Below, piece after piece: positions 1 to 64,000 of a stretch of 64,000 nucleotides of DNA. The DNA lies in the IMG/VR virus record IMGVR_UViG_3300036799_000043, positions 1 to 64,000 of that record. One strand, written 5' to 3'. Below the pieces are notes generated by a model. The model ran no database searches. It was not told the DNA's origin and was given only the letters and a program-made list of their open reading frames with translations. The position numbers were made by a program, and so were the translations under genes. Source of the stretch: a virus. Within the stretch, counting starts at the first letter, position 1; each line of letters starts with the position of its first letter.

Positions 1-11
1 GGTGCATCTGC

Positions 12-3000
12 ATGAGTCGACCACGTTCAATCTACTTTGGTCACATGAAACCAGGCATGACTGGTTCATGGGCACGCGTGCTCGCTGATTCACAGAAGAC
101 CCCATCACTCGGCTCGCTGACGAGCTATTGGCCGGCAACGTTCGCGTCGATACAGACAGCGCTCAACTTTTTCATAACAAATGGCGCTATCCCAATACTC
201 GACTGGAATTCATGTAGTTTCGGTGCACCTGGTGCTGGCTTCGCGAATAAAGCGATTACCGCCGGCCAACAGGACACGTTTCTAAACCCGTGGTTTGCAG
301 CGTGCGCAGCGTGGAATAAGCCGATTTTCATCGTCTTTGACTGCGAGATGAACGGCAATTGGATGGGCTACAGCGACTACGTGACTACGTGGGGTGACAC
401 CACGTTTGGCATGAATAGCGCTGGCTCATTCTCGGCGATGTTTCAACACGTTGTCAATCTGTCGCGTGCAAACAACTGCACGAACATCTCGTGGGTATTC
501 GCACCTAATACTCAATCACCAGATGGCTCAGGCTTCTCGACTTCTGAGACAACGCAACCACTCGCGCAGTTCTGGCCTGCTGGCTACTGGGATGTGTTGT
601 CGTGGGACGGCTTTGATAACGCTGGTTCGCCTTCACGTGTCTCGCACACAATGACGTTCGATCAGTTGAATCGAGGTTTTGCCGGGACTCTTGGCAATAC
701 GCTCGCACATCTGCTCGCGCTCGATCCAAATCAGGGCATTCTCATCAACAGTTTCGGTACTGACACGCGCTTGGGTTCTGATCTGAATCCAAACGCTGCG
801 ACTGCGCCGATCATCGACGGTGTGCATCGTGGTAATTGGTGGCTAGATTGTCTGCTGACGCAGCTACCGAGCAGTGTCTACAACCGAGTTATCGGCTTGC
901 TCGTGTACGACAGCGACAACGCTGCAGCGACAACGCCATTCCCTCTACCGCCTGGCTTCTCGACGACAGACAATGATTGCTGTGTCGGCTCGCCCGATCC
1001 CGCTGCAGTAAGCGGTACGTACGGTGGCCTGCCATACACCGTACAGAACCCTGCTGCAGCGATTGCTGGCTGGCGCCAGGGCATCTCGTCGTCGCTGTAC
1101 TTGCAGGGTGGCAAATTTATCATGCCAGCGAACGGCACGAAGCCCTCTGCATATTACGCGGTGCGCGACACCGATCTGCTGCGCACGAGCATTCTCGCGA
1201 TGTCTGGGCTTACTGGCTTCTGGGAACTCAACGACGCGAGTGGTACGGTACTCGTCGACTCGTCAGGCAACACACGTAACGGCACTGTACCTGTCGGCTC
1301 GACGATCACGCTCAATCAACCGAAGGTTGCACCACAAGGTCCAGCGTCGATTCGCTTCCCTGGCGATGTCACAAACGGTTACGCGAGCGTCGCTGATAAC
1401 TCAGGCTTCTCTGTCACGACGACGAGCAAGCTGACGATTGGCTGCGTCTTCCAGGTCAATACGTTACCGACAGCCGGTACGTTCGGCACGCTCATGTCAA
1501 AGTCGGCGTCGAGTCAGTTGGAATGGGCGCTGCGAGTGACTCCGACTGGTATTGAATGCGTTATGTGGGCCCTAACAGGTGCAACGTATGCGTCTGTTAG
1601 TAGCTCATCGGTTGTTGTGGGGCAGCCGTACATCGTCATGGTTACGATGGACATTACGCAAGCTGGCTCTTTTGCAACGCCATCAGCGCCGAAAATGACG
1701 ATGTACCTCTACGGTGTTGGTACGCCGCATACAAGCAGCGATGTGTCGCCACCTCCCGCTATTGCAGACGGTACAGGGCCACTCAACTTCGGTCGTCGTG
1801 GTGATGTGACTTCACCATTCAACGGCTGGATGCAGTACGCGTTTATCACGAACACCGCACAGTCTGCAGCGACGTGGGCAGAGCTACTACGCGCGTTTGA
1901 TCCCGGCACTGTACTGCCATATCAACTGAATACGTACATCCAGGACATTCTCGCAACACCTGGCCTAATCGATCTGTTTGTGCTCGACGACGCGACTGGT
2001 ACGCAGCGCATACAGAATAACGTGTCAACTGAGCGCTATCTGACGCCGCATGGTTCGATAGCGCTGCAGCAAACAGGCATCATCCCTGCAACTCCTGGAG
2101 TGCAGAGTCTTGCGACTGGCGGTACGGTCGCTGACTATCTCGACGCAGCAGATGTAGTCGACTGGTCAGTTGCAACTACAGGCCAGTTCTCGATCACAGT
2201 TGGATTCTACCCAACGGCTTTTCCTGCTGCGGGTGCGTACGGAACGATTGTTGGCAAGGTCGGTGCTGGTGTTTTTGAGTGGGCGCTGAGACTAGCAAAC
2301 TCGACCGGAATGATCGAGTTTATCGGTTGGGGACCAACTGGCGCGACTTCGTGGTCAGCACAGGTGGGGCCAGCACTACTCAATCAGTGGAACTTCGTCA
2401 CAGCGATATTCAACAACGCTCACGCTGGTTCAGGTGCGACTCCCAGTGACCCTAAAGCACACGTCAGCCACAATGCTCGACTCACAGCTTTTGGTACTGA
2501 CTACGTTGACGTGTCAGTCAACACTGCAGCGCCGCTGAATGTCGGCCGTCGCGGAGACGGCTCTCAGCCGTTCACAGGACGCATCTCGACGCTTGCGCTC
2601 TACAACGTCGAGCTATCACGCGCGACACACGACACGCTGTACTCAGCGTCACTTGCAGGTGCGCCAATCATTGGTACGGACACCGAGACGCTTGTCGCTG
2701 TTGAGACACCAACTGTCGCAGCGATCACAGCAGCCTCGGGGAGCGCTAAGAGCGCTATCTGGTACGTCCAGAATATCGCGTACGAGACTGGCTTCCCGGC
2801 ACTTCAAACAGGCTACTATGGCCAAACTATCGACGGTACGAATGACGTAATTTCACTGTGGGAATCGCGTATGGCTGCTGCAATGGGGGCGCAGTGGATG
2901 CAGAATGCGAAGCGTGTACCAATGCTGGCGTGGGGACAGCAGTGGATGCAGAACAACGCTTATCGCACGTTCGCGCAGATACAGGTGGGACTCGACAACT

Positions 3001-5102
3001 GTCTCAATGCTGGTCGAATGCCGTTTCTGCATTGGGGCCCGTGGCAGACTACGCCGAATCATGCACCCGACTACTCACTGCGATGTGCCGCTATCGCTGC
3101 TGGTAACCACGACACGTTCCTGCATCAGTGGTTCGCAGCGTGCGCAGCGTGGGGCAGACCATTCTTCATGCGCTGGATTCACGAGATCAACGCGAACGGT
3201 GGGTGGAGTGTCGACGACTTCCCGTGGTGCGTTGGCACCGTACAGTCGACAAGCTCACCGACTTCGTGGACGAATACTCCGGCTGATCTCATCAACGCAC
3301 ACCGCAAAGTGCGCTCGATTCAACTGCAAGAGGGCGCTATCAACTGCGCGCTCGCGACGTGCTTCAACATCATGGGTAACAGCGGCGCGACGAGCGTCTA
3401 CCATCTCGCCGATCTCTATCCTGGCTCTGACAATCAAGTCGACATCAACACCGTCGACGGGTACAACCAGTCGAGCCCGATCACGGGCCCAACGTTTCAT
3501 CAGATCCTACGTGGCCCAAGTGCAACACCGTCATACAGCGGTGTGCGCGACACATGGGGCGAGTTACTCGCGCTTGATCCATCAGGTACTTTGCCGTGTG
3601 GTATCGCAGAGACAAACTGCAATCTCTCTGTCGACGACGCGGCACATCACACCGCGCGCGCTACCTGGTATACGAACATGTTTGCGGACTTTGTCGACCC
3701 GGTGAAGTTCCCGCGCGCTGCATTACTCGCGCCGTTCTATTGGGGCGCTGGTTACGATGCGGTCAACCAGATGGCGCCAGACTACGATGGAACGCGCACG
3801 ACAAACTCTGACTATCTCGCGTTCATACGCGGCCTTGGCAGCGCGAAGTACATCAGTTACCCGCACTTCACTCCGCTACCGAATCGAGCGCGGCCGACGA
3901 GCTACGCTGCGAGCACACAAAATACGCCGTTCGAGAACGCAGTGCTCAGTCAGGAAGTCGCCGTCGGAGTATGGAACTTTGATGTTTCTTCTGGTTTGTT
4001 CACTGACGCAACTGGCTTAGGTCGAGCGCTGACAAATACTGGTATGTTGTATCAGCAGTCGCCTGTGGTGCCATCTGAGACGCGTCTGTCTGCTGGCTTC
4101 ACCGGCACGAGCTTCGCTGATGGCGGTGACCTAGACGACTGGAGCTACGTTACAACCGGTCAACTGTGCGTTGTCGCGACCGTGACGTTCCAGTCAGTCC
4201 CAATAGGCTTATGCACGATTGTTGGTAAAGCTGGTAATAGCGCGTTCGAGTGGGAACTGCGCGCGAATGGCTCAGCTATCGAGTTTCTCGCATGGGAGCC
4301 ACTTGGTGGTAATTACGCGAGCGCGTCAGGGCCAATTGGAATCATAGCCGGCGCGCCGATGCTGATCGTTGCGATGATCGACATGGCTGCTACACCGCGC
4401 ATGAAGCTTTACATGGGCGACCCATCAGTCAATGGCTTCCACACATCGACTGACTACACTGGCTCTGTACCAACGAACACAACATCACCATTACGCTTTG
4501 GGCAACGAGCGCTTGGCGATCACGTCATGATTGCTGGTACGCGTATCGGTGTATGCGCGATTTACAAGAACACGATTCCACAAGGTGCTGTCCAAGAATT
4601 GTGGAACACGTTTTCAGCAGGCGCGCAAAAACCCGCTGTTGATACTGGCCGTCTAACAAGCGTCGAGTCGTACAGCATTCTACCAAACTTACTCGTGAGC
4701 CAGTCGGCAGCAATCAACTCTGCTGAGACTGCTGCTGTACCTGGCACGTTCTTCCTGTCAGACACCGACTTGATTGTCAGCACTGGCTTTGATTCGCTGC
4801 AGCAGTCGCAACTACTCGTCACGACTGATACTGGCCACTTTGTTGACACTCAGGGTGCGACACTGCTGCAGCTTGCAGCACCAGTTATCACGAGTGTTGT
4901 TGCGTCTCGCATCTCTGACACGAGCGTCCTGGTGACGTGGAATACTGATAAGCCAGCAACATCTCAGGTCGAGTACGGGCGCACGATTGTGTACGGCACG
5001 CTGACGCCAATAGATCCAACGCTCGTCACCGCACACAGCGTCACGTTGACGAATCTGCAGGAGAACACAACCTACCACTTCCGTGTCAGGAGTGATGGGT
5101 GA
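12..5102 (+). CDS. Giant tail fibre with GH26-like, LamG-like and Fn3-like modules
   Basis: This 1696-residue multidomain protein is probably a receptor-binding or surface-degrading tail fibre. Two glycoside hydrolase family 26-like modules lie at about residues 1-360 and 940-1330. The second keeps a likely acid/base Glu in a HEINANGGW motif (E1058) and a candidate nucleophile in AETN (E1200). The first keeps CEMNGNW (E112) but has Ser near 247 in the second position. LamG/concanavalin-like modules with an FEWALR-type strand lie near 395-620, 640-890 and 1360-1560. A D-x-x-L-x-S-x-E repeat links modules, and the C-terminal 85 residues look like a fibronectin type III domain. No in-frame stop precedes position 12, so the true start may lie outside the window. 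The fold assignments come from motif recognition, not a search. Confidence 0.8.
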   Translation: MSRPRSIYFGHMKPGMTGSWARVLADSQKTPSLGSLTSYWPATFASIQTALNFFITNGAIPILDWNSCSFGAPGAGFANKAITAGQQDTFLNPWFAACAAWNKPIFIVFDCEMNGNWMGYSDYVTTWGDTTFGMNSAGSFSAMFQHVVNLSRANNCTNISWVFAPNTQSPDGSGFSTSETTQPLAQFWPAGYWDVLSWDGFDNAGSPSRVSHTMTFDQLNRGFAGTLGNTLAHLLALDPNQGILINSFGTDTRLGSDLNPNAATAPIIDGVHRGNWWLDCLLTQLPSSVYNRVIGLLVYDSDNAAATTPFPLPPGFSTTDNDCCVGSPDPAAVSGTYGGLPYTVQNPAAAIAGWRQGISSSLYLQGGKFIMPANGTKPSAYYAVRDTDLLRTSILAMSGLTGFWELNDASGTVLVDSSGNTRNGTVPVGSTITLNQPKVAPQGPASIRFPGDVTNGYASVADNSGFSVTTTSKLTIGCVFQVNTLPTAGTFGTLMSKSASSQLEWALRVTPTGIECVMWALTGATYASVSSSSVVVGQPYIVMVTMDITQAGSFATPSAPKMTMYLYGVGTPHTSSDVSPPPAIADGTGPLNFGRRGDVTSPFNGWMQYAFITNTAQSAATWAELLRAFDPGTVLPYQLNTYIQDILATPGLIDLFVLDDATGTQRIQNNVSTERYLTPHGSIALQQTGIIPATPGVQSLATGGTVADYLDAADVVDWSVATTGQFSITVGFYPTAFPAAGAYGTIVGKVGAGVFEWALRLANSTGMIEFIGWGPTGATSWSAQVGPALLNQWNFVTAIFNNAHAGSGATPSDPKAHVSHNARLTAFGTDYVDVSVNTAAPLNVGRRGDGSQPFTGRISTLALYNVELSRATHDTLYSASLAGAPIIGTDTETLVAVETPTVAAITAASGSAKSAIWYVQNIAYETGFPALQTGYYGQTIDGTNDVISLWESRMAAAMGAQWMQNAKRVPMLAWGQQWMQNNAYRTFAQIQVGLDNCLNAGRMPFLHWGPWQTTPNHAPDYSLRCAAIAAGNHDTFLHQWFAACAAWGRPFFMRWIHEINANGGWSVDDFPWCVGTVQSTSSPTSWTNTPADLINAHRKVRSIQLQEGAINCALATCFNIMGNSGATSVYHLADLYPGSDNQVDINTVDGYNQSSPITGPTFHQILRGPSATPSYSGVRDTWGELLALDPSGTLPCGIAETNCNLSVDDAAHHTARATWYTNMFADFVDPVKFPRAALLAPFYWGAGYDAVNQMAPDYDGTRTTNSDYLAFIRGLGSAKYISYPHFTPLPNRARPTSYAASTQNTPFENAVLSQEVAVGVWNFDVSSGLFTDATGLGRALTNTGMLYQQSPVVPSETRLSAGFTGTSFADGGDLDDWSYVTTGQLCVVATVTFQSVPIGLCTIVGKAGNSAFEWELRANGSAIEFLAWEPLGGNYASASGPIGIIAGAPMLIVAMIDMAATPRMKLYMGDPSVNGFHTSTDYTGSVPTNTTSPLRFGQRALGDHVMIAGTRIGVCAIYKNTIPQGAVQELWNTFSAGAQKPAVDTGRLTSVESYSILPNLLVSQSAAINSAETAAVPGTFFLSDTDLIVSTGFDSLQQSQLLVTTDTGHFVDTQGATLLQLAAPVITSVVASRISDTSVLVTWNTDKPATSQVEYGRTIVYGTLTPIDPTLVTAHSVTLTNLQENTTYHFRVRSDG

Positions 5103-5731
5103 GTCTCGCTTTATCGACAGATCAAACCTTCGTAACAACCGGCGTCGTCGATGTCGAGCAGTTTTCGAGTGCTGTCAATGACCGCATCCAGAAACGTTAC
5201 TTGCCGTGGTACTATGCGCCGGGCGCTCGCACGCGTCGACTGTCGCAGGTCGTCGCGCTAGAGATTCAGTCGCTTCGGGATGCGGTGCTCGACGTGACGA
5301 ATCAGACGTACGCTCGCCAGTCCACGTGGACGATGCCTCAGCAAGAGTCCGACTATGGCCTGTCAATAGAGTCTGACACACCAATCGAACAGCGTCAGGA
5401 CCGACTCGTATCTGCAATGCGACAGCTTGGCACCGCAGACCTACAGCGCATCAAGGCGATCTGCGAGAGCTACGTATTCGGCACTGTCGATGTTATCCCA
5501 GACTTTGCCAACTACACGATCATCGTCCAATTCAAAAGCACTCAGGGCATTCCTGCTAACTTGGCAGACTTGCAAGCACAAGTGCGCTCGCGCATACCCC
5601 CGCCTATCGACATACTGTATTGGACGAAGTTCACGCGCTATGGCGAGATCAAAGCGGCGTCTCGAACCTACGGCGACCTCAAGTCATTGGGCTTGACGTA
5701 TGGTGCTATCAAAACGTGGAGGCCATCCTAA
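5099..5731 (+). CDS. DUF2313/YmfQ-like tail protein
   Basis: This 210-residue protein starts at GTG and overlaps the fibre stop as GTGA, so the two are probably translationally coupled. It resembles YmfQ/DUF2313 tail proteins (Mu gp48 type): an N-terminal LP-W segment, a helical LEIQSLRDAV region, an RR-type SPIEQRQDRL segment and a C-terminal domain ending in PPIDILYWTKFTRYG. The last 40 residues carry three copies of a Y/F-G-x-I/L-K motif. Members of this family usually lie next to baseplate J in contractile or long-tailed phages, so a baseplate-proximal position is inferred. Confidence 0.6.
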   Translation: MSLALSTDQTFVTTGVVDVEQFSSAVNDRIQKRYLPWYYAPGARTRRLSQVVALEIQSLRDAVLDVTNQTYARQSTWTMPQQESDYGLSIESDTPIEQRQDRLVSAMRQLGTADLQRIKAICESYVFGTVDVIPDFANYTIIVQFKSTQGIPANLADLQAQVRSRIPPPIDILYWTKFTRYGEIKAASRTYGDLKSLGLTYGAIKTWRPS

Positions 5732-6514
5732 ATGGGAACACGTACGACATACGTAAATCTGTACAAGCCAGCCGACAATGAGGTGTTCGATCAGCAGCTA
5801 AACGACAACGCTGATTACGATCTCATCGACGCGCAAGTACTGCTCGAACACAATCTCATTGTCGGTCACTCGAATGCAGCATCACCGCACTCAGGGCATG
5901 CAGTGCTCATTGGCACGAACATGTTCCAGGGTCAAGAGCAGATTGTGTCGAGTCCAGACGCGCTCGCGCTGCTCGTCGATACGGGCATACTCGTCGCACC
6001 CGGCACACTGACAGGCTCGCGCGCGACGCTGCGAGCGCACAGCTACGACACACAGGACCATCGACGCGACTTTATCTGGCGAGCGCGCGCGACATCAAAC
6101 GCAGGCAACGGCATCCTTGAACTGCTCACGTCACTCGACGGTGCTGCGCCAACTGTATTGTGGTCTGTCAGCCAGTCAGGCGCGCTTGGCGCAGCACCTC
6201 CAGCGGAGCTTGTCTTCGCGAACTCTGTGCTCGTCACGGGTACGAGCGTCGACCTGACGACGCTACCCAACGTCATGTACGTGTTTCCCACTGCAAACGG
6301 ACTGACAATCACACTGCCTGACGCGCGCGTTACGAATAGGCCGATAACTGTCTACGGTCCACCAATCGCTGGTCAGTCAACGACTGTTGCTGCAGTCTTC
6401 GGCAGCGTGTCAGGTGGCTCAGCGAACCTGACGACTGGCGCGATACAGAACGGCACAGTCGTTAGCGGTGACTCGTTCCTGTACAAGTCGAATACTTCAA
6501 ACTGGCTATCCTGA
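5732..6514 (+). CDS. Putative short tail fibre protein
   Basis: This 260-residue protein starts at ATG directly after the previous stop. The N-terminus has the NLYKPADNE and D-x-LID pattern common at the attachment end of phage fibres. The middle is Ala/Ser/Thr rich, and the C-terminus looks beta-structured, with Gly, Ser and Asn-rich strands ending in SNTSNWLS, as fibre tips often do. No enzymatic motif is visible. The assignment rests on the N-terminal pattern and its position among tail genes. Confidence 0.5.
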   Translation: MGTRTTYVNLYKPADNEVFDQQLNDNADYDLIDAQVLLEHNLIVGHSNAASPHSGHAVLIGTNMFQGQEQIVSSPDALALLVDTGILVAPGTLTGSRATLRAHSYDTQDHRRDFIWRARATSNAGNGILELLTSLDGAAPTVLWSVSQSGALGAAPPAELVFANSVLVTGTSVDLTTLPNVMYVFPTANGLTITLPDARVTNRPITVYGPPIAGQSTTVAAVFGSVSGGSANLTTGAIQNGTVVSGDSFLYKSNTSNWLS

Positions 6515-7320
6515 TGTCGAATAACAGCGCGATTGCATTTTGGTCCAGTCAAGCTAACGACAACAGTGCTGGTCAGCAAGACGCGCTCAGCGGCAATCGA
6601 CATCCTGCTGGCTATGCGTCAGCACAGCGCTGGTCTGCGACTGCTGCACAGTGGAACGCTGAGTATCGAACGCAGTACGGCATCGGGCACGACACCGCTG
6701 GTCAGACGCCTAGTGGTCCAGCACCGATTGCGGGCACGACGCACCCGTCGGGTTGGGTGTCAGGCCAGGCTCAGTCTGTCAGCGCGCAGCAGTGGCACGA
6801 TATGTGGGCAGCAGAGTGGGCGAACGCGCGTGACCCGCAAGGCTTCGCATACAGCTACCCGGGGCAAGCTGCATACGCTGTCATGTGGTCACAGTCAGCG
6901 GCGTATTGGCAAGGCCAGTACAACGCTGAGGTAGGTGCGTACACCGCAATCACGCCGAGTGCACTGCATCAGTTGACAGCGGCAGGTGGCTCTGGCATTG
7001 CAATCACGCTCGACAAAACTGGCACGTGGGATATAGCAGTCATCTTGCACGGTGGTTCGGTCACCGGAGGTACTGGCGGTGTTGCGCAGTTCAATCTCAC
7101 TGTTGGCGGCTCTGTAGTCAACTTCACGGAAAGACTCTTTCCTGGTAGCAGTTCGATGGGTACGGGCGACGTACGCTGGGGCTACTTCGCGACTGCGACT
7201 GTCGGTGCTGGTGGCACGATCAACGTGACGAATGACACTGGCTTTGCATGCACGTTCAACCCGAACAATAGCTGGACGATTACTGCAACATTCGTGCCTA
7301 ATCCCACCTATCCGCACTGA
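6514..7320 (+). CDS. Tail-associated protein with Trp-rich repeats
   Basis: This 268-residue protein overlaps the previous stop by one base (TGATG). The first 140 residues hold three imperfect repeats of a W-x-x-x-A-x-x-W-x-x-E/Q pattern (QRWSATAAQWNAEY, QQWHDMWAAEW, YAVMWSQSAAYW), each preceded by a Gly/Pro-rich linker. The last 120 residues look like a beta-sandwich (ITLDKTGTWDIAV to WTITATF), similar in feel to C1q/TNF-like caps of phage fibres. It is likely structural and its exact role is unknown. Confidence 0.45.
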   Translation: MSNNSAIAFWSSQANDNSAGQQDALSGNRHPAGYASAQRWSATAAQWNAEYRTQYGIGHDTAGQTPSGPAPIAGTTHPSGWVSGQAQSVSAQQWHDMWAAEWANARDPQGFAYSYPGQAAYAVMWSQSAAYWQGQYNAEVGAYTAITPSALHQLTAAGGSGIAITLDKTGTWDIAVILHGGSVTGGTGGVAQFNLTVGGSVVNFTERLFPGSSSMGTGDVRWGYFATATVGAGGTINVTNDTGFACTFNPNNSWTITATFVPNPTYPH

Positions 7321-7629
7321 GTGTATAAAGCGACTATGCAGAAACAGATCGAACTCAACGAGCGACATGCGCGTCAGGCGCTCGAAGCGATCACGCGACA
7401 GGCGACGACTGTCGAGCACGTACGCGCGCAGATGCGTCGACTCGACATGCTCGCGTCAAATGCTCAGCGTCGACTCGACGAGACGCTTGAGGCGATACTC
7501 AGCGCGCATGACTTCGAGATGCCACAACACTACAACGTGCGGCTATCTGGCACGATGCTCGAACTCAACTACGACAGCACTGCAACAGAAGTCGCCGAGA
7601 AGATTCTCGATACAAATGGTGTGCACTGA
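7321..7629 (+). CDS. Small helical protein, unknown
   Basis: This 102-residue protein is drawn from a GTG immediately after the previous stop; an in-frame ATG at 7336 is an alternative start, and neither has a clear ribosome site. Residues 5-60 are strongly helical and amphipathic (RQALEAITRQATTVEHVRAQ), consistent with a coiled coil, followed by a short beta-like tail. It sits between tail genes and the lysis-like cassette and could be a minor tail or chaperone protein. The function is not known. Confidence 0.5.
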   Translation: MYKATMQKQIELNERHARQALEAITRQATTVEHVRAQMRRLDMLASNAQRRLDETLEAILSAHDFEMPQHYNVRLSGTMLELNYDSTATEVAEKILDTNGVH

Positions 7630-7805
7630 TGCACAATCTCGAACTGCTCGCTCAAGCGGCATACGAAGCGTACCGACAGACAGTCGGCGGCCGCAGCGCG
7701 ATCACCGGCGACGAGCTTCCTACGTGGGCGCAGCAAAGGCCAGACATTCGCGAAGCATGGCGCGCCGCTGCTGATGCGGTGATAATGCTCGCTTCGCAAG
7801 GCTAA
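7629..7805 (+). CDS. 58-residue conserved-type phage protein
   Basis: The ATG overlaps the previous stop as TGATG. The product reads as A-A-Y-E-A-Y-R-Q-T-V-G-G-R, then LPTWAQQRPDIREAWRAAA. This is the pattern (YxxYxxxxGGxxxxGxxLPxWxxxxxxxxxAWxxAA) of a small soluble protein seen in many tailed phages, often near lysis or packaging genes. Its function is unknown. Confidence 0.65.
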   Translation: MHNLELLAQAAYEAYRQTVGGRSAITGDELPTWAQQRPDIREAWRAAADAVIMLASQG

Positions 7806-7813
7806 ACACTCGC

Positions 7814-8173
7814 GTGACAATCGACCAGCTATGGCAGAACACTCTGCAGTATGGCGCACTGTTCCTGCTATTTGTCGGTGTTATTCTGTTCTATGCTGGC
7901 AAACTTGTCTCGGGTGATCTCGCTACCCGCGCACGCGAGAGTGAAGTCACCTCAATGCAGCAATCCCACAAAGAGTCCATGCAGGCCCTCAAGGATCGCT
8001 ACGATGAGATGCAGTCAACATGGCGCGAACGTTACCTAGAGGTCGTCAGAGATCGCGACTATTTTCGAGCGCTCGCCGGACAATTAGCGAAGCAGTCGCA
8101 GCAAGCAATCAGCGTTCAGGAGTCTGTAGCAATGGGGCAAGCTCCTTTCAGTTCGCCCTTGGACAGTCGCTAG
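7814..8173 (+). CDS. Membrane-anchored coiled-coil protein (holin/spanin-like)
   Basis: This 119-residue protein starts at GTG. One hydrophobic segment at about residues 10-32 (GALFLLFVGVILFYAG) is followed by a long charged helix (35-95) likely to form a coiled coil. A single N-terminal anchor with a coiled-coil body, upstream of a probable lysin, fits an i-spanin or a class III holin-like protein. This is inference from topology and neighbourhood. Confidence 0.45.
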   Translation: MTIDQLWQNTLQYGALFLLFVGVILFYAGKLVSGDLATRARESEVTSMQQSHKESMQALKDRYDEMQSTWRERYLEVVRDRDYFRALAGQLAKQSQQAISVQESVAMGQAPFSSPLDSR

Positions 8174-8436
8174 TGTGGTTGCGCGACTTGTTCAAATGGT
8201 TTATACCAGGTAACTACCTCAACAGGCCGCACAAGATCGACATTGAGCCTATCGAGCTTCCAGTTATAGACGCGCGCGACGGTAAGGCGCCTGATCTACA
8301 CGATGCAGAGCAAGCACATATTGCGAATGAGCGCGAGCACCTGTCGCAGGTCACAGACGACAACGCAGAGCGTATCGCCGCACTCAACGCGCGTGTGAAA
8401 GCAATGTCGCATCGACGCATTCGGGGAGGAACGTAG
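8173..8436 (+). CDS. Small hypothetical protein of the lysis-like cassette
   Basis: This 87-residue protein starts at GTG inside the previous TAG stop (TAGTG). The N-terminus WLRDLFKWFIPGNYL is amphipathic and could associate with membrane; the rest is acidic and helical. It lies between two membrane-protein genes and overlaps the next start by one base. No family is recognised. Confidence 0.5.
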   Translation: MWLRDLFKWFIPGNYLNRPHKIDIEPIELPVIDARDGKAPDLHDAEQAHIANEREHLSQVTDDNAERIAALNARVKAMSHRRIRGGT

Positions 8437-9032
8437 TGCTTGGGCAGATCGTCGCGACGCCAGAAACGATGCTCGACATAGCGCTGTTTCTCGCCCTCTT
8501 GATCGCGTTCGCTGTGACTGTAGTTGGCGTGCTCGCTTCTGTCGGTGATCTACTTGCTGCCCTACGCGAGCATATCCCAGACAGTCCAGCGGTCACGGCA
8601 AGCATTGATGGCATAGTTAGCAATACCTATCGCTTCTCGATTCTTATCGCGATGTGTGGCATTGTGCTCGTGCGGCTCTTTGATCGTCAGCTTACCGGCC
8701 TGACATTGTTTTACGCACTCATGTGGACGATTCTCTCGACGTGCGGTGCATCAATCGTTAGCATGGTGCTTCGCGCGCGCACGATCAGACAGGCTGCGGC
8801 GCTGATCGATCCGTGTGCTGACTGCCCATACGCTAACTCGCCATTCAGACACGCGGCAAGGCGCAATCGAGAGCGACGCGGGCAACCGGTTACAACGCCA
8901 AGTGAAGCTCACATTGCAACACCTGCTGGAGACGTGCACGTGACAGTCACACCGCCTGACGCAGGCGTGCAAGTGACTGTTGAGCAACCTACCGAGCACA
9001 CACACGAGCACACACACGAGGAGCACGAGTAA
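8436..9032 (+). CDS. Multi-spanning membrane protein with His-rich tail (holin-like)
   Basis: This 198-residue protein starts at GTG. It has about three hydrophobic segments: residues 9-33, about 66-85 and about 92-110. A cytoplasm-like tail of some 85 residues follows, ending in repeated EHTH units and HEEHE. The position just before the hydrolase-like gene suggests a holin or accessory lysis protein. The His-rich end could bind metal ions. No family was recognised with certainty. Confidence 0.45.
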   Translation: MLGQIVATPETMLDIALFLALLIAFAVTVVGVLASVGDLLAALREHIPDSPAVTASIDGIVSNTYRFSILIAMCGIVLVRLFDRQLTGLTLFYALMWTILSTCGASIVSMVLRARTIRQAAALIDPCADCPYANSPFRHAARRNRERRGQPVTTPSEAHIATPAGDVHVTVTPPDAGVQVTVEQPTEHTHEHTHEEHE

Positions 9033-10090
9033 TGCGCTGTCTGCAGATATGGCAGTATTCTGGCGCACAAGCTGAGCAGACGCTTGATGCCGCTATCGAC
9101 ACGTGCTTGACGTATGGCTTCGATACGCTGCTCGTCAAGGCGCTCGACGGCACGATGTGGATGGGAGCAGTCGACAGCGGTGCTGATGCGTTGCGAACGC
9201 TCGACGATGTAGCTCTGCAGTCACAGTACGCGAATGCTCGTGGCATACGCTTCGTCTGTTGGACGAACCCGCTGCAAGCAGACATGATGCAACAGGCCGA
9301 CATGTCTGCAGCGATAGCAAACGCGTGTGATGGTGTCGCGTTCGACACTGAGCCATACGCTGGCTTTCTCGGCGCGTACCCGCCAGTCGGGCTGTGCGCG
9401 AGCTTTATGCAGCGTGTGCGCAGTCAAGTCGATCAGTCGAAGATCATTGCGCTACAGCCAGACCCGCGGGAGAACGCGTTGCTTGAGGTGCGTTTCTGGG
9501 ACGAGTGGGCACCAAATGGCGCGACGCACTACATGCCGCAGGACTACGTAACTGACTTCTATTTCAACCCGACAGCCGATCTCATGCGCGCACTGCTCAA
9601 CAGAACCGCAGAGGTTGCGGCGCAGACCGGACTGGTCGCGATGCCCACGCTGCCGGGCAACTGCGGCGATAACGGCTTATTTGCTGCTGACACGCTGCAG
9701 CAGTTCGCAGGCTTCGTCTCGTGGCGCATGGGCACAACACCGCCTGACGCGCTGAGCTTTCTTGGAGGTACTACGTTGTCTCAGCCAACAGAGGATCCGT
9801 GCTCTGATGCAGTGTCGCGCGCTGCCGACCTTGAGGTCTTCGTCGCAGACATCGCTGACCGCGTTGTTGCGCAACGTCTTGGCGCAGAGCTTCAACGACG
9901 TACGAAGTCAGGTGCGCACGCTGCGATCTCGCGCACGCTCGTCGCGAGTGTGATTGCGGAGGCGGAGGCAGAGCGCACTCAAATACTGCACTCACCGCCG
10001 CCTAGTGCATTGCACGCTGGTTCAGACAGTAGACCGCGTTTGCATCCTGGACTGAGCGGGAATATCGCTGAGGGCGCGAATCAGCACTGA
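9032..10090 (+). CDS. TIM-barrel hydrolase-like protein, candidate endolysin
   Basis: This 352-residue protein starts at ATG in a TAATG overlap. Residues 1-250 read like a TIM-barrel glycosidase: a beta strand then GFDTLLVKALDG, then GIRFVCWTN, then CDGVAFDTEPYAG with acidic residues at the end of a strand as in GH18/GH25-like lysins, and a late SWRMG strand. The C-terminal 100 residues are helical and low complexity and might be a wall- or particle-binding tail. It is the last gene before a strong terminator and follows two membrane proteins, consistent with a lysis cassette. Catalysis is not proven. Confidence 0.45.
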   Translation: MRCLQIWQYSGAQAEQTLDAAIDTCLTYGFDTLLVKALDGTMWMGAVDSGADALRTLDDVALQSQYANARGIRFVCWTNPLQADMMQQADMSAAIANACDGVAFDTEPYAGFLGAYPPVGLCASFMQRVRSQVDQSKIIALQPDPRENALLEVRFWDEWAPNGATHYMPQDYVTDFYFNPTADLMRALLNRTAEVAAQTGLVAMPTLPGNCGDNGLFAADTLQQFAGFVSWRMGTTPPDALSFLGGTTLSQPTEDPCSDAVSRAADLEVFVADIADRVVAQRLGAELQRRTKSGAHAAISRTLVASVIAEAEAERTQILHSPPPSALHAGSDSRPRLHPGLSGNIAEGANQH

Positions 10091-10140
10091 TCTGCTATAC
10101 TGACAGCAGTCAGAGCACATAGCTCGGGCTAGCCCAGTTC

Positions 10141-10177
10141 GCCGCACTTGCTGTATGGCTCTCAGCAAGTGCGGCGT
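10141..10177 (+). terminator. Strong hairpin terminator after the tail/lysis block
   Basis: A perfect 13-bp stem (CGCCGCACTTGCT paired with its complement) with an 11-nt loop is followed by TTCTTGTGT. It lies between convergent plus and minus genes and probably ends both transcripts. Confidence 0.8.
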
Positions 10178-10184
10178 TCTTGTG

Positions 10185-10376
10185 TCAGCCGTTTGACACG
10201 ATGCGCATCTCGTGTGCGAGATCGGCAAGTATCACAACCCAGCGCGCAATCTGCGCGACTTGCTCGATGTCGAACGAATCATCCTGAATGGCTTGACCCA
10301 TGAGTGAGACTGTGTTGCCGATCTCTTGCGCGCACTGATGCACGAGAGATTGCATGTCGAGCGCTTCACCGTCCAT
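10185..10376 (-). CDS. 63-residue hypothetical protein
   Basis: The start is the ATG at 10376, which overlaps the stop of the upstream gene (TAATG); a longer upstream frame exists but overlaps that gene fully. The product is an acidic, helical protein (QEIGNTVSLMGQAIQDD, ARWVVILADLAHEM). It is the last gene of the leftward block. The function is unknown. Confidence 0.55.
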   Translation of the reverse strand: MDGEALDMQSLVHQCAQEIGNTVSLMGQAIQDDSFDIEQVAQIARWVVILADLAHEMRIVSNG

Positions 10377-10768
10377 TACTCTGACCTCAGCACCCACTCG
10401 ACGCAGTGCGCAGGTAGTCGACAGTCGCCGTAGCTCGGCCGATACAGCAGCACATCGCCTGCTGACTCGCCAGCGGGGACGTTCTTGTTGTCGTCGCTCG
10501 ACGGTCCTTGCCACGTCGAACCGCTGTCGTCAGCGCGACGAGCGAGCCAGAGCGTGCCGATAGCGAACATGTGTCGAGCGCGCGGGCGCAGGCCCTTCGT
10601 GCTGACAATGCGTACGAGGCCGGCAGTGTCGTATACGCCACGATACTGCGGGAATGGCGCTGTCTCGCGCTGCGCTGTCTCGCGCATGTCGTTGCGAATG
10701 CCAACAGCATCGCGATTGCCGATCTCGCGCAGTGTTGCGTTGATGTGATTGCGTCGTGTGGTTTTCAT
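10376..10768 (-). CDS. 130-residue hypothetical protein
   Basis: The first codons read ATGAAAACCACACGACGC, a variant of the ACACGACG start element that recurs in this genome (Met-Lys-Thr-Thr-Arg). A GTCACAAAG box lies 2 bases upstream of the ATG. The body has GVYDTAGLVRIVSTKG and SAGDVLLYRPSYGDC stretches but no recognised family. Confidence 0.55.
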   Translation of the reverse strand: MKTTRRNHINATLREIGNRDAVGIRNDMRETAQRETAPFPQYRGVYDTAGLVRIVSTKGLRPRARHMFAIGTLWLARRADDSGSTWQGPSSDDNKNVPAGESAGDVLLYRPSYGDCRLPAHCVEWVLRSE

Positions 10769-10784
10769 TACTTTGTGACCTCTG

Positions 10785-10982
10785 TTACTTGACCACTCGA
10801 TATCGAGTGGTCAAGCTGCTCGCGTTTGACGAGCGAATCCAATCGAGCGCCTCTTGCTTCGTCGCGTAGCCCTCAACGCAGCCGTGGTACTGACTGCTCA
10901 TCAGATCACTGTCCCAAATTTGCCAACGCGTTCCATTCGATGCTGTTTTGCTCAGTCGTACTGGCGTCAATGTCTTTCGCAT
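10785..10982 (-). CDS. 65-residue hypothetical protein, leaderless
   Basis: The product has a TRWQIWDSDL to EGYATKQEALDWI pattern, plausible as a small alpha/beta fold. Its ATG lies 9 nt after a TATAGT -10 box, so the transcript is probably leaderless. The last ten codons run through a perfect 26-bp palindrome. Confidence 0.6.
   Translation of the reverse strand: MRKTLTPVRLSKTASNGTRWQIWDSDLMSSQYHGCVEGYATKQEALDWIRSSNASSLTTRYRVVK
10789..10814. repeat. Perfect 26-bp palindrome
   Basis: TTGACCACTCGA followed by TATCGAGTGGTCAA forms an uninterrupted inverted repeat. It overlaps the 3-prime end of the 65-residue gene on the minus strand and lies 21 nt upstream of the next minus-strand start. It could be an attenuator hairpin or a dimeric-protein operator. 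Confidence 0.9.
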
Positions 10983-10991
10983 GTCTCTGAC

Positions 10992-11041
10992 ACTATACAG
11001 CGACGTACACGAGCGCGCAAGTTATTACGCCACTCTGTGAC
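10992..11041 (-). promoter_or_regulatory. Promoter with upstream box for the 65-residue gene
   Basis: On the minus strand, -35 TTGCGC, a 17-nt spacer and -10 TATAGT are preceded by GTCACAGAGTGGCGTAA. The ATG follows the -10 after 9 nt. Confidence 0.8.
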
Positions 11042-11043
11042 AC

Positions 11044-11757
11044 CTAGTCCGGAGGCGTCTTCGCGCTGTACGGCACGTAGAAGAATCCAGCGATGTTCTG
11101 CGGCAGCGTGTACGTGATCTCGATCAGTCGCGTCGTGAGTGCGGTGAACTGCAGCGCTGCGTTGTCTTCGGTTGGATACTCTGGGTCATAGACGTGCAGC
11201 GTGTAATCGTCACCATTCGCGTCGTAGCCGTAGCAGAGCACTTGGCGATTAGCTTCACCGAGCAAGCGTGGGTCTGCTGTTGTCTGCTCGATAAGACATA
11301 GCTGCACTGGGTTTCCAAGATTGATGTCGCGCACGATGCGCGGTAGCTCGTCGAGCACGAGCACGCTTGCGCGAGAACGTAGCTGCTGCTGTCCGACCGT
11401 GCTGAGTCCAGTTGACTGCGCTACCTCACCGTCGTAACGTGGCACACCGGGACTCATCACCGCGATGATGTGTGCGATTACTGACTGATCGAGCGAGTCA
11501 AGCTGTCGCTCGACGAGATACATGTACAGTGCATCGGAACCACTCGGAGCGGGTCCTGACGTGATCTGCTGCAGCACGCGATAGTAATCTGCACTCGCGA
11601 AGCTCATCCCGCCTGCAAGCGTGCGCGTCACTTGATTCAGGTCTAACTGCGAGCCGTTGTTGAGCGTCAACCGAATCGACGGCGACGGCAGATCGTCAGA
11701 CGAGAATTGGAAGCCATTCGTACTTGGCGTATAGCCGTAGCAGTGTTTGCTGAGCAT
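11044..11757 (-). CDS. C39/papain-like fold protein with apparently degenerate active site
   Basis: This 237-residue protein resembles bacterial C39-like cysteine peptidase relatives with a GGM[C]xxxxDY motif and a later NHQVLxxGYD...YDPNYP motif. Here the first motif is GGMSFASADYY, with Ser where Cys is expected. The second is ANRQVLCYGYDANGD followed by VYDPEYP, with Arg where His is expected. The fold may be kept while protease activity is lost. It opens a divergent pair with the small membrane gene at 11778. The family assignment is from memory of the motifs. Confidence 0.5.
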   Translation of the reverse strand: MLSKHCYGYTPSTNGFQFSSDDLPSPSIRLTLNNGSQLDLNQVTRTLAGGMSFASADYYRVLQQITSGPAPSGSDALYMYLVERQLDSLDQSVIAHIIAVMSPGVPRYDGEVAQSTGLSTVGQQQLRSRASVLVLDELPRIVRDINLGNPVQLCLIEQTTADPRLLGEANRQVLCYGYDANGDDYTLHVYDPEYPTEDNAALQFTALTTRLIEITYTLPQNIAGFFYVPYSAKTPPD

Positions 11758-11777
11758 CCCTCAGATTACACTGTGAC

Positions 11778-12080
11778 ATGCAACCATCAGATCAGACGAG
11801 CTACGTGCCGCGCTGGTTCGTCACGCTCGTGACTGTCGTGCTAGCTGGCCTGGCGGTCATCGCGAACGTCATCACCATGACTGTCGCGAGTGGCTCATGG
11901 CTCGGCCTCAACGATATCCAGTGGCACTGGGTGCTACTCGCGTGTGCGGTGCTCGTTGCGCTCAACGCCGCAGTCAATCGCGCTGTGCTGACACTTCCAC
12001 CGACTGCGCATCGAATACGTATTGAGAATCAGATGTCACTCAGCCAGAAGCGGCTAGAGGCTGATCCACAACTGCGCTAA
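11778..12080 (+). CDS. Two-helix membrane protein
   Basis: This 100-residue protein has two clear transmembrane segments, about residues 13-37 and 45-68, with a short cytoplasm-like tail. It is the only plus-strand gene inside the leftward block. TACACT lies 5 nt before the ATG, so the mRNA may be leaderless. The function is unknown; phage membrane proteins of this size are often holin- or exclusion-like. Confidence 0.5.
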   Translation: MQPSDQTSYVPRWFVTLVTVVLAGLAVIANVITMTVASGSWLGLNDIQWHWVLLACAVLVALNAAVNRAVLTLPPTAHRIRIENQMSLSQKRLEADPQLR

Positions 12081-12102
12081 ACTGTAGTGTTCCCCAACCC
12101 GA

Positions 12103-12153
12103 GGCAGTGACGCGCAGTCTCTCCCCCCGAGACACCGCGCGCGCGTCACTGCC
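12103..12153 (+). ncRNA. Candidate structured RNA with a C6 loop
   Basis: A 13-bp outer stem (GGCAGTGACGCGC with its complement) encloses a 5-bp inner stem GTCTC/GAGAC capped by the loop TCCCCCC. A strong terminator follows 12 nt later. The C-rich loop recalls the 6C sRNA family of actinobacteria, but only one such loop is present. No good promoter was found, so this may simply be the 3-prime end of the membrane-protein mRNA. Confidence 0.35.
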
Positions 12154-12165
12154 ATCAAACACACG

Positions 12166-12198
12166 AAAGCCGCTCTACGCAGGTCGTAGGGCGGCTTT
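12166..12198 (+). terminator. Bidirectional terminator between convergent genes
   Basis: AAAGCCGCTCTACG pairs with CGTAGGGCGGCTTT (one wobble) around a CAGGT loop. A-rich and T-rich flanks on the two sides allow it to serve both the plus-strand gene ending at 12080 and the minus-strand gene ending at 12239. Confidence 0.8.
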
Positions 12199-12238
12199 CT
12201 ACTTACAGCGGCTCAGTACTCACTGAGCGCTCGACGCG

Positions 12239-13369
12239 TCAGTTGTTGCTGACGCTAAGCAGTTCTCGAATGCTCTGCTTGTCGAGCGCGAAGATTTTGC
12301 CTCCGATCTCCTCAAGCTCGGTGCTGCGGTCGTAGTCGTCGACGCTCTGCGCGACGTACGTGACGGCGTTCGCGAGTCCGCCGAGCGTGTAGCCAGTCGT
12401 CTTTTTCGTTTCGAGACCTTCGAGGAACGTGGTGAGAATCGACTTACCCTCATCGTCGCTCATTCGGAAGCGCTTCGTGACGTTCTCGACGACTTTGAGC
12501 GAGTCGGCGGGATTGATGCGAATGCCTTCGGCCTCTTTCATCTGATCGAGAACCTGACCGAGCATCGCTTCACTCATCGCGTGCGACACGATGTCGCGCA
12601 GTTCGAGCATGAGCGCTTGATCGCGCGCTTTGAGCGTGTCGTCCTTGAAGAAGCGCAACGACAGTTCGTCGTCATTGCCACCGAGACGTGCACCGCTGTG
12701 GTACTTGCGCGAGCCAAAGGCATTGTGCGTCGCGCCGTTCGCGCACCATCGACGGAAGCTCATCGGTACGACGCTGAGCGCGCCCTTGCCAACTTCACTG
12801 TTGCGAATGATTACGCCAGCGCTCACGATGTCGCCAACTTTGACTTCGCCGACGATGCTGTTCGACACGACCTTGATGTACAGGTTGGTGTCGGTGATCT
12901 GCATCGACGAGTGCTCCCAGTCGATGTCTGGCATCTCGCTCAGAATCGGCAGCAGATACGCTGCAATGTCCTCGTTGTCGAGCATGCGATAGCGATCAGA
13001 CAGCAGCGCACGAGCGTTGCCGTCAAGCGTGCGAACGAGACGCCGCTCGTCAGCGGGTCGAGCGCGCAGCAGTGAATTGACGGTCACGTCGAACAGCGGT
13101 GCATCGCTGCGGCGCGGCAGATCGACGGTGATCTCACTCGTGTTGTTGCGCAGTGTGTCGTAGAAGTCAGCGGGGATGCTCAGCCAGCTTGAAAGCTGAC
13201 GATGCGCCATCAGGTTGACAGAGAAGATGCCCGAATCACCGAGTCGCAGATCGGTGTGGCCGTTGCTCGCGACGCTGAGCGAGCGCGACGGGATTGCGTA
13301 GTCTTCTTTGGCTTCGGCCTGCCGAACGATCTCGGCTGTCAGTTGCGGAAGCGTGAGTCCAGATTTCAT
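12239..13369 (-). CDS. DUF932-like phage/plasmid protein
   Basis: This 376-residue protein matches the DUF932/TIGR03299 pattern: an N-terminal LxVxxNGHTDLRLG region, a central ARALLSDRYRMLDNEDI motif typical of the family, then SFRRWCANGATHNAFGSR with the Cys-Asn-Gly and KYHSGAR segment. The C-terminus is helical. These proteins occur in phages and plasmids; their function is unsettled, with roles in replication or anti-defence suggested. A good ribosome site (GGAGG) precedes the ATG. Upstream lies a long leader containing the ACACACGACGAGG element and 13-bp direct repeats. Confidence 0.7.
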   Translation of the reverse strand: MKSGLTLPQLTAEIVRQAEAKEDYAIPSRSLSVASNGHTDLRLGDSGIFSVNLMAHRQLSSWLSIPADFYDTLRNNTSEITVDLPRRSDAPLFDVTVNSLLRARPADERRLVRTLDGNARALLSDRYRMLDNEDIAAYLLPILSEMPDIDWEHSSMQITDTNLYIKVVSNSIVGEVKVGDIVSAGVIIRNSEVGKGALSVVPMSFRRWCANGATHNAFGSRKYHSGARLGGNDDELSLRFFKDDTLKARDQALMLELRDIVSHAMSEAMLGQVLDQMKEAEGIRINPADSLKVVENVTKRFRMSDDEGKSILTTFLEGLETKKTTGYTLGGLANAVTYVAQSVDDYDRSTELEEIGGKIFALDKQSIRELLSVSNN

Positions 13370-13444
13370 CCAAAAACCTCCGGCGCAGTTCGCGCCTCGT
13401 CGTGTGTTGTTCGAGTGATACAGAGCCTTCGCCTCACGTTACCC

Positions 13445-13497
13445 CTAGCTTGATTGCGGCCCACGGACGACTTCGCATCGGGCGCTAGCTTGATTGC
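13445..13497. repeat. 13-bp direct repeats in the leader of the DUF932-like gene
   Basis: CTAGCTTGATTGC occurs twice, 40 bp apart (13445-13457 and 13485-13497), in the 208-bp non-coding stretch 13370-13577. The same stretch holds GCTCTGTATCA-CTCG in opposite orientations at about 13408-13423 and 13495-13511. The arrangement looks like an operator region. On the minus strand TATCAC lies just before the ACACACGACGA element. Confidence 0.6.
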
Positions 13498-13577
13498 TCT
13501 GTATCAACTCGACAGAGCTAATAGTAATGCACTCAGGAGAATGATGCAAGAGAAAGAATCTACGAGTTTTCGTCCAG

Positions 13578-14090
13578 CTACGTTTTGTGACGCAGCAAGT
13601 GACGATCTCGACTGCGACTGCGCAGCATCGTACGCACGCTGTGATCTGCGGTGGCGCCGCATACCCAGCAGCCGCGTCGATAGTCGCGCGACTCGATAGC
13701 GCCCGGCTTCGTCACGTAGTAATGCGGGTTCGTTGGCATCGGCAGAACAGACAGCGGACCACTTAGTTGCTCGCTCACGACAACGCGCAGACCCTCAGTC
13801 TCAAGTGCTTCGACGATCTTCGCGATGTTGCCCTGCCAGTGTAGCCAGAGTGTGCCTTGTATGTCGCCGCTGCGTAGCTCGCCGCTGCCGAAGGCACGCG
13901 AGTCTTGATCGACGTACCAGAACACGTTGGGCGTGTCGTAGTTTTCGACTGGCGAATCCTTGACACTCATACGCGTGACGTAGCCGAGCTTGCGTAGCTT
14001 GCGAAACGCAGCAGCGATGCGCTGTCGATCATTGCGGTGATCGGCTGTGTTGCGCAGCACCATCGGTGCAAGCTCGTCGATGAGCGTCAC
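13578..14090 (-). CDS. 170-residue hypothetical protein (weakly DUF6891-like)
   Basis: The start is GTG, overlapping the upstream stop as GTGA. The N-terminal 40 residues could be a winged-helix-like segment (DRQRIAAAFRKLRKLGYVTRM). The centre, FWYVDQDSRAF followed by LWLHWQGNIAKIVEALETEGLRV, resembles DUF6891-type proteins. A CWVC pair is near the C-terminus. No function is assigned. Confidence 0.5.
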   Translation of the reverse strand: MTLIDELAPMVLRNTADHRNDRQRIAAAFRKLRKLGYVTRMSVKDSPVENYDTPNVFWYVDQDSRAFGSGELRSGDIQGTLWLHWQGNIAKIVEALETEGLRVVVSEQLSGPLSVLPMPTNPHYYVTKPGAIESRDYRRGCWVCGATADHSVRTMLRSRSRDRHLLRHKT

Positions 14091-14239
14091 TGCAGCAGAA
14101 TGATTGGCTCGTCGTCGCTGAGCATCGCTTGATCTACATCAGTGCATTCGACGCTGTGCATCATGCCGTCTGCTCGCAGATAGACTGGCGTGTCGTCGTC
14201 GTAGTCGCTGAGCATACGTACTAGGTCTGCTTTCGTCAT
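14087..14239 (-). CDS. 50-residue acidic protein
   Basis: The ATG at 14239 is chosen because GGAGA stands upstream and the ATGA overlap with the preceding gene is typical here. The product contains LSDYDDDTPVYLRADG, a pattern common in very small phage proteins of unknown function, and ends in EPIILLQ. Confidence 0.55.
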   Translation of the reverse strand: MTKADLVRMLSDYDDDTPVYLRADGMMHSVECTDVDQAMLSDDEPIILLQ

Positions 14240-14748
14240 GCTGTTCTCCATTCCGTGTCGGCGCGCCATGGCTTTGGTAGACGAGCTATCGCAGTGACAA
14301 GCTCGCTGTAGTCAGAGCATTCGAGATCGCAGCGTAGAAGCTCAGGCATAAGCTCACTGTCTGCGCGTAGATAGGGCGCTGGCATCTCATCTGTGCCTTC
14401 GCAGCAGTCGTGATAATGAACGACACCGCCAGAGAAGATAACGACGCGCGAGTCACCTATGGGCAGCATGCAGTCCGAGCAGATCGTGTGACCAAAGCTC
14501 GGGCACTCTCCGGGTGGCAGCGTGTAGCTATCTGGGTAGCCGCCTGCGAGTCGACGCACATCGAACGCGCCTACGTGCTGCTGCGCTGTGTAGCCGCACC
14601 ACGTGCAGTGTGTGTCTGAGTGTGCGTCACATAGGAACACGCTGCCAAGTGTCTTGTCGACGACGGGACACGCGCACACGATGCACTCGCCTATGTAGCG
14701 CGTGCCGTGCTGTGGCAGTTGAACTAAAAAATAGTCTTGCTTCGCCAT
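14236..14748 (-). CDS. 170-residue Cys-rich zinc-binding-like protein
   Basis: Several Cys/His pairs (C-x2-C-x-C near residue 22, CDAH, CTWCGY, ICSDC, HDCC) suggest two or more structural zinc sites. No catalytic motif is visible. The mRNA start carries the ACACACGATAGG variant of the recurrent start element. Confidence 0.55.
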   Translation of the reverse strand: MAKQDYFLVQLPQHGTRYIGECIVCACPVVDKTLGSVFLCDAHSDTHCTWCGYTAQQHVGAFDVRRLAGGYPDSYTLPPGECPSFGHTICSDCMLPIGDSRVVIFSGGVVHYHDCCEGTDEMPAPYLRADSELMPELLRCDLECSDYSELVTAIARLPKPWRADTEWRTA

Positions 14749-14749
14749 G

Positions 14750-14801
14750 TACCGTCCCTATCGTGTGTAGACACTATACAGCGCTGAGTTACGATTCTAG
14801 C
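14750..14801 (-). promoter_or_regulatory. Promoter and start element for the Cys-rich gene
   Basis: The -10 is TATAGT (14773-14778 on the minus strand) with CAGCGCTG immediately upstream. The -35 is poor (GCTAGA). The predicted transcript begins near ACACACGATAGGGACGG. Confidence 0.65.
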
Positions 14802-14986
14802 TCGTCGAGCGCAATCTCAATCGCTTTGATGCTCGCGCGCGACACTCGCTCGCGCAGTATGCGTAAGCCAACTAGCTCCTGCTCGTCGTCGTCTGACAGC
14901 ATGCCCTCAGAGCGTTCTCGCTCAAGCAAGGTAATGCGCTTCTCGACAAGCTGCTCCGCTGTCTGGTAATCGAGTATGCCGCGCAT
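14789..14986 (-). CDS. 65-residue helical protein
   Basis: The ATG at 14986 has a strong GGAGG site. The product is almost entirely charged helix (EQLVEKRITLLERERSEGM then EQELVGLRILRERVSR), suggesting a small coiled-coil dimer. Its promoterward neighbour ends 14 nt upstream. The function is unknown. Confidence 0.55.
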   Translation of the reverse strand: MRGILDYQTAEQLVEKRITLLERERSEGMLSDDDEQELVGLRILRERVSRASIKAIEIALDELES

Positions 14987-14999
14987 GCGACCTCCATGC

Positions 15000-15263
15000 T
15001 CAATTCGATAACACGCGATAGTGGTCATGCACGTAACGATCTGGTACGCGCAATTCGCTGTCGACTGCAGCGCGCTCTGTCGCATCACACTCTGATACGA
15101 AGATGTCGAATGCACCACATCTCGGGCATGCGTACGCGACAACATCATCCTTCGCGCTTCTGATGCACACTGTGTCGCATTCGCCACAATGGGTGTGAGG
15201 ACCATCGTGGCCCACACACCCATTGCAGTATCGAACGTTTGTGATCGTGACTACGAGTCTCAC
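15000..15263 (-). CDS. 87-residue zinc-ribbon protein
   Basis: The start is GTG. Four to six cysteines in YCNGC, HCGEC and ACPRCG form likely zinc ribbons. A small nucleic-acid- or protein-binding adaptor is possible but unproven. Confidence 0.55.
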   Translation of the reverse strand: MRLVVTITNVRYCNGCVGHDGPHTHCGECDTVCIRSAKDDVVAYACPRCGAFDIFVSECDATERAAVDSELRVPDRYVHDHYRVLSN

Positions 15264-15265
15264 GC

Positions 15266-16465
15266 TTAGTCGGCGAGCGCCGCCTTCGCAGCTTCGAGCG
15301 AGTCGTAGTTGTCAGTGCCGATGCGCCATCGGTACTCGACACCCTTGGCGCTGACGTACACGTCGACGTTCTTGCCTTCGCTGTAGATCAGCGCGTAGTG
15401 CTTGTCACCGCTCCACGTGACTGTCGCGCGCTCTTGTGCGGCGAGATCGCTTGAGAAAGCAGTCCATGCTTCCTCGGGCGCTTTCTCGTCGCTCGGATGC
15501 ACGACTGACGGCGTGTCGTCGACGACTGGCTCAACAACCTTGACGCTCGCGTCGAGCGCTACTGGCTGCTCGACTTTCGGCTTGCGACCACGTGTCTTCG
15601 GGGCAGCAGGCTCTGGCGTCGGCTCGGGGTGCGACAGCTTGAACGCGCAGTCCTTGCAGAACAGTTCTGGTGAGCGCAGATACAGCTTGCCAGGGCGTAC
15701 GTTCGGCATCGGCGCTGCGCGCTCGTGAAGCTCGCACACGACGAGCGCCTTTGCGCCGGCAGCCTGCTCGCTCAGTACAACGCCGAGCTTGTCGGCGGGC
15801 AAATGCTCCAGATCGATGATCGAGATCATTGCACCAGTCTTGCGCGCTTTCGAGCGATAACGCACCGTGCCGGTTTTCGCGTGATCGATCTCGAACTTCT
15901 CCATGTCTGGCAGTTTGTCGACGCTCGCGATCAGACCGGTCTGGCTGATGTCGGGCACGCGGTGATCGGGCAGCATCTTGACTGCCTTGAGCGGCGTGCG
16001 ACCTTCGTCAGGCACGAAAACACCGTCTGGAGGCGTCTCAACAGTTGCCTGTTGCTCAACGTGCGCCTCTTGCTTCTGTTCGTCGACGCTCGCCTCAGGC
16101 GTCGCAGCAGGCTCTGGGCTCTGCGTCTCGTCAACAACGTCTTGTGGTTCGTCCACATTGGGGCGATCTTCGACTGCGGTGCCAGCCGGGAAAGCTACGT
16201 CGAGCTTGTCGGTCACGACTTTGGTCCTCGCTTCTGGGATGTCGCTCTGTGCGATCACAGAGCGCAAAGCGCTCGCGGCGCTCGCGTCGAGCAACAGCGT
16301 GCGCGAGTGGCCCTTGTAGTTCTTGCTGTTCTCGATTGTATTCGAGAGTGCCAGCATCTCATTGCTGTCGCCGGTTTCGCGCAGCGTGCCAAGGGTCGTG
16401 AGCACTGCGTCGAGCACTGCGTTCGCGACGTTGATTGGCGTCGCATTGGAAGTAGCCGTAGTCAT
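15266..16465 (-). CDS. 399-residue low-complexity protein with AT-hook-like segment
   Basis: The start is the ATG at 16465, with the ACACACACGACGGAG element and a GGAG site just upstream. The N-terminal 90 residues are helical. Residues about 115-165 are Pro/Glu/Gln rich and disordered, and a central folded part includes LFCKDCAFKL. KTRGRKPKVE resembles an AT-hook. A C-terminal 60-residue domain (WSGDKHYALIYSEGKNVDV to LEAAKAAL) looks globular. Two folded ends joined by disordered linkers suggest a scaffold or DNA-associated protein. Confidence 0.5.
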   Translation of the reverse strand: MTTATSNATPINVANAVLDAVLTTLGTLRETGDSNEMLALSNTIENSKNYKGHSRTLLLDASAASALRSVIAQSDIPEARTKVVTDKLDVAFPAGTAVEDRPNVDEPQDVVDETQSPEPAATPEASVDEQKQEAHVEQQATVETPPDGVFVPDEGRTPLKAVKMLPDHRVPDISQTGLIASVDKLPDMEKFEIDHAKTGTVRYRSKARKTGAMISIIDLEHLPADKLGVVLSEQAAGAKALVVCELHERAAPMPNVRPGKLYLRSPELFCKDCAFKLSHPEPTPEPAAPKTRGRKPKVEQPVALDASVKVVEPVVDDTPSVVHPSDEKAPEEAWTAFSSDLAAQERATVTWSGDKHYALIYSEGKNVDVYVSAKGVEYRWRIGTDNYDSLEAAKAALAD

Positions 16466-16815
16466 CAGTTTGTCTCCGTCGTGTGTGTGGTTTGCGCCTG
16501 TAGAATGCGCTGGCGCGTCGCGCACGTATCGACGTGTCGATTGAACGCGAACTCGGCAGTCTTGCGAGCATGACTACGAGCACGTGAGCCAGTAGCGCCC
16601 TTGATCTCAAACTCCTCGTTGCAGGATGGGCACACGCGAGTACCTTGCGTCAGACGAGGGCGCTCGCCAGTCTCACGCTGATACTCGCGCTTGTGGAATA
16701 CACACAAAGACTTATTCGCGCCAGGAACGAAGCTAAGGGCAGTGAACACAGCGCAGTCGCGCTTGCTCTCTGTCTCGTGCTCGCAGCTTGCTCGTCGAGT
16801 CGATGTGCTTTCCAT
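16465..16815 (-). CDS. 116-residue zinc-finger protein
   Basis: The ATG at 16815 lies 10 nt after TATAGT, so the mRNA is nearly leaderless, and the protein begins MESTST. A VCPSCNEEF knuckle with a later HVDTC forms a probable C2HC zinc finger. Its last codons (TTHTTETN) are written by the ACACACGACGGAG element that is also the leader of the next gene. Confidence 0.6.
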   Translation of the reverse strand: MESTSTRRASCEHETESKRDCAVFTALSFVPGANKSLCVFHKREYQRETGERPRLTQGTRVCPSCNEEFEIKGATGSRARSHARKTAEFAFNRHVDTCATRQRILQAQTTHTTETN

Positions 16816-16825
16816 GACAAGACTG

Positions 16826-16854
16826 ACTATACAGCACTGCATCGCATGGTGCAA
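16826..16854 (-). promoter_or_regulatory. Promoter of the zinc-finger gene
   Basis: On the minus strand, -35 TTGCAC, a 17-nt spacer ending CAGTGCTG, and -10 TATAGT. Confidence 0.8.
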
Positions 16855-16893
16855 GTGTTTTTGGCGCGAGTCCTAGACGAGTCCTAGGATTCG

Positions 16894-17526
16894 TCAGTTC
16901 AACGTTTTGACGCGCTCAAGAACAGAGATGCAGCTTGGTGTCGTTTTGTGCATCGCGAGCGCGTAGTCAATCGCGCGCCACGTACCACCCTTGTACTTAC
17001 CCATCTCGTATAGCGACATGAACGGCCATGCGTAGAACCAGTCGCACAAATTGACCATGCGCTCATTGCGGTGCTGATAGGTCGTGAAGTCTGGCATCTG
17101 CTCGAACGTGTCGCAACAATTCTGCCAGTCCGGGTCGACCTGCTTGTGATCTGCAGGCAAGACGGTGTGCACCCTGACCTGCTTGCGTAAGGCGGACTGA
17201 AAACCCCAGCGTGCAGCGTACGCGTCAAGACCGACCGCACCGCCAGTGATGAGCACAATGCCTCGATGTCGAGCGATGAGCGTTTCGAGCACACCACCGA
17301 CAAGCTCGCGATGCTTGCTTATCTCGAACTTACGCGCACCGCTGACAGCGATTCGCACATGCGGGAAGGGCAAGTCTGTTCCAGCTAGCTTCTCTGTGTC
17401 GACCTGCGCATCAGTCCAGCCAGTCGTCGAGTCTGCTGCGACGTGATATGTGCTGTCGTGCTGATCGCGCAGCACACACTGCCAGCGTCGACTGGGATGC
17501 AGCGATGCGCAGCGCGGGCTACTCAT
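16894..17526 (-). CDS. SLOG-fold (DprA/YspA-like) protein
   Basis: This 210-residue protein has RIAVSGARKFEISKHRELV, then GIVLITGGAVGLDAYAARW, the G-S/T-G-x-A-x-G-x-D signature of the SLOG (cpYpsA/YspA/DprA-related) superfamily. The rest (FYAWPFMSLYEMGKYKGGTWRAIDYAL) matches the C-terminal end of the Rossmann-like fold. Such proteins bind nucleotide-like ligands and occur in phages and defence systems. The ligand here is unknown. The start at 17526 overlaps the previous stop by 8 nt. Confidence 0.65.
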   Translation of the reverse strand: MSSPRCASLHPSRRWQCVLRDQHDSTYHVAADSTTGWTDAQVDTEKLAGTDLPFPHVRIAVSGARKFEISKHRELVGGVLETLIARHRGIVLITGGAVGLDAYAARWGFQSALRKQVRVHTVLPADHKQVDPDWQNCCDTFEQMPDFTTYQHRNERMVNLCDWFYAWPFMSLYEMGKYKGGTWRAIDYALAMHKTTPSCISVLERVKTLN

Positions 17527-18226
17527 CGTCGCGCTCTGCTGCGAGTGTGAGCGGTGCAGGCTCACTCGTGAGCGACACACCAGCAAGTCGAGCGTTCCTG
17601 TCGAGCCATGCAGCGAGATCGGCCTTTGCTTCGTCGAGTGAATTCTCCATGTCATCCTCGAATCTCTCAGCTATCCATGGAATGTTGCTGAGTAGCTCTT
17701 GTTTGAGTGAGACGACGCTGCGCAGCAGTTCCTCGCCGCGACCTTTGCGCAATGCGCCATCGTGCATAGCTGCGCCAATCTCGCGCTGTAGCGAGCGTAG
17801 GGTAGACATCGCGCGTGTCGTGCGCTGAGCCATGTCAGTGCGGAACTTGTCACTGCTGCGCGGTGGTAGCGGCGGACGTGGGATGCGACTGTGCTCGTCG
17901 CGCTCGACAACGAACTCATTCGGCAAGTAGCGAATGGTGCATGGCACACCATCACCGATATTTGGCTGCGTCAACAGTCGACCAAACTGCGCTTCGCTCA
18001 TCTCGATCTCGATCAGCACGTCAGCAGTGCTGTACACGCGGTCGTCTGTCAGATCGCGCTGTACGAACGCGCGTCGAATGCTGATGCCCAACACCGTGTG
18101 GTGACGCGTCTGACTGCCGAACAGGGTCAGGCCATCGCCACCAGCGGTAGCTCGACTGACACCGATCATGCCGAAGGATGGGTGGTCAGCGCGCGGGTAG
18201 TCATGCTTCACGCGGTGCATTCCCAT
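17519..18226 (-). CDS. 235-residue conserved-type phage protein
   Basis: The N-terminus carries HPSFGMIGVSRATAGG and TLFGSQTRHH, a pattern seen in a widespread phage/bacterial family of unknown function. A helical region follows (TTRAMSTLRSLQREIGAAM to DEAKADLAAWLD) and the C-terminus is charged. An ATG at 18220 is an alternative start. It overlaps the upstream gene by about 25 nt. Confidence 0.55.
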   Translation of the reverse strand: MGMHRVKHDYPRADHPSFGMIGVSRATAGGDGLTLFGSQTRHHTVLGISIRRAFVQRDLTDDRVYSTADVLIEIEMSEAQFGRLLTQPNIGDGVPCTIRYLPNEFVVERDEHSRIPRPPLPPRSSDKFRTDMAQRTTRAMSTLRSLQREIGAAMHDGALRKGRGEELLRSVVSLKQELLSNIPWIAERFEDDMENSLDEAKADLAAWLDRNARLAGVSLTSEPAPLTLAAERDDE

Positions 18227-18395
18227 CGTCGAGGTAGTACTCGTCGTGATTCATGTTGCGCAGTGCGCCACTGACCATCATCTGATGCGCACGTGACGTT
18301 GGCTCGCACGAGCACTCCCAGCTATCGGTGATCGTGCGCACAGGCGTCTCCTCGTCTCTGTCGCGCAGCGTGCGCACATAATTGACCCACGTCAT
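18201..18395 (-). CDS. 64-residue hypothetical protein
   Basis: A small acidic protein with one C-x-C pair (SWECSCEP) and the motif NYVRTLRDRDEETPVRT near the N-terminus. It sits inside a tightly overlapping gene string. No family is recognised. Confidence 0.45.
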   Translation of the reverse strand: MTWVNYVRTLRDRDEETPVRTITDSWECSCEPTSRAHQMMVSGALRNMNHDEYYLDDGNAPREA

Positions 18396-18640
18396 TTTCG
18401 GAAACTCGCGCGTCGCTCATTACGCTCTTTTGCTTCGCGTTCGAGCTTCTCTATCTCGCCGCTCAGTTCGGTGCGGTATCGGCCTGAGACACCAGTTTTA
18501 TCGTCTGGTGTCTCAGTGAGCATTTTCTTGAGCGCGTCGATGTGGATACGTGAGTGGTTGTGCGCATCACGGCCCATGCCGTTATTCGTCGTGCGCTTGC
18601 CACATATGCTGCAGCTTCGATGTTGATAGCTACGTGCCAT
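18392..18640 (-). CDS. 82-residue C2H2-like zinc-finger protein
   Basis: The ATG at 18640 has a GGAGG site. CSICGKRTTNNGMGRDAHNHSR is a likely C2H2-type zinc knuckle, followed by a charged helix (GEIEKLEREAKERNERR). It may bind nucleic acid. Confidence 0.55.
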   Translation of the reverse strand: MARSYQHRSCSICGKRTTNNGMGRDAHNHSRIHIDALKKMLTETPDDKTGVSGRYRTELSGEIEKLEREAKERNERRASFRK

Positions 18641-19232
18641 CAATCCTCCAGTAGTCGTCGTCTGTTGCTTCGCGTGTCAGCGTGTACGCTGCTGGGTCGC
18701 GCAGCACTTCGTACTCCCAGTGGCCGATGATGCGACGCGCTTCGTCATGCTGCAGTGGCATGACATGCCTGTCTCCATCAACAGTCATCGACGCTGACGC
18801 GATGCCGATATTGATGTGTATGACAGTACCCATCGGTCGCGTGAAAGTGACGCGCTCAGCCTTAGGCTCGTGCTTCTCTTGCCATGAGCGCATACGCGAC
18901 TGTTCGAGCACCTTGCGCGCGTCACGGATGGCTGCAGATTTCATGTCGACTTCGGCTTGAGCTTTGGCCAACACCTTCTCGATTGCTTCCTCAGGCGTCG
19001 ATGCACTTTCAGCCCAGATGCCACCGCCCTTGTAGCGTGGGTGTTCTTCACCCAGGAACGCTGAGAAGCTCGGTGGATGGCCATAGCTTTCATGAAAGTG
19101 AACAAACAACCCATCGGTCAGTTCCGCGCTAGCGTAGAAGCCCAGGTTTTCGTTGACGTGTGGCCTCCAGCCAGCACCGAGTCGAGCGGCGAGCTTGTTG
19201 GCGATCTGCTGAGCTTGCTCGTGTGTTTTCAT
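18630..19232 (-). CDS. 200-residue hypothetical protein
   Basis: The protein has an alpha/beta N-terminal half (HEQAQQIANKLAARLG, then FYASAELTDGLFVHF and a Gly/Pro-rich loop) and a helical linker (TPEEAIEKVLAKAQAEVD). A beta-rich C-terminus follows. No motif is recognised. It is in the main leftward string and overlaps its neighbours by a few bases. Confidence 0.5.
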   Translation of the reverse strand: MKTHEQAQQIANKLAARLGAGWRPHVNENLGFYASAELTDGLFVHFHESYGHPPSFSAFLGEEHPRYKGGGIWAESASTPEEAIEKVLAKAQAEVDMKSAAIRDARKVLEQSRMRSWQEKHEPKAERVTFTRPMGTVIHINIGIASASMTVDGDRHVMPLQHDEARRIIGHWEYEVLRDPAAYTLTREATDDDYWRIDGT

Positions 19233-20035
19233 CGCACTTTCTCGATACCGATGATCTCGTGCAGATTGTCGATGCGCTCTTTTGCCTGCTGCTCTGCTTG
19301 CGCGTAGCTCGACGCAGAGAACGTGCGCTCAATCTCGACTGGCTGATACACCAACATCTTGACTTTGAATTGTGAAATGGTGATAGGCGTCGTCACGCCA
19401 AAGACACTGACGATGTTGTCTGGCACGTCTTGCTGCGGTGCGGGTTCGTCCGTCCACAGTTGACTCGCATCGATCTCAAGCTTCTCCGGCACATACGTAT
19501 CAGCAGCTTGCTCAACGACTGGTGCTGGCTTGTCGTGCAGAATAAGCGCGTCTGTGTAGTGCTCAGCGCCCCACGCGATTACAAGCCCGAGCACTTGCCT
19601 GCCAATACCCCAGGTCCTGATGATCTCGTCAGTCTCCATACGAGCTTGTCGCGCTTCAAGAATCTCGCGCCGCTCTGCATCTGTCAGTGCGTCGAAGCGA
19701 TCTTTCCAACTCTGACGCTGGTTCGCTGCGTACGCTTCGGTACGCGTCTGAGCCTTTGGCATCTCCGAAACCTCTGATTCGTCGTCGAGTGTTTCTACGT
19801 CCTGAACCAGCACGTAGTTGCTTGCGAGTGGCTCGAATTCAAGGTGCCACTCGCGGTCGGTGTTCTTGCTGCTGCCGCCCATTGAATTTGTGTGGCGATT
19901 CTTGAGCGTGTGCAGTTTTGCGGTGTGACCGTTGACGCGCTCGACAACGACTCGCAGGCCAGCGTGACTGCTACCCGCGCGCTTCTCCCACACCTGACCG
20001 ACTTCGATGCGCGGCAGCGTCTTGTCGGCTGTCAT
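19229..20035 (-). CDS. 268-residue hypothetical protein
   Basis: The ATG at 20035 overlaps the upstream stop as ATGA. The first 75 residues (EVGQVWEKRAGSSHAGLRVVVERVNG, then TDREWHLEFEPL) form a small beta-barrel-like domain common in phage proteins. A helical centre (DRFDALTDAERREILEARQARM) and a C-terminal beta/alpha part follow. No function is known. Confidence 0.5.
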   Translation of the reverse strand: MTADKTLPRIEVGQVWEKRAGSSHAGLRVVVERVNGHTAKLHTLKNRHTNSMGGSSKNTDREWHLEFEPLASNYVLVQDVETLDDESEVSEMPKAQTRTEAYAANQRQSWKDRFDALTDAERREILEARQARMETDEIIRTWGIGRQVLGLVIAWGAEHYTDALILHDKPAPVVEQAADTYVPEKLEIDASQLWTDEPAPQQDVPDNIVSVFGVTTPITISQFKVKMLVYQPVEIERTFSASSYAQAEQQAKERIDNLHEIIGIEKVR

Positions 20036-20328
20036 ACTGGCCCACCAGTAAGAAAACGGCTGAGGTTCTTGCGCCCGTTGCGCATCGACTCGCTTTGTTT
20101 GCGAGAGAATGAGCCAATGACGCAGCCGTTCTTGCACTCGAACAGCAGTGGCGTGCCGGGTACAGCTTTGACTGGTCGAACCTCGTGGTAGTCGTTGTTC
20201 GGGCAGAACGGTGGCAGAATTGCTCTGCACTGGTAGCACGTCACACGATGTACGTCGCGTGACATCACCCACTGTGCACCGCACTGAGAGCAGAGTCGTC
20301 CGTTGGGCTTGTCGTCTGTTTTTGGCAT
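20032..20328 (-). CDS. 98-residue double zinc-ribbon protein
   Basis: CSQCGAQW, TCYQCRAILPPFCPNN and ECKNGC supply at least two zinc-binding sites. The leader contains ACACACACGACGAAAGG, combining the recurrent start element with a ribosome site. Confidence 0.6.
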   Translation of the reverse strand: MPKTDDKPNGRLCSQCGAQWVMSRDVHRVTCYQCRAILPPFCPNNDYHEVRPVKAVPGTPLLFECKNGCVIGSFSRKQSESMRNGRKNLSRFLTGGPV

Positions 20329-20357
20329 GATTACCTTTCGTCGTGTGTGTGTCTTAG

Positions 20358-20387
20358 CAGTCTACAGCACTGTCTAGTTAGCGCGCA
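20358..20387 (-). promoter_or_regulatory. Promoter of the double zinc-ribbon gene
   Basis: On the minus strand, -35 TTGCGC, an 18-nt spacer ending CAGTGCTG, and -10 TAGACT. The predicted transcript starts near ACACACACACGACGA. The -35 lies inside the 3-prime end of the metallopeptidase gene. Confidence 0.8.
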
Positions 20388-21250
20388 ACACGGCGCTTGA
20401 TTGGTTGATGCTCAACGCGCAGTAGGTCTGCTGCCTGCAGCGTTGCGAGCGTCGCTGCTCTGTAGCCTGACTGCAGTCGTCGGTTGAACAGCATGCGTAC
20501 TGTGTCGTCGGTAGCGATCTTTGCGCCGCCACTCAGATAGCTCTCGCGCAGTTGATCTGCGAGTGACGCATCGACGAATTCGCGAGTCAGCAGAATGTGC
20601 AGTGCGGTGAACACTGGACCGTGATGCTCGTCTACTGGAGCGAGCAAGTGCGCAAGCTCGTGTACAAGTACGAGCGGGCTCCATGACCAGCGACCAGCAA
20701 GTTTGATCGAGCGCTCGTGAGATCGAGCGCTCGCAGTGGATCGATTGCTGTGTGTGACGCGCGGGCGCTCTGCGCCGAAACCGCTACGTGCAACCCACCA
20801 GCCGCTCTCAGTGATCGAGTACACGAAACTCTCTGCTTCTTGCGCAGACGCGAGAGGCTCGTTCCTGAGCTTGTCCTCAGCGCGATACACGCGCTTGCGC
20901 TGACCGTCTCTGATTTTATTTGTCTGTCGATGCCCATCTTCCAGAAACAGCGCGAACGAACGCCGCGCGCGAATGATTTTGCTTCCACTCTGCATGCGCC
21001 CAACGAGCATTCGGCACATGTCGTCACCTTCGTTCGCGAGTGTCGCGAGCAGTCTCTCCGCGTCTGGATAGTGAACAATGCTGTTTGTGCCAACATACTC
21101 GCCGCGAGTGTTGACGAGCCTGTACTGCAGGTACGCGTGCTCGAATGGGTTCTCCCATGAGTGGTACCCGTCGTTTGGATTGAGTCTGTCGTATGTCTGA
21201 CGTACGAGCTTCGCGCAGTAGCGTGCAAGCTCAGCAGTTGATGTAGCCAT
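20378..21250 (-). CDS. Zinc metallopeptidase-like protein (TIGR04338 type)
   Basis: This 290-residue protein has LVLVHELAHLLAPVDEHHGPVFTALH. HELAH is a zincin HExxH motif, and the downstream HGPxF His is the third ligand seen in TIGR04338-type putative metallohydrolases of actinobacteria and their phages. The N-terminal 180 residues are mixed and positively charged. The substrate is unknown. The start at 21250 forms TAATG with the upstream gene. Confidence 0.65.
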   Translation of the reverse strand: MATSTAELARYCAKLVRQTYDRLNPNDGYHSWENPFEHAYLQYRLVNTRGEYVGTNSIVHYPDAERLLATLANEGDDMCRMLVGRMQSGSKIIRARRSFALFLEDGHRQTNKIRDGQRKRVYRAEDKLRNEPLASAQEAESFVYSITESGWWVARSGFGAERPRVTHSNRSTASARSHERSIKLAGRWSWSPLVLVHELAHLLAPVDEHHGPVFTALHILLTREFVDASLADQLRESYLSGGAKIATDDTVRMLFNRRLQSGYRAATLATLQAADLLRVEHQPIKRRVAR

Positions 21251-21468
21251 TATCGACCCTGCCAAGCTTCTTTGTACATCTTGGCCGGAACGTCGACAGT
21301 CGCATGGAAGAAGTGCTCTTTTGTCACGCTGAGTGCATGACGGCCGCTGGGCTGCATGAGTGGCTTACCCTTGTGACTCATGACGCAATCGAACGTGCCA
21401 CGCTCGAACCCACAGCCCTTGCGGCAGACGCTGGAGACTTTGATCTTTTTCGCTGTCGTCGTGTTCAT
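21250..21468 (-). CDS. 72-residue protein with MNTTT start
   Basis: The ATG lies 7 nt after TATAGT, so the mRNA is probably leaderless. The coding start ATGAACACGACGACAG is the recurrent start element, giving Met-Asn-Thr-Thr-Thr. The body has VCRKGCGFERG and basic stretches. The function is unknown. Confidence 0.6.
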   Translation of the reverse strand: MNTTTAKKIKVSSVCRKGCGFERGTFDCVMSHKGKPLMQPSGRHALSVTKEHFFHATVDVPAKMYKEAWQGR

Positions 21469-21475
21469 TACGAGC

Positions 21476-21525
21476 ACTATACAGTGCTGAATACTGATAC
21501 ACAAGCACTTTAGCCATTTTGTGAC
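21476..21525 (-). promoter_or_regulatory. Promoter with upstream box for the MNTTT gene
   Basis: On the minus strand, GTCACAAAATGGCTAAA, then -35 TTGTGT, a 17-nt spacer ending CAGCACTG, and -10 TATAGT. Confidence 0.8.
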
Positions 21526-21530
21526 CTAAG

Positions 21531-21950
21531 TCAAGCTGCAGCAGCAGCTAGCTGCGCGTCAATCTCGCTCAATCGATTCAGCCAGAAGCGCTCGTCACCG
21601 ACTTCCGTGCGCGCGAGTATCTCAAGCACTTCGTCGCGATCAGACTCAAGCTCGTCGAGCAACATCTCTTTGTCTTTGCAGCCGATCTCAATCGACGCAT
21701 CACCGTATGGATCGAAGTGAGACATACCGAAGTACGTCGACAAACGACGCTCAGCGACGTGTCTGTCCAGATCATCCCAGTCAGCGCCAATGTACGACCG
21801 AATCATCTGTCGCTCGCGCGCGTCCAACTCTATGTATGGAACAGAACGCGTCCTATTCCATTGCTGACTCTTGGCTTTGGATTCGTTACGGCCGCGCAGC
21901 ATTGGACTGTGCGCAAGCCTTTTCGGCGTTACACCGCCAGAAGATGGCAT
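21531..21950 (-). CDS. 139-residue hypothetical protein, first gene of the leftward block
   Basis: The N-terminal 35 residues are basic and unstructured. The rest is acidic and helical (LDARERQMIRSYIGADWDD, then EMLLDELESDRDEVLEILAR). An initiation point inside the first 30 residues cannot be excluded because no good ribosome site precedes the ATG. It is the promoter-proximal gene left of the divergent switch region. Confidence 0.5.
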   Translation of the reverse strand: MPSSGGVTPKRLAHSPMLRGRNESKAKSQQWNRTRSVPYIELDARERQMIRSYIGADWDDLDRHVAERRLSTYFGMSHFDPYGDASIEIGCKDKEMLLDELESDRDEVLEILARTEVGDERFWLNRLSEIDAQLAAAAA

Positions 21951-21986
21951 TAGTGAGCTACTCGCTTTCGTCGTGTGTGTAGCTCA

Positions 21987-22015
21987 AGTCTACAGCGTCG
22001 AGCGTCTCACCGCAA
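21987..22015 (-). promoter_or_regulatory. Leftward promoter at the divergent switch
   Basis: On the minus strand, -35 TTGCGG, a 17-nt spacer ending GACGCTG, and -10 TAGACT. The transcript would begin at ACACACACGACGAAAG. Confidence 0.75.
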
Positions 22016-22324
22016 CAGAACTGTAGACTGTGGTGAAAGCCTGTGCGAGATCGTCTCCGTCTCCTTTTTCTTGAGCGCGCGTCCGCAGCGCGCGGCGACT
22101 CGTACACCTAAAATTGAATCCATCAACGGCCAAAAGACTGCAAGCGACCCACGCGCGCGCACGCGTGAGGTATAAACCTACTTTATAGGTAAACCTAAGT
22201 CTTTACCTGGTCATTCTAACTTTAGAGTGAGCCGCGCTTCTGGAAGCGCTCAGTAAAAGGAGACGGTACGAGGTGGAACCTAGGGACACCGCGCGCGCGA
22301 GGCGCTCAGAGTCTACGGTGCTGC
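22016..22324. other. Divergent non-coding switch region
   Basis: This stretch has no credible gene. It contains a 12-bp inverted repeat (CCGTCTCCTTTT at 22057-22068, complement at 22255-22266) and several CG-alternating tracts (near 22074, 22151 and 22279). An AT-rich core holds AAACCTA twice (22174 and 22191) and the dyad ACCTA-CTTTA-TAGGT (22176-22190). A short hairpin, GCGCTT-CTGG-AAGCGC, is also present. It separates leftward and rightward transcription, so operators and possibly an origin are expected here. Confidence 0.6.
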
Positions 22325-22353
22325 TTGCTAATTAGACAGCGCTGCTTTATGAT
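22325..22353 (+). promoter_or_regulatory. Rightward promoter of the regulator gene
   Basis: -35 TTGCTA, 17-nt spacer, -10 TATGAT, then 6 nt to the ATG. The spacer contains CAGCGCTG, displaced by two bases compared with the other promoters. Confidence 0.7.
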
Positions 22354-22359
22354 CGCGAC

Positions 22360-22683
22360 ATGCAAGCACAGGCATCACGTCCGTCGCGCTCAGGTCGCGG
22401 TGGCTACGGGCGCAGCAAGTACAACGAAAGAGGAGAGCGACTCGACAGGATCATGTCGGCGCAAGGGCGTCGACTCAAGTGGTTGCTCGACAGACTCGAA
22501 GATTCTGAGCGACCAGTCTCGCGGCAGACTCTCTACCGCGCTCGCCTACCAGAAAGCGATCCGCTGTACATCAACGTCGACAACAGCGTCTGGCTAGAAG
22601 TAGCCAAGATACTGCACGTTCACCCGAGTGAGCTACTCGGCAACAGCCTGTCGACTGCGGTGCCCAGCCAGAAAGCGGGCTAG
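22360..22683 (+). CDS. Cro/CI-like (XRE) helix-turn-helix regulator
   Basis: This 107-residue protein has a basic Gly/Arg-rich N-terminus followed by an XRE-like unit. RLKWLLDRLEDSERPVSRQTLYRARL is a probable helix-turn-helix, and VAKILHVHPSELLG matches the typical last helix of Cro/CI proteins. It sits alone between the switch region and a hairpin, as expected for an early repressor or activator. It probably binds repeats in 22016-22324; that is inference. Confidence 0.65.
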   Translation: MQAQASRPSRSGRGGYGRSKYNERGERLDRIMSAQGRRLKWLLDRLEDSERPVSRQTLYRARLPESDPLYINVDNSVWLEVAKILHVHPSELLGNSLSTAVPSQKAG

Positions 22684-22693
22684 ACAACACAAT

Positions 22694-22715
22694 GCCCGGT
22701 CCTTGCGAACCGGGC
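22694..22715 (+). terminator. Hairpin after the regulator gene
   Basis: GCCCGGT and ACCGGGC form a 7-bp GC-rich stem with an 8-nt loop. No T-tract follows; instead CACACGACGA comes 7 nt later. It may be a weak terminator or an RNA-processing hairpin. Confidence 0.5.
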
Positions 22716-22780
22716 ACCGTGCCACACGACGAAAAACAGCGGAGCAGATGTAACCCAGCGTTCTTCGGAGACACTATAGC

Positions 22781-23161
22781 GTGACAGGCAACATCACCGA
22801 TCATAAAAAGGTTACGGACACTCGCACACAAACCGTGCGTATTGAGCAGATCGAGCAGCAGTACGTAGCCGATCACATGCGCGTACCTGATCTAGAGCCA
22901 GATGACACTAGCTGGATATGGATGCAGTACGGCTTCGACCTTGCGCTGTTCGCAGTCGAGCAGTGGGCGAAGCTCGAACCAGACGCAGCAAAGTCTGTCT
23001 GGCAAGCGTGGCACGACGCCATGACTCTGCAGGATCGCCCGCACCGAGATCGCGACACGTGGCAAGCACTCGACCGCAAAGAGCGCGTGTTGGATGCGGC
23101 GATTGCCAAGCAGGTCGTGTTCGACATCATCAAACACGTAAGGGGTACTACCGATGAGTAG
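22781..23161 (+). CDS. 126-residue hypothetical protein
   Basis: The start is GTG with GGAG upstream. The protein is helical and acidic with Trp-rich segments (SWIWMQYGFDLALFAVEQWAKL). It is the first gene of the replication block. No family is recognised. Confidence 0.5.
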   Translation: MTGNITDHKKVTDTRTQTVRIEQIEQQYVADHMRVPDLEPDDTSWIWMQYGFDLALFAVEQWAKLEPDAAKSVWQAWHDAMTLQDRPHRDRDTWQALDRKERVLDAAIAKQVVFDIIKHVRGTTDE

Positions 23162-23534
23162 CAGAACGTCCACAGGAGCGCCGCGCGAAGATCGTCGTCA
23201 GCGACGCGAGCGACAGGTGACTAACGCGAATCGCGTGAGCACGTACGGCTTGACAGACGACGTGCAGGCGAAGCTGCGCGAGATGACCGTGACTGCGCTG
23301 CTCGACGAAGCACCGCATCCAGACAACGAAGTGCGCATGCGTCACATCGGCGCAGAGCTTGCGAAGCAGATCGTTACCGCCGGCGTGCTTCAACGCAACG
23401 ACTGGGCAGTCGCGATCATCGACGGTGTTCTGTCGACAGAGCTACGTCGGTGGGCGGTGCGCGTCGAGCGTGACGAATTCAACCAGTCGACAGCACCGCA
23501 CGTGAAGCCGAATCAGGAAGCGCTGTTCTCGTGA
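23154..23534 (+). CDS. 126-residue hypothetical protein
   Basis: The N-terminal 30 residues are very basic and disordered. The rest is helical (DDVQAKLREMTVTALLDEA, then GAELAKQIVTAGVL). It overlaps the previous gene by 8 nt and may bind DNA, judged only from charge. Confidence 0.5.
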   Translation: MSSRTSTGAPREDRRQRRERQVTNANRVSTYGLTDDVQAKLREMTVTALLDEAPHPDNEVRMRHIGAELAKQIVTAGVLQRNDWAVAIIDGVLSTELRRWAVRVERDEFNQSTAPHVKPNQEALFS

Positions 23535-23896
23535 CGCTAAGCGGCTACAACGAGCCACAGCCGATGCCAACCGGTGACGGTCAGCTTGTGTCGCCCACTG
23601 CACAAGGTCTCGTGCGGTGGCAGGGCATTTTGCTCGACGCCGTAGGGATAGCCAATGCGATCTGCGTTGATTTACAGCAGCGTATCGACCATGGCACTGC
23701 CAAGTATGGTACGCCGCTGAGAACGCACAACGGGCGTGATGCGAAGATCGATGCGTACCAAGAGGTGCTCGACGCGATCCACTATTACCAGCAGGACTAT
23801 CTTGAGTCGCCAGACCAGGGGATGTTTGCTGATCTGACCGCCTTTGTGCAACTCGCAATCAAGATGCGCAAGAGACTCGACGCTCGCACGCCATAG
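23531..23896 (+). CDS. MazG-related phage protein
   Basis: The start is GTG, as a GTGA overlap. The 121-residue product has KYGTPLRTHNGRDAKIDAYQEVLDAIHYYQQ. This resembles a phage family with a KYG-x-L-x-x-NGRD-x-x-x-DAYQE-x-LD core, thought to be distant MazG/dUTPase-2-like all-alpha nucleotide hydrolases. The acidic residues of the core could bind Mg ions. The activity is inferred. Confidence 0.5.
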   Translation: MTLSGYNEPQPMPTGDGQLVSPTAQGLVRWQGILLDAVGIANAICVDLQQRIDHGTAKYGTPLRTHNGRDAKIDAYQEVLDAIHYYQQDYLESPDQGMFADLTAFVQLAIKMRKRLDARTP

Positions 23897-23983
23897 TCAC
23901 AGTTCTGCGCGTCGCTTGTGCAGACAAGCGCGAACAGATTTACACTGAATCCTTTCACACACGACGAAAGAGGGTTGACTGCA

Positions 23984-24709
23984 TTGACGCAGGCAGATGT
24001 GCAAATTGCACAGGACAACGTTGAACCAGCGTTCACACCGTCGACGCTGTATCAGCAGCTAACAGCACCGTTCCAGACACTGCACGACAAGCGTGGTGGT
24101 GCTGAATTCGACTACATCACTGGCGAGCAGTGCGTCACGCGACTCAACACTGTCTTCGGTGTTGGTGGCTGGTATTTCAAGATAACCAGTCGCGAGATCA
24201 TCGAGATTGCAGACGAGTGTCTCGTCGAAGGCGAGTTAGGTGCGTACATCAGCGATCAGTGGGTGGTGCGCACTCAGTTTGGCAGCCAGAAGCTCAAGCG
24301 CTCGCGCGCGTCTGGAACGGTGCTCGATATTGGTTTCGACTTCAAAGGTGCAACGACAGACTGCATCAAGAAATGCGCCAGTCTGTTTGGCGTCGCTCTG
24401 TATTTGTACGAGAAAGAACCACCGCACGGCGAAGCTCAGCACCCAAAGCCGACGACGAGCGACGACAGGACGCGCGGTGCACCGTACAACGCTGGCACGG
24501 CTGCAAAGCCGATATGCGAGAAGTGTGGCGAAGCACTCAAGGGCATCAAGTTCACTGTCGTCACGAACGGTAACGAGAAAGAAGTGACGTGGACGGCAAC
24601 GCAGCTTGCTCAGAAGGGCAAGCGCAACTATGCGGCGGTGCTGTGCTCGCTGCACTATCGCGAAGCAAAGAAACTCGCATCAGAAGCGCCTAGTCAAGGC
24701 GCTGACTGA
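23984..24709 (+). CDS. Rad52/Rad22-like single-strand annealing protein
   Basis: This 241-residue protein is drawn from the TTG at 23984, which has AGAGGG eight bases upstream; a GTG at 23918 would lie before the predicted transcript start (TACACT at 23941). Residues about 20-150 match Rad52-type annealing proteins: YITGEQCVTRLNTVFG, GGWYFKITS, ELGAYISDQWVV, and KGATTDCIKKCASLFGVALYLYE. A C-terminal zinc knuckle (ICEKCGEAL) follows. It should anneal single strands in recombination-dependent replication, together with SSB and the primase-helicase next door. Confidence 0.75.
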   Translation: MTQADVQIAQDNVEPAFTPSTLYQQLTAPFQTLHDKRGGAEFDYITGEQCVTRLNTVFGVGGWYFKITSREIIEIADECLVEGELGAYISDQWVVRTQFGSQKLKRSRASGTVLDIGFDFKGATTDCIKKCASLFGVALYLYEKEPPHGEAQHPKPTTSDDRTRGAPYNAGTAAKPICEKCGEALKGIKFTVVTNGNEKEVTWTATQLAQKGKRNYAAVLCSLHYREAKKLASEAPSQGAD

Positions 24710-27015
24710 TGCCAGATAGCGTTACACCGCAGCAGCGCTTCACAGCGCGACAGCCGTGTCCCATCTGTGCTGGTCACTCGAACATGCCTCAAGGCAAGGG
24801 CATGCGCTGCTTCGGCTTCCTAAGTGAAGATGGCGAGTATGCGCACTGCTCACGTGAGGATCATGCTGGCGAGATCGAGTCAGATCAAGCGAGCACGTAC
24901 CCGCACAAGCTGCACGGCAAGTGCGCGTGCGGTGTTCAACACGGCGAGGACATCGAAGAACGTCGACCAGTCAATCTGTCGAAACAGCGTCTACAGCGTA
25001 CAGGTGAAGCTCGACGAGCACCAGACATCGAGTATGAGTATCGCGACGAGGCGAATCGTCTCGTCGGCGTCAAGGGTCGCTGGAATATACCAGCGACCGT
25101 AGCTGGCGAGAAAGCAGACAAAGACATCGCATGGCGCATGCCTCAGGGCACGTACAGCGAAGGTCTGCGCAAGTACGGCATGTCTGTCGAGCAGATGCCG
25201 CTTTACAACGCGCACAAGCTCGCGCAGTTGCCAAAGGGCAGCATCGTCTACTTCGTTGAAGGCGAGAAGACTGCAGACGCGTGCGAGAGTGCCGGCCTAG
25301 TCGACTGGCAAAAGACTGGTGTCACATCGAATGCTGGTGGCTCAGCGCAGACAAAATTCGGTGAGTCACTCAGCGCAATCGAAGGCTTCCACTTACGACC
25401 GTGGCCTGACAACGATCCGCAGGGGCGCAAGCTCATGCGCGCACTGCGCCCGCTCGTCGAGCAGCGCTGTCTATCGTGGCGACCAGTGCTCGTCAGTGTC
25501 CCTGAGGGCGGCGATGCGTATGACTTCTTCTTTCCAGACGAGAACAGCGGTTACGACGCAGGCACCGTTGAGCAGGTCGTCAGTCAAGCGCTCGTCAAGC
25601 CAACGACTGAGCGTCTCGACGAGGAGACGATACGCGTCACCGCACCCACAACGCTGCCTGAGACACGTGCAGTGTTCACGTTCTCAGAGATCGAGCGTCA
25701 ACGCAGAAAGCTCGTGTGCGTCGTGCAGACGCAGGTCCTTGGCCTTGCGAGCATCAGCGCGCGCAAGACGCTGCAGTACGACATCGACGTACTGTCAATC
25801 AGCGCTGTCGACAACTATCGCAAGATGCTCGACAAGGCGTACACGCCAGAGCACGACTGGCACGATGTGTTGACTACAGCGGTGAGCGAGATGCGCACCG
25901 CGTGGTCGTCGAGCACAGGCGAGGTCGATGGTGTCGACATCGACGCGAGCGAAGGTGACGAGTTACTCATGGCGTGTCAGCGTATCTTGCCATGGGGTGA
26001 GCACGTGGTGATTTACGGTCGACGAGATAGCACGAAGTCATACGAAGTGCTGACGTTGGTGTGCAGCGCGTCGCTCGGTCTGCCGTTTGCGGGCATGCCA
26101 ACGAACTGTGAAGGCACGTGGCTGTACATCGATAACGAGACGAATGAGCGCAACTTTGGTCGACGCTTGCGACGCATCTGGCGTGGCATGGGTTTCGAGC
26201 CAGGCAGCTACCCGCGTGGACGCGTGCTGTACAAGAACGCTCGCGGTCGCTCGGTACCTGATCTATTCGACGACCTCAAGCCGCGCATCGATGAGCTTGG
26301 CATCGTCGGTATCGTTGTCGACTCTGCAGTACTGGCGTGTGGCGGTGATCCACTTGACTCGCTTGCTGTCGCGCATTACTTCGCGATGTGCGACCGCTTC
26401 CAGCGCACGATGATAACGATTGCACACGTGCCAAAGCCAGACAAGGAGAATGCTCGCCCGCCGACAGACCCATTCGGCTCGACAGTCTGGTCGAACAAAG
26501 CGCGCGCGTGCTGGCGTGTTGATCGTCAATCACACAGTGAGGGCGAGTCGCGTGTCAACGTCATGCTGACATGTACGAAAGGCAACGACTTACCAGACAA
26601 GCGCCCACTGTTCATGGAAGTCTGCTTTGAAGAAGACAACGGTCCTGTCAGTGTGCGACAGAAGCGTGCGAACGAAGCACCGCGCGAGCTACAGCAGAAC
26701 CTCACGCTCATCCAGAGAATCTGGAACGTGCTGCAGCGAGGCGCACTGACCGCGTACGACATCGCTGCGATCTTGAACGAAAACGCTATCGATAGAGTCG
26801 AAGCGAAGACGATCAAGGACACGTGCTATCGCCATACTCTGCCAGATGCACGTCCGAGACTCGTCGCGCTCGACAACGCGAACGAAGGTGGTCGTGGTCT
26901 GCAGACGCGCTATGCACGCGCTGAGATAGCGCACGCGCCCGCCTCAGCACAGCGACAAGCTGTCGGGCAAAACACGACGCCTGCTGCTGCTGACGACGAT
27001 GATCTGCCGCTGTAA
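24709..27015 (+). CDS. TOPRIM primase-helicase (RepA-like ATPase fusion)
   Basis: This 768-residue protein has an N-terminal zinc-binding part (CPIC with later Cys/His). A TOPRIM-like domain has EGEKTAD (about 185) and the D-x-D in WPDNDPQG (about 232). A RecA-fold ATPase of the RepA/AAA_25 type has its P-loop GRRDSTKS at about 437-444 and a strand GIVGIVVDSAVLA (about 535) in the Walker B position. The last P-loop Gly is replaced by Thr, as in some RepA-like proteins. The C-terminus is DDDDLPL, similar to the SSB interaction tip. It is coupled to the annealing protein by TGATG. Confidence 0.75.
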   Translation: MPDSVTPQQRFTARQPCPICAGHSNMPQGKGMRCFGFLSEDGEYAHCSREDHAGEIESDQASTYPHKLHGKCACGVQHGEDIEERRPVNLSKQRLQRTGEARRAPDIEYEYRDEANRLVGVKGRWNIPATVAGEKADKDIAWRMPQGTYSEGLRKYGMSVEQMPLYNAHKLAQLPKGSIVYFVEGEKTADACESAGLVDWQKTGVTSNAGGSAQTKFGESLSAIEGFHLRPWPDNDPQGRKLMRALRPLVEQRCLSWRPVLVSVPEGGDAYDFFFPDENSGYDAGTVEQVVSQALVKPTTERLDEETIRVTAPTTLPETRAVFTFSEIERQRRKLVCVVQTQVLGLASISARKTLQYDIDVLSISAVDNYRKMLDKAYTPEHDWHDVLTTAVSEMRTAWSSSTGEVDGVDIDASEGDELLMACQRILPWGEHVVIYGRRDSTKSYEVLTLVCSASLGLPFAGMPTNCEGTWLYIDNETNERNFGRRLRRIWRGMGFEPGSYPRGRVLYKNARGRSVPDLFDDLKPRIDELGIVGIVVDSAVLACGGDPLDSLAVAHYFAMCDRFQRTMITIAHVPKPDKENARPPTDPFGSTVWSNKARACWRVDRQSHSEGESRVNVMLTCTKGNDLPDKRPLFMEVCFEEDNGPVSVRQKRANEAPRELQQNLTLIQRIWNVLQRGALTAYDIAAILNENAIDRVEAKTIKDTCYRHTLPDARPRLVALDNANEGGRGLQTRYARAEIAHAPASAQRQAVGQNTTPAAADDDDLPL

Positions 27016-27037
27016 GCCAAAGTACTACACTGATAAA

Positions 27038-27060
27038 CTACGTGTGCCAATCTCACGTAG
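27038..27060 (+). promoter_or_regulatory. Leader hairpin before the nuclease operon
   Basis: CTACGTG and CACGTAG form a 7-bp stem with a 9-nt loop. TACACT (27026-27031) is a possible -10 just upstream, so the hairpin would be in the mRNA leader of the next gene. Confidence 0.45.
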
Positions 27061-27093
27061 TAGATCGTGTAGTAGATATAAGAGGAAAACGTA

Positions 27094-27552
27094 GTGGTTT
27101 CACACGTCGAAGACACAACGATCATCAAGCAACTGACCGATCCCAAAGCAGCGCTCAAGCTGAGCGACATGACGCAAGAGGACATGCACCAGTATTACCT
27201 CGTGCTCGAACGTCGCGTAGTTGGCTCGAACGTCGCAATGTTCGAGGTCAATCATCGCTCAGCGTGGGTGCCAGGCTTACCCGAAGACGATATGGCATTC
27301 GCGTTCGAGGCGGTGCATGCGCGCTGGATGGATGTCGTCAGAGCGCTAGACTTCGCTGATGCGCACGCGCTTGCCACCACAGCTAACAGCCGCCGCGAGA
27401 AGATCCGTCAGGAAGTCCGTCAAAAGCTCGCCGAAAAAGACGCCAGCGCAAATAGCACTGGCGAAGGCGAAGTGGAAAGCGAACAACGACAAGCACGTAC
27501 TACCAGCGATGCTGTCGATAGTCGCTCGGGGGTATCCGCAGCCAGTTCGTGA
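27094..27552 (+). CDS. 152-residue hypothetical protein
   Basis: The start is GTG with AGAGG upstream. Residues 1-90 are mixed alpha/beta (LKLSDMTQEDMHQYYLVLERR, then WVPGLPEDDMAFAFEAV). The last 60 residues are charged and disordered and are encoded by DNA that also carries the start of the nuclease in another frame, a 194-nt overlap that is long for this genome. Confidence 0.5.
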   Translation: MVSHVEDTTIIKQLTDPKAALKLSDMTQEDMHQYYLVLERRVVGSNVAMFEVNHRSAWVPGLPEDDMAFAFEAVHARWMDVVRALDFADAHALATTANSRREKIRQEVRQKLAEKDASANSTGEGEVESEQRQARTTSDAVDSRSGVSAASS

Positions 27553-27835
27553 GCACGCGTTCGCGACAGATGTTGGTCGAGAATTCCGATTCGATCTAGC
27601 CTGGCCGGACGTGCAGTTTGAATCGCTGGGTGGCATGCGTCTCGCGTTCGAGATAGATGGTGGCGGTGAGCGCGGCCGACATCAGAAGCATTTGGGTTAT
27701 ATTGAGGATTGTCGCAAGCTGAATCTCGCACTGTTGCTCGGTTGGGCGGTGTTCCGATTCACGCCGACACAACTCGCTGAGGGCGAGCATATCAAGGTGC
27801 TCGCAACCGTCTGTATGAAATTGGCTCACCAATGA
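27359..27835 (+). CDS. Vsr-like / PD-(D/E)XK phage endonuclease
   Basis: This 158-residue protein has VREHAF, REFRFDLAWPD (D79), LAFEIDGGGERGRHQ (E98) and CRKLNLALLLGWAVFRFT. This order matches a widespread small phage nuclease with a restriction-endonuclease fold (RRWRFDFAWP, VEVEGG, GRH, GWxVLR). A nick- or branch-specific DNA endonuclease is likely. Its first 50 residues overlap the previous gene; a later start at the ATG at 27509 is possible but lacks a ribosome site. Confidence 0.7.
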   Translation: MRTRLPPQLTAAARRSVRKSVKSSPKKTPAQIALAKAKWKANNDKHVLPAMLSIVARGYPQPVREHAFATDVGREFRFDLAWPDVQFESLGGMRLAFEIDGGGERGRHQKHLGYIEDCRKLNLALLLGWAVFRFTPTQLAEGEHIKVLATVCMKLAHQ

Positions 27836-27862
27836 CTCTAGACGTGTAGCTACGCACCGCTG

Positions 27863-27890
27863 TATAGTCAGTCATACACACGAGAGGAGC
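27863..27890 (+). promoter_or_regulatory. Promoter and start element before the small zinc-finger gene
   Basis: -10 TATAGT follows ACCGCTG; the -35 is weak. The transcript would begin near ATACACACGAGAGGAG, which contains a start-element variant and a good ribosome site. Confidence 0.6.
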
Positions 27891-27893
27891 AGA

Positions 27894-28202
27894 ATGAACA
27901 ATCTGGCTTTGTTGCGCGTCGCGCGCGAGCCTGTACCTTTACGCGTAGCTCCGGTGCGCGTCGATCCTCATGTGCAGTACTGGCGTGCAGCGTTGACGAA
28001 TGAATTGACGCTGTGCGACGAGCTTGAGTATGCGCGCACACTGCGCCGTATGCTTTCTGAGCTTGCCGATGGATGGCTAGTGCTACCACGTAGGTGTCGC
28101 TCGTGCGCGTATTACTTCGATCAGCCGATGCCGCCGATAGGTGTCTGGCGTGTGTACTGCTCGAAACGATGCCGTAACAATTTCAAGCGAAAGGTTCTAT
28201 AA
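27894..28202 (+). CDS. 102-residue zinc-finger protein
   Basis: A helical N-terminus (LTLCDELEYARTLRRMLSEL) is followed by CRSCAYYFDQ and YCSKRCRNNFKRK, a CxxC...CxxxC zinc site typical of small phage proteins related to CGNR/FCS-type fingers. It abuts the protease gene. Confidence 0.6.
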   Translation: MNNLALLRVAREPVPLRVAPVRVDPHVQYWRAALTNELTLCDELEYARTLRRMLSELADGWLVLPRRCRSCAYYFDQPMPPIGVWRVYCSKRCRNNFKRKVL

Positions 28203-28979
28203 ATGGTCACTGGCGATAAGATTGTCATTACTCCGTTTGTCGAAACAGATCCGAAGCCCGACATGCGCCTGGGTCGACACCAGGAACTTGACGGGCGCTC
28301 GATCCCGTACGCGATCAGCGCCGAAGACGCAGCGAGAGTCAAGATTCAGCCCGTCGAGTGGGTGCCGCCCATCAAGACGCTCAATCAGGGCAACCTCGGC
28401 TCGTGCGTTGGCAACGCGAGTACGTACCACCTATCCGAAGTGGTCGGCGCTGATGGGCTTGCGCGCGCAACTATCGATGGCGTGACGCTCAGCAAAGATG
28501 GCGACAACGAGCCATTCGCGGTGAAGCTGTATCACGGCGCGACTGTCAAAGACGGCTACCCGGGTTCGTACCCACCTGACGACACTGGCTCGTCTGGCCT
28601 CGGCGCGTGTCGCTTCCTGAAAGGCGTGAAGCTGATCGGCAGCTACACCCACGCGACGAGCGCGAAAGCATTCGGCGCGCTGCTCATGAAGCGCGGCGTT
28701 ATTACGGGCTGGCCATGGTACAACGACTGGTTCAATCCAGACAGCAATGGCTTTATCGATCACGGCAACTGGCACGCGTCCGGCATCGCAGGCGGTCACG
28801 AGATTTACTGCGAAGCCATCGAAGCGTGGGACGACAGCGACCCTGACAAGTGCATTCTGCGCTTCCACAATTCGTGGGACACGTCATGGGGTGACGCCGG
28901 CCGATTCAGACTGCATCTGTCGACGTATGTCAAGCTGCAGTCGCAGGTCGACGTGAAGCAGTTCCAGATAGCCGCATAA
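28203..28979 (+). CDS. Papain-like (C1A) cysteine protease
   Basis: This 258-residue protein has an intact papain-type catalytic set: Q62 in NQGNLGSCVGNAS, nucleophile C68, H199 in GGHEIYCEAIEAW and N223 in FHNSWDTSWGD. The first 40 residues are not a signal peptide, so it probably acts in the cytoplasm. It lies between replication genes and ThyX. Papain-like proteases occur sporadically in phages; the target here (host factor or phage precursor) is not known. Confidence 0.8.
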   Translation: MVTGDKIVITPFVETDPKPDMRLGRHQELDGRSIPYAISAEDAARVKIQPVEWVPPIKTLNQGNLGSCVGNASTYHLSEVVGADGLARATIDGVTLSKDGDNEPFAVKLYHGATVKDGYPGSYPPDDTGSSGLGACRFLKGVKLIGSYTHATSAKAFGALLMKRGVITGWPWYNDWFNPDSNGFIDHGNWHASGIAGGHEIYCEAIEAWDDSDPDKCILRFHNSWDTSWGDAGRFRLHLSTYVKLQSQVDVKQFQIAA

Positions 28980-28987
28980 CGACTCAC

Positions 28988-29006
28988 GGGGCGCCTAGTG
29001 CGCCCC
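28988..29006 (+). terminator. GC-rich hairpin after the protease gene
   Basis: GGGGCGC-CTAGT-GCGCCCC forms a perfect 7-bp stem. AGTTCTC follows rather than a T-run, and CACACGACGA comes 5 nt after that, directly before the ThyX start. Confidence 0.6.
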
Positions 29007-29033
29007 AGTTCTCACACGACGAGAATGGACAAC

Positions 29034-29876
29034 ATGACAGTAGAGACAGTGAAGATCAACGCGCGTACAGTCGCAGATGTCGACCTAGAGGAAGTCATGG
29101 GCGACGACTTGGCCATTGTCAACGCCGCTCGCGTCAGTCTGGGAAAGCGTAGTAAGTGGCGATACAGATGCAACGCGTGCCAACTGGAAGATATTCCAGA
29201 GATGAACATCGCGACTATCGCGCGCGGCCCCGCACAAGGGAAGGTCGCTATTGGGCAGTGCTTTGCCGATCAGGGCCTTCCGTTTCACGTCGAGACGAAT
29301 GTCACGCGTCACCTGAGTGATGCAGACATCGGCCTTATCAACTATCTGATGCGCAAGAAGCACGGCACGCCGTTCGAGATGGTGCAGCTACGCTTCCGAA
29401 TCTCAGCGCCGATACGTGTCATGCGCGAGTGGCAGCGACATAGGATTGGCTCTTTCAATGAGGTTTCGACGCGCTATGTTGAGATGCAGCCAGACTTCTT
29501 CGTACCCTCCGACGGCGACGTGCGCATACAAGAAGGCAAGCCTGGCCACTACATCATGCGCGACGCGCCAGAGCTTGCCGAGCAGATAAAGTCGACAATG
29601 CTTGCTGCGTACGAGCTTGCGTGGTCAAAGTACGAAACACTGCTCGCTATGGGTGCGGCGAAAGAGCTTGCTGCGTACGTACTGCCGATGGGTCTGTATA
29701 GCGAGCAGATATGGTCGGTGAACTTGCGCTCGCTGTTCAACTTCGTCGCACTGCGCAACCATACCGAGGCATTGCGCGAGATTCGACGCGCTGCAGAGGT
29801 CGTTGAGAGCACCGCGACAGCGAATATCCCACACGCGTTCGCAGCGTTTGAGAAGAACGGGAGAGTCGTACCGTGA
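29034..29876 (+). CDS. thyX: Flavin-dependent thymidylate synthase
   Basis: The protein has 280 residues from the ATG at 29034 (ATG at 29025 is possible). It converts dUMP to dTMP using FAD and methylene-tetrahydrofolate. The ThyX signature RHRIGSFNEVSTRY is at about 135-148. LSDADIGLINYLMRKKHGTPFEMVQL and the C-terminal LRSLFNFVALRNH match the family. An unusual insertion of some 45 residues between AARVS and LSDAD carries CNAC and a later Cys. It works with the class II reductase and dCTP deaminase in supplying dTTP. Confidence 0.9.
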   Translation: MTVETVKINARTVADVDLEEVMGDDLAIVNAARVSLGKRSKWRYRCNACQLEDIPEMNIATIARGPAQGKVAIGQCFADQGLPFHVETNVTRHLSDADIGLINYLMRKKHGTPFEMVQLRFRISAPIRVMREWQRHRIGSFNEVSTRYVEMQPDFFVPSDGDVRIQEGKPGHYIMRDAPELAEQIKSTMLAAYELAWSKYETLLAMGAAKELAAYVLPMGLYSEQIWSVNLRSLFNFVALRNHTEALREIRRAAEVVESTATANIPHAFAAFEKNGRVVP

Positions 29877-31144
29877 CTGCAACTGGAAGTCCTGTCGAAG
29901 TCAACGCGAAAGATGCGGCGCGACTGTTCAAGCGCTACTCCGCGCCGTACGTACACGGCCCATTCGGACCGCCAACACCACCGACAGTGCAGCAGGCGAT
30001 TGATAAGCGCTCGCTGTACGCGACGCTGCTGCTCAACTCGGAGAAGCAAGAAGTGCCGCAATTGGTGGTTCTCGCGAACCAATTGAAGTCGTCGAGCACA
30101 CATACGGGTTTCGACGGTACTGAGATGCGCATCGCTGCAGGCGAGCTATACGCGAGTGACATCGCGAAGCTCGACGAAACGCCAAATATGGATATCGTCG
30201 ATCTGCTCGACTTTATACAGCGCGTCAATCAAGCGCCGGCATGGGTTGAGATATACGAGGAAGATCCAATCATGCGCGCGATGATGCTCGAAGGCAACTT
30301 TGCCTATCGCGGCACGAAGGTCAACGCGTACGGTGACTTGACAGGTATGTACTATCGTCCATTCCCAACGGTTGCTGTAGACGATGTGACTGTCGAGCCG
30401 CATGACGCAGCGACGCTGACAGTGCTCGACAAGGGCTTTATCAGCGACGCAGAGTCACACGCGATTCTCGCCGAACTGCGTAATTTTGCGCAGTGGTGGA
30501 GCGACTACAGCGGCGCGAAAGTCTGGGCCGATCATTACTCGACGTACAACAAGAACAACACATGGTCGGCGTTCTCGTTGCGCAACTTCGTGCCAGACGA
30601 TCCGACGAGCATCGTCAAGCCGAAAGAGATGCCGCGTGATTGGAAGAAAGAGCACGAGGACATGCTCGAACTCGAATGCGCTGACAGCATCGCGCTCGAT
30701 CACTTCCCGACTGTCAAGGACATCATGCGCCGACTCGCTGTGATGGGTTACGCCGCTGGTTTCGAGCGCGTACGACTCATGCGGCTGACAGCGAGTGGCG
30801 GTGAACTGACGCGACATAGCGACATCACCGATCGCACAGCGGGTACGCGCGACGGCTTTATCTCGCGACTGCACATCCCACTCGTGACACACGAAGCTGT
30901 GCAGTTCCAAATGTGGGATCATCGCGGCCGACGCTTTCAGCGCCACTTGTCAGCGAATGACTTGTGGTATCTCGATCAGCGTAAGCCACATGCCGCAGTC
31001 AACAAGAGTGCTGTTGAGCGCGTGCACCTGGTTATTGACGTGGTCGCGTGTGACGCGTTTCGTTCGCAGTTGGCAGATGCGTATATCGACGAGATCGCTG
31101 CAGGCACACACGGTCTGCAACAGGATCCACTCTCGCGCGACTAA
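29873..31144 (+). CDS. 2-oxoglutarate/Fe(II) oxygenase (Asp/Asn hydroxylase-like)
   Basis: This 423-residue protein starts at GTG in a GTGA overlap with thyX. The C-terminal half has the double-stranded beta-helix ligands: H315 and D317 in TRHSDIT, H373 in KPHAAVN and R383 in ERVHLVID, as in aspartyl/asparaginyl beta-hydroxylase-like enzymes. The N-terminal half is helical and unrecognised. The substrate could be a protein side chain or, given thyX and the methyltransferase nearby, a nucleotide or base. This is inference from context. Confidence 0.65.
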   Translation: MTATGSPVEVNAKDAARLFKRYSAPYVHGPFGPPTPPTVQQAIDKRSLYATLLLNSEKQEVPQLVVLANQLKSSSTHTGFDGTEMRIAAGELYASDIAKLDETPNMDIVDLLDFIQRVNQAPAWVEIYEEDPIMRAMMLEGNFAYRGTKVNAYGDLTGMYYRPFPTVAVDDVTVEPHDAATLTVLDKGFISDAESHAILAELRNFAQWWSDYSGAKVWADHYSTYNKNNTWSAFSLRNFVPDDPTSIVKPKEMPRDWKKEHEDMLELECADSIALDHFPTVKDIMRRLAVMGYAAGFERVRLMRLTASGGELTRHSDITDRTAGTRDGFISRLHIPLVTHEAVQFQMWDHRGRRFQRHLSANDLWYLDQRKPHAAVNKSAVERVHLVIDVVACDAFRSQLADAYIDEIAAGTHGLQQDPLSRD

Positions 31145-31152
31145 GCGCGAGC

Positions 31153-31181
31153 TTGCGAGCACTTCGATAGTTCTGTACACT
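31153..31181 (+). promoter_or_regulatory. Promoter of the methyltransferase pair
   Basis: -35 TTGCGA, 17-nt spacer, -10 TACACT. The transcript would begin at ACACACGATGAGAC, a variant of the start element. Confidence 0.75.
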
Positions 31182-31212
31182 ACCGCGTACACACGATGAG
31201 ACTCAAACGCTG

Positions 31213-31575
31213 ATGGGATCGAAGCAGTTTGGCGACAGATACAATCGTCGAGGCAACTGGCGTCTAGACGTTGCGTCTCTTGACGAAGTTGCAAGCATGT
31301 TGCGCCTGAAAGGCGACATTAGAGACTTCGACGACTGCGTACACCCAAACTGGGAGCAGTACCAGTGCCCTGGCATGCCGCCTGCAACGTTCTGCATCCA
31401 AGCGAGCGCACCGCACACTGAGCATCTCGTGCGCGTGCCAATGTACGACTGCAGGAATTGCGGCGAGCGCTATTCGGGCGTGATACGCATCTCAGATCGT
31501 GTTGGCTTCTGTTCGCAGTGGTGTCAAGACAAATACGACGAGAAAGCAGAGACAGATTGTAATGACCATGACTGA
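31213..31575 (+). CDS. 120-residue zinc-ribbon protein
   Basis: The C-terminal half has YDCRNCGERY and FCSQWCQDKY, a treble-clef or ribbon-type zinc site. The N-terminal half (WRLDVASLDEVASMLRLKGD) is alpha/beta. It overlaps the methyltransferase start by 14 nt and could be a partner of it. Confidence 0.55.
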   Translation: MGSKQFGDRYNRRGNWRLDVASLDEVASMLRLKGDIRDFDDCVHPNWEQYQCPGMPPATFCIQASAPHTEHLVRVPMYDCRNCGERYSGVIRISDRVGFCSQWCQDKYDEKAETDCNDHD

Positions 31576-33673
31576 AATGGACACCATCACATCAGATGAT
31601 GTCGCCGCAGAGATCGCGCAGTCAGCGATGTTCTCAGACGAGGAGATCGAGCGCTCATCGCCGGTGTTCTTGCCTGGCTTTGAAGACTTAGGGCGACTGA
31701 CTGGTCAGCCAGTCTTCGCCGACGAGGAAGTTATTGAAGCTGCAATGGCGTACTATCGCGCGCTCGGCTTCCCCTATCGCAAGCTGCCGATGCACGTGTC
31801 AATGCAGCAGATCAACCAGCTTGCGCAAACAGACGACAAGAACCTGCTCGGCACTGTCGTCGGCTATCAGGTCGCTGACACGTACCACCCGCATCGCTTT
31901 CACTCGTCAGCAGCGGGAATGAAATCACCGCTCGAATCGTTCGAGAGCGACAAGCAGCTACATCGAGCAATCGATAAGACGCTGCAGCACGGTGCGATCG
32001 GTGAAGAATTCTTGGGTATGATGGCGATTGTTGCCGGTACTCAAGCGTGCAGCAACTTCCGGCCAGGCTTCGCACTGAGCTACTACAGACGCTTCTGTCG
32101 TCGAGGCGGTGAGGTTGTGCTCGATACGTCGACGGGCTACGGTGGTCGACTCGTCGGCTTTCTCGCCACGAACACACGCGGGACGTACATCGGCATCGAC
32201 CCGAACGTGCCAACGCATGAGGGCAACGTGCGACTGATGCAAGAGCTTGGTGTGCCAAAAGGCTACGCCGCAGTGCTCATCAATGCACCCGCAGAAGACG
32301 TTGACCCGAGAGTCGTACTGTCGCGCGACAACGCGACATTGATCGGTATGGAGGGTGACGGTGCTGCATGGGCGCTAAGCGAGTCGTGCGACTTCGCCTT
32401 TACATCACCGCCATACTTCTCGAAAGAGCACTACAGCGAAGACGGTACGCAGTCGTGGGTACGTTACGGTGACGATCCGACTCGCTGGCGCGATCTGTTC
32501 TTGCAGCCCATGCTGCGTCTGCAGTTCGCAGCACTCAAGCCAGGCGCGTACTCGTGCATCAACATTGCTGACGTGAAGGTCGGCAAGTTCGGCGTCGTAC
32601 CGCTGAGCGACTGGACACGCGAAGCTGGCATAGCTGCTGGCTTTGAGTACGTGCACGAGGATAAATATCGACTCACACGACGAATGGGAGCAGGTGCATC
32701 GAACGGCGTCGTCGCATACGAGCCAGTGCACGTGTTCCGCAAGCCTGAGTCGAAGGTTCAGATTGTCAAAGAGGGACCAGTGACAGCAGCAGAGATCGCA
32801 CAAACGATTCGACTCCCGCAGGACGACACGCTGTGCTCAGCGACAGACTGCGCACACAAGTTTGCGAAGCACGACGACGAAGACGGCTCGTGTCTCGTCA
32901 AGACATGCACGTGCGCGAGCTTCGAGACGCCATGGTGCTCTGAGTGCGGTGCTGACGCAGGCACTGAGCATGCGTCGACGTGCCCGACGCTCACGCCCGC
33001 GACTGCTGCGCAGTTGAACGGTCAAGTAGCTCAGGACGCCAATATCTTTCTCGCTGAGCGACCCATCGACGAGCACGTGTTGTGTGGTGAAAAAGACTGC
33101 TCGCATGCGCTCATCAAGCACGACGACGACGAAGGCGAGTGCCTCGTCAAGAAATGCGAGTGCAGCCACTTTCAGGTGGTGTGCGCCGTCTGCGCTGCGC
33201 GCGACGGTGAGCATCACCGAGAGCAGTGCAGTGAATTCGAGCCGAGCGACATCGCTCAGGCGGGTGCTGAGCTTGCAGAGCGTCTAGCTGTCGCGCGCGC
33301 GTCGAGCGGCATGGGCGTTGAGAAAGGTGTGGTAGCTGAGCAGTATGAGGCGCTGCTCGACAAGGCAGTTGCGACACCGACGCCAGAAGCGCCCAAGTGG
33401 AATTGCCCAGTCGACGACTGCGTACGCGACGACAAGCACGTACCTGGTAACGCGTGCAGTCGCGGTGCAATCGTTGCGACGCAGACAGAGATGCCTGTCG
33501 CCGTACAGCGTCGATCAGCGACGCCGCCTCCGGCCGCTGAGGGCAAGTTCACGTCGTACGGTGCTGCAACAGAGCATTGCAAGGAGCGCGTCGAGGACGG
33601 CGCAGGCAGACCGCTCTCCGTGAAGTGCAGAGGGTGTGGTGCACCGCGAGCATGCTGGTGCAATCGTGGCTGA
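31562..33673 (+). CDS. DNA methyltransferase fused to tandem zinc modules
   Basis: This 703-residue protein has a SAM-binding motif VLDTSTGYGGRLVG (about 185) and catalytic motif TSPPY (281-285). TSPPY is typical of amino-methyltransferases acting on N4 of cytosine or N6 of adenine. A conserved-looking N-terminal region (GFPYRKLPMHVSMQQINQL) precedes it. From about residue 420 come two near-identical Cys/His units (C-x4-DC-x-H, H-D-D, C-x4-C-x-C-x2-F at about 424-455 and 506-538), each followed by a CxxC finger, and a third site near 620. The end is a CRGCGAPRACWC ribbon. The zinc tail may set target or partner choice. Confidence 0.75.
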   Translation: MTMTEMDTITSDDVAAEIAQSAMFSDEEIERSSPVFLPGFEDLGRLTGQPVFADEEVIEAAMAYYRALGFPYRKLPMHVSMQQINQLAQTDDKNLLGTVVGYQVADTYHPHRFHSSAAGMKSPLESFESDKQLHRAIDKTLQHGAIGEEFLGMMAIVAGTQACSNFRPGFALSYYRRFCRRGGEVVLDTSTGYGGRLVGFLATNTRGTYIGIDPNVPTHEGNVRLMQELGVPKGYAAVLINAPAEDVDPRVVLSRDNATLIGMEGDGAAWALSESCDFAFTSPPYFSKEHYSEDGTQSWVRYGDDPTRWRDLFLQPMLRLQFAALKPGAYSCINIADVKVGKFGVVPLSDWTREAGIAAGFEYVHEDKYRLTRRMGAGASNGVVAYEPVHVFRKPESKVQIVKEGPVTAAEIAQTIRLPQDDTLCSATDCAHKFAKHDDEDGSCLVKTCTCASFETPWCSECGADAGTEHASTCPTLTPATAAQLNGQVAQDANIFLAERPIDEHVLCGEKDCSHALIKHDDDEGECLVKKCECSHFQVVCAVCAARDGEHHREQCSEFEPSDIAQAGAELAERLAVARASSGMGVEKGVVAEQYEALLDKAVATPTPEAPKWNCPVDDCVRDDKHVPGNACSRGAIVATQTEMPVAVQRRSATPPPAAEGKFTSYGAATEHCKERVEDGAGRPLSVKCRGCGAPRACWCNRG

Positions 33674-33842
33674 TCTAGCAAAGCTCGAAGCGTTGTGCAA
33701 AGACTTCGTGAAAGCACAGCACATCAGATCGGCGGAATCGATTTACCAGATGGATAACGTCATTGAGAACGCGTACGAATTTATCCAAGGCGTGTGCGAC
33801 ATCGTTGGCTACTTTGACGATGATGAGAACGATGATGGCTGA
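33666..33842 (+). CDS. 58-residue acidic protein
   Basis: It starts at the GTG overlapping the previous stop. Helical N-terminus (LAKLEALCKDFVKAQHI) and very acidic C-terminus (FDDDENDDG). No family is recognised; the C-terminus might mimic nucleic acid. Confidence 0.45.
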   Translation: MADLAKLEALCKDFVKAQHIRSAESIYQMDNVIENAYEFIQGVCDIVGYFDDDENDDG

Positions 33843-34239
33843 TGTCGCGCTGTTCGTGCTGTACGACTACGCGCGCGATCAAGCACTCATGGAGAATCGA
33901 CCTGAGTACATCAACAACGAAGGCGATCACTGGGTGTATCCGGGTGGCAAAGTCGAAGACGGAGAGATGCCCGAAGCAGCGATGCTGCGCGAGCTACACG
34001 AAGAACTCTCAACAGTCAAAGCTGACAGCTACGTCAAGCTTGTCGGGCCGGTTCTTGGCGAGAACGGCTGGAGCACGTACGCGTACCTGATACTGCGCTG
34101 GAGCGGCACAATCCCAGAAGTGACTGACGCGCAGCATCCTATCAAGTGGATCAAACCACTTGAGATCACTCAGGTGTCTCCAGGGCCGACAGCTACGCTG
34201 GCTGTCGCGTTGAAGCTCGTCAAAGTGCGTTGGTCGTGA
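33835..34239 (+). CDS. Nudix hydrolase
   Basis: This 134-residue protein contains a full Nudix box from GGKVEDGEMPEAA to MLRELHEEL, matching Gx5Ex7REUxEExxU. It should hydrolyse a nucleoside diphosphate linked to another group, with Mg ions. The compact size and phage context suggest nucleotide-pool housekeeping or removal of a signal nucleotide. It overlaps the previous gene by 8 nt. Confidence 0.85.
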   Translation: MADVALFVLYDYARDQALMENRPEYINNEGDHWVYPGGKVEDGEMPEAAMLRELHEELSTVKADSYVKLVGPVLGENGWSTYAYLILRWSGTIPEVTDAQHPIKWIKPLEITQVSPGPTATLAVALKLVKVRWS

Positions 34240-34581
34240 ATGGCAGCGCGCAAGACGCGACCGACAGGTAGACGACTCAATGGCACACACTATCTCGCAG
34301 AACGTGACGCGTGCATCAGAGGGCACAAGCTCGAAGGCGAGAACGTCGTGCATCGTCGCGACGCGAATCACCCGAACGGTGGCCGTATGTGTCGCACGTG
34401 CTCGCGCGAGCGTGCGCGTCTCGACAGTCGCATGCGCTACTGGCGCAAGAAGTGGTACGAACATCAACGCGTCGCACACTCGCATGCCCGCGCGTGTACA
34501 GACTGCGCTGATTGGCTGCAACAGTGCAGACTTTGGACTGGTCGTCTAGAGACATGGCGACTTGATGGTCGTCGACGTTGA
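34240..34581 (+). CDS. 113-residue basic zinc-finger protein
   Basis: ACIRGHKLEGENVV, then GGRMCRTCSRERARL, is the C-x2-GH...CxxC pattern found at the zinc end of many phage HNH-associated proteins, but no HNH catalytic core follows. The rest is Arg/Trp rich (RYWRKKWYEHQRV) with a CTDC pair. Nucleic acid binding is likely. Confidence 0.55.
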   Translation: MAARKTRPTGRRLNGTHYLAERDACIRGHKLEGENVVHRRDANHPNGGRMCRTCSRERARLDSRMRYWRKKWYEHQRVAHSHARACTDCADWLQQCRLWTGRLETWRLDGRRR

Positions 34582-34774
34582 GACGTGCCCGCGATGCGGA
34601 GTCAAGCATCGCGGGCTATTCTTCAAGAAGCTACAGCAAGCGTCGTCACCAGTTGCTGGACCGATTCAACCGTATACACACTGGTCGACGTGCCCGAAGA
34701 CACACGAGCCGATGTTGTATGCGGTGCTACTTGAGGCACTTCCGCGTGAGCCAAGATTCAGTCAGGTCACCTAG
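34565..34774 (+). CDS. 69-residue zinc-finger protein
   Basis: ETCPRCGVKHRG and WSTCP provide one zinc site. It overlaps the previous gene by 17 nt and faces a minus-strand gene whose end overlaps its stop. The function is unknown. Confidence 0.5.
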   Translation: MVVDVETCPRCGVKHRGLFFKKLQQASSPVAGPIQPYTHWSTCPKTHEPMLYAVLLEALPREPRFSQVT

Positions 34775-35349
34775 CACCCTGAGACAGTCCACTGCGCGCG
34801 TCTGCCGAGCGCTAAGTCGTGCGCAGCGACAGACTCAGCCTGCCACGGTACCCACGGTGACCAGTCGAAGTGACCCATCTCAGCAGCGTGCGCGTAGAAC
34901 GTGCCCGGCAGGTACTGCATCACACCTGACGCGCCGCTACCGCTTCTGTTCGCGACGTTCGCGCCGCCGCTCTCTTTCATCTCAATGCAGTACACCCGGG
35001 AATTGACGACAGGTGCGACGAAGGTGACAGGCGGCTCTGCGTTCTCACCCTGCCACTCGACGATGCGATTGCCGACGAGCGCAGCGTGAGCGTAGCCGTC
35101 TGTGAATGCGATAGTGCCAGTGTCACTGTGCCAATACACTGCGCCTGTTGAAGTCAACTGCATCGTGCCGATGTCAGTGCCGAACTCTCTCGTTAGCGGT
35201 GTACCAACGCGCTCAGGCAGAACGTCTGCGAGCTTTGCAAAGCCGTCGGTGTCGAACGATTCATCAGCGAAGACGCTGACAGAGCTAATGGCAAACAGCG
35301 CGAACGCTGCGAGAAGGGCGAGCCAATATCGCCAGTTTAGAGTAAGCAC
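34771..35349 (-). CDS. Secreted lytic transglycosylase-like (SLT/Rpf-type) protein
   Basis: This 192-residue protein has a signal peptide (about residues 1-29, ending SVSVFA). The C-terminal domain has YCIEMKESGGANVANRSGSGASGVMQYLPGTF. This matches the E-SGG-x(n)-N-x-SGA-G-x-Q core of SLT/Rpf-like peptidoglycan lytic enzymes, with E the likely acid. It is alone on the minus strand inside the rightward block. It may act at the host wall on entry, exit or exclusion. Confidence 0.7.
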   Translation of the reverse strand: MLTLNWRYWLALLAAFALFAISSVSVFADESFDTDGFAKLADVLPERVGTPLTREFGTDIGTMQLTSTGAVYWHSDTGTIAFTDGYAHAALVGNRIVEWQGENAEPPVTFVAPVVNSRVYCIEMKESGGANVANRSGSGASGVMQYLPGTFYAHAAEMGHFDWSPWVPWQAESVAAHDLALGRRAQWTVSGC

Positions 35350-35397
35350 TGATCGACGTTATCGAACAGCGCTGCATAATGCAAATGAGGAGCGCGC

Positions 35398-35805
35398 ATG
35401 AAACACTTGCGATTGGACTATCAGGGAATACAGGACACGGCCGGCTCGACGAGTATTGGCGAGGATGAACTCGTGTTTATGGTGCGCTCAAAAGATCGCA
35501 ACGCATCGCAGACAGCGCGTGTCTGGGCGGCGTACACGCTGCGCGACGGCGGTGATCCTGCGATGTGTGCGCGCGTGCAAGAGTGGGCTGACGAGATGGA
35601 CGAGCAGCGTGCGACGATGTTCCATGGTGGCAAGGTTGCAGACGTACCGCGCGACATGCTGCTCCCGTCGAATCGCATACCTGTCCCAGTCCCGATTTTC
35701 TGCCCACACTGCGGTCGACGCTTCGCAGACGGTCACACAGACGATTGTGCGCACGTGTTGTATCTGCAGGCCATCGGCCAGTCTGACACGGAGCAGAGCC
35801 AGTAG
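35398..35805 (+). CDS. 135-residue protein with C-terminal zinc ribbon
   Basis: The start has GAGGAG upstream. Helical middle (SQTARVWAAYTLRDGG, then VQEWADEMDEQRATM) and a C-terminal FCPHCGRRFADGHTDDCAH zinc ribbon. CAGCGCTG-CATAAT upstream is a likely promoter. The function is unknown. Confidence 0.5.
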   Translation: MKHLRLDYQGIQDTAGSTSIGEDELVFMVRSKDRNASQTARVWAAYTLRDGGDPAMCARVQEWADEMDEQRATMFHGGKVADVPRDMLLPSNRIPVPVPIFCPHCGRRFADGHTDDCAHVLYLQAIGQSDTEQSQ

Positions 35806-35822
35806 CGCTACACTGATCTCAG

Positions 35823-36143
35823 ATGCAGCCGATGCGCGACTTCTCGAATCTGCACGGCGTTCGCCGCACCCTCAAGAAGCTGGTGTGGAATCCCACATCG
35901 CAGTCAGCGTGCGTTACGTGTAATTGTCAGTGGCTAGACCATCGACAGGAGCCGACAGACACAGCCTGTCGACGCTGCACGTGCGAGACGTTCGTAGTAG
36001 ATACCAGTGGGCCACCCGATGAGGCGGTTACGATTGTCGAATGGCATCATCCTGAAACTGATGCCCTAATCAGTGACCCGTACGAGGTCGCTGAGCTTGA
36101 CAGACGCGTAGCACTCGTCGGAGGGGCCAATGGCAGAACATAG
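35823..36143 (+). CDS. 106-residue zinc-ribbon protein
   Basis: CVTCNCQWLDH and CRRCTCETF resemble the repeated zinc unit of the methyltransferase tail (C-x2-C-x-C, H, C-x2-C-x-C-x2-F). TACACT lies 8 nt before the ATG, so it may be leaderless. Confidence 0.5.
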   Translation: MQPMRDFSNLHGVRRTLKKLVWNPTSQSACVTCNCQWLDHRQEPTDTACRRCTCETFVVDTSGPPDEAVTIVEWHHPETDALISDPYEVAELDRRVALVGGANGRT

Positions 36144-36612
36144 GACACGTCACGAGGCCGAAGCGGCCGCAGACGATTGGGAAGACCCTGGCTACAGCGC
36201 TTTGCCACCTGAGGGCAGTACGTGCATTTGCGGTGAGATCGCGCATGCCGTTGTCGTTATGCAGACTGGCGTCGATAAGTGCGAGTCATGCGGTAACGAG
36301 AAGGCTGTCACTCAGGAGATCCACCTGTGTGACATACACAACGATCTCCGAATGCAAGGCAAGCTCGACGGCGGGAAGCTGCTGCTTGCGCACCGCTTGC
36401 ACGTTGCCGGTGGCCTCAAGTCAATGGCCAAAGCCGAGCGTGACCAGACACTCGAACTCGTGCTCGGCGTTGCTGACCCAGGGAGCATACAGCGCGTCTG
36501 GGCGAGCGATGCGTCCGGCGTCAGTCTGCTCGAACGCACTGACTCCGAGCGACTGACAGCGCAGCTACAGAAGACGCTGACGCCGAAGGCAGCGAACGGG
36601 GAGGCCAAGTAA
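36130..36612 (+). CDS. 160-residue zinc-binding protein
   Basis: TCICGEIAHAV, KCESCGNEK and HLCDIHND suggest two zinc sites in the N-terminal half. The C-terminal half is helical (GGLKSMAKAERDQTLELVLG). It overlaps its neighbours on both sides and leads into the second fibre cassette. Confidence 0.5.
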   Translation: MAEHRTRHEAEAAADDWEDPGYSALPPEGSTCICGEIAHAVVVMQTGVDKCESCGNEKAVTQEIHLCDIHNDLRMQGKLDGGKLLLAHRLHVAGGLKSMAKAERDQTLELVLGVADPGSIQRVWASDASGVSLLERTDSERLTAQLQKTLTPKAANGEAK

Positions 36613-36989
36613 TGCCACTCGTCAACGCCGCGCGCGACATTATCTGCGCGATGATTGACGGCGAAGCCGCCACGGCCTGGAACAACGCAAACGCGTATCT
36701 GGGTGTCGGTGATTCTGCGACAGCGTTTGCCACTTCGCAGACCGATCTGCAAGCAGCGACGAACAAGGTGCGCGTCGCGATGATGGCGACATACCCGTCG
36801 CGCTCGTCGAATGCGATCACGTTCCAATCGAGCTTCGGCAGCGCTGTCGGTAACTACGCTTGGCAGGAAGTGTCAGCGCACAATGCTGCCGCTGCTGGCA
36901 CGATGCTGTTCCGATTCACCCAGTCGCTCGGCACGAAGGCATCTGGCTCAACCTGGCAACTCACCGTCACGGAAACCATCACAGTTTAG
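36612..36989 (+). CDS. Phage structural protein of the AWNNANAYLGVGDS family
   Basis: This 125-residue protein contains WNNANAYLGVGDSATAFATSQTDLQ, then FGSAVGNYAWQEVSAHNA, GTMLFR and LGTKASGSTWQLTVT. This order is characteristic of a small structural protein widespread near phage tail-fibre genes. It probably forms a beta-rich tail or decoration component. It is separated from the next gene by a perfect 18-bp palindrome. Confidence 0.65.
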   Translation: MPLVNAARDIICAMIDGEAATAWNNANAYLGVGDSATAFATSQTDLQAATNKVRVAMMATYPSRSSNAITFQSSFGSAVGNYAWQEVSAHNAAAAGTMLFRFTQSLGTKASGSTWQLTVTETITV

Positions 36990-37042
36990 CAAACTCGTGT
37001 TCGAGAGCATAGGCGGCCTGCGTCGCAGGTCGAGCGGTCTAT

Positions 37043-37060
37043 GGGTGCCAATTGGCACCC
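37043..37060 (+). terminator. Perfect palindrome hairpin GGGTGCC-AATT-GGCACCC
   Basis: A 7-bp stem with a 4-nt loop lies in the 109-nt gap between two structural genes. No T-run follows, so it could also be an operator or processing hairpin. Confidence 0.5.
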
Positions 37061-37098
37061 TTACGCTTGCGTCTGTTGCCGCACTCGCGACGCTTGGC

Positions 37099-37638
37099 AT
37101 GGTGCAGCCTGTCAAGCACAAGTTTGCGAGCGCGAAGTCAGACAGCGCCGACGCAACGCTCGTCAATCCCAGTAATTGGAACGATACACACTCGGGTGTT
37201 GACGTGTACGTCGCGCCTGCTGATGTCTCGCAGTCGACAGTCACACCGGCAGATATCACTGGGCTGACGTTCGCGATTGCGGCGAGCCAGAAGTGCGTCA
37301 TACGTGCGCACATCATGTTCCAGACAGCAGCGACGACGACTGGTCTCGGACTGAATACGAACGGCCCTGCAATCGGCACAGGCATCTTGCGCTTTACGTA
37401 CGAGATCACGACGACGAGCGCAGGTGCGACAGTCACGGGTTCGCAGAGCGCGCATTCGTCACGTGTGATTGGTACTGGCGTTACCGCAGCGAATACGACG
37501 TACCCCGCATATGTCGACGGTTTCATCGAGAACGGTACGACTGCAGGTACTTTCGCGCTGCAGTACAGCAGCGAGGTTGCGGCGAGTGCCGTGACTGTGC
37601 GACAGGGTAGCTCGATGATCGTCTTTACGTACGGTTAG
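37099..37638 (+). CDS. Minor tail / fibre-associated protein
   Basis: This 179-residue protein starts MVQPVKHKFAS, then SADATLVNPSNWNDTHS, an opening shared by many phage tail proteins (KHxFxSAxxDxxDATLVxPSxWNxxH). The remainder is a beta-sandwich-like domain (IRAHIMFQTAATTTGLGLN to SSMIVFTYG). A GTG at 36997 would extend it through the palindrome and is less likely. Confidence 0.6.
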   Translation: MVQPVKHKFASAKSDSADATLVNPSNWNDTHSGVDVYVAPADVSQSTVTPADITGLTFAIAASQKCVIRAHIMFQTAATTTGLGLNTNGPAIGTGILRFTYEITTTSAGATVTGSQSAHSSRVIGTGVTAANTTYPAYVDGFIENGTTAGTFALQYSSEVAASAVTVRQGSSMIVFTYG

Positions 37639-37641
37639 CTA

Positions 37642-40600
37642 ATGGCCTTTGCGCCAGTCGCGTTCGATCTCGCTGCGTTCGGTGGCGGTCCGCTTGCTGC
37701 GCTGATACAAGACGACACACCTGTTAGCTGGTGGCGACTGGGTGAAGCATCGGGCACTGCGGCCTCAGACAGTGGCTCAGCAGGCGCACCTGGTACGTAT
37801 ACCGGTAGCATCGCGCTCGGGCAGATACCTCTAGAAAACGCAGATGCAACCACATCTGCCGGTTTTGACGGCTCGACTTCGTACGTCACTGTTCCGGACA
37901 ACAACGCTCACTCAATCGGTACAACTGGTGCGCTGACTGTCGTAGCTGTTGTCATTCTGCCAGCGAAGCCATCAGCACTGCTCAGCATCGTCGCGAAAGC
38001 GACTGGCTCGGTGTTTGAGTGGGCATTGCGCGTCTCCGCTAACGGCGGTGTCGAAGCTGACGTATGGACGACGGGCGGTACAACCCTTGCGTCGTCAGGC
38101 GGTGCGAGCATCAGTACGTCGGTCTGGAACTCAGATTACCAGGGGCGCGCGGTACTGCTCGCGTTCACGTTCGATAACTCTGTGGCTGGCGTAAACCCGC
38201 TGCGTTCATACATCAACAAAACGTCATTTGGAAGCGCAGCGAAGACGCTTTCTATAGGCAACACGACTGCGCCAGTCACGATTGGTCGGCGCGGTGACAA
38301 CACTGGAATAGTGCCGAACGGCACGCTTATCCAAGATGTTGCCATATTCGATCACGTGCTCAGCCCGACTCGACTTGCTCAGTACGTCGACGCGCTGCTT
38401 GGTGAGCCGAGCACGTCCGACACGTCTGCGCTGGCTGCGTCAGAGAGTGCTACTGCACCCGATGCAACGTTTGTCCCGACCGACTCGACAGCTTTGGTAT
38501 CGTCTGAGCTTGCAACGCAAGGTGCTGTCTACGCGAGCTACAGCGGCGACAGCGATACGTTCGATACACCGACGAACTGGAGCATAGGGCCGCAGTCTAG
38601 CGTAACTGGTAGTCAAGGGCTACTAACACCGCTCAACACTGGCGCAAACAGTACGTACCTGTCGGAAGTCGCACTGCACGACCTGACCGGTTCGTTTGCG
38701 TCTGTGCAGATTGTGCAACCGCTCAATCAGGTTTCTGGCGCGCAATCGCAGTTCGAGTTACGTTCGCACGGTCTTGGCACGTACTCAACTCTGCTCGTGC
38801 TTGAGAATGGCATATTGTACTTTGAGCGCAATCTGGCAGGAACGTATACGCAAGTAGCGTCTGTTGCCTGGGATGCACCGAACATGACGTTTTGGCGCAT
38901 CAGAGAGGCAGACGGCTATCTGTACGGTGATACATCGCCAGATGGCTCGACGTGGTCGAATGTCGGTTCGTTCCGTTACTTGGGCACACCGATCACCGTA
39001 ACCGACATGCAGGTGAACATCGTCGGCAGTACTTGGAAGTTGGTCGCGTCACCTGGCACGTTGATCGTCGACAACCTGAATCTGTTTATCACCTCGATCA
39101 CACCTGGTGATTCATCAACGATCTTGTCGACGGGCACTGACTCGCTCGCAGCGACGACGAGTGCAACTGACAGCGAGTCGCTCACTAGCGGTGAAACCGA
39201 CGCACTCGCGACGACGAGCAGCGCATCCGATACAAGCGCTATTGCCAGTACTGGTTTCGATTCATGGCCAGCATTCTTACCAACGACCGACAGTACATCT
39301 GTCGGCAGTTCTGAGGCGTCGACACTCGGCAGCACAATACCGTCCACTGACAGTAGCGCGCTGACAGCGAGCGAGACTGCTACTGCGAATGCCGGAGGGC
39401 CTGCTGCGCAGAGCGATACTGCGGCGTTCGCGAGTGTCGAGACTGCCGCTGCTGGACTGACGCAGAGCACAGGCGTCGCGAGCTTTAGCGAAGAATTCAA
39501 TAACAACGCCACTGGTACGTGGGGACTGTCGACCGGTGCAGTCATTAGTGGCGGTGTACTCACGACGACGATCCAGAGTACGACTGCTGCAGACTTTCAA
39601 GCCGCACAGACCACAGTCCTCTGGGATGCGACTGACGCGATTGTCAGCGCTCAAGTCGTGCAGTGGCCGAATGCACTCTCTGGTAGTCAAGCGATCTATG
39701 CGTTACGCGTCGCTGGACTCGGAAGTGACACTGTTGACTTTACGTGGGACAACGGCAATCTCACGCCAGAGTACTCAGTTGGTGGTATATACACACACGG
39801 GCCGACAATCACCGCACCTAGTGCGCCAGTGTTGTTGCGCTTCCGAACATCGCATGGTTGGCTGTATTGGGAATACTCATTTGATGCAGTGTCCTGGACT
39901 GCATTGTGGTCGTGGAACTACACGATTGATCTCGCGAGCGTACAGGTTCTGTTTGAGAGCCAGACTTGGAAGGCAGTTACCGGTGCTGGCTCTGCGATCT
40001 GGGACAACCTAAATGTCACCACGTTGCTCTCTAACGACAGCAGCGCCCTGTCGTCGAGTGAAACATCGCTAATTGGCGAATTACTCGTTGCAACTGACAC
40101 TGGTGCACTTGCAAGCAGCGAGGTCGCACTCATCAGCGCTGTCGCAGTCACCGCAGTTGACAGCGATCTATTGCTCAGTCTCGAAAGCTTATTGCTGTCG
40201 AGCACGCGCAGCACGAGCGATAGCAGCGCGTTTGGCAGTACTAACGTTGCCAGTCTGACTGTCAGCACGGTCAGCGTAGATAGTGACGCACTCGCGAGCG
40301 GCGAGGTGCTGAGCGCCCAGCAGAGCACACTGGCATCTGACGCAGAGACGTTGATCGCGAGTGAAGCGACAGTAATCGCTGCGACATTGAGCGCAAGCGA
40401 CAGCGAAGCACTCGTATCTGCCGAGCCAGTGTCAATGACCGCGTTTCGCAGCACGACCGACGCGAGCACGCCAGTCGGCACTGAGACGCCGACGAGCGCG
40501 CAGCAGATCGCACTGAGCGAGTCAACAGGCGTCGCGTCGAGCGACACTGCGCAAGCGACTGCGCTACCCACGCTCAGCGATAGCACGCCGCTGCTGAGTA

Positions 40601-41784
40601 CAGACGCGTCGAGTCTGACAGCGCAGCCTGTTGCGAACGATAGCGAGTCACTCGTGACAGGTGAAGCTGCGCAATATTCTGCGCAGTCGACAGCTAGCGA
40701 TGTCGCGCCACTTACAAGCGCCGAGCAGATCGCAGGCGTATTCCCTGTCCTTGCCAGTGACGCATCGAGTGTCAGCGCGAGCGAGTCTGACCTACTGTCT
40801 GCGGTGATCCCATTGGCTGATAGTGAGTCGCTCGCAAGTAGTGACGTGTTGAGTTACCTGCCAATGCTTGCGTCGAGCGACAGCGGCAGCATTGCGGCAA
40901 GCGAGATTGGTTTTGGTGGATCACCAATCGTCGCGAGTGAGACTGCAGCTATCGCGTCGAGTGAGTCGCATAGCTCGACAGCGAGCTACGCAAGCGGTGA
41001 CGGTGTGCTCGTACACAGCGCAGAGCTTGCAGCACCGCTAGCAACGTCTGCAGCGAGCGAGACGACTGCTACTACGTCGAGCGAGCAATCGACGCTGACG
41101 CCCTTTGTGAGCGTCTCTGATGCGACGCTGACGCTCACGTCTGAGGCAGCGCAGACTACCGAGTTTGCGTTTCCAGTGCAAACGGGTGACGCATCGCCAA
41201 TTACTGCTGACGAACATCTCTCACCGCTGATCGCATTCGCTGCGAATGAGACTGCAGCACTGCTGTCGAGCGAGCTTATCTCCGCACTCGCGCGCGGCAC
41301 ACTGAGCGACGCGAGCGACCTGAGTGCAAGTGAATTTGGCGATGCAATACGCCTAACAGCGTTCTTCGCAAACGACATCGCGCCGTTGCTATCTGATGAG
41401 TCGGGCACATATGCGGTGAGTGTCGGGCGTATCGAAACTGTGCAGATCGTAGCCGCTGAAACGCTGCTCATTTTCGGTGCATTCGCGATCTCTGACGATG
41501 CGACAGTCGCGAGCATCGAACTTGCCGTTATACCGGCGCTGCTGTTTATTGTTGACGCGTCACTGATACAGACAAGCGAGCTAGCGTCGACGTTGCAGTT
41601 TGCCGGCAAGGGCTATCACGACTTCTCGCCAGGTCGTACACGCGCAGATGTCGTCGATAATGGCAGTGTGACAACCAGTACAGCGCGACGCCCGACACGC
41701 GCAGAAATTCTTGTGCCAGGTAGACGCACTGCTAGCACCACCGCGCGCTCGACAGCAGCGACGACGAGCTTGGTCAGGAGATAG
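37642..41784 (+). CDS. Giant repeat fibre protein with LamG-like domains
   Basis: This 1380-residue protein has a LamG-like domain at about 20-250 with the FEWALR strand seen in the fibre at 12-5102. Two related beta-sandwich domains follow at about 300-490 and 620-800 (both end in an xxDNLNxx strand). From about 800 to 1330 there are some two dozen imperfect repeats of about 22 residues, built on D-S/A-x-x-L-x-S-x-E/S, rich in Ser, Ala and Thr. The last 55 residues are basic. It looks like a long stalk displaying carbohydrate-binding caps. Its host-range role is inferred. Confidence 0.7.
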   Translation: MAFAPVAFDLAAFGGGPLAALIQDDTPVSWWRLGEASGTAASDSGSAGAPGTYTGSIALGQIPLENADATTSAGFDGSTSYVTVPDNNAHSIGTTGALTVVAVVILPAKPSALLSIVAKATGSVFEWALRVSANGGVEADVWTTGGTTLASSGGASISTSVWNSDYQGRAVLLAFTFDNSVAGVNPLRSYINKTSFGSAAKTLSIGNTTAPVTIGRRGDNTGIVPNGTLIQDVAIFDHVLSPTRLAQYVDALLGEPSTSDTSALAASESATAPDATFVPTDSTALVSSELATQGAVYASYSGDSDTFDTPTNWSIGPQSSVTGSQGLLTPLNTGANSTYLSEVALHDLTGSFASVQIVQPLNQVSGAQSQFELRSHGLGTYSTLLVLENGILYFERNLAGTYTQVASVAWDAPNMTFWRIREADGYLYGDTSPDGSTWSNVGSFRYLGTPITVTDMQVNIVGSTWKLVASPGTLIVDNLNLFITSITPGDSSTILSTGTDSLAATTSATDSESLTSGETDALATTSSASDTSAIASTGFDSWPAFLPTTDSTSVGSSEASTLGSTIPSTDSSALTASETATANAGGPAAQSDTAAFASVETAAAGLTQSTGVASFSEEFNNNATGTWGLSTGAVISGGVLTTTIQSTTAADFQAAQTTVLWDATDAIVSAQVVQWPNALSGSQAIYALRVAGLGSDTVDFTWDNGNLTPEYSVGGIYTHGPTITAPSAPVLLRFRTSHGWLYWEYSFDAVSWTALWSWNYTIDLASVQVLFESQTWKAVTGAGSAIWDNLNVTTLLSNDSSALSSSETSLIGELLVATDTGALASSEVALISAVAVTAVDSDLLLSLESLLLSSTRSTSDSSAFGSTNVASLTVSTVSVDSDALASGEVLSAQQSTLASDAETLIASEATVIAATLSASDSEALVSAEPVSMTAFRSTTDASTPVGTETPTSAQQIALSESTGVASSDTAQATALPTLSDSTPLLSTDASSLTAQPVANDSESLVTGEAAQYSAQSTASDVAPLTSAEQIAGVFPVLASDASSVSASESDLLSAVIPLADSESLASSDVLSYLPMLASSDSGSIAASEIGFGGSPIVASETAAIASSESHSSTASYASGDGVLVHSAELAAPLATSAASETTATTSSEQSTLTPFVSVSDATLTLTSEAAQTTEFAFPVQTGDASPITADEHLSPLIAFAANETAALLSSELISALARGTLSDASDLSASEFGDAIRLTAFFANDIAPLLSDESGTYAVSVGRIETVQIVAAETLLIFGAFAISDDATVASIELAVIPALLFIVDASLIQTSELASTLQFAGKGYHDFSPGRTRADVVDNGSVTTSTARRPTRAEILVPGRRTASTTARSTAATTSLVRR

Positions 41785-41786
41785 TC

Positions 41787-42167
41787 ATGCCATCAGCAGC
41801 AACTCAATACGGCAAATCAGGCGACACGATCCCGCAATTTAGCGCAACACTACGTGACGCAGCCGGAGTGCCAGTTGCGCTACTTACAACTGATCTCGTG
41901 ACGTTCAAGCTGCGCGAGCGCATGTCAGCAGGCGCGTCAATGGGCGGTACTGCGACGATCATCGAGCCAGATATAGACGTTGCGACTGACCCAGACAATC
42001 CAAACCTTGGGCTAGTCGAGTACATACTGGCACCGGGTACTGTACTCACGCCTGGCGTGTATCTCGCAGAGTGGATGCTGCACTCTGTCAGCGGTCACGA
42101 AACGACGTTCCCAGACGTTGGCGCAGACACCGTGTATATCTCGCGTCGCTTGCCAGCACCCGCGTGA
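41787..42167 (+). CDS. BppU-like Ig-fold baseplate/fibre protein
   Basis: This 126-residue protein has KSGDTIPQFSATLRDAAGVPVALLTTDLVTFKLRER, then GLVEYILAPGTVLTPGVYLAEW. This is the pattern of BppU-type N-terminal Ig-like domains found beside fibre genes. It may anchor the repeat fibre to the tail. It is coupled to the next small gene by GTGA. Confidence 0.6.
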   Translation: MPSAATQYGKSGDTIPQFSATLRDAAGVPVALLTTDLVTFKLRERMSAGASMGGTATIIEPDIDVATDPDNPNLGLVEYILAPGTVLTPGVYLAEWMLHSVSGHETTFPDVGADTVYISRRLPAPA

Positions 42168-42385
42168 CGTTCTCGAAAGACGTTGCGGTACGCACTGGGC
42201 CATACTCCCCGGTCATATCACGAGACGTTGCAATACGTACTGGGCCATACTCTCCAGTCAGATCACGTGACCATCGCTTTACGACTCGACGCTTGCGCTC
42301 TGTTAGTCAGTCGTGTAGACTGAGACTACACACGACAGAGCAGGGAGGGCGTGCATCAAAGAGTACGCAGCGATTGAACCAGTGA
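42164..42385 (+). CDS. 73-residue protein with tandem DVAxRTGPYSPV repeats
   Basis: It starts at the GTG overlapping the previous stop (GTGA). The first 35 residues are two 15-residue repeats, DVAVRTGPYSPVISR and DVAIRTGPYSPVRSR. Of seven base differences between the two DNA copies, five are third-position and silent, which supports this reading frame. The C-terminus is basic and is written by the DNA that also contains the SSB promoter. The function is unknown. Confidence 0.55.
   Translation: MTFSKDVAVRTGPYSPVISRDVAIRTGPYSPVRSRDHRFTTRRLRSVSQSCRLRLHTTEQGGRASKSTQRLNQ
42179..42268. repeat. 45-bp tandem repeat, two copies
   Basis: Copies at 42179-42223 and 42224-42268 differ at seven positions. 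The period is exactly 15 codons. Confidence 0.9.
42293..42321 (+). promoter_or_regulatory. Promoter of the SSB operon
   Basis: -35 TTGCGC, 17-nt spacer, -10 TAGACT, then GAGACT and the start element ACACACGACAGAG. The leader before SSB is about 125 nt and has a small hairpin (ACGGGT/ACCCGT). Confidence 0.8.
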
Positions 42386-42452
42386 TCCCAGCGCGTTGAA
42401 CGGGTCGTGGCTCTACCCGTAAACAGAGCCGATCAGAGACTAGGAGAATCAC

Positions 42453-42926
42453 ATGGCTGCAGAGACACTCAACAAAGTGATCTTCGGTGGACGCGTCGCA
42501 GCAGACGCCGAGATTCGCTACACACAAGACGGAAAACCAGTGTGCCACATTCGCTTCGTGCTCGGCAATCGAAAGAAGGGCGACGACGGCGAGTGGAAAG
42601 ACGATCCCATGTGGATGCGCGTGACGTGCTTTGGTCGCCTCGCTGAGCGCTATTCAGAGCGCCCGCTGCTCAAGGGCCAGCGCATCACCGTGATTGGCCG
42701 CATCGACACGCCGTACATCTACAACGGCGAGCGCGGTTCGGGCGTCAACATTAGCGTCGTCGCTGACGAGATCGCACGCTACGACTTCGACGAGAGCGCT
42801 CAGCGTGGCGGCAACGATGAGGAGTTTGAGGACGCTCGTCCAGCGCGTCAGCCTGCTGCCCAACGTAGTCAGCCAGCAAAGGCAGCGGCGCCGCCCGCAG
42901 ACGACCTGGATGATCTGCCATTCTGA
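42453..42926 (+). CDS. ssb: Single-stranded DNA-binding protein
   Basis: This 157-residue protein has an OB fold (LNKVIFGGRVAADAEIRYT, FVLGNRKKGDDGEWKDDPMWMRVTCFGRLAE, LLKGQRITVIGRI). A disordered Gln/Ala/Pro linker leads to the classical acidic tip DDLDDLPF that binds partner proteins. It coats ssDNA in replication and recombination and should cooperate with the Rad52-like protein and the primase-helicase. AGGAG precedes the ATG. Confidence 0.92.
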   Translation: MAAETLNKVIFGGRVAADAEIRYTQDGKPVCHIRFVLGNRKKGDDGEWKDDPMWMRVTCFGRLAERYSERPLLKGQRITVIGRIDTPYIYNGERGSGVNISVVADEIARYDFDESAQRGGNDEEFEDARPARQPAAQRSQPAKAAAPPADDLDDLPF

Positions 42927-42927
42927 G

Positions 42928-43890
42928 ATGAGTAAGAAGCACGCCAGCGGTTACCCAGCCACGCGCGAGCGTGTGTCCGCACAAGTCAAGTCGGTCGTCA
43001 GACTGCTTGACTTGGGCGTGGACGAAGCAGAGGCAGTACAGATCGTCAAAGACTATGGCTGCGAACGTGTGCATGAGCTTCTCGAACTGTCAGACTCACA
43101 ACTGTATGCCCCTGAGGGCGAAGGCGAGTCGGCACGCGCAAGCGCCGAATGTGCACTGCGCGCGTACATCAAGACGCAAGTCGACGCGACGCGCGACAAG
43201 CATCCGTGGCCGTATCAGTCAGTCTGCGATCTACTGCAGAAACACGGCGAAGTCTTCCGAGTCGAGTCGTACGCGAAGCAACCATATTCGCTCGGCAAGA
43301 TTGGCCGCTGCTACGCGAACGCGATTGATGCGGTGCTGCGCCGACCGACGCATCTGACGTACGTCGAAGGCTACGCACTGTCGCGATTGGGAGTGCCATT
43401 AGAGCACGCGTGGGTCGTCGACGACGCTGGCAAAGCGTGGGACGTTACATGGAAATGGTCAGAGCGCAGCGAGCATCACCGAGCAGACGAGAGTGCGCTC
43501 ATCGGCGTTCGTGTGCCTATCAACGCGCTGCAAGCTCACTGGAGGACGTGTGCTGGCGCGGCGTTTCTCGAAGATAGGCGGCATCACTTTCCAGCGCTGC
43601 GGGTGCCGTATTCCGCCTGGTCAGACGTGCTCGTTGACGAGCTTGCGCAGATACGCGAGAAACACTGTCTGCCAATCGTTGCGTCAGGAAAGGCAGTCGA
43701 AGACGAAATGTCCGGGATGATAAACACACTCGTTCCGGGTGCTGTCGTGTGTACGCGGTGCAACACTCAGATTCTCAAGGATGAGAAGCGTATGTGGATA
43801 ACAGACGTGACAGACGGTACGCAGTCGAGAGTATGCGAGCCGTGTGGTTTGACGGTTGCGGCGCGCTACAACGTGCCGCTAGTCGAATGA
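42928..43890 (+). CDS. 320-residue phage protein with YVEGYA...HAW core and zinc end
   Basis: The start is one base after the SSB stop. The helical N-terminus (RVSAQVKSVVRLLDLGVDEAEAVQIV) resembles a UBA-like bundle. The centre GRCYANAIDAVLRR, TYVEGYALSRLGVPLEHAWVVDDAGKAWDVTW is a motif string known from phage proteins of unknown function. The C-terminus has VCTRCNTQI and CEPCG. The tight linkage to SSB suggests a replication role, but none is proven. Confidence 0.5.
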   Translation: MSKKHASGYPATRERVSAQVKSVVRLLDLGVDEAEAVQIVKDYGCERVHELLELSDSQLYAPEGEGESARASAECALRAYIKTQVDATRDKHPWPYQSVCDLLQKHGEVFRVESYAKQPYSLGKIGRCYANAIDAVLRRPTHLTYVEGYALSRLGVPLEHAWVVDDAGKAWDVTWKWSERSEHHRADESALIGVRVPINALQAHWRTCAGAAFLEDRRHHFPALRVPYSAWSDVLVDELAQIREKHCLPIVASGKAVEDEMSGMINTLVPGAVVCTRCNTQILKDEKRMWITDVTDGTQSRVCEPCGLTVAARYNVPLVE

Positions 43891-44543
43891 CGTTTGGTCA
43901 GAGCGCTGGTGTGGCGGTGAGCATAGCTGTTATCACTGCGGTATATGCTGTCGCGTGCTCAGCGCCAGTCACTCATCCAGAAGCGGCACCGACGCCATAC
44001 CCCGAGACTGCAGCTATCGGTGTCGCGACGTACTTTGCTCGCGACGCCGAGCACCCGGAGCAGATCGTCGTGCAAGACGTGAACTCTGCGCAGAGCGAGA
44101 TCGTCACCGCCATGTACAGCTTCACGTACAAGCCAATCTGGGACGCGTACGTCGCAGCAGTCAAGCGTGGCGTAGCAGTGACGCTGCTGACAGATCAGAC
44201 CGAGCTACGCGGCAATGCTGCACAGACGAGCGGTGTTGCGTCGCTGTGTGCGCTCGGCGTCAAAGTGCGCGAGAACGTGCCGAAAGGTCGCGCGCTCGAA
44301 CATCTCAAGCTGAGCGTGATTGATAAGCGCATCGGCTTGGTTGGTAGCTTCAACTACACAGTCAGTGCCGTCTTGACGAATGACGAGATACTCATCAGAG
44401 TCGCGTCACCGCTCTACGCTGCAGACTGGCGCACTCACATCCTCAAGATGTATTCAGACTCGACGTATTCGCGCGACGCGTGCTCGCTCGTCTCACCGAG
44501 CACACCGACAGCGACAGACAACGCCTCAGACGGCGGCGAGTAA
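43887..44543 (+). CDS. Lipoprotein with a PLD-family (HKD) nuclease domain
   Basis: This 218-residue protein has an N-terminal signal with lipobox VYAVAC (C24), predicting an outward-facing lipid-anchored protein. The body is a single PLD-type domain: HLKLSVID (H139, K141, D146) followed by GLVGSFNYTVSA, the HxKx4D...GSxN motif of Nuc/BfiI-like phosphodiesterases, which act as dimers. A surface nuclease could destroy incoming DNA of competing phages. That role is inference. Confidence 0.75.
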   Translation: MTFGQSAGVAVSIAVITAVYAVACSAPVTHPEAAPTPYPETAAIGVATYFARDAEHPEQIVVQDVNSAQSEIVTAMYSFTYKPIWDAYVAAVKRGVAVTLLTDQTELRGNAAQTSGVASLCALGVKVRENVPKGRALEHLKLSVIDKRIGLVGSFNYTVSAVLTNDEILIRVASPLYAADWRTHILKMYSDSTYSRDACSLVSPSTPTATDNASDGGE

Positions 44544-44548
44544 CAAAG

Positions 44549-44599
44549 GTCACAAAGCTGGCAAAACTCTTGCGATTTATGTAGTCAGCACTGCATACT
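44549..44599 (+). promoter_or_regulatory. Promoter with upstream box
   Basis: GTCACAAAGCTGGCAAAA, then -35 TTGCGA, an 18-nt spacer ending CAGCACTG, and -10 CATACT. The transcript would start before ACACACGACGAAGGAG. Confidence 0.75.
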
Positions 44600-44634
44600 C
44601 AGTAAGTCACACACGACGAAGGAGAAACAGAACG

Positions 44635-45105
44635 ATGTACGCAAGCGATGCAGTAATCAAGTTCTTGCCAGCGACCGAAACGATTGCCGTTGCCAATGAG
44701 ATCGTCAATCGACTTGGCCGACTCAACGAAGACGTGTCGGCAACAGACGTGTTCGCGACGTACGACGCGATGAAACGAGAGCAGTTCACCGCAAGCGTGC
44801 AGGCTGCGCTCAATCAGGGCAACCACACGAGCGCGCAGCGCTGCAACAATCAAGTACAGCACATCATCGACAGCATCGCTGCTGACAGCTTCACGACCGT
44901 GACGCTCAGCGGTTGCCGCAAACCAGCGTACTGGCTGCATCGCAACAAGTTTGACAATCGCGTGATCGTGTCTGATCGCAAGGGCATTCGCATGCAAGCG
45001 AGTGTCGATGGCGAGAATGGCGCCGCGGGTCGCGACTACGTGTCTAGCTTGCTCGGCAAGAAGCTCGCAGAGGGAGCGCGAGTCGATCAGGGCGTGAGCT
45101 TCTGA
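44635..45105 (+). CDS. 156-residue hypothetical protein
   Basis: The start has AAGGAG ten bases upstream, immediately after the ACACACGACGA element. The protein is mixed alpha/beta with helical first half and a basic middle (GCRKPAYWLHRNKFDNRVIV). It is flanked by promoters on both sides, so it forms its own transcription unit. No family is recognised. Confidence 0.55.
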   Translation: MYASDAVIKFLPATETIAVANEIVNRLGRLNEDVSATDVFATYDAMKREQFTASVQAALNQGNHTSAQRCNNQVQHIIDSIAADSFTTVTLSGCRKPAYWLHRNKFDNRVIVSDRKGIRMQASVDGENGAAGRDYVSSLLGKKLAEGARVDQGVSF

Positions 45106-45110
45106 TCGAT

Positions 45111-45161
45111 GTCACAAAGATGGCTAAAGTCTTGTTTGTCGAATAGTCAGCGCTGTATAGT
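45111..45161 (+). promoter_or_regulatory. Promoter with upstream box for a leaderless gene
   Basis: GTCACAAAGATGGCTAAA, then -35 TTGTTT, an 18-nt spacer ending CAGCGCTG, -10 TATAGT, and six bases to the ATG. Confidence 0.8.
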
Positions 45162-45167
45162 GGACGC

Positions 45168-45356
45168 ATGAACACGACGAGCGAGCAGCAGCCAGTCTTC
45201 CAGACTCGACACTTTCACATCTACAACTGGAACAATCGGGTTGTCTTCGCGTGTGTCAGCGCGACACGTATCGAAGCTGGCAAGATGCACGGTGGGATTC
45301 GGGAAGTGCGCAGCGAGCGTGACAAGTGCGCGCTGCGACGAAAGCTGGAGGCGTAA
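45168..45356 (+). CDS. 62-residue protein, leaderless, MNTTS start
   Basis: The coding start ATGAACACGACGAGC is the recurrent start element. The product is a small beta/alpha protein (RHFHIYNWNNRVVFACVSA, then a basic helix). The function is unknown. Confidence 0.6.
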   Translation: MNTTSEQQPVFQTRHFHIYNWNNRVVFACVSATRIEAGKMHGGIREVRSERDKCALRRKLEA

Positions 45357-45358
45357 TC

Positions 45359-45673
45359 ATGAGCACACCGCTAACCACAGACGAGATCACCGCGATTCGT
45401 GCCGATCTGAAGGCGAACGGCCTGAGCCGCATCGTCAACATGCGCGTCAACAAGCAGCAGTACGCGGCTGGCAGCATCTCACTCTACCCAAGCATCGCGA
45501 CCAGATCGAATTCCTACAGATGGAGTGCGCGCGAGTTTCCGCTTGTTTTCGAGTTTGTGCGTAAGCACAATCTTGGGGCGATCAACGGCACCGACTATTA
45601 CGTGCACGATCTCGGCCACGTCGAGACGGTGTACGGTGCGGGCTTCGCGTTCATCGCACGTAAGACAGACTGA
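45359..45673 (+). CDS. 104-residue hypothetical protein
   Basis: GGAGG lies upstream of the ATG. The N-terminus is helical (TTDEITAIRADLKANG), followed by a beta-rich section (GSISLYPSIATRS, then DYYVHDLGHVETVYGAG). No family is recognised. Confidence 0.5.
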   Translation: MSTPLTTDEITAIRADLKANGLSRIVNMRVNKQQYAAGSISLYPSIATRSNSYRWSAREFPLVFEFVRKHNLGAINGTDYYVHDLGHVETVYGAGFAFIARKTD

Positions 45674-45834
45674 TGAACTTCTGGTACGTGCTCGCGAAGC
45701 TCTTGAGTCTGCATCGCGACGTGCGCGCGCTGCAGCGTGGGCCCGATGCGTTCGCGCGTCGACAGCTTCGCAAGTCGCTGTATCGCACAACTGGCCGGCA
45801 GATCAATTCACTCACACGACGGAGACGAGCATGA
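45673..45834 (+). CDS. 53-residue basic protein
   Basis: The ATG overlaps the previous stop as TGATG and the stop overlaps the next start as ATGA. The product (NFWYVLAKLLSLHRDVRAL, then an Arg-rich tail) resembles small basic phage proteins with an aromatic start and repeated RR pairs. Its last codons (SLTRRRRA) are written by CTCACACGACGGAGACG, the start element. The role is unknown. Confidence 0.5.
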   Translation: MNFWYVLAKLLSLHRDVRALQRGPDAFARRQLRKSLYRTTGRQINSLTRRRRA

Positions 45835-46370
45835 GCGATAACCCATTCGAGCGCGCACAAGCTGCGCAGAAAATGACGAGCGCAGAGACGCCCATGGATC
45901 TGATGGAGGCGGCGAAGTACTCAAACCCACGTCTCAGCGAGCTTGTTGCGGCGAACCTCGACCTGTCGCTGCAGGCGATCAGACTCGCTGAGACATCAGC
46001 GAAGCAGTCAACGAACATGGTCAATCAGATGACACTGCAGCGCGTTGCCGAGAAGCTCAAGAGTGCACTGCATCAAGCAGCACACCCGCAGGCAGCCGCT
46101 CAGGCACAGCAGCTTGCAGAGGATGACGTTCTCGTCGTCGAAGTCAGAAAGACGGCTCAGGCGCGTCTTGACGCGATCTCGCAGTCAGAGCAGCGTAAGT
46201 ACTGGTTCGACGGCGTGCCGAAGCTCGTCGAGCTTGAGGTCGAGATCAATCGCGACCTCGTCGAGCCGCTTGTGGCGTCGGGTCGTATCAACAAAGGACT
46301 TGTGCGCATCTGGGTTGGCCCGAATCACGTGCTCGCAGTGCATCATGTCGCACTGGAGGTCGCAGCATGA
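45831..46370 (+). CDS. 179-residue hypothetical protein
   Basis: The GGAGACGAGC leader supports this ATG. The first 110 residues are helical (SELVAANLDLSLQAIRLAE). The C-terminal 60 residues are alpha/beta (VPKLVELEVEINRDLVEPL, then GLVRIWVGPNHVLAV). No motif is recognised. Confidence 0.5.
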   Translation: MSDNPFERAQAAQKMTSAETPMDLMEAAKYSNPRLSELVAANLDLSLQAIRLAETSAKQSTNMVNQMTLQRVAEKLKSALHQAAHPQAAAQAQQLAEDDVLVVEVRKTAQARLDAISQSEQRKYWFDGVPKLVELEVEINRDLVEPLVASGRINKGLVRIWVGPNHVLAVHHVALEVAA

Positions 46371-46621
46371 GCCGACGTGTGCGCTACATGCTGATGCTGC
46401 AAGCAGTCGTGTTGCTGTTCTCTGGCTACGTGTGGGGGTCGCTCGTGCAGCGCTTGATTGACGGCATTCTCTGGGGCACAGCGCAGACTAACGACGAGAT
46501 AGACAACTGGAAGCTCTTACTGTTTTCCGGTGGCTTCGTCGTCGTGCTCGTCGTGTTTCTGATTGCGCGCAAAGTGTTCCAGAAAATGCTTGACGCTCAA
46601 GTGCGCAGTGCTGTAGACTGA
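46367..46621 (+). CDS. 84-residue two-helix membrane protein
   Basis: Transmembrane segments at about 7-29 and 48-69 (LLLFSGGFVVVLVVFLIA) with a basic N-terminus. Its last codons carry the promoter of the next gene. The function is unknown. Confidence 0.5.
   Translation: MSRRVRYMLMLQAVVLLFSGYVWGSLVQRLIDGILWGTAQTNDEIDNWKLLLFSGGFVVVLVVFLIARKVFQKMLDAQVRSAVD
46590..46619 (+). promoter_or_regulatory. Promoter of the SWIM-finger gene
   Basis: -35 TTGACG, 18-nt spacer ending CAGTGCTG, -10 TAGACT, then six bases to ATGAGCACGACG. Confidence 0.8.
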
Positions 46622-46625
46622 GACT

Positions 46626-47009
46626 ATGAGCACGACGACACAGCGACAGCAGCTTGCCGCTCTGCGACCCAGTGGCGAAGCCTACAAGCATCACACGTAT
46701 TGGTTCGCAGACGTTCGCAATGGTCGCAGTCACGCGTGTGACTGCCCGGACTACTTTCACCGCAACATCGTTGCCGGCGAGCCTTCGCACCTGTGTCGAC
46801 ATCTGCGCGAGCTTGCAATCGTCGCGATGCAAGCGATCCACAGTGCAGTGAACACCGCGCGCGACGGTAACGTCGACGAGATCGCAGACGCACTGGGAAT
46901 TCCGCACCCAGTGTTCCACGCGTACCAGTCTGTCTACGTTGACGGCAAGCTCGACGACACAGCAGCAATTCGCTATGCGCGTAGCTCGCACATGCGGCTC
47001 GTGTCATGA
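46626..47009 (+). CDS. SWIM-type zinc-finger protein, leaderless
   Basis: This 127-residue protein begins MSTTT, the start element in coding form. SHACDCPDYFHRN and SHLCRHL form a C-x-C...C-x-H SWIM zinc finger, a DNA- or protein-binding module. A helical tail follows. Confidence 0.65.
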   Translation: MSTTTQRQQLAALRPSGEAYKHHTYWFADVRNGRSHACDCPDYFHRNIVAGEPSHLCRHLRELAIVAMQAIHSAVNTARDGNVDEIADALGIPHPVFHAYQSVYVDGKLDDTAAIRYARSSHMRLVS

Positions 47010-47215
47010 ACTGGCAAGACGAGTACAAGCGCTGGGCGATCTACCGTGAAGCGATCCGACACGGTTTCTACGATGATTGGTCTATCGCTGACACTGCGCT
47101 GATCGAGCGCGTGCTGAGGTGTCCGATCAAAATCGAGCAGACTATCGATGAGCTTGAATTCGATGCAGTCGTGCTTGAATTGCCAGTTGTCGTAGACAAC
47201 GTTCTGGTTCAGTAG
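47006..47215 (+). CDS. 69-residue acidic protein
   Basis: ATGA overlap with the SWIM gene. N-terminal aromatic helix (WQDEYKRWAIYREAIRHGF), then an acidic beta/alpha part. No family is recognised. Confidence 0.45.
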   Translation: MNWQDEYKRWAIYREAIRHGFYDDWSIADTALIERVLRCPIKIEQTIDELEFDAVVLELPVVVDNVLVQ

Positions 47216-47247
47216 AGCCACCAATACACGACAAGGAGACTTACCCA

Positions 47248-47916
47248 GTGACTTCTCGACTTCGTATCGCCCTTGCATTCGCGCTACTGCTCGCTGTGGT
47301 GTTCCCAGCGGCGTCTGCGTTCGCGTGGACGTGTCAGCCGGGCGTAAAGGACACGCCCGCTAACGAGCAGGCAGGACTCTGCGTTTTGCATCCAACACCG
47401 ACCCAAATCCCGACGACTGCACCTACTCCGCAGCCGACAGTGCAAACACCTGCACCGACCCCGCCGATTGTCGTCGTACCCACGTCAGCGCCGCCCGTGA
47501 GCGCACCGCCGCAGACCAATACGAGCAGCGCGCCGAGCTTTGAGAACATCTGCGTCACGAGTGTGAGCGACAACGTGCAGCACACGGACATCGTGCGCAC
47601 GAGCGACGCCAATGCGTATCTCGCGCAGCACGCTAACGCATATCACATGCCAGACATCGGCAACTGCGGACCGACAGACGTGTACTTGCAGACTGCAAAG
47701 CCGACTGTGGCGATCACGCCCGTCCCCGTCACAGCGACGCCAGTAGCAACTGTCGAGTCGACGCCCGCGCCAACTGTGACGCCAGAAGCGACGCCGACTG
47801 CTACTGCTACGCCAGTTATGACGACGCCGACTGCGACGCCAGAAGTCGTCGAGACACCAGTACCCGCTGTGCCTGACACGGGCGACGGAACTGCCGCCGA
47901 TGAGATCGCTCCTTAG
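47248..47916 (+). CDS. Secreted Pro/Thr-rich protein with sortase-like VPDTG end
   Basis: This 222-residue protein starts at GTG, with ACACGACAAGGAG upstream. A signal peptide covers residues 1-26 (ending ASAFA). Two Pro/Thr-rich stalks flank a small Cys-containing globular part (ENICVTSVSDNVQ to HMPDIGNCGPTDVYL). The end reads PVPAVPDTG at 208-212, like an LPxTG signal, followed by only ten mostly acidic residues with no membrane anchor. The sortase gene overlaps its 3-prime end, so it is the obvious candidate substrate or acceptor. Confidence 0.65.
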   Translation: MTSRLRIALAFALLLAVVFPAASAFAWTCQPGVKDTPANEQAGLCVLHPTPTQIPTTAPTPQPTVQTPAPTPPIVVVPTSAPPVSAPPQTNTSSAPSFENICVTSVSDNVQHTDIVRTSDANAYLAQHANAYHMPDIGNCGPTDVYLQTAKPTVAITPVPVTATPVATVESTPAPTVTPEATPTATATPVMTTPTATPEVVETPVPAVPDTGDGTAADEIAP

Positions 47917-48367
47917 CATCACCGCAGCGCTGCTTGTCGCGGTGCTCAGCGTGTCGAGCGCCTACGCTGACGATCTGACTGTCTCGATCCCAGACATCAG
48001 CGTCAGCGCAGCGACAGAGCGACTGGGTGTCGTCGATGACGTGCTCAGCGCTCCAGACGATCCCGACTCGCTCGGCGTATTCGAGTTTGGCGAGCAGACG
48101 ATCATTGCCGGTCACCGAGACTGGCAGTATCGTCTGCGCGCTTTCTCTCGCCTGGATCAGCTACAGCAAGGCGCAGAGGTCGACTTGAGTGACGGTCGCA
48201 GCTACAGCGTCGACTCGACTGCGGTGCTCGACGTAGACGACGCAGACGCGTGGTCGAGCTATCTGACTGGTGACGACTCGCTCGTACTCGTAACGTGTAC
48301 AGGCCCGTTCTCCTTGAGTCGACACGAGTACTTGCAGCGCTTCGTCGTGCTCGCGTTGCCAAATTAG
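47900..48367 (+). CDS. Sortase (class E/F-like) transpeptidase
   Basis: This 155-residue protein has a signal or anchor at 1-23. The sortase fold is recognisable from TVSIPDISVSA and VFEFGEQTIIAGHRDWQYRLRAF with catalytic H72. LVLVTCTG with nucleophile C133 and QRFVVLA with R147 complete the His-Cys-Arg set. It would cleave a sorting signal and attach the protein to an amine acceptor on the host surface. The start overlaps the previous gene by 17 nt, so the two are co-translated. Sortases are rare in phages. Confidence 0.8.
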   Translation: MRSLLSITAALLVAVLSVSSAYADDLTVSIPDISVSAATERLGVVDDVLSAPDDPDSLGVFEFGEQTIIAGHRDWQYRLRAFSRLDQLQQGAEVDLSDGRSYSVDSTAVLDVDDADAWSSYLTGDDSLVLVTCTGPFSLSRHEYLQRFVVLALPN

Positions 48368-48370
48368 TAC

Positions 48371-48399
48371 TTGCGCTGCGATATGCAGTGCTGTATAGT
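48371..48399 (+). promoter_or_regulatory. Promoter of a leaderless MNTTT gene
   Basis: -35 TTGCGC, 17-nt spacer ending CAGTGCTG, -10 TATAGT, seven bases to ATG. Confidence 0.85.
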
Positions 48400-48406
48400 G
48401 AGAGCA

Positions 48407-48631
48407 ATGAACACGACGACAGAGATCAAGCGCACGACACTCACCGCTACAGCCGCAGCCAAGCTGCACTGCTCGCAGACCCACCGCTGCACCGACAGCG
48501 TTGTGGTCGTGCTGAGCTACCAGTTCGCAGACGGCGCTCGGCTCAACCACTACCCACTGTGCGAGTCGCATCAGGGCGACTATTCGCGCGACAGCCAAAC
48601 GCTGCGCGCAATCAAGGAGATCGTGCGATGA
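48407..48631 (+). CDS. 74-residue protein, leaderless, MNTTT start
   Basis: ATGAACACGACGACAG is the start element in coding form. The product has LHCSQTHRCTDSVVVVLSYQ and YPLCESH, a likely four-ligand zinc site. The function is unknown. Confidence 0.6.
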   Translation: MNTTTEIKRTTLTATAAAKLHCSQTHRCTDSVVVVLSYQFADGARLNHYPLCESHQGDYSRDSQTLRAIKEIVR

Positions 48632-49125
48632 GCAGCGTTCTGCCAGCGATGCCGAAGAACGCGATCCAGCGCAGCAAGCTCGAACTCGACGCAGAGAAAG
48701 CAGCGCGCAAGTCGCTTGAGGACAGCATCACCAATCTGCGTTCGCTGATGCACAGCGACAAGTTCCGCGAGAACCCGTACGTCAACATCGTCGACATCCT
48801 GACGTGGGCAGAGCAAGCGATGAGTGCTGCGAGCGACGCCGAGTCTGCTTCGTACGCAGTCGGCCGTATGCGCCAAGCTGTGTACAGCAACATCACTACA
48901 GCGCTCGACACGAACGGCGCCAACGCTCTGTACAAAGTCGACGCGTTCGCTCTCGAAGGACCTGAGACGCGCACTGTGTACGTGCTCAAGTCAGATGTCG
49001 AATTCGCGCTTGAAGTGCTGCGCGCTGATGGCATCTACTATCGCGCCGAACTGAGCGAATGGGAAGATGCACGACCGTGGGAGCGCGAAGGTCGCTGGCT
49101 CTACGCACAGTCGGTGACGCTGTGA
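48628..49125 (+). CDS. 165-residue hypothetical protein
   Basis: ATGA overlap with the previous gene and AAGGAG upstream. The N-terminal half is a charged helix (RSKLELDAEKAARKSLEDS) and the rest is alpha/beta (ALYKVDAFALEGPETRTVYVL). No family is recognised. Confidence 0.5.
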   Translation: MSSVLPAMPKNAIQRSKLELDAEKAARKSLEDSITNLRSLMHSDKFRENPYVNIVDILTWAEQAMSAASDAESASYAVGRMRQAVYSNITTALDTNGANALYKVDAFALEGPETRTVYVLKSDVEFALEVLRADGIYYRAELSEWEDARPWEREGRWLYAQSVTL

Positions 49126-49460
49126 AGCACGAACAGACCGAATACACGCTCGGGCCTGCGCCAACCTTTTACCATCACGCGCACTGCTCGTGCGGCTGGA
49201 GAAGTAAGGGCAGAGGTCACGTTGAGACTGTGCGGCGAGACTGGGAGCAGCACGAGCGAGAATCCAACTTGCCGAAGCTCGTCGAAGGCGAGTGCTCGTG
49301 GTGCTGTGAGCGGTCTGCGCGTTGCGTCGAATTCTTCTCCGGACTGTCGTACGCGCGACTGTGCCCAGACTGCATCAAGCGCATGCACAAGCGTAACAAC
49401 CAGCTTGCGACAGCAGATCGTCACGTGCGCTATGCGGAGAGGGCTGGACATGCCAGATAG
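49122..49460 (+). CDS. 112-residue zinc-finger protein
   Basis: The start is GTG (GTGA overlap). HAHCSCGWRS with a downstream DWEQHE is a C-x-C...H finger common in actinophage-like proteins, and ECSWCCERS with LCPDCIKR form a second site. It may bind nucleic acid. Confidence 0.55.
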   Translation: MKHEQTEYTLGPAPTFYHHAHCSCGWRSKGRGHVETVRRDWEQHERESNLPKLVEGECSWCCERSARCVEFFSGLSYARLCPDCIKRMHKRNNQLATADRHVRYAERAGHAR

Positions 49461-49788
49461 GGTGCAGTCAATGGAAGGCATGATGCTCGAAGCTGAGCAG
49501 CACGCGGCGCGCAACGAAGCCGACAAACAGGCCCTTGAGCGCATTGTCGAGAACCGACGACAAGCGTTGCAGATCGCAGAGACGAAGTGGACGGAAGTGC
49601 GCGATGGTCTTGTGTTGCAGCTACAGTGCTGCACAGGACCTCGTGACAACTTCGCGCTGCCGAGTGTCGTTGCGCACAGCGCAGACAAGCTCAATCAGTG
49701 GTTGACAGCCTACGATCAAGCGAGTGAGGAATACTACGCCGCACGACGGGCGCTGCGCTGCTTGAGAGGGGAGCCAGAAGATAGCTAA
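49450..49788 (+). CDS. 112-residue helical protein
   Basis: A long charged helix (MLEAEQHAARNEADKQALERI) suggests a coiled coil; the end is also helical (YDQASEEYYAARRALRCL). It overlaps its neighbour by 11 nt. The function is unknown. Confidence 0.5.
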   Translation: MPDRVQSMEGMMLEAEQHAARNEADKQALERIVENRRQALQIAETKWTEVRDGLVLQLQCCTGPRDNFALPSVVAHSADKLNQWLTAYDQASEEYYAARRALRCLRGEPEDS

Positions 49789-49803
49789 CGTTAGACTGTC
49801 AAC

Positions 49804-50301
49804 GTGAGCGAACCAGCAGCGAGCGACGTTGTAGAGGCGTTTTGCGACGCGCTCGCTATTGCGGTCAGATACGCCACAAGAGCGCAGCGAATATATCTGC
49901 GCATCAATGGGAAGCGAGGAACCGGAACAGTGGTAGATATTCCTGATGATCGCGCATTCGGCCTTGTCGTCGACTTTGAAGACAAATTTGGCGAACAGGC
50001 GCGCGAGCCGGGCGCAGTCACTTTCAGCAGCGACCAGACTGATCTCGTCACGATCACGCCGAACACGATGCTTGACGCCGACGGCAATGTCGTGCCCGCA
50101 ACTGACGACATGCACGCGACTGCTATGGCGAACGCCGGCAGCGGCAGCTTCAATCTGTTCGCGAGCAGCGGCACGCTGAATCTCGAAACGCCCGAGGCGT
50201 GCAACATCGTCGCTGGTTCTGCGGTGACCGGCCACGTGGTCGTCGAATTGACGCAACCCGCTGCGTCGTCGGCACATCACCGCACTCACAAGGACAAGTA
50301 G
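49804..50301 (+). CDS. 165-residue protein with Ig-like C-terminus
   Basis: The start is GTG, six bases after TAGACT, so it may be leaderless with a GTG start, although no -35 is visible. The N-terminal 80 residues are alpha/beta. The C-terminal 80 (LVTITPNTMLDADGNVVPA to TGHVVVELTQ) look like a beta-sandwich of the kind found in phage decoration proteins. A terminator follows. Confidence 0.5.
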   Translation: MSEPAASDVVEAFCDALAIAVRYATRAQRIYLRINGKRGTGTVVDIPDDRAFGLVVDFEDKFGEQAREPGAVTFSSDQTDLVTITPNTMLDADGNVVPATDDMHATAMANAGSGSFNLFASSGTLNLETPEACNIVAGSAVTGHVVVELTQPAASSAHHRTHKDK

Positions 50302-50307
50302 CTCACA

Positions 50308-50332
50308 GGCGTCGCAGTTTATCTGCGGCGCC
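50308..50332 (+). terminator. Hairpin terminator
   Basis: GGCGTCGCAG pairs with CTGCGGCGCC (one wobble) around TTTAT, followed by TTCTCT. ACACACACGACGA begins 8 nt downstream. Confidence 0.75.
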
Positions 50333-50367
50333 TTCTCTGACACACACGACGAATGGTGGGGCCACCG

Positions 50368-50844
50368 ATGAGTGACTTATTGATCGAGCGCGCGACACAC
50401 GACGATTACTGGCTTATTCAGCAGATTGTAGAGTCTGCAAATTTGCCATCAGACAATGTGCATTCGACACCGTTTCTGATTGCGCGCAAAGATCAAATAC
50501 CAGTAGGCGTGATTGGCTACAGTATCGAGAGAGAGGGCTGGGTGCATGTGCGCTCACTCAGCGTACGTAAGTCGTTTCGGCGTCAAGGTATTGGCGAAGC
50601 ACTGATACAAGCGCTCGTGGACTATCTCAAGACGCGCGATGACGCAACGGTGTTGATCGTTATGTGCATGTACTGGAACATTCGTTTCTACAAGAATCGA
50701 GGTTTTCAGCGCATCTCGTCGCAGGCGAAGCAACACGATCCAGTCGCAGCGCTTGAGGAACATTCGCACTGCACGTGCTTCGCTCTGCGACTACAGCAGC
50801 CTATTGAGGACGTGCTCGCGCCGCAGATGCTAAATGCCAAGTAG
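50368..50844 (+). CDS. GNAT acetyltransferase
   Basis: This 158-residue protein has the GNAT order: IERATHDDYWLIQQIV, then PVGVIGYSIEREGWVHVRSLSV. The acetyl-CoA loop is RKSFRRQGIGEALIQALVDYL, followed by NIRFYKNRGFQR. It acetylates an amine or protein; the substrate is unknown and could be a host factor, toxin or antibiotic-like molecule. The start at 50368 has GGTGGGG upstream; an ATG at 50353 is possible. Confidence 0.8.
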   Translation: MSDLLIERATHDDYWLIQQIVESANLPSDNVHSTPFLIARKDQIPVGVIGYSIEREGWVHVRSLSVRKSFRRQGIGEALIQALVDYLKTRDDATVLIVMCMYWNIRFYKNRGFQRISSQAKQHDPVAALEEHSHCTCFALRLQQPIEDVLAPQMLNAK

Positions 50845-51421
50845 GCCACCGCTACCCGACAGTGACGCTGCGTACGTTTGCCGTAACCATCACACGGACG
50901 AGCTTGTCAGCGGCGCATTGTTCTCTCAAAACAACGAGCATCGATACGCGCTCTGGCGCATGTGGGGAGACGGTGCGTACGTGCTGTTTTGCGGATTGAA
51001 CCCGTCGACTGCTGACGATCTCAAGAACGATCCGACGTGTACGCGTGAAGTGAACTGGGCGCGAGCATGGGGCTTCGATGGCTTCGTCAAAGTGAACTGG
51101 GGCAGCTATCGCTCGACGAGTCCGCTCGTGCTCAAGGGTCTTGGGCCTGACACTGCGACTGGTGGGTTATTCAACGATATCGCGTTGATCCACTACGCTC
51201 GTCAGGCCGCGCTCGTCGTGGTGTGTTGGGGCGTACACGGTGCGCTCTGGCAGCACGGTAGGAAGGTCGTCAGAGCATTGCAGACGTGGGACGTGCAGCC
51301 ATACGCGTTTCACTTCTATCGCGCTGGTAAGCGTTACGCAGAGGTGGCAAACGGTGAGCCTCGTCACACGCTGTACCTGCCAAATTCTGCTCGACTGCAC
51401 GCGTATCAAACGCGCCTCTAA
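50834..51421 (+). CDS. DUF1643 family protein
   Basis: This 195-residue protein has HRYALWRMWGDGAYVLFCGLNPSTADDLKNDPTC, then ARAWGFDGFVKVNWGSYRSTSP and VVCWGVHGALWQHGRKV, which fit DUF1643. The biochemical role is unknown; the family occurs in phages and bacteria. It overlaps the acetyltransferase by 11 nt. Confidence 0.8.
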   Translation: MPSRPPLPDSDAAYVCRNHHTDELVSGALFSQNNEHRYALWRMWGDGAYVLFCGLNPSTADDLKNDPTCTREVNWARAWGFDGFVKVNWGSYRSTSPLVLKGLGPDTATGGLFNDIALIHYARQAALVVVCWGVHGALWQHGRKVVRALQTWDVQPYAFHFYRAGKRYAEVANGEPRHTLYLPNSARLHAYQTRL

Positions 51422-51476
51422 CGCCACGCTGATGCTGCTCTGATACGAGATGTCGCATTCTGATGTACGTAAACAG

Positions 51477-51669
51477 ACCGGGGTAGCTCAGTTGGTAGAG
51501 CACGGAGCGGGTACAAGTCGACACGATGAGCGCGCAGAGCACGTAGCTAGTGCCGAGCAGACTCAAAGCGAGAATTCGCGGCCCTTGCCGAAGCCAGACA
51601 CGTTTGCAAGCGTGCGCGGAACAGGGAAAGAAACCTCCGAGGTCGTGGGTTCAAGTCCTGCCCCCGGTG
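51477..51669 (+). tRNA. tRNA gene interrupted in the anticodon loop
   Basis: The 5-prime half (51477-51507) has acceptor ACCGGGG, TA, D-arm GCTC-AGTTGGTA-GAGC, A26 and anticodon stem CGGAG. The 3-prime half (51635-51669) has stem CTCCG, variable loop AGGTC, T-arm GTGGG-TTCAAGT-CCTGC, acceptor CCCCGGT and discriminator G; CTA rather than CCA follows. The two halves match each other, but 127 nt separate the stems instead of 7. The insertion can fold (GCGA-gaat-TCGC, CGCGCA with TGCGCG). No U33 is evident at either junction, so the anticodon cannot be read with confidence; GAAA next to the 3-prime stem would suggest GAA (Phe). It may be an intron-bearing or a broken tRNA. Confidence 0.6.
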
Positions 51670-51746
51670 CTAGATCGAGAGCAGGCGTACAGCTTCGCTG
51701 GCGTCAAGCTCTTGGCAGAGCAGAGTGCCCGTACGCGTACCGCTGG

Positions 51747-52118
51747 GTGCTGCCACTCGGTCGCTTCGGCTCGATCAGGCTGCATCAGTGGTTGCGATCA
51801 GACGACGAGCGCGCAGCGCACGATCACCCGAGCGACTTTCTGACGCTCGTGCTGTTCGGCGGCTACGTCGACGCGCTTGAGCATGCAGACGGCTCGCAGA
51901 GTTACGACAGACTAGCTGTCGCAGCGGTGCGCTACAGACGCGCTGAGCACCGTCACAGAGTCGTCCTGACGCATTCCCCAACGTGGACACTGCTGTACTT
52001 TGCGCCCGCGCGTCGTGACTGGGGTTTCTACAAGCGTCGAGCGATCGGTGGCTTTCGCTTTCTTCGGCAACACAAGTGGTTCGCGAGCTTCGGTCACCAT
52101 CCGTGCGACCAGCAGTGA
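51747..52118 (+). CDS. Cupin-like phage protein
   Basis: This 123-residue protein, from the GTG at 51747, has SIRLHQWLRSDDERAAHDHPSDFLTLVLFGGYVDAL, then YRRAEHRHRVVL and WTLLYFAPARRDWGFYK. It fits a phage cupin family in which HDH and HxH could hold a metal. The family usually has about 20 residues before SIRLH, and the frame is open upstream through the tRNA. The true start may therefore be a GTG at 51645 inside the T-arm, or an unrecognised codon. Confidence 0.6.
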   Translation: MLPLGRFGSIRLHQWLRSDDERAAHDHPSDFLTLVLFGGYVDALEHADGSQSYDRLAVAAVRYRRAEHRHRVVLTHSPTWTLLYFAPARRDWGFYKRRAIGGFRFLRQHKWFASFGHHPCDQQ

Positions 52119-52217
52119 CGCGTCCGTAATGTTTAGCTCTTGTCTAAGCAGCCGTGATTACACATACTGCGCTCGCTGACAGCGAAGACTGTCAAGCACA
52201 CGACTAAGGAGCGAACG

Positions 52218-52682
52218 ATGTTTCGCACAATCTCTCGCACTGTCACTGTTCTCGCCGCCGCTGCAGTTCTCGCCGCCTTCGCTGTTGCACCCGCGTCAGC
52301 GTATATGCCAACGCAGAGCGACTATCTGCATCTCGACAACTTCAACCTGAAAGCTCAAGACGTTGGCGGCAATAACTGGCTGACGCTGGGTGATCTCAAG
52401 ACGACTCGCTATGCCGTAGTGCGAGCCACGAACGTCAAAGGCGCTGCCGGCGTGACTATGACGCTCTGGGTGAGCGGTCGCGAGGACAAGCTTTACGTGC
52501 AGAACAACCAGACCGTGCTCGTCGACTTCGGCAAGTACATCAACACTGACACGTTCACCGAGATGCAGATGCAGTTCCCGCGCGGCACTCAGGTGACCAA
52601 CGTCACGCTCGACGTGTACGCAGTGTCGAGTGGCTTCTTCTCTGCTATCGCTGCGCCGACGCCAGCGCCGTACGTTCCCTAG
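52218..52682 (+). CDS. Secreted beta-rich protein
   Basis: This 154-residue protein has a clear signal peptide (residues 1-28, ending APASA). The mature part is beta-rich (YAVVRATNVKGAAGVTMTLWVSG, TNVTLDVYAVSSG). CACACGACTAAGGAG precedes the ATG. It is released from or displayed on the host; the function is unknown. A strong terminator follows. Confidence 0.55.
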   Translation: MFRTISRTVTVLAAAAVLAAFAVAPASAYMPTQSDYLHLDNFNLKAQDVGGNNWLTLGDLKTTRYAVVRATNVKGAAGVTMTLWVSGREDKLYVQNNQTVLVDFGKYINTDTFTEMQMQFPRGTQVTNVTLDVYAVSSGFFSAIAAPTPAPYVP

Positions 52683-52701
52683 CTTTCAGCGCTCGCGTCA
52701 C

Positions 52702-52735
52702 AAAACGCCACGAGTCTTCGGATTCGTGGCGTTTT
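52702..52735 (+). terminator. UUCG-tetraloop terminator
   Basis: AAAACGCCACGAGTC and GATTCGTGGCGTTTT form a 15-bp stem (one wobble) closed by a TTCG loop, ending in a T-run. Confidence 0.9.
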
Positions 52736-52738
52736 CTA

Positions 52739-52768
52739 TTGCGCTCGCAGTATGCAGCACTGTATATT
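52739..52768 (+). promoter_or_regulatory. Promoter directly after the terminator
   Basis: -35 TTGCGC, 18-nt spacer ending CAGCACTG, -10 TATATT, nine bases to ATG. Confidence 0.85.
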
Positions 52769-52777
52769 GAAAGAGTC

Positions 52778-53620
52778 ATGAACACGACGACGCGAACAGA
52801 TGTCCACTCACCGAAGAACCTCATCACTGAGGACTACGAACTCGTCAACTGCTTCGACAACCAGACTGCCTGGGCAATCACTGAGTACGGCTTGACGATC
52901 TCGCGCAAGCTGCACGCTGATGACGAGCTTGGTCGCGGTGCGAACCAGTGCCACCACTGCGGCGCTCACATTCGCTACTTTGCAGTGCTTGAGCACACGC
53001 CGACCGGCAAGTACATCGTTGCTGGCGAGACCTGCGTCGACAATCGATTCTCGCGAGCGACCGCTGACTTCCAGCGCCTCCGCAAGCAAGCTGAGCTAGA
53101 TCGCGCGCAGCAGCGCATCAAGCGAGCGCTCGAACAGTTCGCCGCTGACAACAGCGATGTTGCGTTTCTCGCGACTGGCGAGCTTCCGGAGAGCATCTCG
53201 TGGAACAACTTCGTGAGTGACATCTCGCGCAAGCTGCGCATGTACGGCGAGATCAGCACTCGTCAACTGACCGCCGTTCGCGACGCCATCCAGCGCGCCG
53301 AGCAGCAGAACGCAGAGCGCGCCGCTCGCAAAGCAGCCGAAGCGACGCAGATCACGAGCGATGTCGTTGAGGGCCGCATCGAGATCAGCGGCGAAGTGCT
53401 CTCGACCAAGTGGATCGAAAGCCAGTTCGGTAGCTCACTCAAGATGCTCGTACGCGACGCTCGTGGCTTCAAAGTCTTCGGCAGTGTCCCGAGCAGCATC
53501 AGCGCGAATCGTGGCGACCGCGTTCGCTTCGTCGCGACAGTCGAGCGCTCGCGCGACGACTCGCAGTTTGGATTCTTCTCTCGCCCGAGCAAAGCAGCGG
53601 TCATTACGACCGCTGCGTAG
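52778..53620 (+). CDS. 280-residue zinc-finger protein, leaderless, MNTTT start
   Basis: The coding start is ATGAACACGACGACG. An N-terminal domain has QCHHCGAHIRYFAVLEH, then YIVAGETCVDNRF, a CxxC...GxxC zinc unit seen in phage proteins. A coiled-coil helix (FQRLRKQAELDRAQQRIKRA) follows. The C-terminal 80 residues (GRIEISGEVLSTKWIESQFG, VRFVATVERS) resemble an OB-like nucleic-acid-binding barrel. A role in nucleic acid binding is inferred. Confidence 0.6.
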   Translation: MNTTTRTDVHSPKNLITEDYELVNCFDNQTAWAITEYGLTISRKLHADDELGRGANQCHHCGAHIRYFAVLEHTPTGKYIVAGETCVDNRFSRATADFQRLRKQAELDRAQQRIKRALEQFAADNSDVAFLATGELPESISWNNFVSDISRKLRMYGEISTRQLTAVRDAIQRAEQQNAERAARKAAEATQITSDVVEGRIEISGEVLSTKWIESQFGSSLKMLVRDARGFKVFGSVPSSISANRGDRVRFVATVERSRDDSQFGFFSRPSKAAVITTAA

Positions 53621-53621
53621 C

Positions 53622-53650
53622 TTGCACGTGAGTTAGCAGTAGAGTAGACT
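53622..53650 (+). promoter_or_regulatory. Promoter of the small basic gene string
   Basis: -35 TTGCAC, 17-nt spacer, -10 TAGACT, GAGACT, then ACACACGACAAGGAG combining start element and ribosome site. Confidence 0.8.
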
Positions 53651-53679
53651 GAGACTACACACGACAAGGAGACAGTCAG

Positions 53680-53826
53680 ATGCCTAAACTCGAACGCGCC
53701 GCTCGCCGCGACGCACGCGAAAAAGCCGAACCACGCCGCAACGTGCACCAGAAGTCGGCTCGGCGCCGACAACTGCGCCGCTCAAGCGTCATGCGACTTA
53801 CGGCCGCTTACGGCCGAGCCGCATGA
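53680..53826 (+). CDS. 48-residue Arg-rich protein
   Basis: The ATG follows ACACGACAAGGAG. About one third of residues are Arg or Lys (RAARRDAREKAEPRR, then SARRRQLRRSS), suggesting binding to nucleic acid. Stop and next start overlap as ATGA. CTTACGGCCG occurs twice near its end. Confidence 0.5.
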   Translation: MPKLERAARRDAREKAEPRRNVHQKSARRRQLRRSSVMRLTAAYGRAA

Positions 53827-54026
53827 CGAGCATCGATAAGCTCCCGAATGCACTCGTCGAAGCAGCGCGCCAGACTCTCGGCGTCGACGCTGGCGACACA
53901 AGCCGCGACGCACTGATTGAGAGTATGAACGCGCGCACGCTCGTCAGCAAGTACACACAGTGGCATCTTGGCGATAGATCATGGGGCACGGCCATCTACG
54001 ACTACATCAAGGAGATCGAGCCGTGA
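53823..54026 (+). CDS. 67-residue hypothetical protein
   Basis: A helical protein (LPNALVEAARQTLGVDAGD, then TSRDALIESMNARTLVSKY) ending in an acidic helix. It is part of a string of ATGA/GTGA overlapped small genes. Confidence 0.5.
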   Translation: MTSIDKLPNALVEAARQTLGVDAGDTSRDALIESMNARTLVSKYTQWHLGDRSWGTAIYDYIKEIEP

Positions 54027-54307
54027 CACTCAACTATCAGCCAATCCCGAGTGTCAGTGGCAATGGCTACACCGCGCTCACACTGCGCGAACCAGGCGAA
54101 TGGTTCGACCAGCCGACGTGGTTCGTGTTCGTGGGAGGTTGCGGTGTTGCGCAGACCACGACACAAGCTGACGCCGAGCGCGAGCTACTCGCGCGCGCTG
54201 TTAGCTACTGTGACCGACACATCGCGTACGCCAAGACGCAGATTGAGCACTACGAGCGTCAGAAACGGGTGCTGCAATCGAATGGACTGATAAGGCAGGT
54301 TGACTGA
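54023..54307 (+). CDS. 94-residue hypothetical protein
   Basis: The start is GTG (GTGA overlap). Beta-rich first half (GYTALTLREPGEWFDQPTWFVF) and a charged helical end (YAKTQIEHYERQKRVL). No family is recognised. Confidence 0.5.
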   Translation: MTLNYQPIPSVSGNGYTALTLREPGEWFDQPTWFVFVGGCGVAQTTTQADAERELLARAVSYCDRHIAYAKTQIEHYERQKRVLQSNGLIRQVD

Positions 54308-54511
54308 GTGGCTTCCGGCAATATCGACGATCCAGAATTCACGTTCAACGATCTAGTCGACTGGGCGGCGAGCTACTTGCTGATCGAACTGATAGCTGGT
54401 CGCTTCCGTCAGGGTGTTTGGATGGTGTGTTCACAGTCCGTACGTTGGCGAGCGATGCGCAGTGATGAGGCTGTTGGCGCAAATATGTCGTGGACGAAGA
54501 AAGTCAAATGA
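54308..54511 (+). CDS. 67-residue hypothetical protein
   Basis: The start is GTG. A hydrophobic stretch (DWAASYLLIELIAGRF) might be an amphipathic or membrane-touching helix. The C-terminus is basic. No family is recognised. Confidence 0.4.
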   Translation: MASGNIDDPEFTFNDLVDWAASYLLIELIAGRFRQGVWMVCSQSVRWRAMRSDEAVGANMSWTKKVK

Positions 54512-54861
54512 CCGACGACGAGCGCATGTCACTCGACGAGCTACAGCGCCTCATGCAAGCGCATCAGGCTGAGTGGGTAATCATCCCCGAACAGAAGCTA
54601 GACGAGCTTGGCATTGTCGACTACACGAGTCTCAACACGACCATAAGCTCGTCGCGCGAACTGCTGTGTCGTGAGTGCTTTATCGCGACACGATCCATCG
54701 TGGTTGCGGCGTGGCCGTGTACGACGCACAAGCTGCTCGCGCGTAACCAGGAGATGACCGAATTGGTACAGCGCTTGTGGGGAGCGGTGCATCACTTGGA
54801 TCGTGAGAATCCCTTTATACGCCAGGCATACGAGCACCTCGGGCTACACGTCGAGCGCTGA
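54508..54861 (+). CDS. 117-residue hypothetical protein
   Basis: ATGA overlap selects this start. Helical N-terminus (DERMSLDELQRLMQAHQAEW). A central CRECFIATRS with a later CTTH may bind one zinc ion, and the C-terminus is helical. No family is recognised. Confidence 0.5.
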   Translation: MTDDERMSLDELQRLMQAHQAEWVIIPEQKLDELGIVDYTSLNTTISSSRELLCRECFIATRSIVVAAWPCTTHKLLARNQEMTELVQRLWGAVHHLDRENPFIRQAYEHLGLHVER

Positions 54862-54874
54862 AAATGGAGCATCA

Positions 54875-55015
54875 ATGTCGATAACGCTTGTGTTTCCAGA
54901 CTGGCCAGCGTGGGTCTACGTAGTCGTTGTTGCCCTGTTGGTACTCATTGGCTCGATAGGTGAGCAGATCGGGCGTGATCTGTACGACTTTTTCGCTCGA
55001 CGCGTACGACGATGA
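54875..55015 (+). CDS. 46-residue membrane protein
   Basis: GGAG precedes the ATG. One transmembrane segment (WVYVVVVALLVLIGSIG) with a basic C-terminus (FFARRVRR). It could be a holin-like, antiholin-like or regulatory micropeptide; nothing decides. Confidence 0.5.
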   Translation: MSITLVFPDWPAWVYVVVVALLVLIGSIGEQIGRDLYDFFARRVRR

Positions 55016-55422
55016 CTGACAAGCTGCTACATGGCCTACGACCACTGACGCTGCAGTACGCCGGCATGATCGCGCTCGCGCTGCTCGAAAGCGACGAGTT
55101 TCGCTGCACCGCTGAGAAGTGGATGGACGACGACGCAGATCAGCACGAAGACTGGTACGACGACAAGGATCGCTGTACACACGTGCTGACCGTCGAGATC
55201 GAACACGAGTATGGCGAGTACGGGTCGCTGCTGTCTAGCGCGCTCGTCGTGCGCGGTGTGTGTGCAGCGTGGCACAGATACGAGTGGGGCGAAGGTGGCG
55301 TATACGAGGAGATCGCGCATCGCTACAGCGAGCGTCAGCAGCTACTCCGTCGTGTGCGCGAAGTGATGCGCCTGGGTGATCTACCAATCAAGCACAAGAT
55401 GTGGGATGTGATGCCATTCTGA
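55012..55422 (+). CDS. 136-residue acidic protein
   Basis: ATGA overlap with the membrane peptide gene. The product is acidic in the middle (DDDADQHEDWYDDKDRC) with helical ends. It might mimic nucleic acid or bind metal; no family is recognised. Confidence 0.5.
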   Translation: MTDKLLHGLRPLTLQYAGMIALALLESDEFRCTAEKWMDDDADQHEDWYDDKDRCTHVLTVEIEHEYGEYGSLLSSALVVRGVCAAWHRYEWGEGGVYEEIAHRYSERQQLLRRVREVMRLGDLPIKHKMWDVMPF

Positions 55423-56042
55423 TGCCAACAGCTATTACAACAGACGCTAGCTGCGAGACATGCGGTAAGCGTGTCGAATTCTGGTACACGTCAAGCGGTC
55501 CCGTCGATGTCGGCGCGTGCACAAACTGCGGTGCGTCGGCGGTCTTTGCGCATGTGGTGTCTTCGACGATTGCTAATTACGGCGACACGGGCATGTCGCT
55601 CGAACAGCTTGGCAAGCTACCTGCACACGAAGCCGACTCTCTGCTCATGCGCAAGCTGTATGAAGTCAAGCAGCAGATCAACGCTCTGACCGCCGCCGCT
55701 AATCAACTCGATTCAATGCTGTACGAGCGCGTCAGGTCGCGCGGTCCCAAAGCAGATCGTACGAGCGACGGCGTGTACGAATACCGAGTACACGAGACAG
55801 TCGGCAAGTGGTCTTTCAATCTCGAAACACTTGCCGAGTTACAGCAGCACATCACACCAGACGAATTCGACAATGCCGTTGTGTTCGTGCCAGAGCAAGT
55901 GATTGCAGCGACGCGCAAGCCGAATAAGACGAAGCTCAACGAACTCGCGAAGCGCGGTGGCGACATCGAGCGCATCGTAGACGCGGGTTGCTCGCCAGAA
56001 TCGACGAGCATCAAGACAGAAGTGACACGGAAGAAGAAGTGA
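55422..56042 (+). CDS. 206-residue protein with N-terminal zinc ribbon
   Basis: SCETCGKRVEF and GACTNCGAS form a zinc ribbon. A coiled-coil helix follows (LYEVKQQINALTAAANQLD), then an alpha/beta domain (DGVYEYRVHETVGKWSF, then FDNAVVFVPEQVIAAT) and a basic tail. The coiled coil plus shallow fold recalls phage nuclease-inhibitor-type proteins, but no match is claimed. Confidence 0.5.
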   Translation: MPTAITTDASCETCGKRVEFWYTSSGPVDVGACTNCGASAVFAHVVSSTIANYGDTGMSLEQLGKLPAHEADSLLMRKLYEVKQQINALTAAANQLDSMLYERVRSRGPKADRTSDGVYEYRVHETVGKWSFNLETLAELQQHITPDEFDNAVVFVPEQVIAATRKPNKTKLNELAKRGGDIERIVDAGCSPESTSIKTEVTRKKK

Positions 56043-56245
56043 CACGTCTGTCGCAGGCGGCGCGTGTGCGGTGTCAGTCATGCGATTGGCGTGGCTATCG
56101 TACGTACTTCACAGAGTGTGAGCACGACACCGCCTGCTCATGCGCGCACCTCAGCGTTGTCGCAAACCCGTGTCCGCGCTGTGGCAGCAGACTGCTCGGT
56201 GAGTATCCAAGGTATGCACGTGAGGAGGTCACACGACGAAAATGA
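56039..56245 (+). CDS. 68-residue zinc-ribbon protein
   Basis: The start is GTG. RCQSCDWRGYR, CEHDTACSC and PCPRCGSRLL supply likely two zinc sites. Its last codons run through CACACGACGAAAATG, the start element of the next gene. Confidence 0.55.
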   Translation: MTRLSQAARVRCQSCDWRGYRTYFTECEHDTACSCAHLSVVANPCPRCGSRLLGEYPRYAREEVTRRK

Positions 56246-56754
56246 GCGACAGCCAGGAGCACTATCTGGTGGTGCGTAACGCGCTCGACGAGCAGAACCC
56301 AGACAAGTACACCCACCTACTGCGCAGTGGCATTGGTTCTGCTGCACAGTGGAGTATCACAACTGCACTGCAGGAGCTTGGCGTCAAACACCGCTATAGC
56401 GTCAGCGTGCAAGACATTGCAATTTGGACGACGCCAGATGACGCCGAACGCGCCGAGTGGATCGCGCACCGCGTCGAGGAGCGCTCCAAGACGTGGGAAT
56501 TCGTGCAGCGCTTCGCTACAGTTATGGAGCACAAGTTCTCACTGAATCGCCACAAGGGTGATCGTGATGGCTGGCTTGTAATGTCGCCAAACGAGATCAT
56601 GCTCAAGCTACGCGCTGAGATGTGTGAGCTTGAAGCCGCATATCACGAGTGGTATCTAAACTCAACAGTTGAGGCAGCGCGTGCTGTGCTGCTGGAAGCT
56701 GCAGACGTTGGTAACTTCTGTGTCGAGCTAACCGACAAGATTGGTGCCCTCTGA
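56242..56754 (+). CDS. MazG-like nucleotide pyrophosphohydrolase-like protein
   Basis: This 170-residue protein has an N-terminal alpha/beta part. The C-terminal all-helical part is LKLRAEMCELEAAYHEW, then EAARAVLLEAADVGNF, the E-x2-E-x(n)-E-x2-D layout of MazG-type dNTP pyrophosphohydrolases. It may remove unwanted nucleotides or ppGpp-like signals. Confidence is moderate because only part of the fold is visible. Confidence 0.5.
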   Translation: MSDSQEHYLVVRNALDEQNPDKYTHLLRSGIGSAAQWSITTALQELGVKHRYSVSVQDIAIWTTPDDAERAEWIAHRVEERSKTWEFVQRFATVMEHKFSLNRHKGDRDGWLVMSPNEIMLKLRAEMCELEAAYHEWYLNSTVEAARAVLLEAADVGNFCVELTDKIGAL

Positions 56755-56990
56755 TGGCGGCCATTGTCGCGCGCGAACCTGGTAAGTCAGCGTCGGTAGT
56801 CAACAGTCAAAACGTGGCGTTTGTCGATGCTGACTACCGACGCAAGACAGTGACCGTGTACTTTGCGCCAAGTCCAGCGAATGTCTTGAGCAAAACATGG
56901 TTATTCGACTCCAGAGAAGGTGTTGACAGGATGCTGGACACGTGCGCTGCTGCGTTCGACGCCGACGCTGGGATTGGTAGCAATGATTGA
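56754..56990 (+). CDS. 78-residue hypothetical protein
   Basis: One-base overlap with the MazG-like gene. Beta-rich centre (NVAFVDADYRRKTVTVYFAP) and a helical C-terminus. No family is recognised. Confidence 0.45.
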   Translation: MAAIVAREPGKSASVVNSQNVAFVDADYRRKTVTVYFAPSPANVLSKTWLFDSREGVDRMLDTCAAAFDADAGIGSND

Positions 56991-57342
56991 CGCTATCGAG
57001 GCGCGACTCATCAGCGGTTGCACAGAATGGACGACAGCCGACGTGCAAGCGCTCGTCGACGAGATGCGTAAGCCGCTACGACACGAGTACGACCCAGTTT
57101 CGCTGCTTGAGGCCGCACAGTGGCTAGAGACGTTGCGCTCGCTGTATCACCGAGAGGAGGCGTACTGCAAAAGGCTTGAGGCCGCCAACGCAGCGATGCG
57201 CGAAGTCGTCGAGTTTGCCGGCTACTGGGCGACCGCTCGCGGCAAGCATATCGAGCGCTGGGCGCGACGCCTCAAAGAGGTGTACCGCGAGTATCGCGCT
57301 ACGACACCGCAAGAGACTGCCGCAGGGAGCTACATGGGATGA
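56983..57342 (+). CDS. 119-residue helical protein
   Basis: Almost entirely helical (TTADVQALVDEMRKPL, LEAAQWLETLRSLYHREEAYC, basic end). It overlaps both neighbours. The function is unknown. Confidence 0.5.
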   Translation: MIDAIEARLISGCTEWTTADVQALVDEMRKPLRHEYDPVSLLEAAQWLETLRSLYHREEAYCKRLEAANAAMREVVEFAGYWATARGKHIERWARRLKEVYREYRATTPQETAAGSYMG

Positions 57343-57482
57343 GCGTAGAAGCCGCATTGACGTTGGCTGTTGTGTTTGACATTATCATGCTCGCCTGGCT
57401 GTTCGCGCTGACAGCGAACGTGCGCGCACTTGAGTCCGATCTGCTGGCGATGTATCGGGAGACACGCGAGCGCACAAAGTGA
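57339..57482 (+). CDS. 47-residue membrane protein
   Basis: A single N-terminal transmembrane segment (ALTLAVVFDIIMLAWLFAL) is followed by a charged helix. ATGA and GTGA overlaps on both sides support expression in the string. The function is unknown. Confidence 0.5.
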   Translation: MSVEAALTLAVVFDIIMLAWLFALTANVRALESDLLAMYRETRERTK

Positions 57483-57949
57483 GTGGGCCACACTGCGACG
57501 TGTGCGGTGCTGACAGCATTGCTGTCGCGTGCAGTGCCCTGGGTGCGGTCAGCTTCGCTTACTGTCGAGACTGCGCTATCAATGGTGCAGAGCCGCGCGG
57601 CATTCTTGAGGGCATGGTGCTCGACATGATGAGCGGTCCAGTTCCGTTCACGCCAGAAGTCGAGACAGCTAATTGGCTGCTCGACGGTGTGACAACGCTG
57701 ATCGACGGCGAGTACGTCGTCGCGCGCGAAGCGCTCAAGCTGCCGAGTGATGACGACATCGCGCGCTATCTCGACGACGGTGGGCCTGTCGACCTGATGG
57801 GCTGGGCACATCGAGTGATGCGCGCGTCCAGAGAAGCGACTGACATGTCAAACAAGCTGCACTGCGAAGGTGTGCCACATGTCGACTGTCACTGCACGTG
57901 CTCGTGCTGTTTTCGCGTGTGTGATCCTGATGCGACATGTGCGTTCTGA
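57479..57949 (+). CDS. 156-residue Cys-rich protein
   Basis: The start is GTG (GTGA). N-terminal HCDVCGADS with YCRDC forms one zinc site. A helical acidic middle follows, and the C-terminus HVDCHCTCSCCFRVCD is extremely Cys-rich. It leads into dcd with a 13-nt overlap. The function is unknown. Confidence 0.55.
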   Translation: MSGPHCDVCGADSIAVACSALGAVSFAYCRDCAINGAEPRGILEGMVLDMMSGPVPFTPEVETANWLLDGVTTLIDGEYVVAREALKLPSDDDIARYLDDGGPVDLMGWAHRVMRASREATDMSNKLHCEGVPHVDCHCTCSCCFRVCDPDATCAF

Positions 57950-58392
57950 GTGATGGATCGCTGCTGCGCGCGCTGATGAGCGGTGTACTCGTCATACGCC
58001 CCTGGGACGTAAAGTACATACAGCCGTGTAGCTACGATCTGCACTTAGCACAGGACATCGACCTTGAGCCATTCGAGAGCGCACTTGCCGACACGGTCGA
58101 GTGGATCGAGATGCCACCGCACCTGCGCGGTACGCTCGCTGGCAGGTCGTCAGTTGCACGACTGTTCGTGCAGCCGCACTGTCAGGGTGGCTACATAGAT
58201 CCTGGCTTTCACGGCACGCTGACACTTGAGATTACCAACTTGAGTCGCGAGCATCGACACTTCGACGCTGGCGACAGACTGCTACAGATGGAGGTAAGTC
58301 AACTCGACAAAGCCGCGCTCAATCCGTATCACGGTCGTTACTTAGACCAATCAGGACCTACGTCGAGTCGTTTCGGGCACGGCGACAACTAG
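57937..58392 (+). CDS. dcd: dCTP deaminase / dUTPase-like protein
   Basis: This 151-residue protein shows the dCTP deaminase fold. MCVLSDGSLLRALMSGVLVI and YIQPCSYDLHLAQD come first. AGRSSVARLFV is the S-S-x-x-R active loop, GGYIDPGFHGTLTLEITN carries the catalytic Glu, and NPYHGRYLDQSGPTSSR is the C-terminal nucleotide lid. It converts dCTP to dUTP, or dUMP if bifunctional, feeding ThyX. The adjacent reductase gene supports this pathway. Confidence 0.8.
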   Translation: MCVLSDGSLLRALMSGVLVIRPWDVKYIQPCSYDLHLAQDIDLEPFESALADTVEWIEMPPHLRGTLAGRSSVARLFVQPHCQGGYIDPGFHGTLTLEITNLSREHRHFDAGDRLLQMEVSQLDKAALNPYHGRYLDQSGPTSSRFGHGDN

Positions 58393-58417
58393 CTTTCCCA
58401 CACGCGAAAGGTTGCAC

Positions 58418-60685
58418 GTGACACTTAGCTTAGAAGAACAGCGCGCAGTCACAGAGGCAGTACCGCCCAAGCAGATCACGAAACGTGACGGCAGAGTCGT
58501 CGACTTCGACGCCACACGTATTCGACGAGCGTTGGCGTTGTGCTTCACCGGCGTCGGTAAATACGACGCAGAGCGCATTGACGAGATCGCGGGTCGCGTC
58601 GTTATGGCGGTGTCGTATCGAGACTCGATCACTGTCGAGCAAGTGCAGGACATCGTTGAGGTGATTCTGCAAGCTGCTGGCGAGTACGCTGCAGCGAAGC
58701 ACTACATCCTGTATCGTGCAGAGCACGCCAAGCAGCGCGCAGAGCGTCCTGTGCCGGACGACATGCGCGCGCTGTTCGAGTCGAGCGCGACGTACTTTCC
58801 AACGCAGCTACAGCAGTTCCAGTTCTTCGATAAGTACTCGCGCTTCGACTACGACAAGGGCAGGCGTGAGACGTGGGAGGAGACCGTCAATCGTTCGGTC
58901 GACTTCCTGCACGAGCTTGTCGCCAGTCGCACGCGCATCGACCTTGGCGGCAACTTCTACGACACAATCCGACGTGGCATGCTCGACATGCGCGCCATGC
59001 CCAGTATGCGTCTGCTCGCGATGGCTGGCCCCGCAGCACGACGCGACAACTCGTGCATTTACAACTGCACGTACTTGCCCATCAGCGACATGGGCGCGTT
59101 CGCAGAGACGCTGCTACTCAGCATGGCAGGTTGCGGTGTCGGTTTCTCTGTCGAGTCGCGCTATGTCGAGCAGTTTCCTCGAGTTTCTCGCCAAAATACG
59201 CGTGACGCGATGCCGTACCTTATCGACGACAGCACGGAAGGCTGGGCGCAAGCACTGCTGTTCGGACTCGAATGCTGGTTCAGCGGCTGGGATGCCAAGT
59301 TCAACTACGACGAGATTCGACCAGCAGGCACGCCGCTGCGCACGAAAGGCGGTCGTGCGAGCGGGCCCGAGCCGCTGCGTAAAATGCTCGACTTCACACG
59401 CGCTCGAATCCTTGCACGTCAAGGGCGTACGCTGCGCACGATAGACGCGCACGACATAGCGTGCATGGTCGGCTCAGCAGCGGTCAGCGGCGGTATGCGA
59501 CGCACTGCAATGATCTCGCTCTTTGACTTCGACGACACCGCAATGCGTCTGTGCAAGAGCGGTGACTTTGAGCGCGAGAATTCGCAGCGCTGGAATGCCA
59601 ATAACTCTGCAGTCTGGCCAGACGAGGACCTAGACCAGCTACAGGTAATCGAGCAGGTGATGGACATGGTGAAGTCGCAGCGCGGAGAGCCGGGTATCTT
59701 CAACCTGCGTGCTGTGCGTCTGACGCTGCCTGAGCGACGCACGTACAGCGACGAGCTACGTACGAACCCATGCGGCGAGATCATTCTGCCACCGTATGGC
59801 ATGTGTAATCTGAGCATCGCTGTCGCGCGTGCTGGTGACACGCTGTACGACTTGCGTCAGAAGGTCGAGCTTGCAGCGCAGATCGGCACAATCCAGTCAC
59901 TCGCAACACACTTCCCGAATCTACGTGCAGACTGGAAGAGTAACTGCGAGCGTGAGCGCTTGCTGGGCGTCGACATCACTGGCCAGCTAGACTGCATTGC
60001 TGCACAGGTTCCAGAAGTGCAGCGCGATCTACGGCGTCACGCTGTCGATGTCAACAAACGACTTGCAGACGTGCTTGGCATCAATCAAGCAGCGAGCGTG
60101 ACGTGCGTCAAGCCAAGTGGCAATAGCTCGCAACTGCTCGACTGCTCAAGCGGTCTGCACGCGCGCTGGAGCAAGTTCTACGAACGCAACGTACGCGTCT
60201 CTGCACACGGCACGCTGTACAAGGTGCTCAGAGACGCGGGTGTGCCTATGGACCCGGAGAACGGTCAATTTGCGGGCACCGCAAATACGTACGTCGCGCA
60301 CTTCGTCGTCAAGGCGCCTGATCGAGCGATCACGCGCGACTCGCGTACTGCGCTCGAACAGTGTCGCTACTGGCTGCAGTGCAAGCGAGAGTGGACTGAG
60401 CACAACCCGTCGGTGACGATCACGTACGCGCCAGACGAGATCGCTGGTCTGATTACGTGGATATGGGAGAACCGCGACGTGATCGGCGGCATGGCCTTCC
60501 TGCCGATCAACGATGCCAAGTACGCGCAGCTTCCATACATCGAGATCGACGAAGCCGAGTACGAGCGACGCGCAGCAGCGTTTCCCACAATCGACTTCTC
60601 GAAGATTTACCGATACGAATCGGTCGATCTGACAACAGCGGCGCAGGAGCTTGCATGTCTCGCTGGAGTCTGCGAAGTCGAGTAA
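58418..60685 (+). CDS. nrdJ: Class II (B12-dependent) ribonucleotide reductase
   Basis: This 755-residue protein starts at the GTG at 58418, with GAAAGG upstream. An N-terminal ATP-cone (KQITKRDGRVVDFDATRIRRAL, to about 105) is followed by a class II catalytic domain. This has C213 in SCIYNCTY, the radical-site string NPCGEI (450-455) and YGMCNLS. KPSGNSS is a phosphate-binding loop, and the C-terminal redox pair is CLAGVC. The layout fits monomeric adenosylcobalamin-dependent triphosphate reductases (RTPR type). It makes dNTPs from NTPs without oxygen and needs B12 from the host. Confidence 0.9.
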   Translation: MTLSLEEQRAVTEAVPPKQITKRDGRVVDFDATRIRRALALCFTGVGKYDAERIDEIAGRVVMAVSYRDSITVEQVQDIVEVILQAAGEYAAAKHYILYRAEHAKQRAERPVPDDMRALFESSATYFPTQLQQFQFFDKYSRFDYDKGRRETWEETVNRSVDFLHELVASRTRIDLGGNFYDTIRRGMLDMRAMPSMRLLAMAGPAARRDNSCIYNCTYLPISDMGAFAETLLLSMAGCGVGFSVESRYVEQFPRVSRQNTRDAMPYLIDDSTEGWAQALLFGLECWFSGWDAKFNYDEIRPAGTPLRTKGGRASGPEPLRKMLDFTRARILARQGRTLRTIDAHDIACMVGSAAVSGGMRRTAMISLFDFDDTAMRLCKSGDFERENSQRWNANNSAVWPDEDLDQLQVIEQVMDMVKSQRGEPGIFNLRAVRLTLPERRTYSDELRTNPCGEIILPPYGMCNLSIAVARAGDTLYDLRQKVELAAQIGTIQSLATHFPNLRADWKSNCERERLLGVDITGQLDCIAAQVPEVQRDLRRHAVDVNKRLADVLGINQAASVTCVKPSGNSSQLLDCSSGLHARWSKFYERNVRVSAHGTLYKVLRDAGVPMDPENGQFAGTANTYVAHFVVKAPDRAITRDSRTALEQCRYWLQCKREWTEHNPSVTITYAPDEIAGLITWIWENRDVIGGMAFLPINDAKYAQLPYIEIDEAEYERRAAAFPTIDFSKIYRYESVDLTTAAQELACLAGVCEVE

Positions 60686-60722
60686 GCTTGTAGCGATCCG
60701 TCGTACGGGTCTCCTGTTTCTG

Positions 60723-60754
60723 AAACGCCACTCGTTGCCGCGAGTGGCGTTTTC
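60723..60754 (+). terminator. Terminator after the reductase gene
   Basis: AAACGCCACTCG pairs perfectly with CGAGTGGCGTTT around TTGCCG, followed by TTTC. The stem sequence is similar to the terminator at 52702-52735, and both are followed at once by a promoter. Confidence 0.9.
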
Positions 60755-60757
60755 TTA

Positions 60758-60786
60758 TTGCGCTCAGCAATACAGTGCCGTATAGT
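60758..60786 (+). promoter_or_regulatory. Promoter after the terminator
   Basis: -35 TTGCGC, 17-nt spacer ending CAGTGCCG, -10 TATAGT, nine bases to ATG. Confidence 0.85.
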
Positions 60787-60795
60787 GTCAGAGAC

Positions 60796-61041
60796 ATGAG
60801 CAAGCGACGACAGGGAACGAACGCAGCGCTTGAGAGCTATGACGAGACGTTGAGCGCGAGCTACATCGCCAGGCAGCAAGCACGCGAGAGCGAAGCGCAA
60901 CTCCTTGAAAGTCGCGCGCTCGAAGCCGACCAGAACGCGAGCGAGTGGGAGCACGACGACGACGACTGCGGATGTCACTGCATGTACGTTCGTATGGCCG
61001 AGAGCTACCGCGAGCGCGCTAGCACGACACGAAGGGGATAA
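60796..61041 (+). CDS. 81-residue hypothetical protein, leaderless
   Basis: The start is ATGAGCAAGCGACGA. Charged helical body (ARQQARESEAQLLESRALEAD), then an acidic DDDDCGCHC cluster that may bind metal, and a TTRRG end written by AGCACGACACGAAGG. Confidence 0.55.
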   Translation: MSKRRQGTNAALESYDETLSASYIARQQARESEAQLLESRALEADQNASEWEHDDDDCGCHCMYVRMAESYRERASTTRRG

Positions 61042-61045
61042 CGCC

Positions 61046-61282
61046 ATGACAGCACGACAGATTGACACGACGCGCATGATCGCCAGCTTCGACTCGATCA
61101 GCAAGAAGAACGGCCAGAGCGCTCGACACTACGTCGCACTCGGATTCAGAGCGGTGCAAGCGTGCGACGGTCGCAGCATCAGCGCCGTCTCTGTCAGCGC
61201 GACAGACGAGCGCTACAAGACATGCGTACGCTGCGCGAAGCTTGCTGCGTCACAAACTGGCGAAACACTTGCGTCGACGTAA
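61046..61282 (+). CDS. 78-residue hypothetical protein
   Basis: GGGG lies upstream of the ATG. The centre has ARHYVALGFRAVQACDGRS and a KTCVRCAKLA pair. Its last codons contain the upstream box and -35 of the next promoter. Confidence 0.5.
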   Translation: MTARQIDTTRMIASFDSISKKNGQSARHYVALGFRAVQACDGRSISAVSVSATDERYKTCVRCAKLAASQTGETLAST

Positions 61283-61297
61283 ACAGCGCTGTATATT
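61249..61297 (+). promoter_or_regulatory. Promoter with upstream box for a leaderless gene
   Basis: GTCACAAACTGGCGAAACA, then -35 TTGCGT, a 17-nt spacer ending CAGCGCTG, -10 TATATT, and nine bases to ATG. The box lies in the coding end of the previous gene. Confidence 0.8.
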
Positions 61298-61306
61298 GTG
61301 AGAGTC

Positions 61307-61690
61307 ATGAACACACGACGAAAGCCCCGCTGGGTGATGTATGCAGAGAATCAGGAAGCTCGCAAAGCAGCAGCGCGCGACGCGCTCAAGAACCCCATGA
61401 CCGTAATCAACGGCCGCGTGCGCAGCAGCAGCGAGTACGCATCCGCAGTCGAGCGCTGCGCCGCCGCCATCACCGCTTTCTACTCGCGCGATCTGACAGA
61501 CGAGCAATTTACTGCAGAGTTTCGCGCTCGTGGTGGACGCACGAAGATTCGATGCGAGATCGTCTCGGAGACGCTCGCTGGCGAGACAGTCTTCGGCAGC
61601 GAACTTGCTGGAAACATTCCGATGGAATGCTTTATCTCGCTCGAAGACATGCAGCTAGTCGAGATACGCGCGCTCCGATCGCGCGAATGA
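61307..61690 (+). CDS. 127-residue hypothetical protein, leaderless, MNT start
   Basis: ATGAACACACGACGAAAG is the start element in coding form (Met-Asn-Thr-Arg-Arg). The body is alpha/beta (SAVERCAAAITAFYSRDL, then FTAEFRARGGRTKIRCEIV). No family is recognised. Confidence 0.6.
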   Translation: MNTRRKPRWVMYAENQEARKAAARDALKNPMTVINGRVRSSSEYASAVERCAAAITAFYSRDLTDEQFTAEFRARGGRTKIRCEIVSETLAGETVFGSELAGNIPMECFISLEDMQLVEIRALRSRE

Positions 61691-61698
61691 GGAGAGTC

Positions 61699-61914
61699 AT
61701 GAACAACACGACACCAGAGTACCTGTTGAGTGGTTGCGAGCGCGATATCTGCTACGGCGGACACGAGGACGCCGTCAAGCAGCGCAAGAGCGACGCGCGC
61801 TGGTTCATCACAATGGGCCACCCAGGCTTCAATAGCGCGACAAACAACGGGCGTGGCTACAGAACATACGCGACCGCTTACGCTGCGCTGGATCGATACG
61901 GAGCCCGCAAGTGA
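61699..61914 (+). CDS. 71-residue hypothetical protein
   Basis: The start ATGAACAACACGACACC is a variant of the start element (Met-Asn-Asn-Thr-Thr), here with GGAG close upstream. The end, MGHPGFNSATNNGRGYRTYATAYAAL, is Gly/Asn/Tyr rich. The function is unknown. Confidence 0.55.
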   Translation: MNNTTPEYLLSGCERDICYGGHEDAVKQRKSDARWFITMGHPGFNSATNNGRGYRTYATAYAALDRYGARK

Positions 61915-62138
61915 TTGCTCGTGCCGAGACGCGTGAGTATCGAGCCGCGTACACACGCGGCTGGAGCTACTCGCAGCGCGAGACAGCGACTCTCGATCAC
62001 GTCGACTCGCAGTACGGCCGAGATCCGCGTTACAACGCGATTCTTGACGGCTACCTAGATGCCGCTGCGGGACGTGAGAAGTACCACATGCTGCAGTGCT
62101 CGCTTGGCAAGATCGAGTGCAGCGAGCACGACTGGTGA
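61911..62138 (+). CDS. 75-residue hypothetical protein
   Basis: The start is GTG (GTGA overlap). RAAYTRGWSYSQRETATLDHVDS, then NAILDGYLDAAAGREKYH, reads as a helical protein of the kind often seen in phages (GYxDxAxGREK). The function is unknown. Confidence 0.5.
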   Translation: MIARAETREYRAAYTRGWSYSQRETATLDHVDSQYGRDPRYNAILDGYLDAAAGREKYHMLQCSLGKIECSEHDW

Positions 62139-62150
62139 AATGTAACAGAA

Positions 62151-62200
62151 GTCACAGAGTGGCGTAATCGCTTGCGCTTTAGTATGCAGCGCTGTATATT
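62151..62200 (+). promoter_or_regulatory. Promoter with upstream box for a leaderless gene
   Basis: GTCACAGAGTGGCGTAA, then -35 TTGCGC, a 17-nt spacer ending CAGCGCTG, -10 TATATT, and six bases to ATG. It is nearly identical to the box and promoter at 10992-11041 on the other strand. Confidence 0.85.
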
Positions 62201-62206
62201 GAACGC

Positions 62207-62854
62207 ATGAACACGATGAAGACACCGCTGCAACAGCAACAGTTCGCGACCGCCCTCAAAGTGCAGACGACAGAGGCAATCAAGCAGTACACAATCATCC
62301 AAGCGCGATTGATTCAACTGGGTTTTGGCGAATATTGCGGGCGCTGCGGTGGCAGTGGCCACTACTCGTTCAATCTGCGCGATGGAACGATCTGCTTCGG
62401 ATGCGCCGGCAGCGGCTGGGTCGCTCGCAAGCTCACCGCGAAGCTGCTCGCTGAGATCACTGCGATTGGCGACGACAAGCTCGCTGCAGCTATCGAGGAG
62501 ATCACCGAGCGCACGCGACTGCGCAAAGCAGCGACAAATGCAGCCAAGCGCGTACTCGACACGTGGAGCGCGACTGACGTTAGCAAAGCATACAAGTGGA
62601 CGAATGCGTACAAGTCGAGCCACACGTACAGCGAGCGGGACGAGTACATCGCTGACACGTTCAATAAGCCGATGCACGATCTCTACAAAGCAGTCGAGCA
62701 GGAGAGCGCGCAAGTCGCGTGGATGAGCCAGCGACTCGCGACGCGCGATCCCGAACTGCTCGCAGCGCAGCGCACGCTCGTCGAGCACGCTGACGCCGCA
62801 GTCGTGTCGATCAACGCCCTTGCAGAGCAGCTACGCAGCTTTCTCGCTGCGTAG
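62207..62854 (+). CDS. 215-residue DnaJ-type zinc-finger protein, leaderless
   Basis: It begins ATGAACACGATGAAG. YCGRCGGSGHY and ICFGCAGSGW form a CxxCxGxG pair as in DnaJ-type zinc centres. Long helices on both sides (TTEAIKQYTIIQARLIQL, then the C-terminal 120 residues) suggest a coiled-coil scaffold. Chaperone-like or RNA-binding roles are possible; none is shown. Confidence 0.6.
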   Translation: MNTMKTPLQQQQFATALKVQTTEAIKQYTIIQARLIQLGFGEYCGRCGGSGHYSFNLRDGTICFGCAGSGWVARKLTAKLLAEITAIGDDKLAAAIEEITERTRLRKAATNAAKRVLDTWSATDVSKAYKWTNAYKSSHTYSERDEYIADTFNKPMHDLYKAVEQESAQVAWMSQRLATRDPELLAAQRTLVEHADAAVVSINALAEQLRSFLAA

Positions 62855-62857
62855 TTC

Positions 62858-62887
62858 TTGCGCATTGCACACTCAGCGCTGTATAGT
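62858..62887 (+). promoter_or_regulatory. Promoter before the last gene group
   Basis: -35 TTGCGC, 18-nt spacer ending CAGCGCTG, -10 TATAGT, GCGACT, then ACACACGATGAC. Confidence 0.85.
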
Positions 62888-62900
62888 GCGACTACACACG

Positions 62901-63107
62901 ATGACAACAGCAACGAACGCCCTGTGGTTCTTAGGACCACCGCTGCCACAAGCAGAACGCGCTTACGCCGCCGCTCAGCAACGCGCTACAGAACGCCAGA
63001 GCGAGAGTGCTCAGCGTGACGCAGCAGCAGTCAGACGAGCGCGTAACGCGCGCTTCGCGATGCTGCACGATCTCAACGTCAAAAGCTGGAAAGGAAGTCA
63101 ACGATGA
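62901..63107 (+). CDS. 68-residue hypothetical protein
   Basis: The ATG lies inside ACACACGATGAC, so the leader is about 8 nt at most. The product is helical and basic (ERAYAAAQQRATERQSESAQR). The function is unknown. Confidence 0.5.
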   Translation: MTTATNALWFLGPPLPQAERAYAAAQQRATERQSESAQRDAAAVRRARNARFAMLHDLNVKSWKGSQR

Positions 63108-63532
63108 TACAGCGAGTCACCGAGCGCCCAGCATCGTACTGGGTCGCTCAGCAGAAAGATTGGATCGCACGCTGCGGCGGCGATCTCGAAGGCTACATCG
63201 CGAACTACGGCAGCGTGCACGACGAGCAGCACAGCGGCGACGGCGGTGAAGCGATCTACGCTGCAGACATCGCGTATTTGCGCCAGCTTGAAGCTCGACA
63301 CGCCGACGAGCGCGACCTGCGACGCGTAAACGACAGCCGTGCCGGGCGTGCGCAGAGCGAGCGTCGCTTGCGCGCTGAAACGGCGCTTACGCATCTCGCG
63401 CACGCCATTGGCTGTATCGAGCGCATACGCGACATGTACCCGCTGGCGCTCAGTGAGGACGCGCGCTCGCTAAGCATGGCTATTGAGGACTTAGACGATG
63501 TGCGCAACTTCGTCTCGTCAACACTGCAATGA
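63104..63532 (+). CDS. 142-residue hypothetical protein
   Basis: ATGA overlap. Helical protein with a basic middle (DERDLRRVNDSRAGRAQSERR) and an acidic helical end. GGAAG precedes the start. No family is recognised. Confidence 0.5.
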   Translation: MIQRVTERPASYWVAQQKDWIARCGGDLEGYIANYGSVHDEQHSGDGGEAIYAADIAYLRQLEARHADERDLRRVNDSRAGRAQSERRLRAETALTHLAHAIGCIERIRDMYPLALSEDARSLSMAIEDLDDVRNFVSSTLQ

Positions 63533-63569
63533 CGCCCGAGCCGCGCATCAGAGACGGCAGTATCGCGCG

Positions 63570-63965
63570 GTGAGTGACTATTCGAGCTTCGCTGTGCCGA
63601 AGCCCGTCAAGCGCGTGAAAGCCCAGAAGCGTCGGAAACCGCTCGGAGCGCGCGCTGACCGTGTTGATGATTCGCTGCGCGTCGAAGTACTCAAGCGCGA
63701 CGGCGTATGCTTTCTACGCACGCTGTATGAGGACCACGTGTGCTTCGACAAATTCGACGAGCAGCACGCGTCGACCGACCTCGACAAGCTCGAAGTCGAT
63801 CACTTCTGGCTCGACGGTGCGCACATGGGCGACAGAGCGCCGAGCGACCTCGCGCATCTCGTTGCGATGTGCCACTGGGCGAACGTGATCCACAAACCAA
63901 CACGCGAAGAAAGGGCCGCAGAGCGTGACTACAGCAGACGACTCTACCCAGACGCGCACGACTGA
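63570..63965 (+). CDS. HNH endonuclease-like protein
   Basis: This 131-residue protein is drawn from the GTG at 63570. A basic N-terminus (KPVKRVKAQKRRKPLG) precedes an HNH-type core: LRVEVLKRDGVCF, LEVDHFWLDG (catalytic His after Asp) and SDLAHLVAMCHWANVIHKPTREERA, where the late Asn/His complete the site. It probably nicks or cuts DNA. The first zinc Cys pair of many HNH proteins is missing. Confidence 0.65.
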   Translation: MSDYSSFAVPKPVKRVKAQKRRKPLGARADRVDDSLRVEVLKRDGVCFLRTLYEDHVCFDKFDEQHASTDLDKLEVDHFWLDGAHMGDRAPSDLAHLVAMCHWANVIHKPTREERAAERDYSRRLYPDAHD

Positions 63966-64000
63966 GACGCACTGTCGCGAGTGCCAGCACCCGCTCGACA
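63925..64000 (+). CDS. Partial zinc-ribbon protein at the right edge
   Basis: A GTG at 63925 with AAAGGG nine bases upstream opens a frame that runs off the window. Thr-rich start (TTADDSTQTRTTETH), then CRECQHPLD, the beginning of a zinc ribbon. It overlaps the HNH gene by 41 nt. Confidence 0.4.
   Translation, partial: MTTADDSTQTRTTETHCRECQHPLD

What the first reader, a model, noticed from the sequence alone, without database searches (positions are those of the whole stretch)
47248..48367. Phage-encoded sortase with an overlapping candidate substrate
A sortase with His72, Cys133 and Arg147 overlaps a secreted Pro/Thr-stalk protein ending in VPDTG and a short acidic tail without a membrane anchor. 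A phage that brings both an enzyme and a stalk protein could coat the infected cell, for example to block superinfection or change adhesion. The lack of a hydrophobic anchor after VPDTG is unusual and suggests a soluble substrate, or that the protein is the acceptor.
Basis: partly seen in the sequence, partly recalled or inferred. Interest (0 to 1): 0.82.

Follow-up and report, generated by a model that had tools for sequence, protein, structure and literature searches.

The report
Phage sortase with anchorless partner protein
A large tailed bacterial virus carries a small cell-wall 'stapling' enzyme (a sortase) next to a secreted stalk protein ending in a sortase-type tag, so it may decorate the surface of the infected cell; we found no other virus with such a pair, although bacteria have close equivalents.

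Summary
Window 47248-47916 encodes a secreted, Pro/Thr-rich 222-aa protein ending VPDTG-DGTAADEIAP. Window 47900-48367 (17-nt overlap, +1 frame) encodes a 155-aa sortase (Pfam PF04203, E=5e-12; His72, Cys133, Arg147). Both lie inside a 111-kb contractile-tailed phage record. Among NCBI's sortase classes it scores best against class F, but far below that model's cut-off: class F-like, shorter, without the PGxxG segment.

In 15 of 19 bacterial class F loci sampled, the gene directly upstream encodes a candidate partner; 14 of these end in a transmembrane helix and Arg/Lys tail, often after a TG motif (e.g. MPDTGFGGTA, VPRTGDGSVQ). The phage partner keeps the motif but lacks helix and basic tail. 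A bacterial precedent exists: streptococcal AbpA (LPKTS-AVK, no anchor) is wall-anchored by the SrtB encoded next door (PMC4974636).

Best reading: a phage-borne, dedicated sortase-substrate pair that works like AbpA-SrtB on a class F chassis. Activity, acceptor, host and benefit are unshown. No such sortase was found in the related phage contigs held, in 50,697 phage records, or in IMG/VR pattern scans, so it looks like an accessory gene pair. The 'acceptor' idea lacks support.

The parts
47233..47238 (+). Shine-Dalgarno-like AAGGAG before the stalk gene
   Evidence: sequence
47248..47916 (+). secreted Pro/Thr-rich stalk protein, 222 aa, GTG start; candidate sortase substrate
   Evidence: ORF and hexamer score; no Pfam match at E<=0.01, no NCBIfam or PHROG match at E<=0.1
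47248..47325 (+). predicted signal peptide of the stalk protein (MTSRLRIALAFALLLAVVFPAASAFA|W)
   Evidence: hydropathy and the -3/-1 rule, by eye
47521..47700 (+). small two-cysteine segment between two Pro/Thr linkers
   Evidence: sequence; no Pfam or NCBIfam match even at loose thresholds
47869..47883 (+). VPDTG sorting-type motif (aa 208-212)
   Evidence: sequence and shuffles; resembles class F partner motifs
47884..47913 (+). 10-residue tail DGTAADEIAP: no hydrophobic anchor, no basic residue
47900..47916 (+). 17-nt overlap of stalk stop with sortase start, +1 frame
47900..48367 (+). class F-like sortase, 155 aa
   Evidence: PF04203 5e-12; NCBIfam class F best at 44.8 bits, cut-off 166; profile without the phage protein E=2.4e-21
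47900..47968 (+). predicted signal peptide or signal anchor of the sortase (MRSLLSITAALLVAVLSVSSAYA|DD)
   Evidence: hydropathy; AXA site by eye
48113..48115 (+). catalytic His72
   Evidence: invariant column
48296..48298 (+). catalytic Cys133
   Evidence: invariant column
48338..48340 (+). Arg147, candidate catalytic Arg (Arg141 is the alternative)
   Evidence: Arg in the Bacillota class F proteins, Asn in the others

Best explanation
A phage-borne two-gene surface-display cassette. The phage makes a small exported class F-like sortase and, translated just before it from overlapping genes, its own substrate: a secreted protein with small Cys-containing segments on Pro/Thr stalks and a C-terminal VPDTG. 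The sortase cleaves between Thr and Gly and transfers the stalk protein to an amine nucleophile of the infected cell's envelope, most likely the peptidoglycan precursor. The substrate has no membrane anchor, so it must be caught while passing out or from solution, as in the streptococcal AbpA-SrtB pair, and part of it would be released. Shown by sequence: the sortase domain, catalytic residues, export signals on both, the motif, gene order and absence of an anchor. Inferred: cleavage, the acceptor, surface display. Benefit to the phage (superinfection block, shielding or adhesion of the infected cell) is speculation.
For: Pfam sortase E=5e-12. Class F is the best of NCBI's sortase classes, and a class F HMM without the phage protein gives E=2.4e-21. 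The annotated tblastn hits in plasmids are class F sortases. In 15 of 19 class F loci the gene directly upstream encodes a candidate partner, 10 of them with an xTG motif near the C-terminus and several with the same PxTGxG(G)(S/T) context. The phage motif context is rare in shuffles. The abpA-srtB locus anchors an LPKTS-AVK substrate without hydrophobic tail, with the sortase gene downstream (PMC4974636). Class F neighbours as candidate substrates were also noted in Actinoplanes (PMC13251363). A SLT plus NlpC/P60 wall-hydrolase gene in the same phage is consistent with a peptidoglycan-walled host.
Against: No homolog of the pair was found in any phage, so conservation of the VPDTG end is untested. 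The score is far below NCBI's class F cut-off. The sortase lacks the PGxxG segment and the long linker after the N-terminal helix, and its N-terminus looks cleavable, so it may not stay at the membrane. 14 of 15 bacterial partners do have an anchor. The structure prediction failed for lack of an alignment. The host is unknown.
Confidence: 0.57

Rival explanations
1. Decaying acquisition: the pair came from a bacterial class F operon and the substrate lost its membrane helix and basic tail by deletion, so the stalk protein is merely secreted and the sortase is a relic.
For: 14 of 15 bacterial partners have the helix and basic tail. The phage sortase lacks a short segment before the catalytic His strand and the usual N-terminal linker. 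No relative held here keeps the pair.
Against: Both frames are open with good coding scores, export signals and catalytic residues are intact, and the stalk has a strong Shine-Dalgarno sequence.
Confidence: 0.2
2. The sortase acts on host surface proteins or another phage protein, and VPDTG in its neighbour is not its substrate signal.
For: A PxTG match can arise by chance in a Pro/Thr-rich tail (0.4-0.7% of shuffles).
Against: VPDTG is the only such C-terminal motif on an exported protein among the called genes. Gene order matches class F loci, and the TGxG(S/T) follow-up is shared with class F partners.
Confidence: 0.13
3. A +1 ribosomal frameshift in the overlap fuses the stalk to the sortase's N-terminal helix, giving VPDTG plus a transmembrane helix at the usual spacing, so that the sortase signal doubles as the substrate anchor.
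For: The +1 frame after VPDTG reads straight into MRSLLSITAALLVAVLSV, about 6-10 residues after the motif, as in class F partners.
Against: The fused sortase would then lie on the cytoplasmic side. Overlaps of this size are ordinary in this phage. No strong slippery site was recognised by eye.
Confidence: 0.05
4. The stalk protein is the acceptor (nucleophile) rather than the substrate.
For: It lacks a membrane anchor.
Against: It carries a sorting-type motif at the C-terminus and only two Lys residues in the mature chain. Anchorless substrates exist (PMC4974636).
Confidence: 0.03

Closest known systems
Class F sortases with the gene upstream as putative substrate (Actinomycetota, Bacillota, Thermomicrobium; e.g. 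NZ_CP019641, NZ_CP033050, NZ_CP046573)
   Same: Best-matching sortase class; same gene order; C-terminal (P)xTG followed by a Gly-rich short segment
   Different: Bacterial partners have a transmembrane helix and Arg/Lys tail; bacterial sortases have a longer N-terminal region and a PGxxG segment; carried by plasmids and other bacterial replicons, not by a phage
AbpA-SrtB of oral streptococci (PMC4974636)
   Same: Secreted substrate with sorting motif and only a short tail, no hydrophobic anchor; dedicated sortase encoded directly downstream
   Different: SrtB-type sortase, LPKTS motif, AVK tail; wall anchoring and amylase binding shown experimentally; bacterial chromosome; enzyme membrane-bound
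Class E sortases (LAxTG, e.g. Streptomyces SrtE1, PMC5148588)
   Same: Sortase superfamily; actinobacterial
   Different: Motif has Ala in place of Pro; no class E model appeared among the NCBIfam matches

Membership tests
Sortase superfamily (PF04203) | Profile match above curated cut-off | tested here: met
   46.1 bits, cut-off 26.6
Sortase superfamily (PF04203) | Catalytic His, Cys (TC context) and Arg | tested here: met
   His72, Cys133 invariant; Arg147 in place in some class F proteins
Sortase superfamily (PF04203) | Eight-stranded sortase barrel | tested here: inconclusive
   single-sequence models with pLDDT about 40; no significant fold match
Class F sortase (NCBIfam NF033748) | Score above the curated class cut-off | tested here: not met
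   44.8 bits against cut-off 166, though best of the classes; hence 'class F-like', not filed as class F
Class F sortase loci | Partner gene directly upstream with C-terminal motif | tested here: met
   seen in the window; a partner gene in 15 of 19 sampled loci, 10 with xTG
Canonical cell-wall sorting signal | Motif plus hydrophobic helix plus basic tail | tested here: not met
   motif only; DGTAADEIAP then stop
AbpA-SrtB type anchorless sorting | Short-tailed substrate anchored by adjacent sortase | tested here: inconclusive
   architecture matches; anchoring cannot be tested here; sequence relatedness was not tested
Membrane-bound sortase | Uncleaved N-terminal (or C-terminal) membrane anchor | tested here: inconclusive
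   one N-terminal hydrophobic segment, but with an apparent AYA|DD cleavage site (and inspection)

The most novel reading that the evidence does not exclude
A phage encodes a fully soluble, secreted sortase and a soluble substrate, and so staples its own protein onto the wall of the infected cell (or neighbouring cells) from outside, without membrane anchoring of either partner: a viral surface-labelling system for competition or adhesion.
Probability: 0.15. Interest if true: 0.8.

Novelty: new variant of a known kind. Interest (0 to 1): 0.55.

Why it matters
Covalent surface display by sortase is known from bacteria. We found no annotated or literature case of a phage bringing its own sortase with its own substrate. 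If active, it would be a direct viral way to remodel the surface of the infected cell. It could also give a naturally minimal sortase (about 130 residues) that works on anchorless substrates, of use in protein ligation. It adds to the open question of class F function, which is stated as unknown in PMC13251363.

Tried and rejected
Homologs by pattern scan of IMG/VR with the sortase alone, paired with a Bacillota class F protein, with actinobacterial class F and Bacillota class F alignments, with the stalk segment, and with a class C fragment: no relatives. These pattern scans reach close relatives only. Genome collection scans with the sortase and the VirB4-like protein: nothing. INPHARED tblastn with the phage sortase and two class F sortases: nothing. 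A class C fragment hit 23 records; those listed are unannotated, mostly small Listeria, Enterococcus or faecal contigs, which I take for host sequence and not evidence of phage sortases. Structure prediction, whole protein and mature domain: unusable; the fold search ranked SrtA 9th and 14th without significance. The Pfam genome search missed even the window's own sortase, so its negatives were not used; the protein search did find it. Acceptor and frameshift-fusion readings were considered and ranked low.

Full report
Place. The window is the first 64 kb of a 111,054-base IMG/VR virus record. Terminase, portal, major head protein, tail sheath, tape measure and baseplate genes lie at 85-111 kb, so it is a contractile-tailed phage. 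A 65.6-kb relative (G018, major head protein 70% identical) shares the structural genes in order; the order continues from the record's end into window 5099-6514, which suggests the record is near complete and circularly permuted (inference). The phage also has ThyX, dUTPase, dCTP deaminase, SSB, a Rad52-like protein and a class II ribonucleotide reductase. No integrase was seen among the proteins scanned, so a lysogenic life is not indicated.

The two genes. The stalk gene (47248-47916) starts with GTG behind AAGGAG and encodes a signal peptide, two Pro/Thr linkers around a small two-Cys segment, and the end ...VPAVPDTGDGTAADEIAP. The sortase gene (47900-48367) overlaps it by 17 nt in the +1 frame. 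Both score as coding. Overlaps of 1-46 nt are common in this genome.

The enzyme. PF04203 matches at 5e-12. NCBI's class F model is the best of the sortase classes (44.8 bits) but far under its cut-off of 166. An HMM from six bacterial class F-type proteins, without the phage protein, finds only this protein among the phage's 113 called genes (E=2.4e-21). His72 and Cys133 are invariant; Arg147 corresponds to Arg in the Bacillota class F proteins and to Asn in the others, with Arg141 as alternative. Differences: it lacks the PGxxGN segment before the strand leading to His72 and the long linker after the N-terminal helix, and the N-terminus ends in AYA|DD, which looks like a cleavable signal peptide. 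Structure prediction without an alignment failed.

The partner. I read 19 class F-type loci from the plasmid collection. Fifteen have a candidate partner gene directly upstream on the same strand; 14 of these end in a hydrophobic helix and Arg/Lys tail, one (Tsukamurella, L097) does not. Ten carry xTG shortly before the helix, four as PxTG: MPDTGFGGTA, MPETGMGGTA, VPRTGDGSVQ, HPETGAGGTT. The phage VPDTGDGTAA fits this pattern, then the chain stops. In shuffles of the stalk, [LIVM]PxTG in the last 25 residues occurs in 0.4-0.7% and PxTGxG in under 0.1%. It is the only C-terminal motif of this kind on an exported protein of this phage. A 2026 study likewise noted that neighbours of two Actinoplanes class F sortases may be their substrates, and that class F roles are unknown (PMC13251363).

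The missing anchor. In oral streptococci AbpA ends in LPKTS plus AVK with no hydrophobic domain, is encoded directly upstream of its sortase SrtB, and is anchored to the wall by it, part of it being released to the medium (PMC4974636). This shows that an anchorless substrate with a dedicated neighbour sortase can work. The phage pair has this architecture with a different sortase class. This is likeness of working, not shared ancestry.

Distribution. None of the related phage contigs held has the sortase, but many are fragments and the relatives are remote. No class F-like sortase was found in 50,697 phage records by tblastn or in IMG/VR by pattern scans, which reach only close relatives. Literature searches found no phage-encoded sortase; the library lacks most subscription papers. 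I treat the pair as an accessory of this phage.

Mechanism and confidence. My estimates: sortase identity about 0.95; neighbour as substrate about 0.75; wall anchoring during infection about 0.57. The benefit to the phage is not shown. Host: a peptidoglycan-walled bacterium is likely (a SLT plus NlpC/P60 protein in the phage); phylum undetermined. The best reductase matches include Roseobacter and Streptomyces phages, which does not settle it.

Noticed in passing
L001:4783-12635 (record 68783-76635), - strand: A type IV secretion/conjugation-like cluster inside the phage: VirB4-like ATPase (NCBIfam CD1110 family 4.7e-12, below cut-off), a weak TrbC/VirB2-like 82-aa protein (Pfam 0.0066), a SLT plus NlpC/P60 wall hydrolase, a 443-aa multi-TM protein and a 681-aa P-loop protein. 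No tblastn match of the VirB4-like protein in plasmids, and none in related phage contigs.
   Followed up: partly
window 43794-44543: PLD-family NucT-like nuclease with an N-terminal hydrophobic segment, probably exported; also resembles DISARM DrmC in PADLOC.
   Followed up: partly
window 52218-52682 and 34771-35349 (-): Two further secreted-looking proteins: one without any family, one with weak SLT and LGFP matches. With the stalk, sortase and nuclease, the phage exports several proteins.
   Followed up: partly
window 37642-41784: 1380-aa protein with many degenerate SDSxxLxSSE-like repeats; no PHROG match.
   Followed up: no
one of 62 phage proteins of alignment A5, probably L002:1432-1776: A low-affinity iron permease family member (PF04120, 1.8e-47) in the phage; which gene it is was guessed from size and hydropathy and not confirmed singly.
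   Followed up: no
L097:1490-3333 (Tsukamurella plasmid): Class F sortase whose overlapping upstream partner also lacks a C-terminal membrane helix: a possible bacterial parallel to the phage pair.
   Followed up: no
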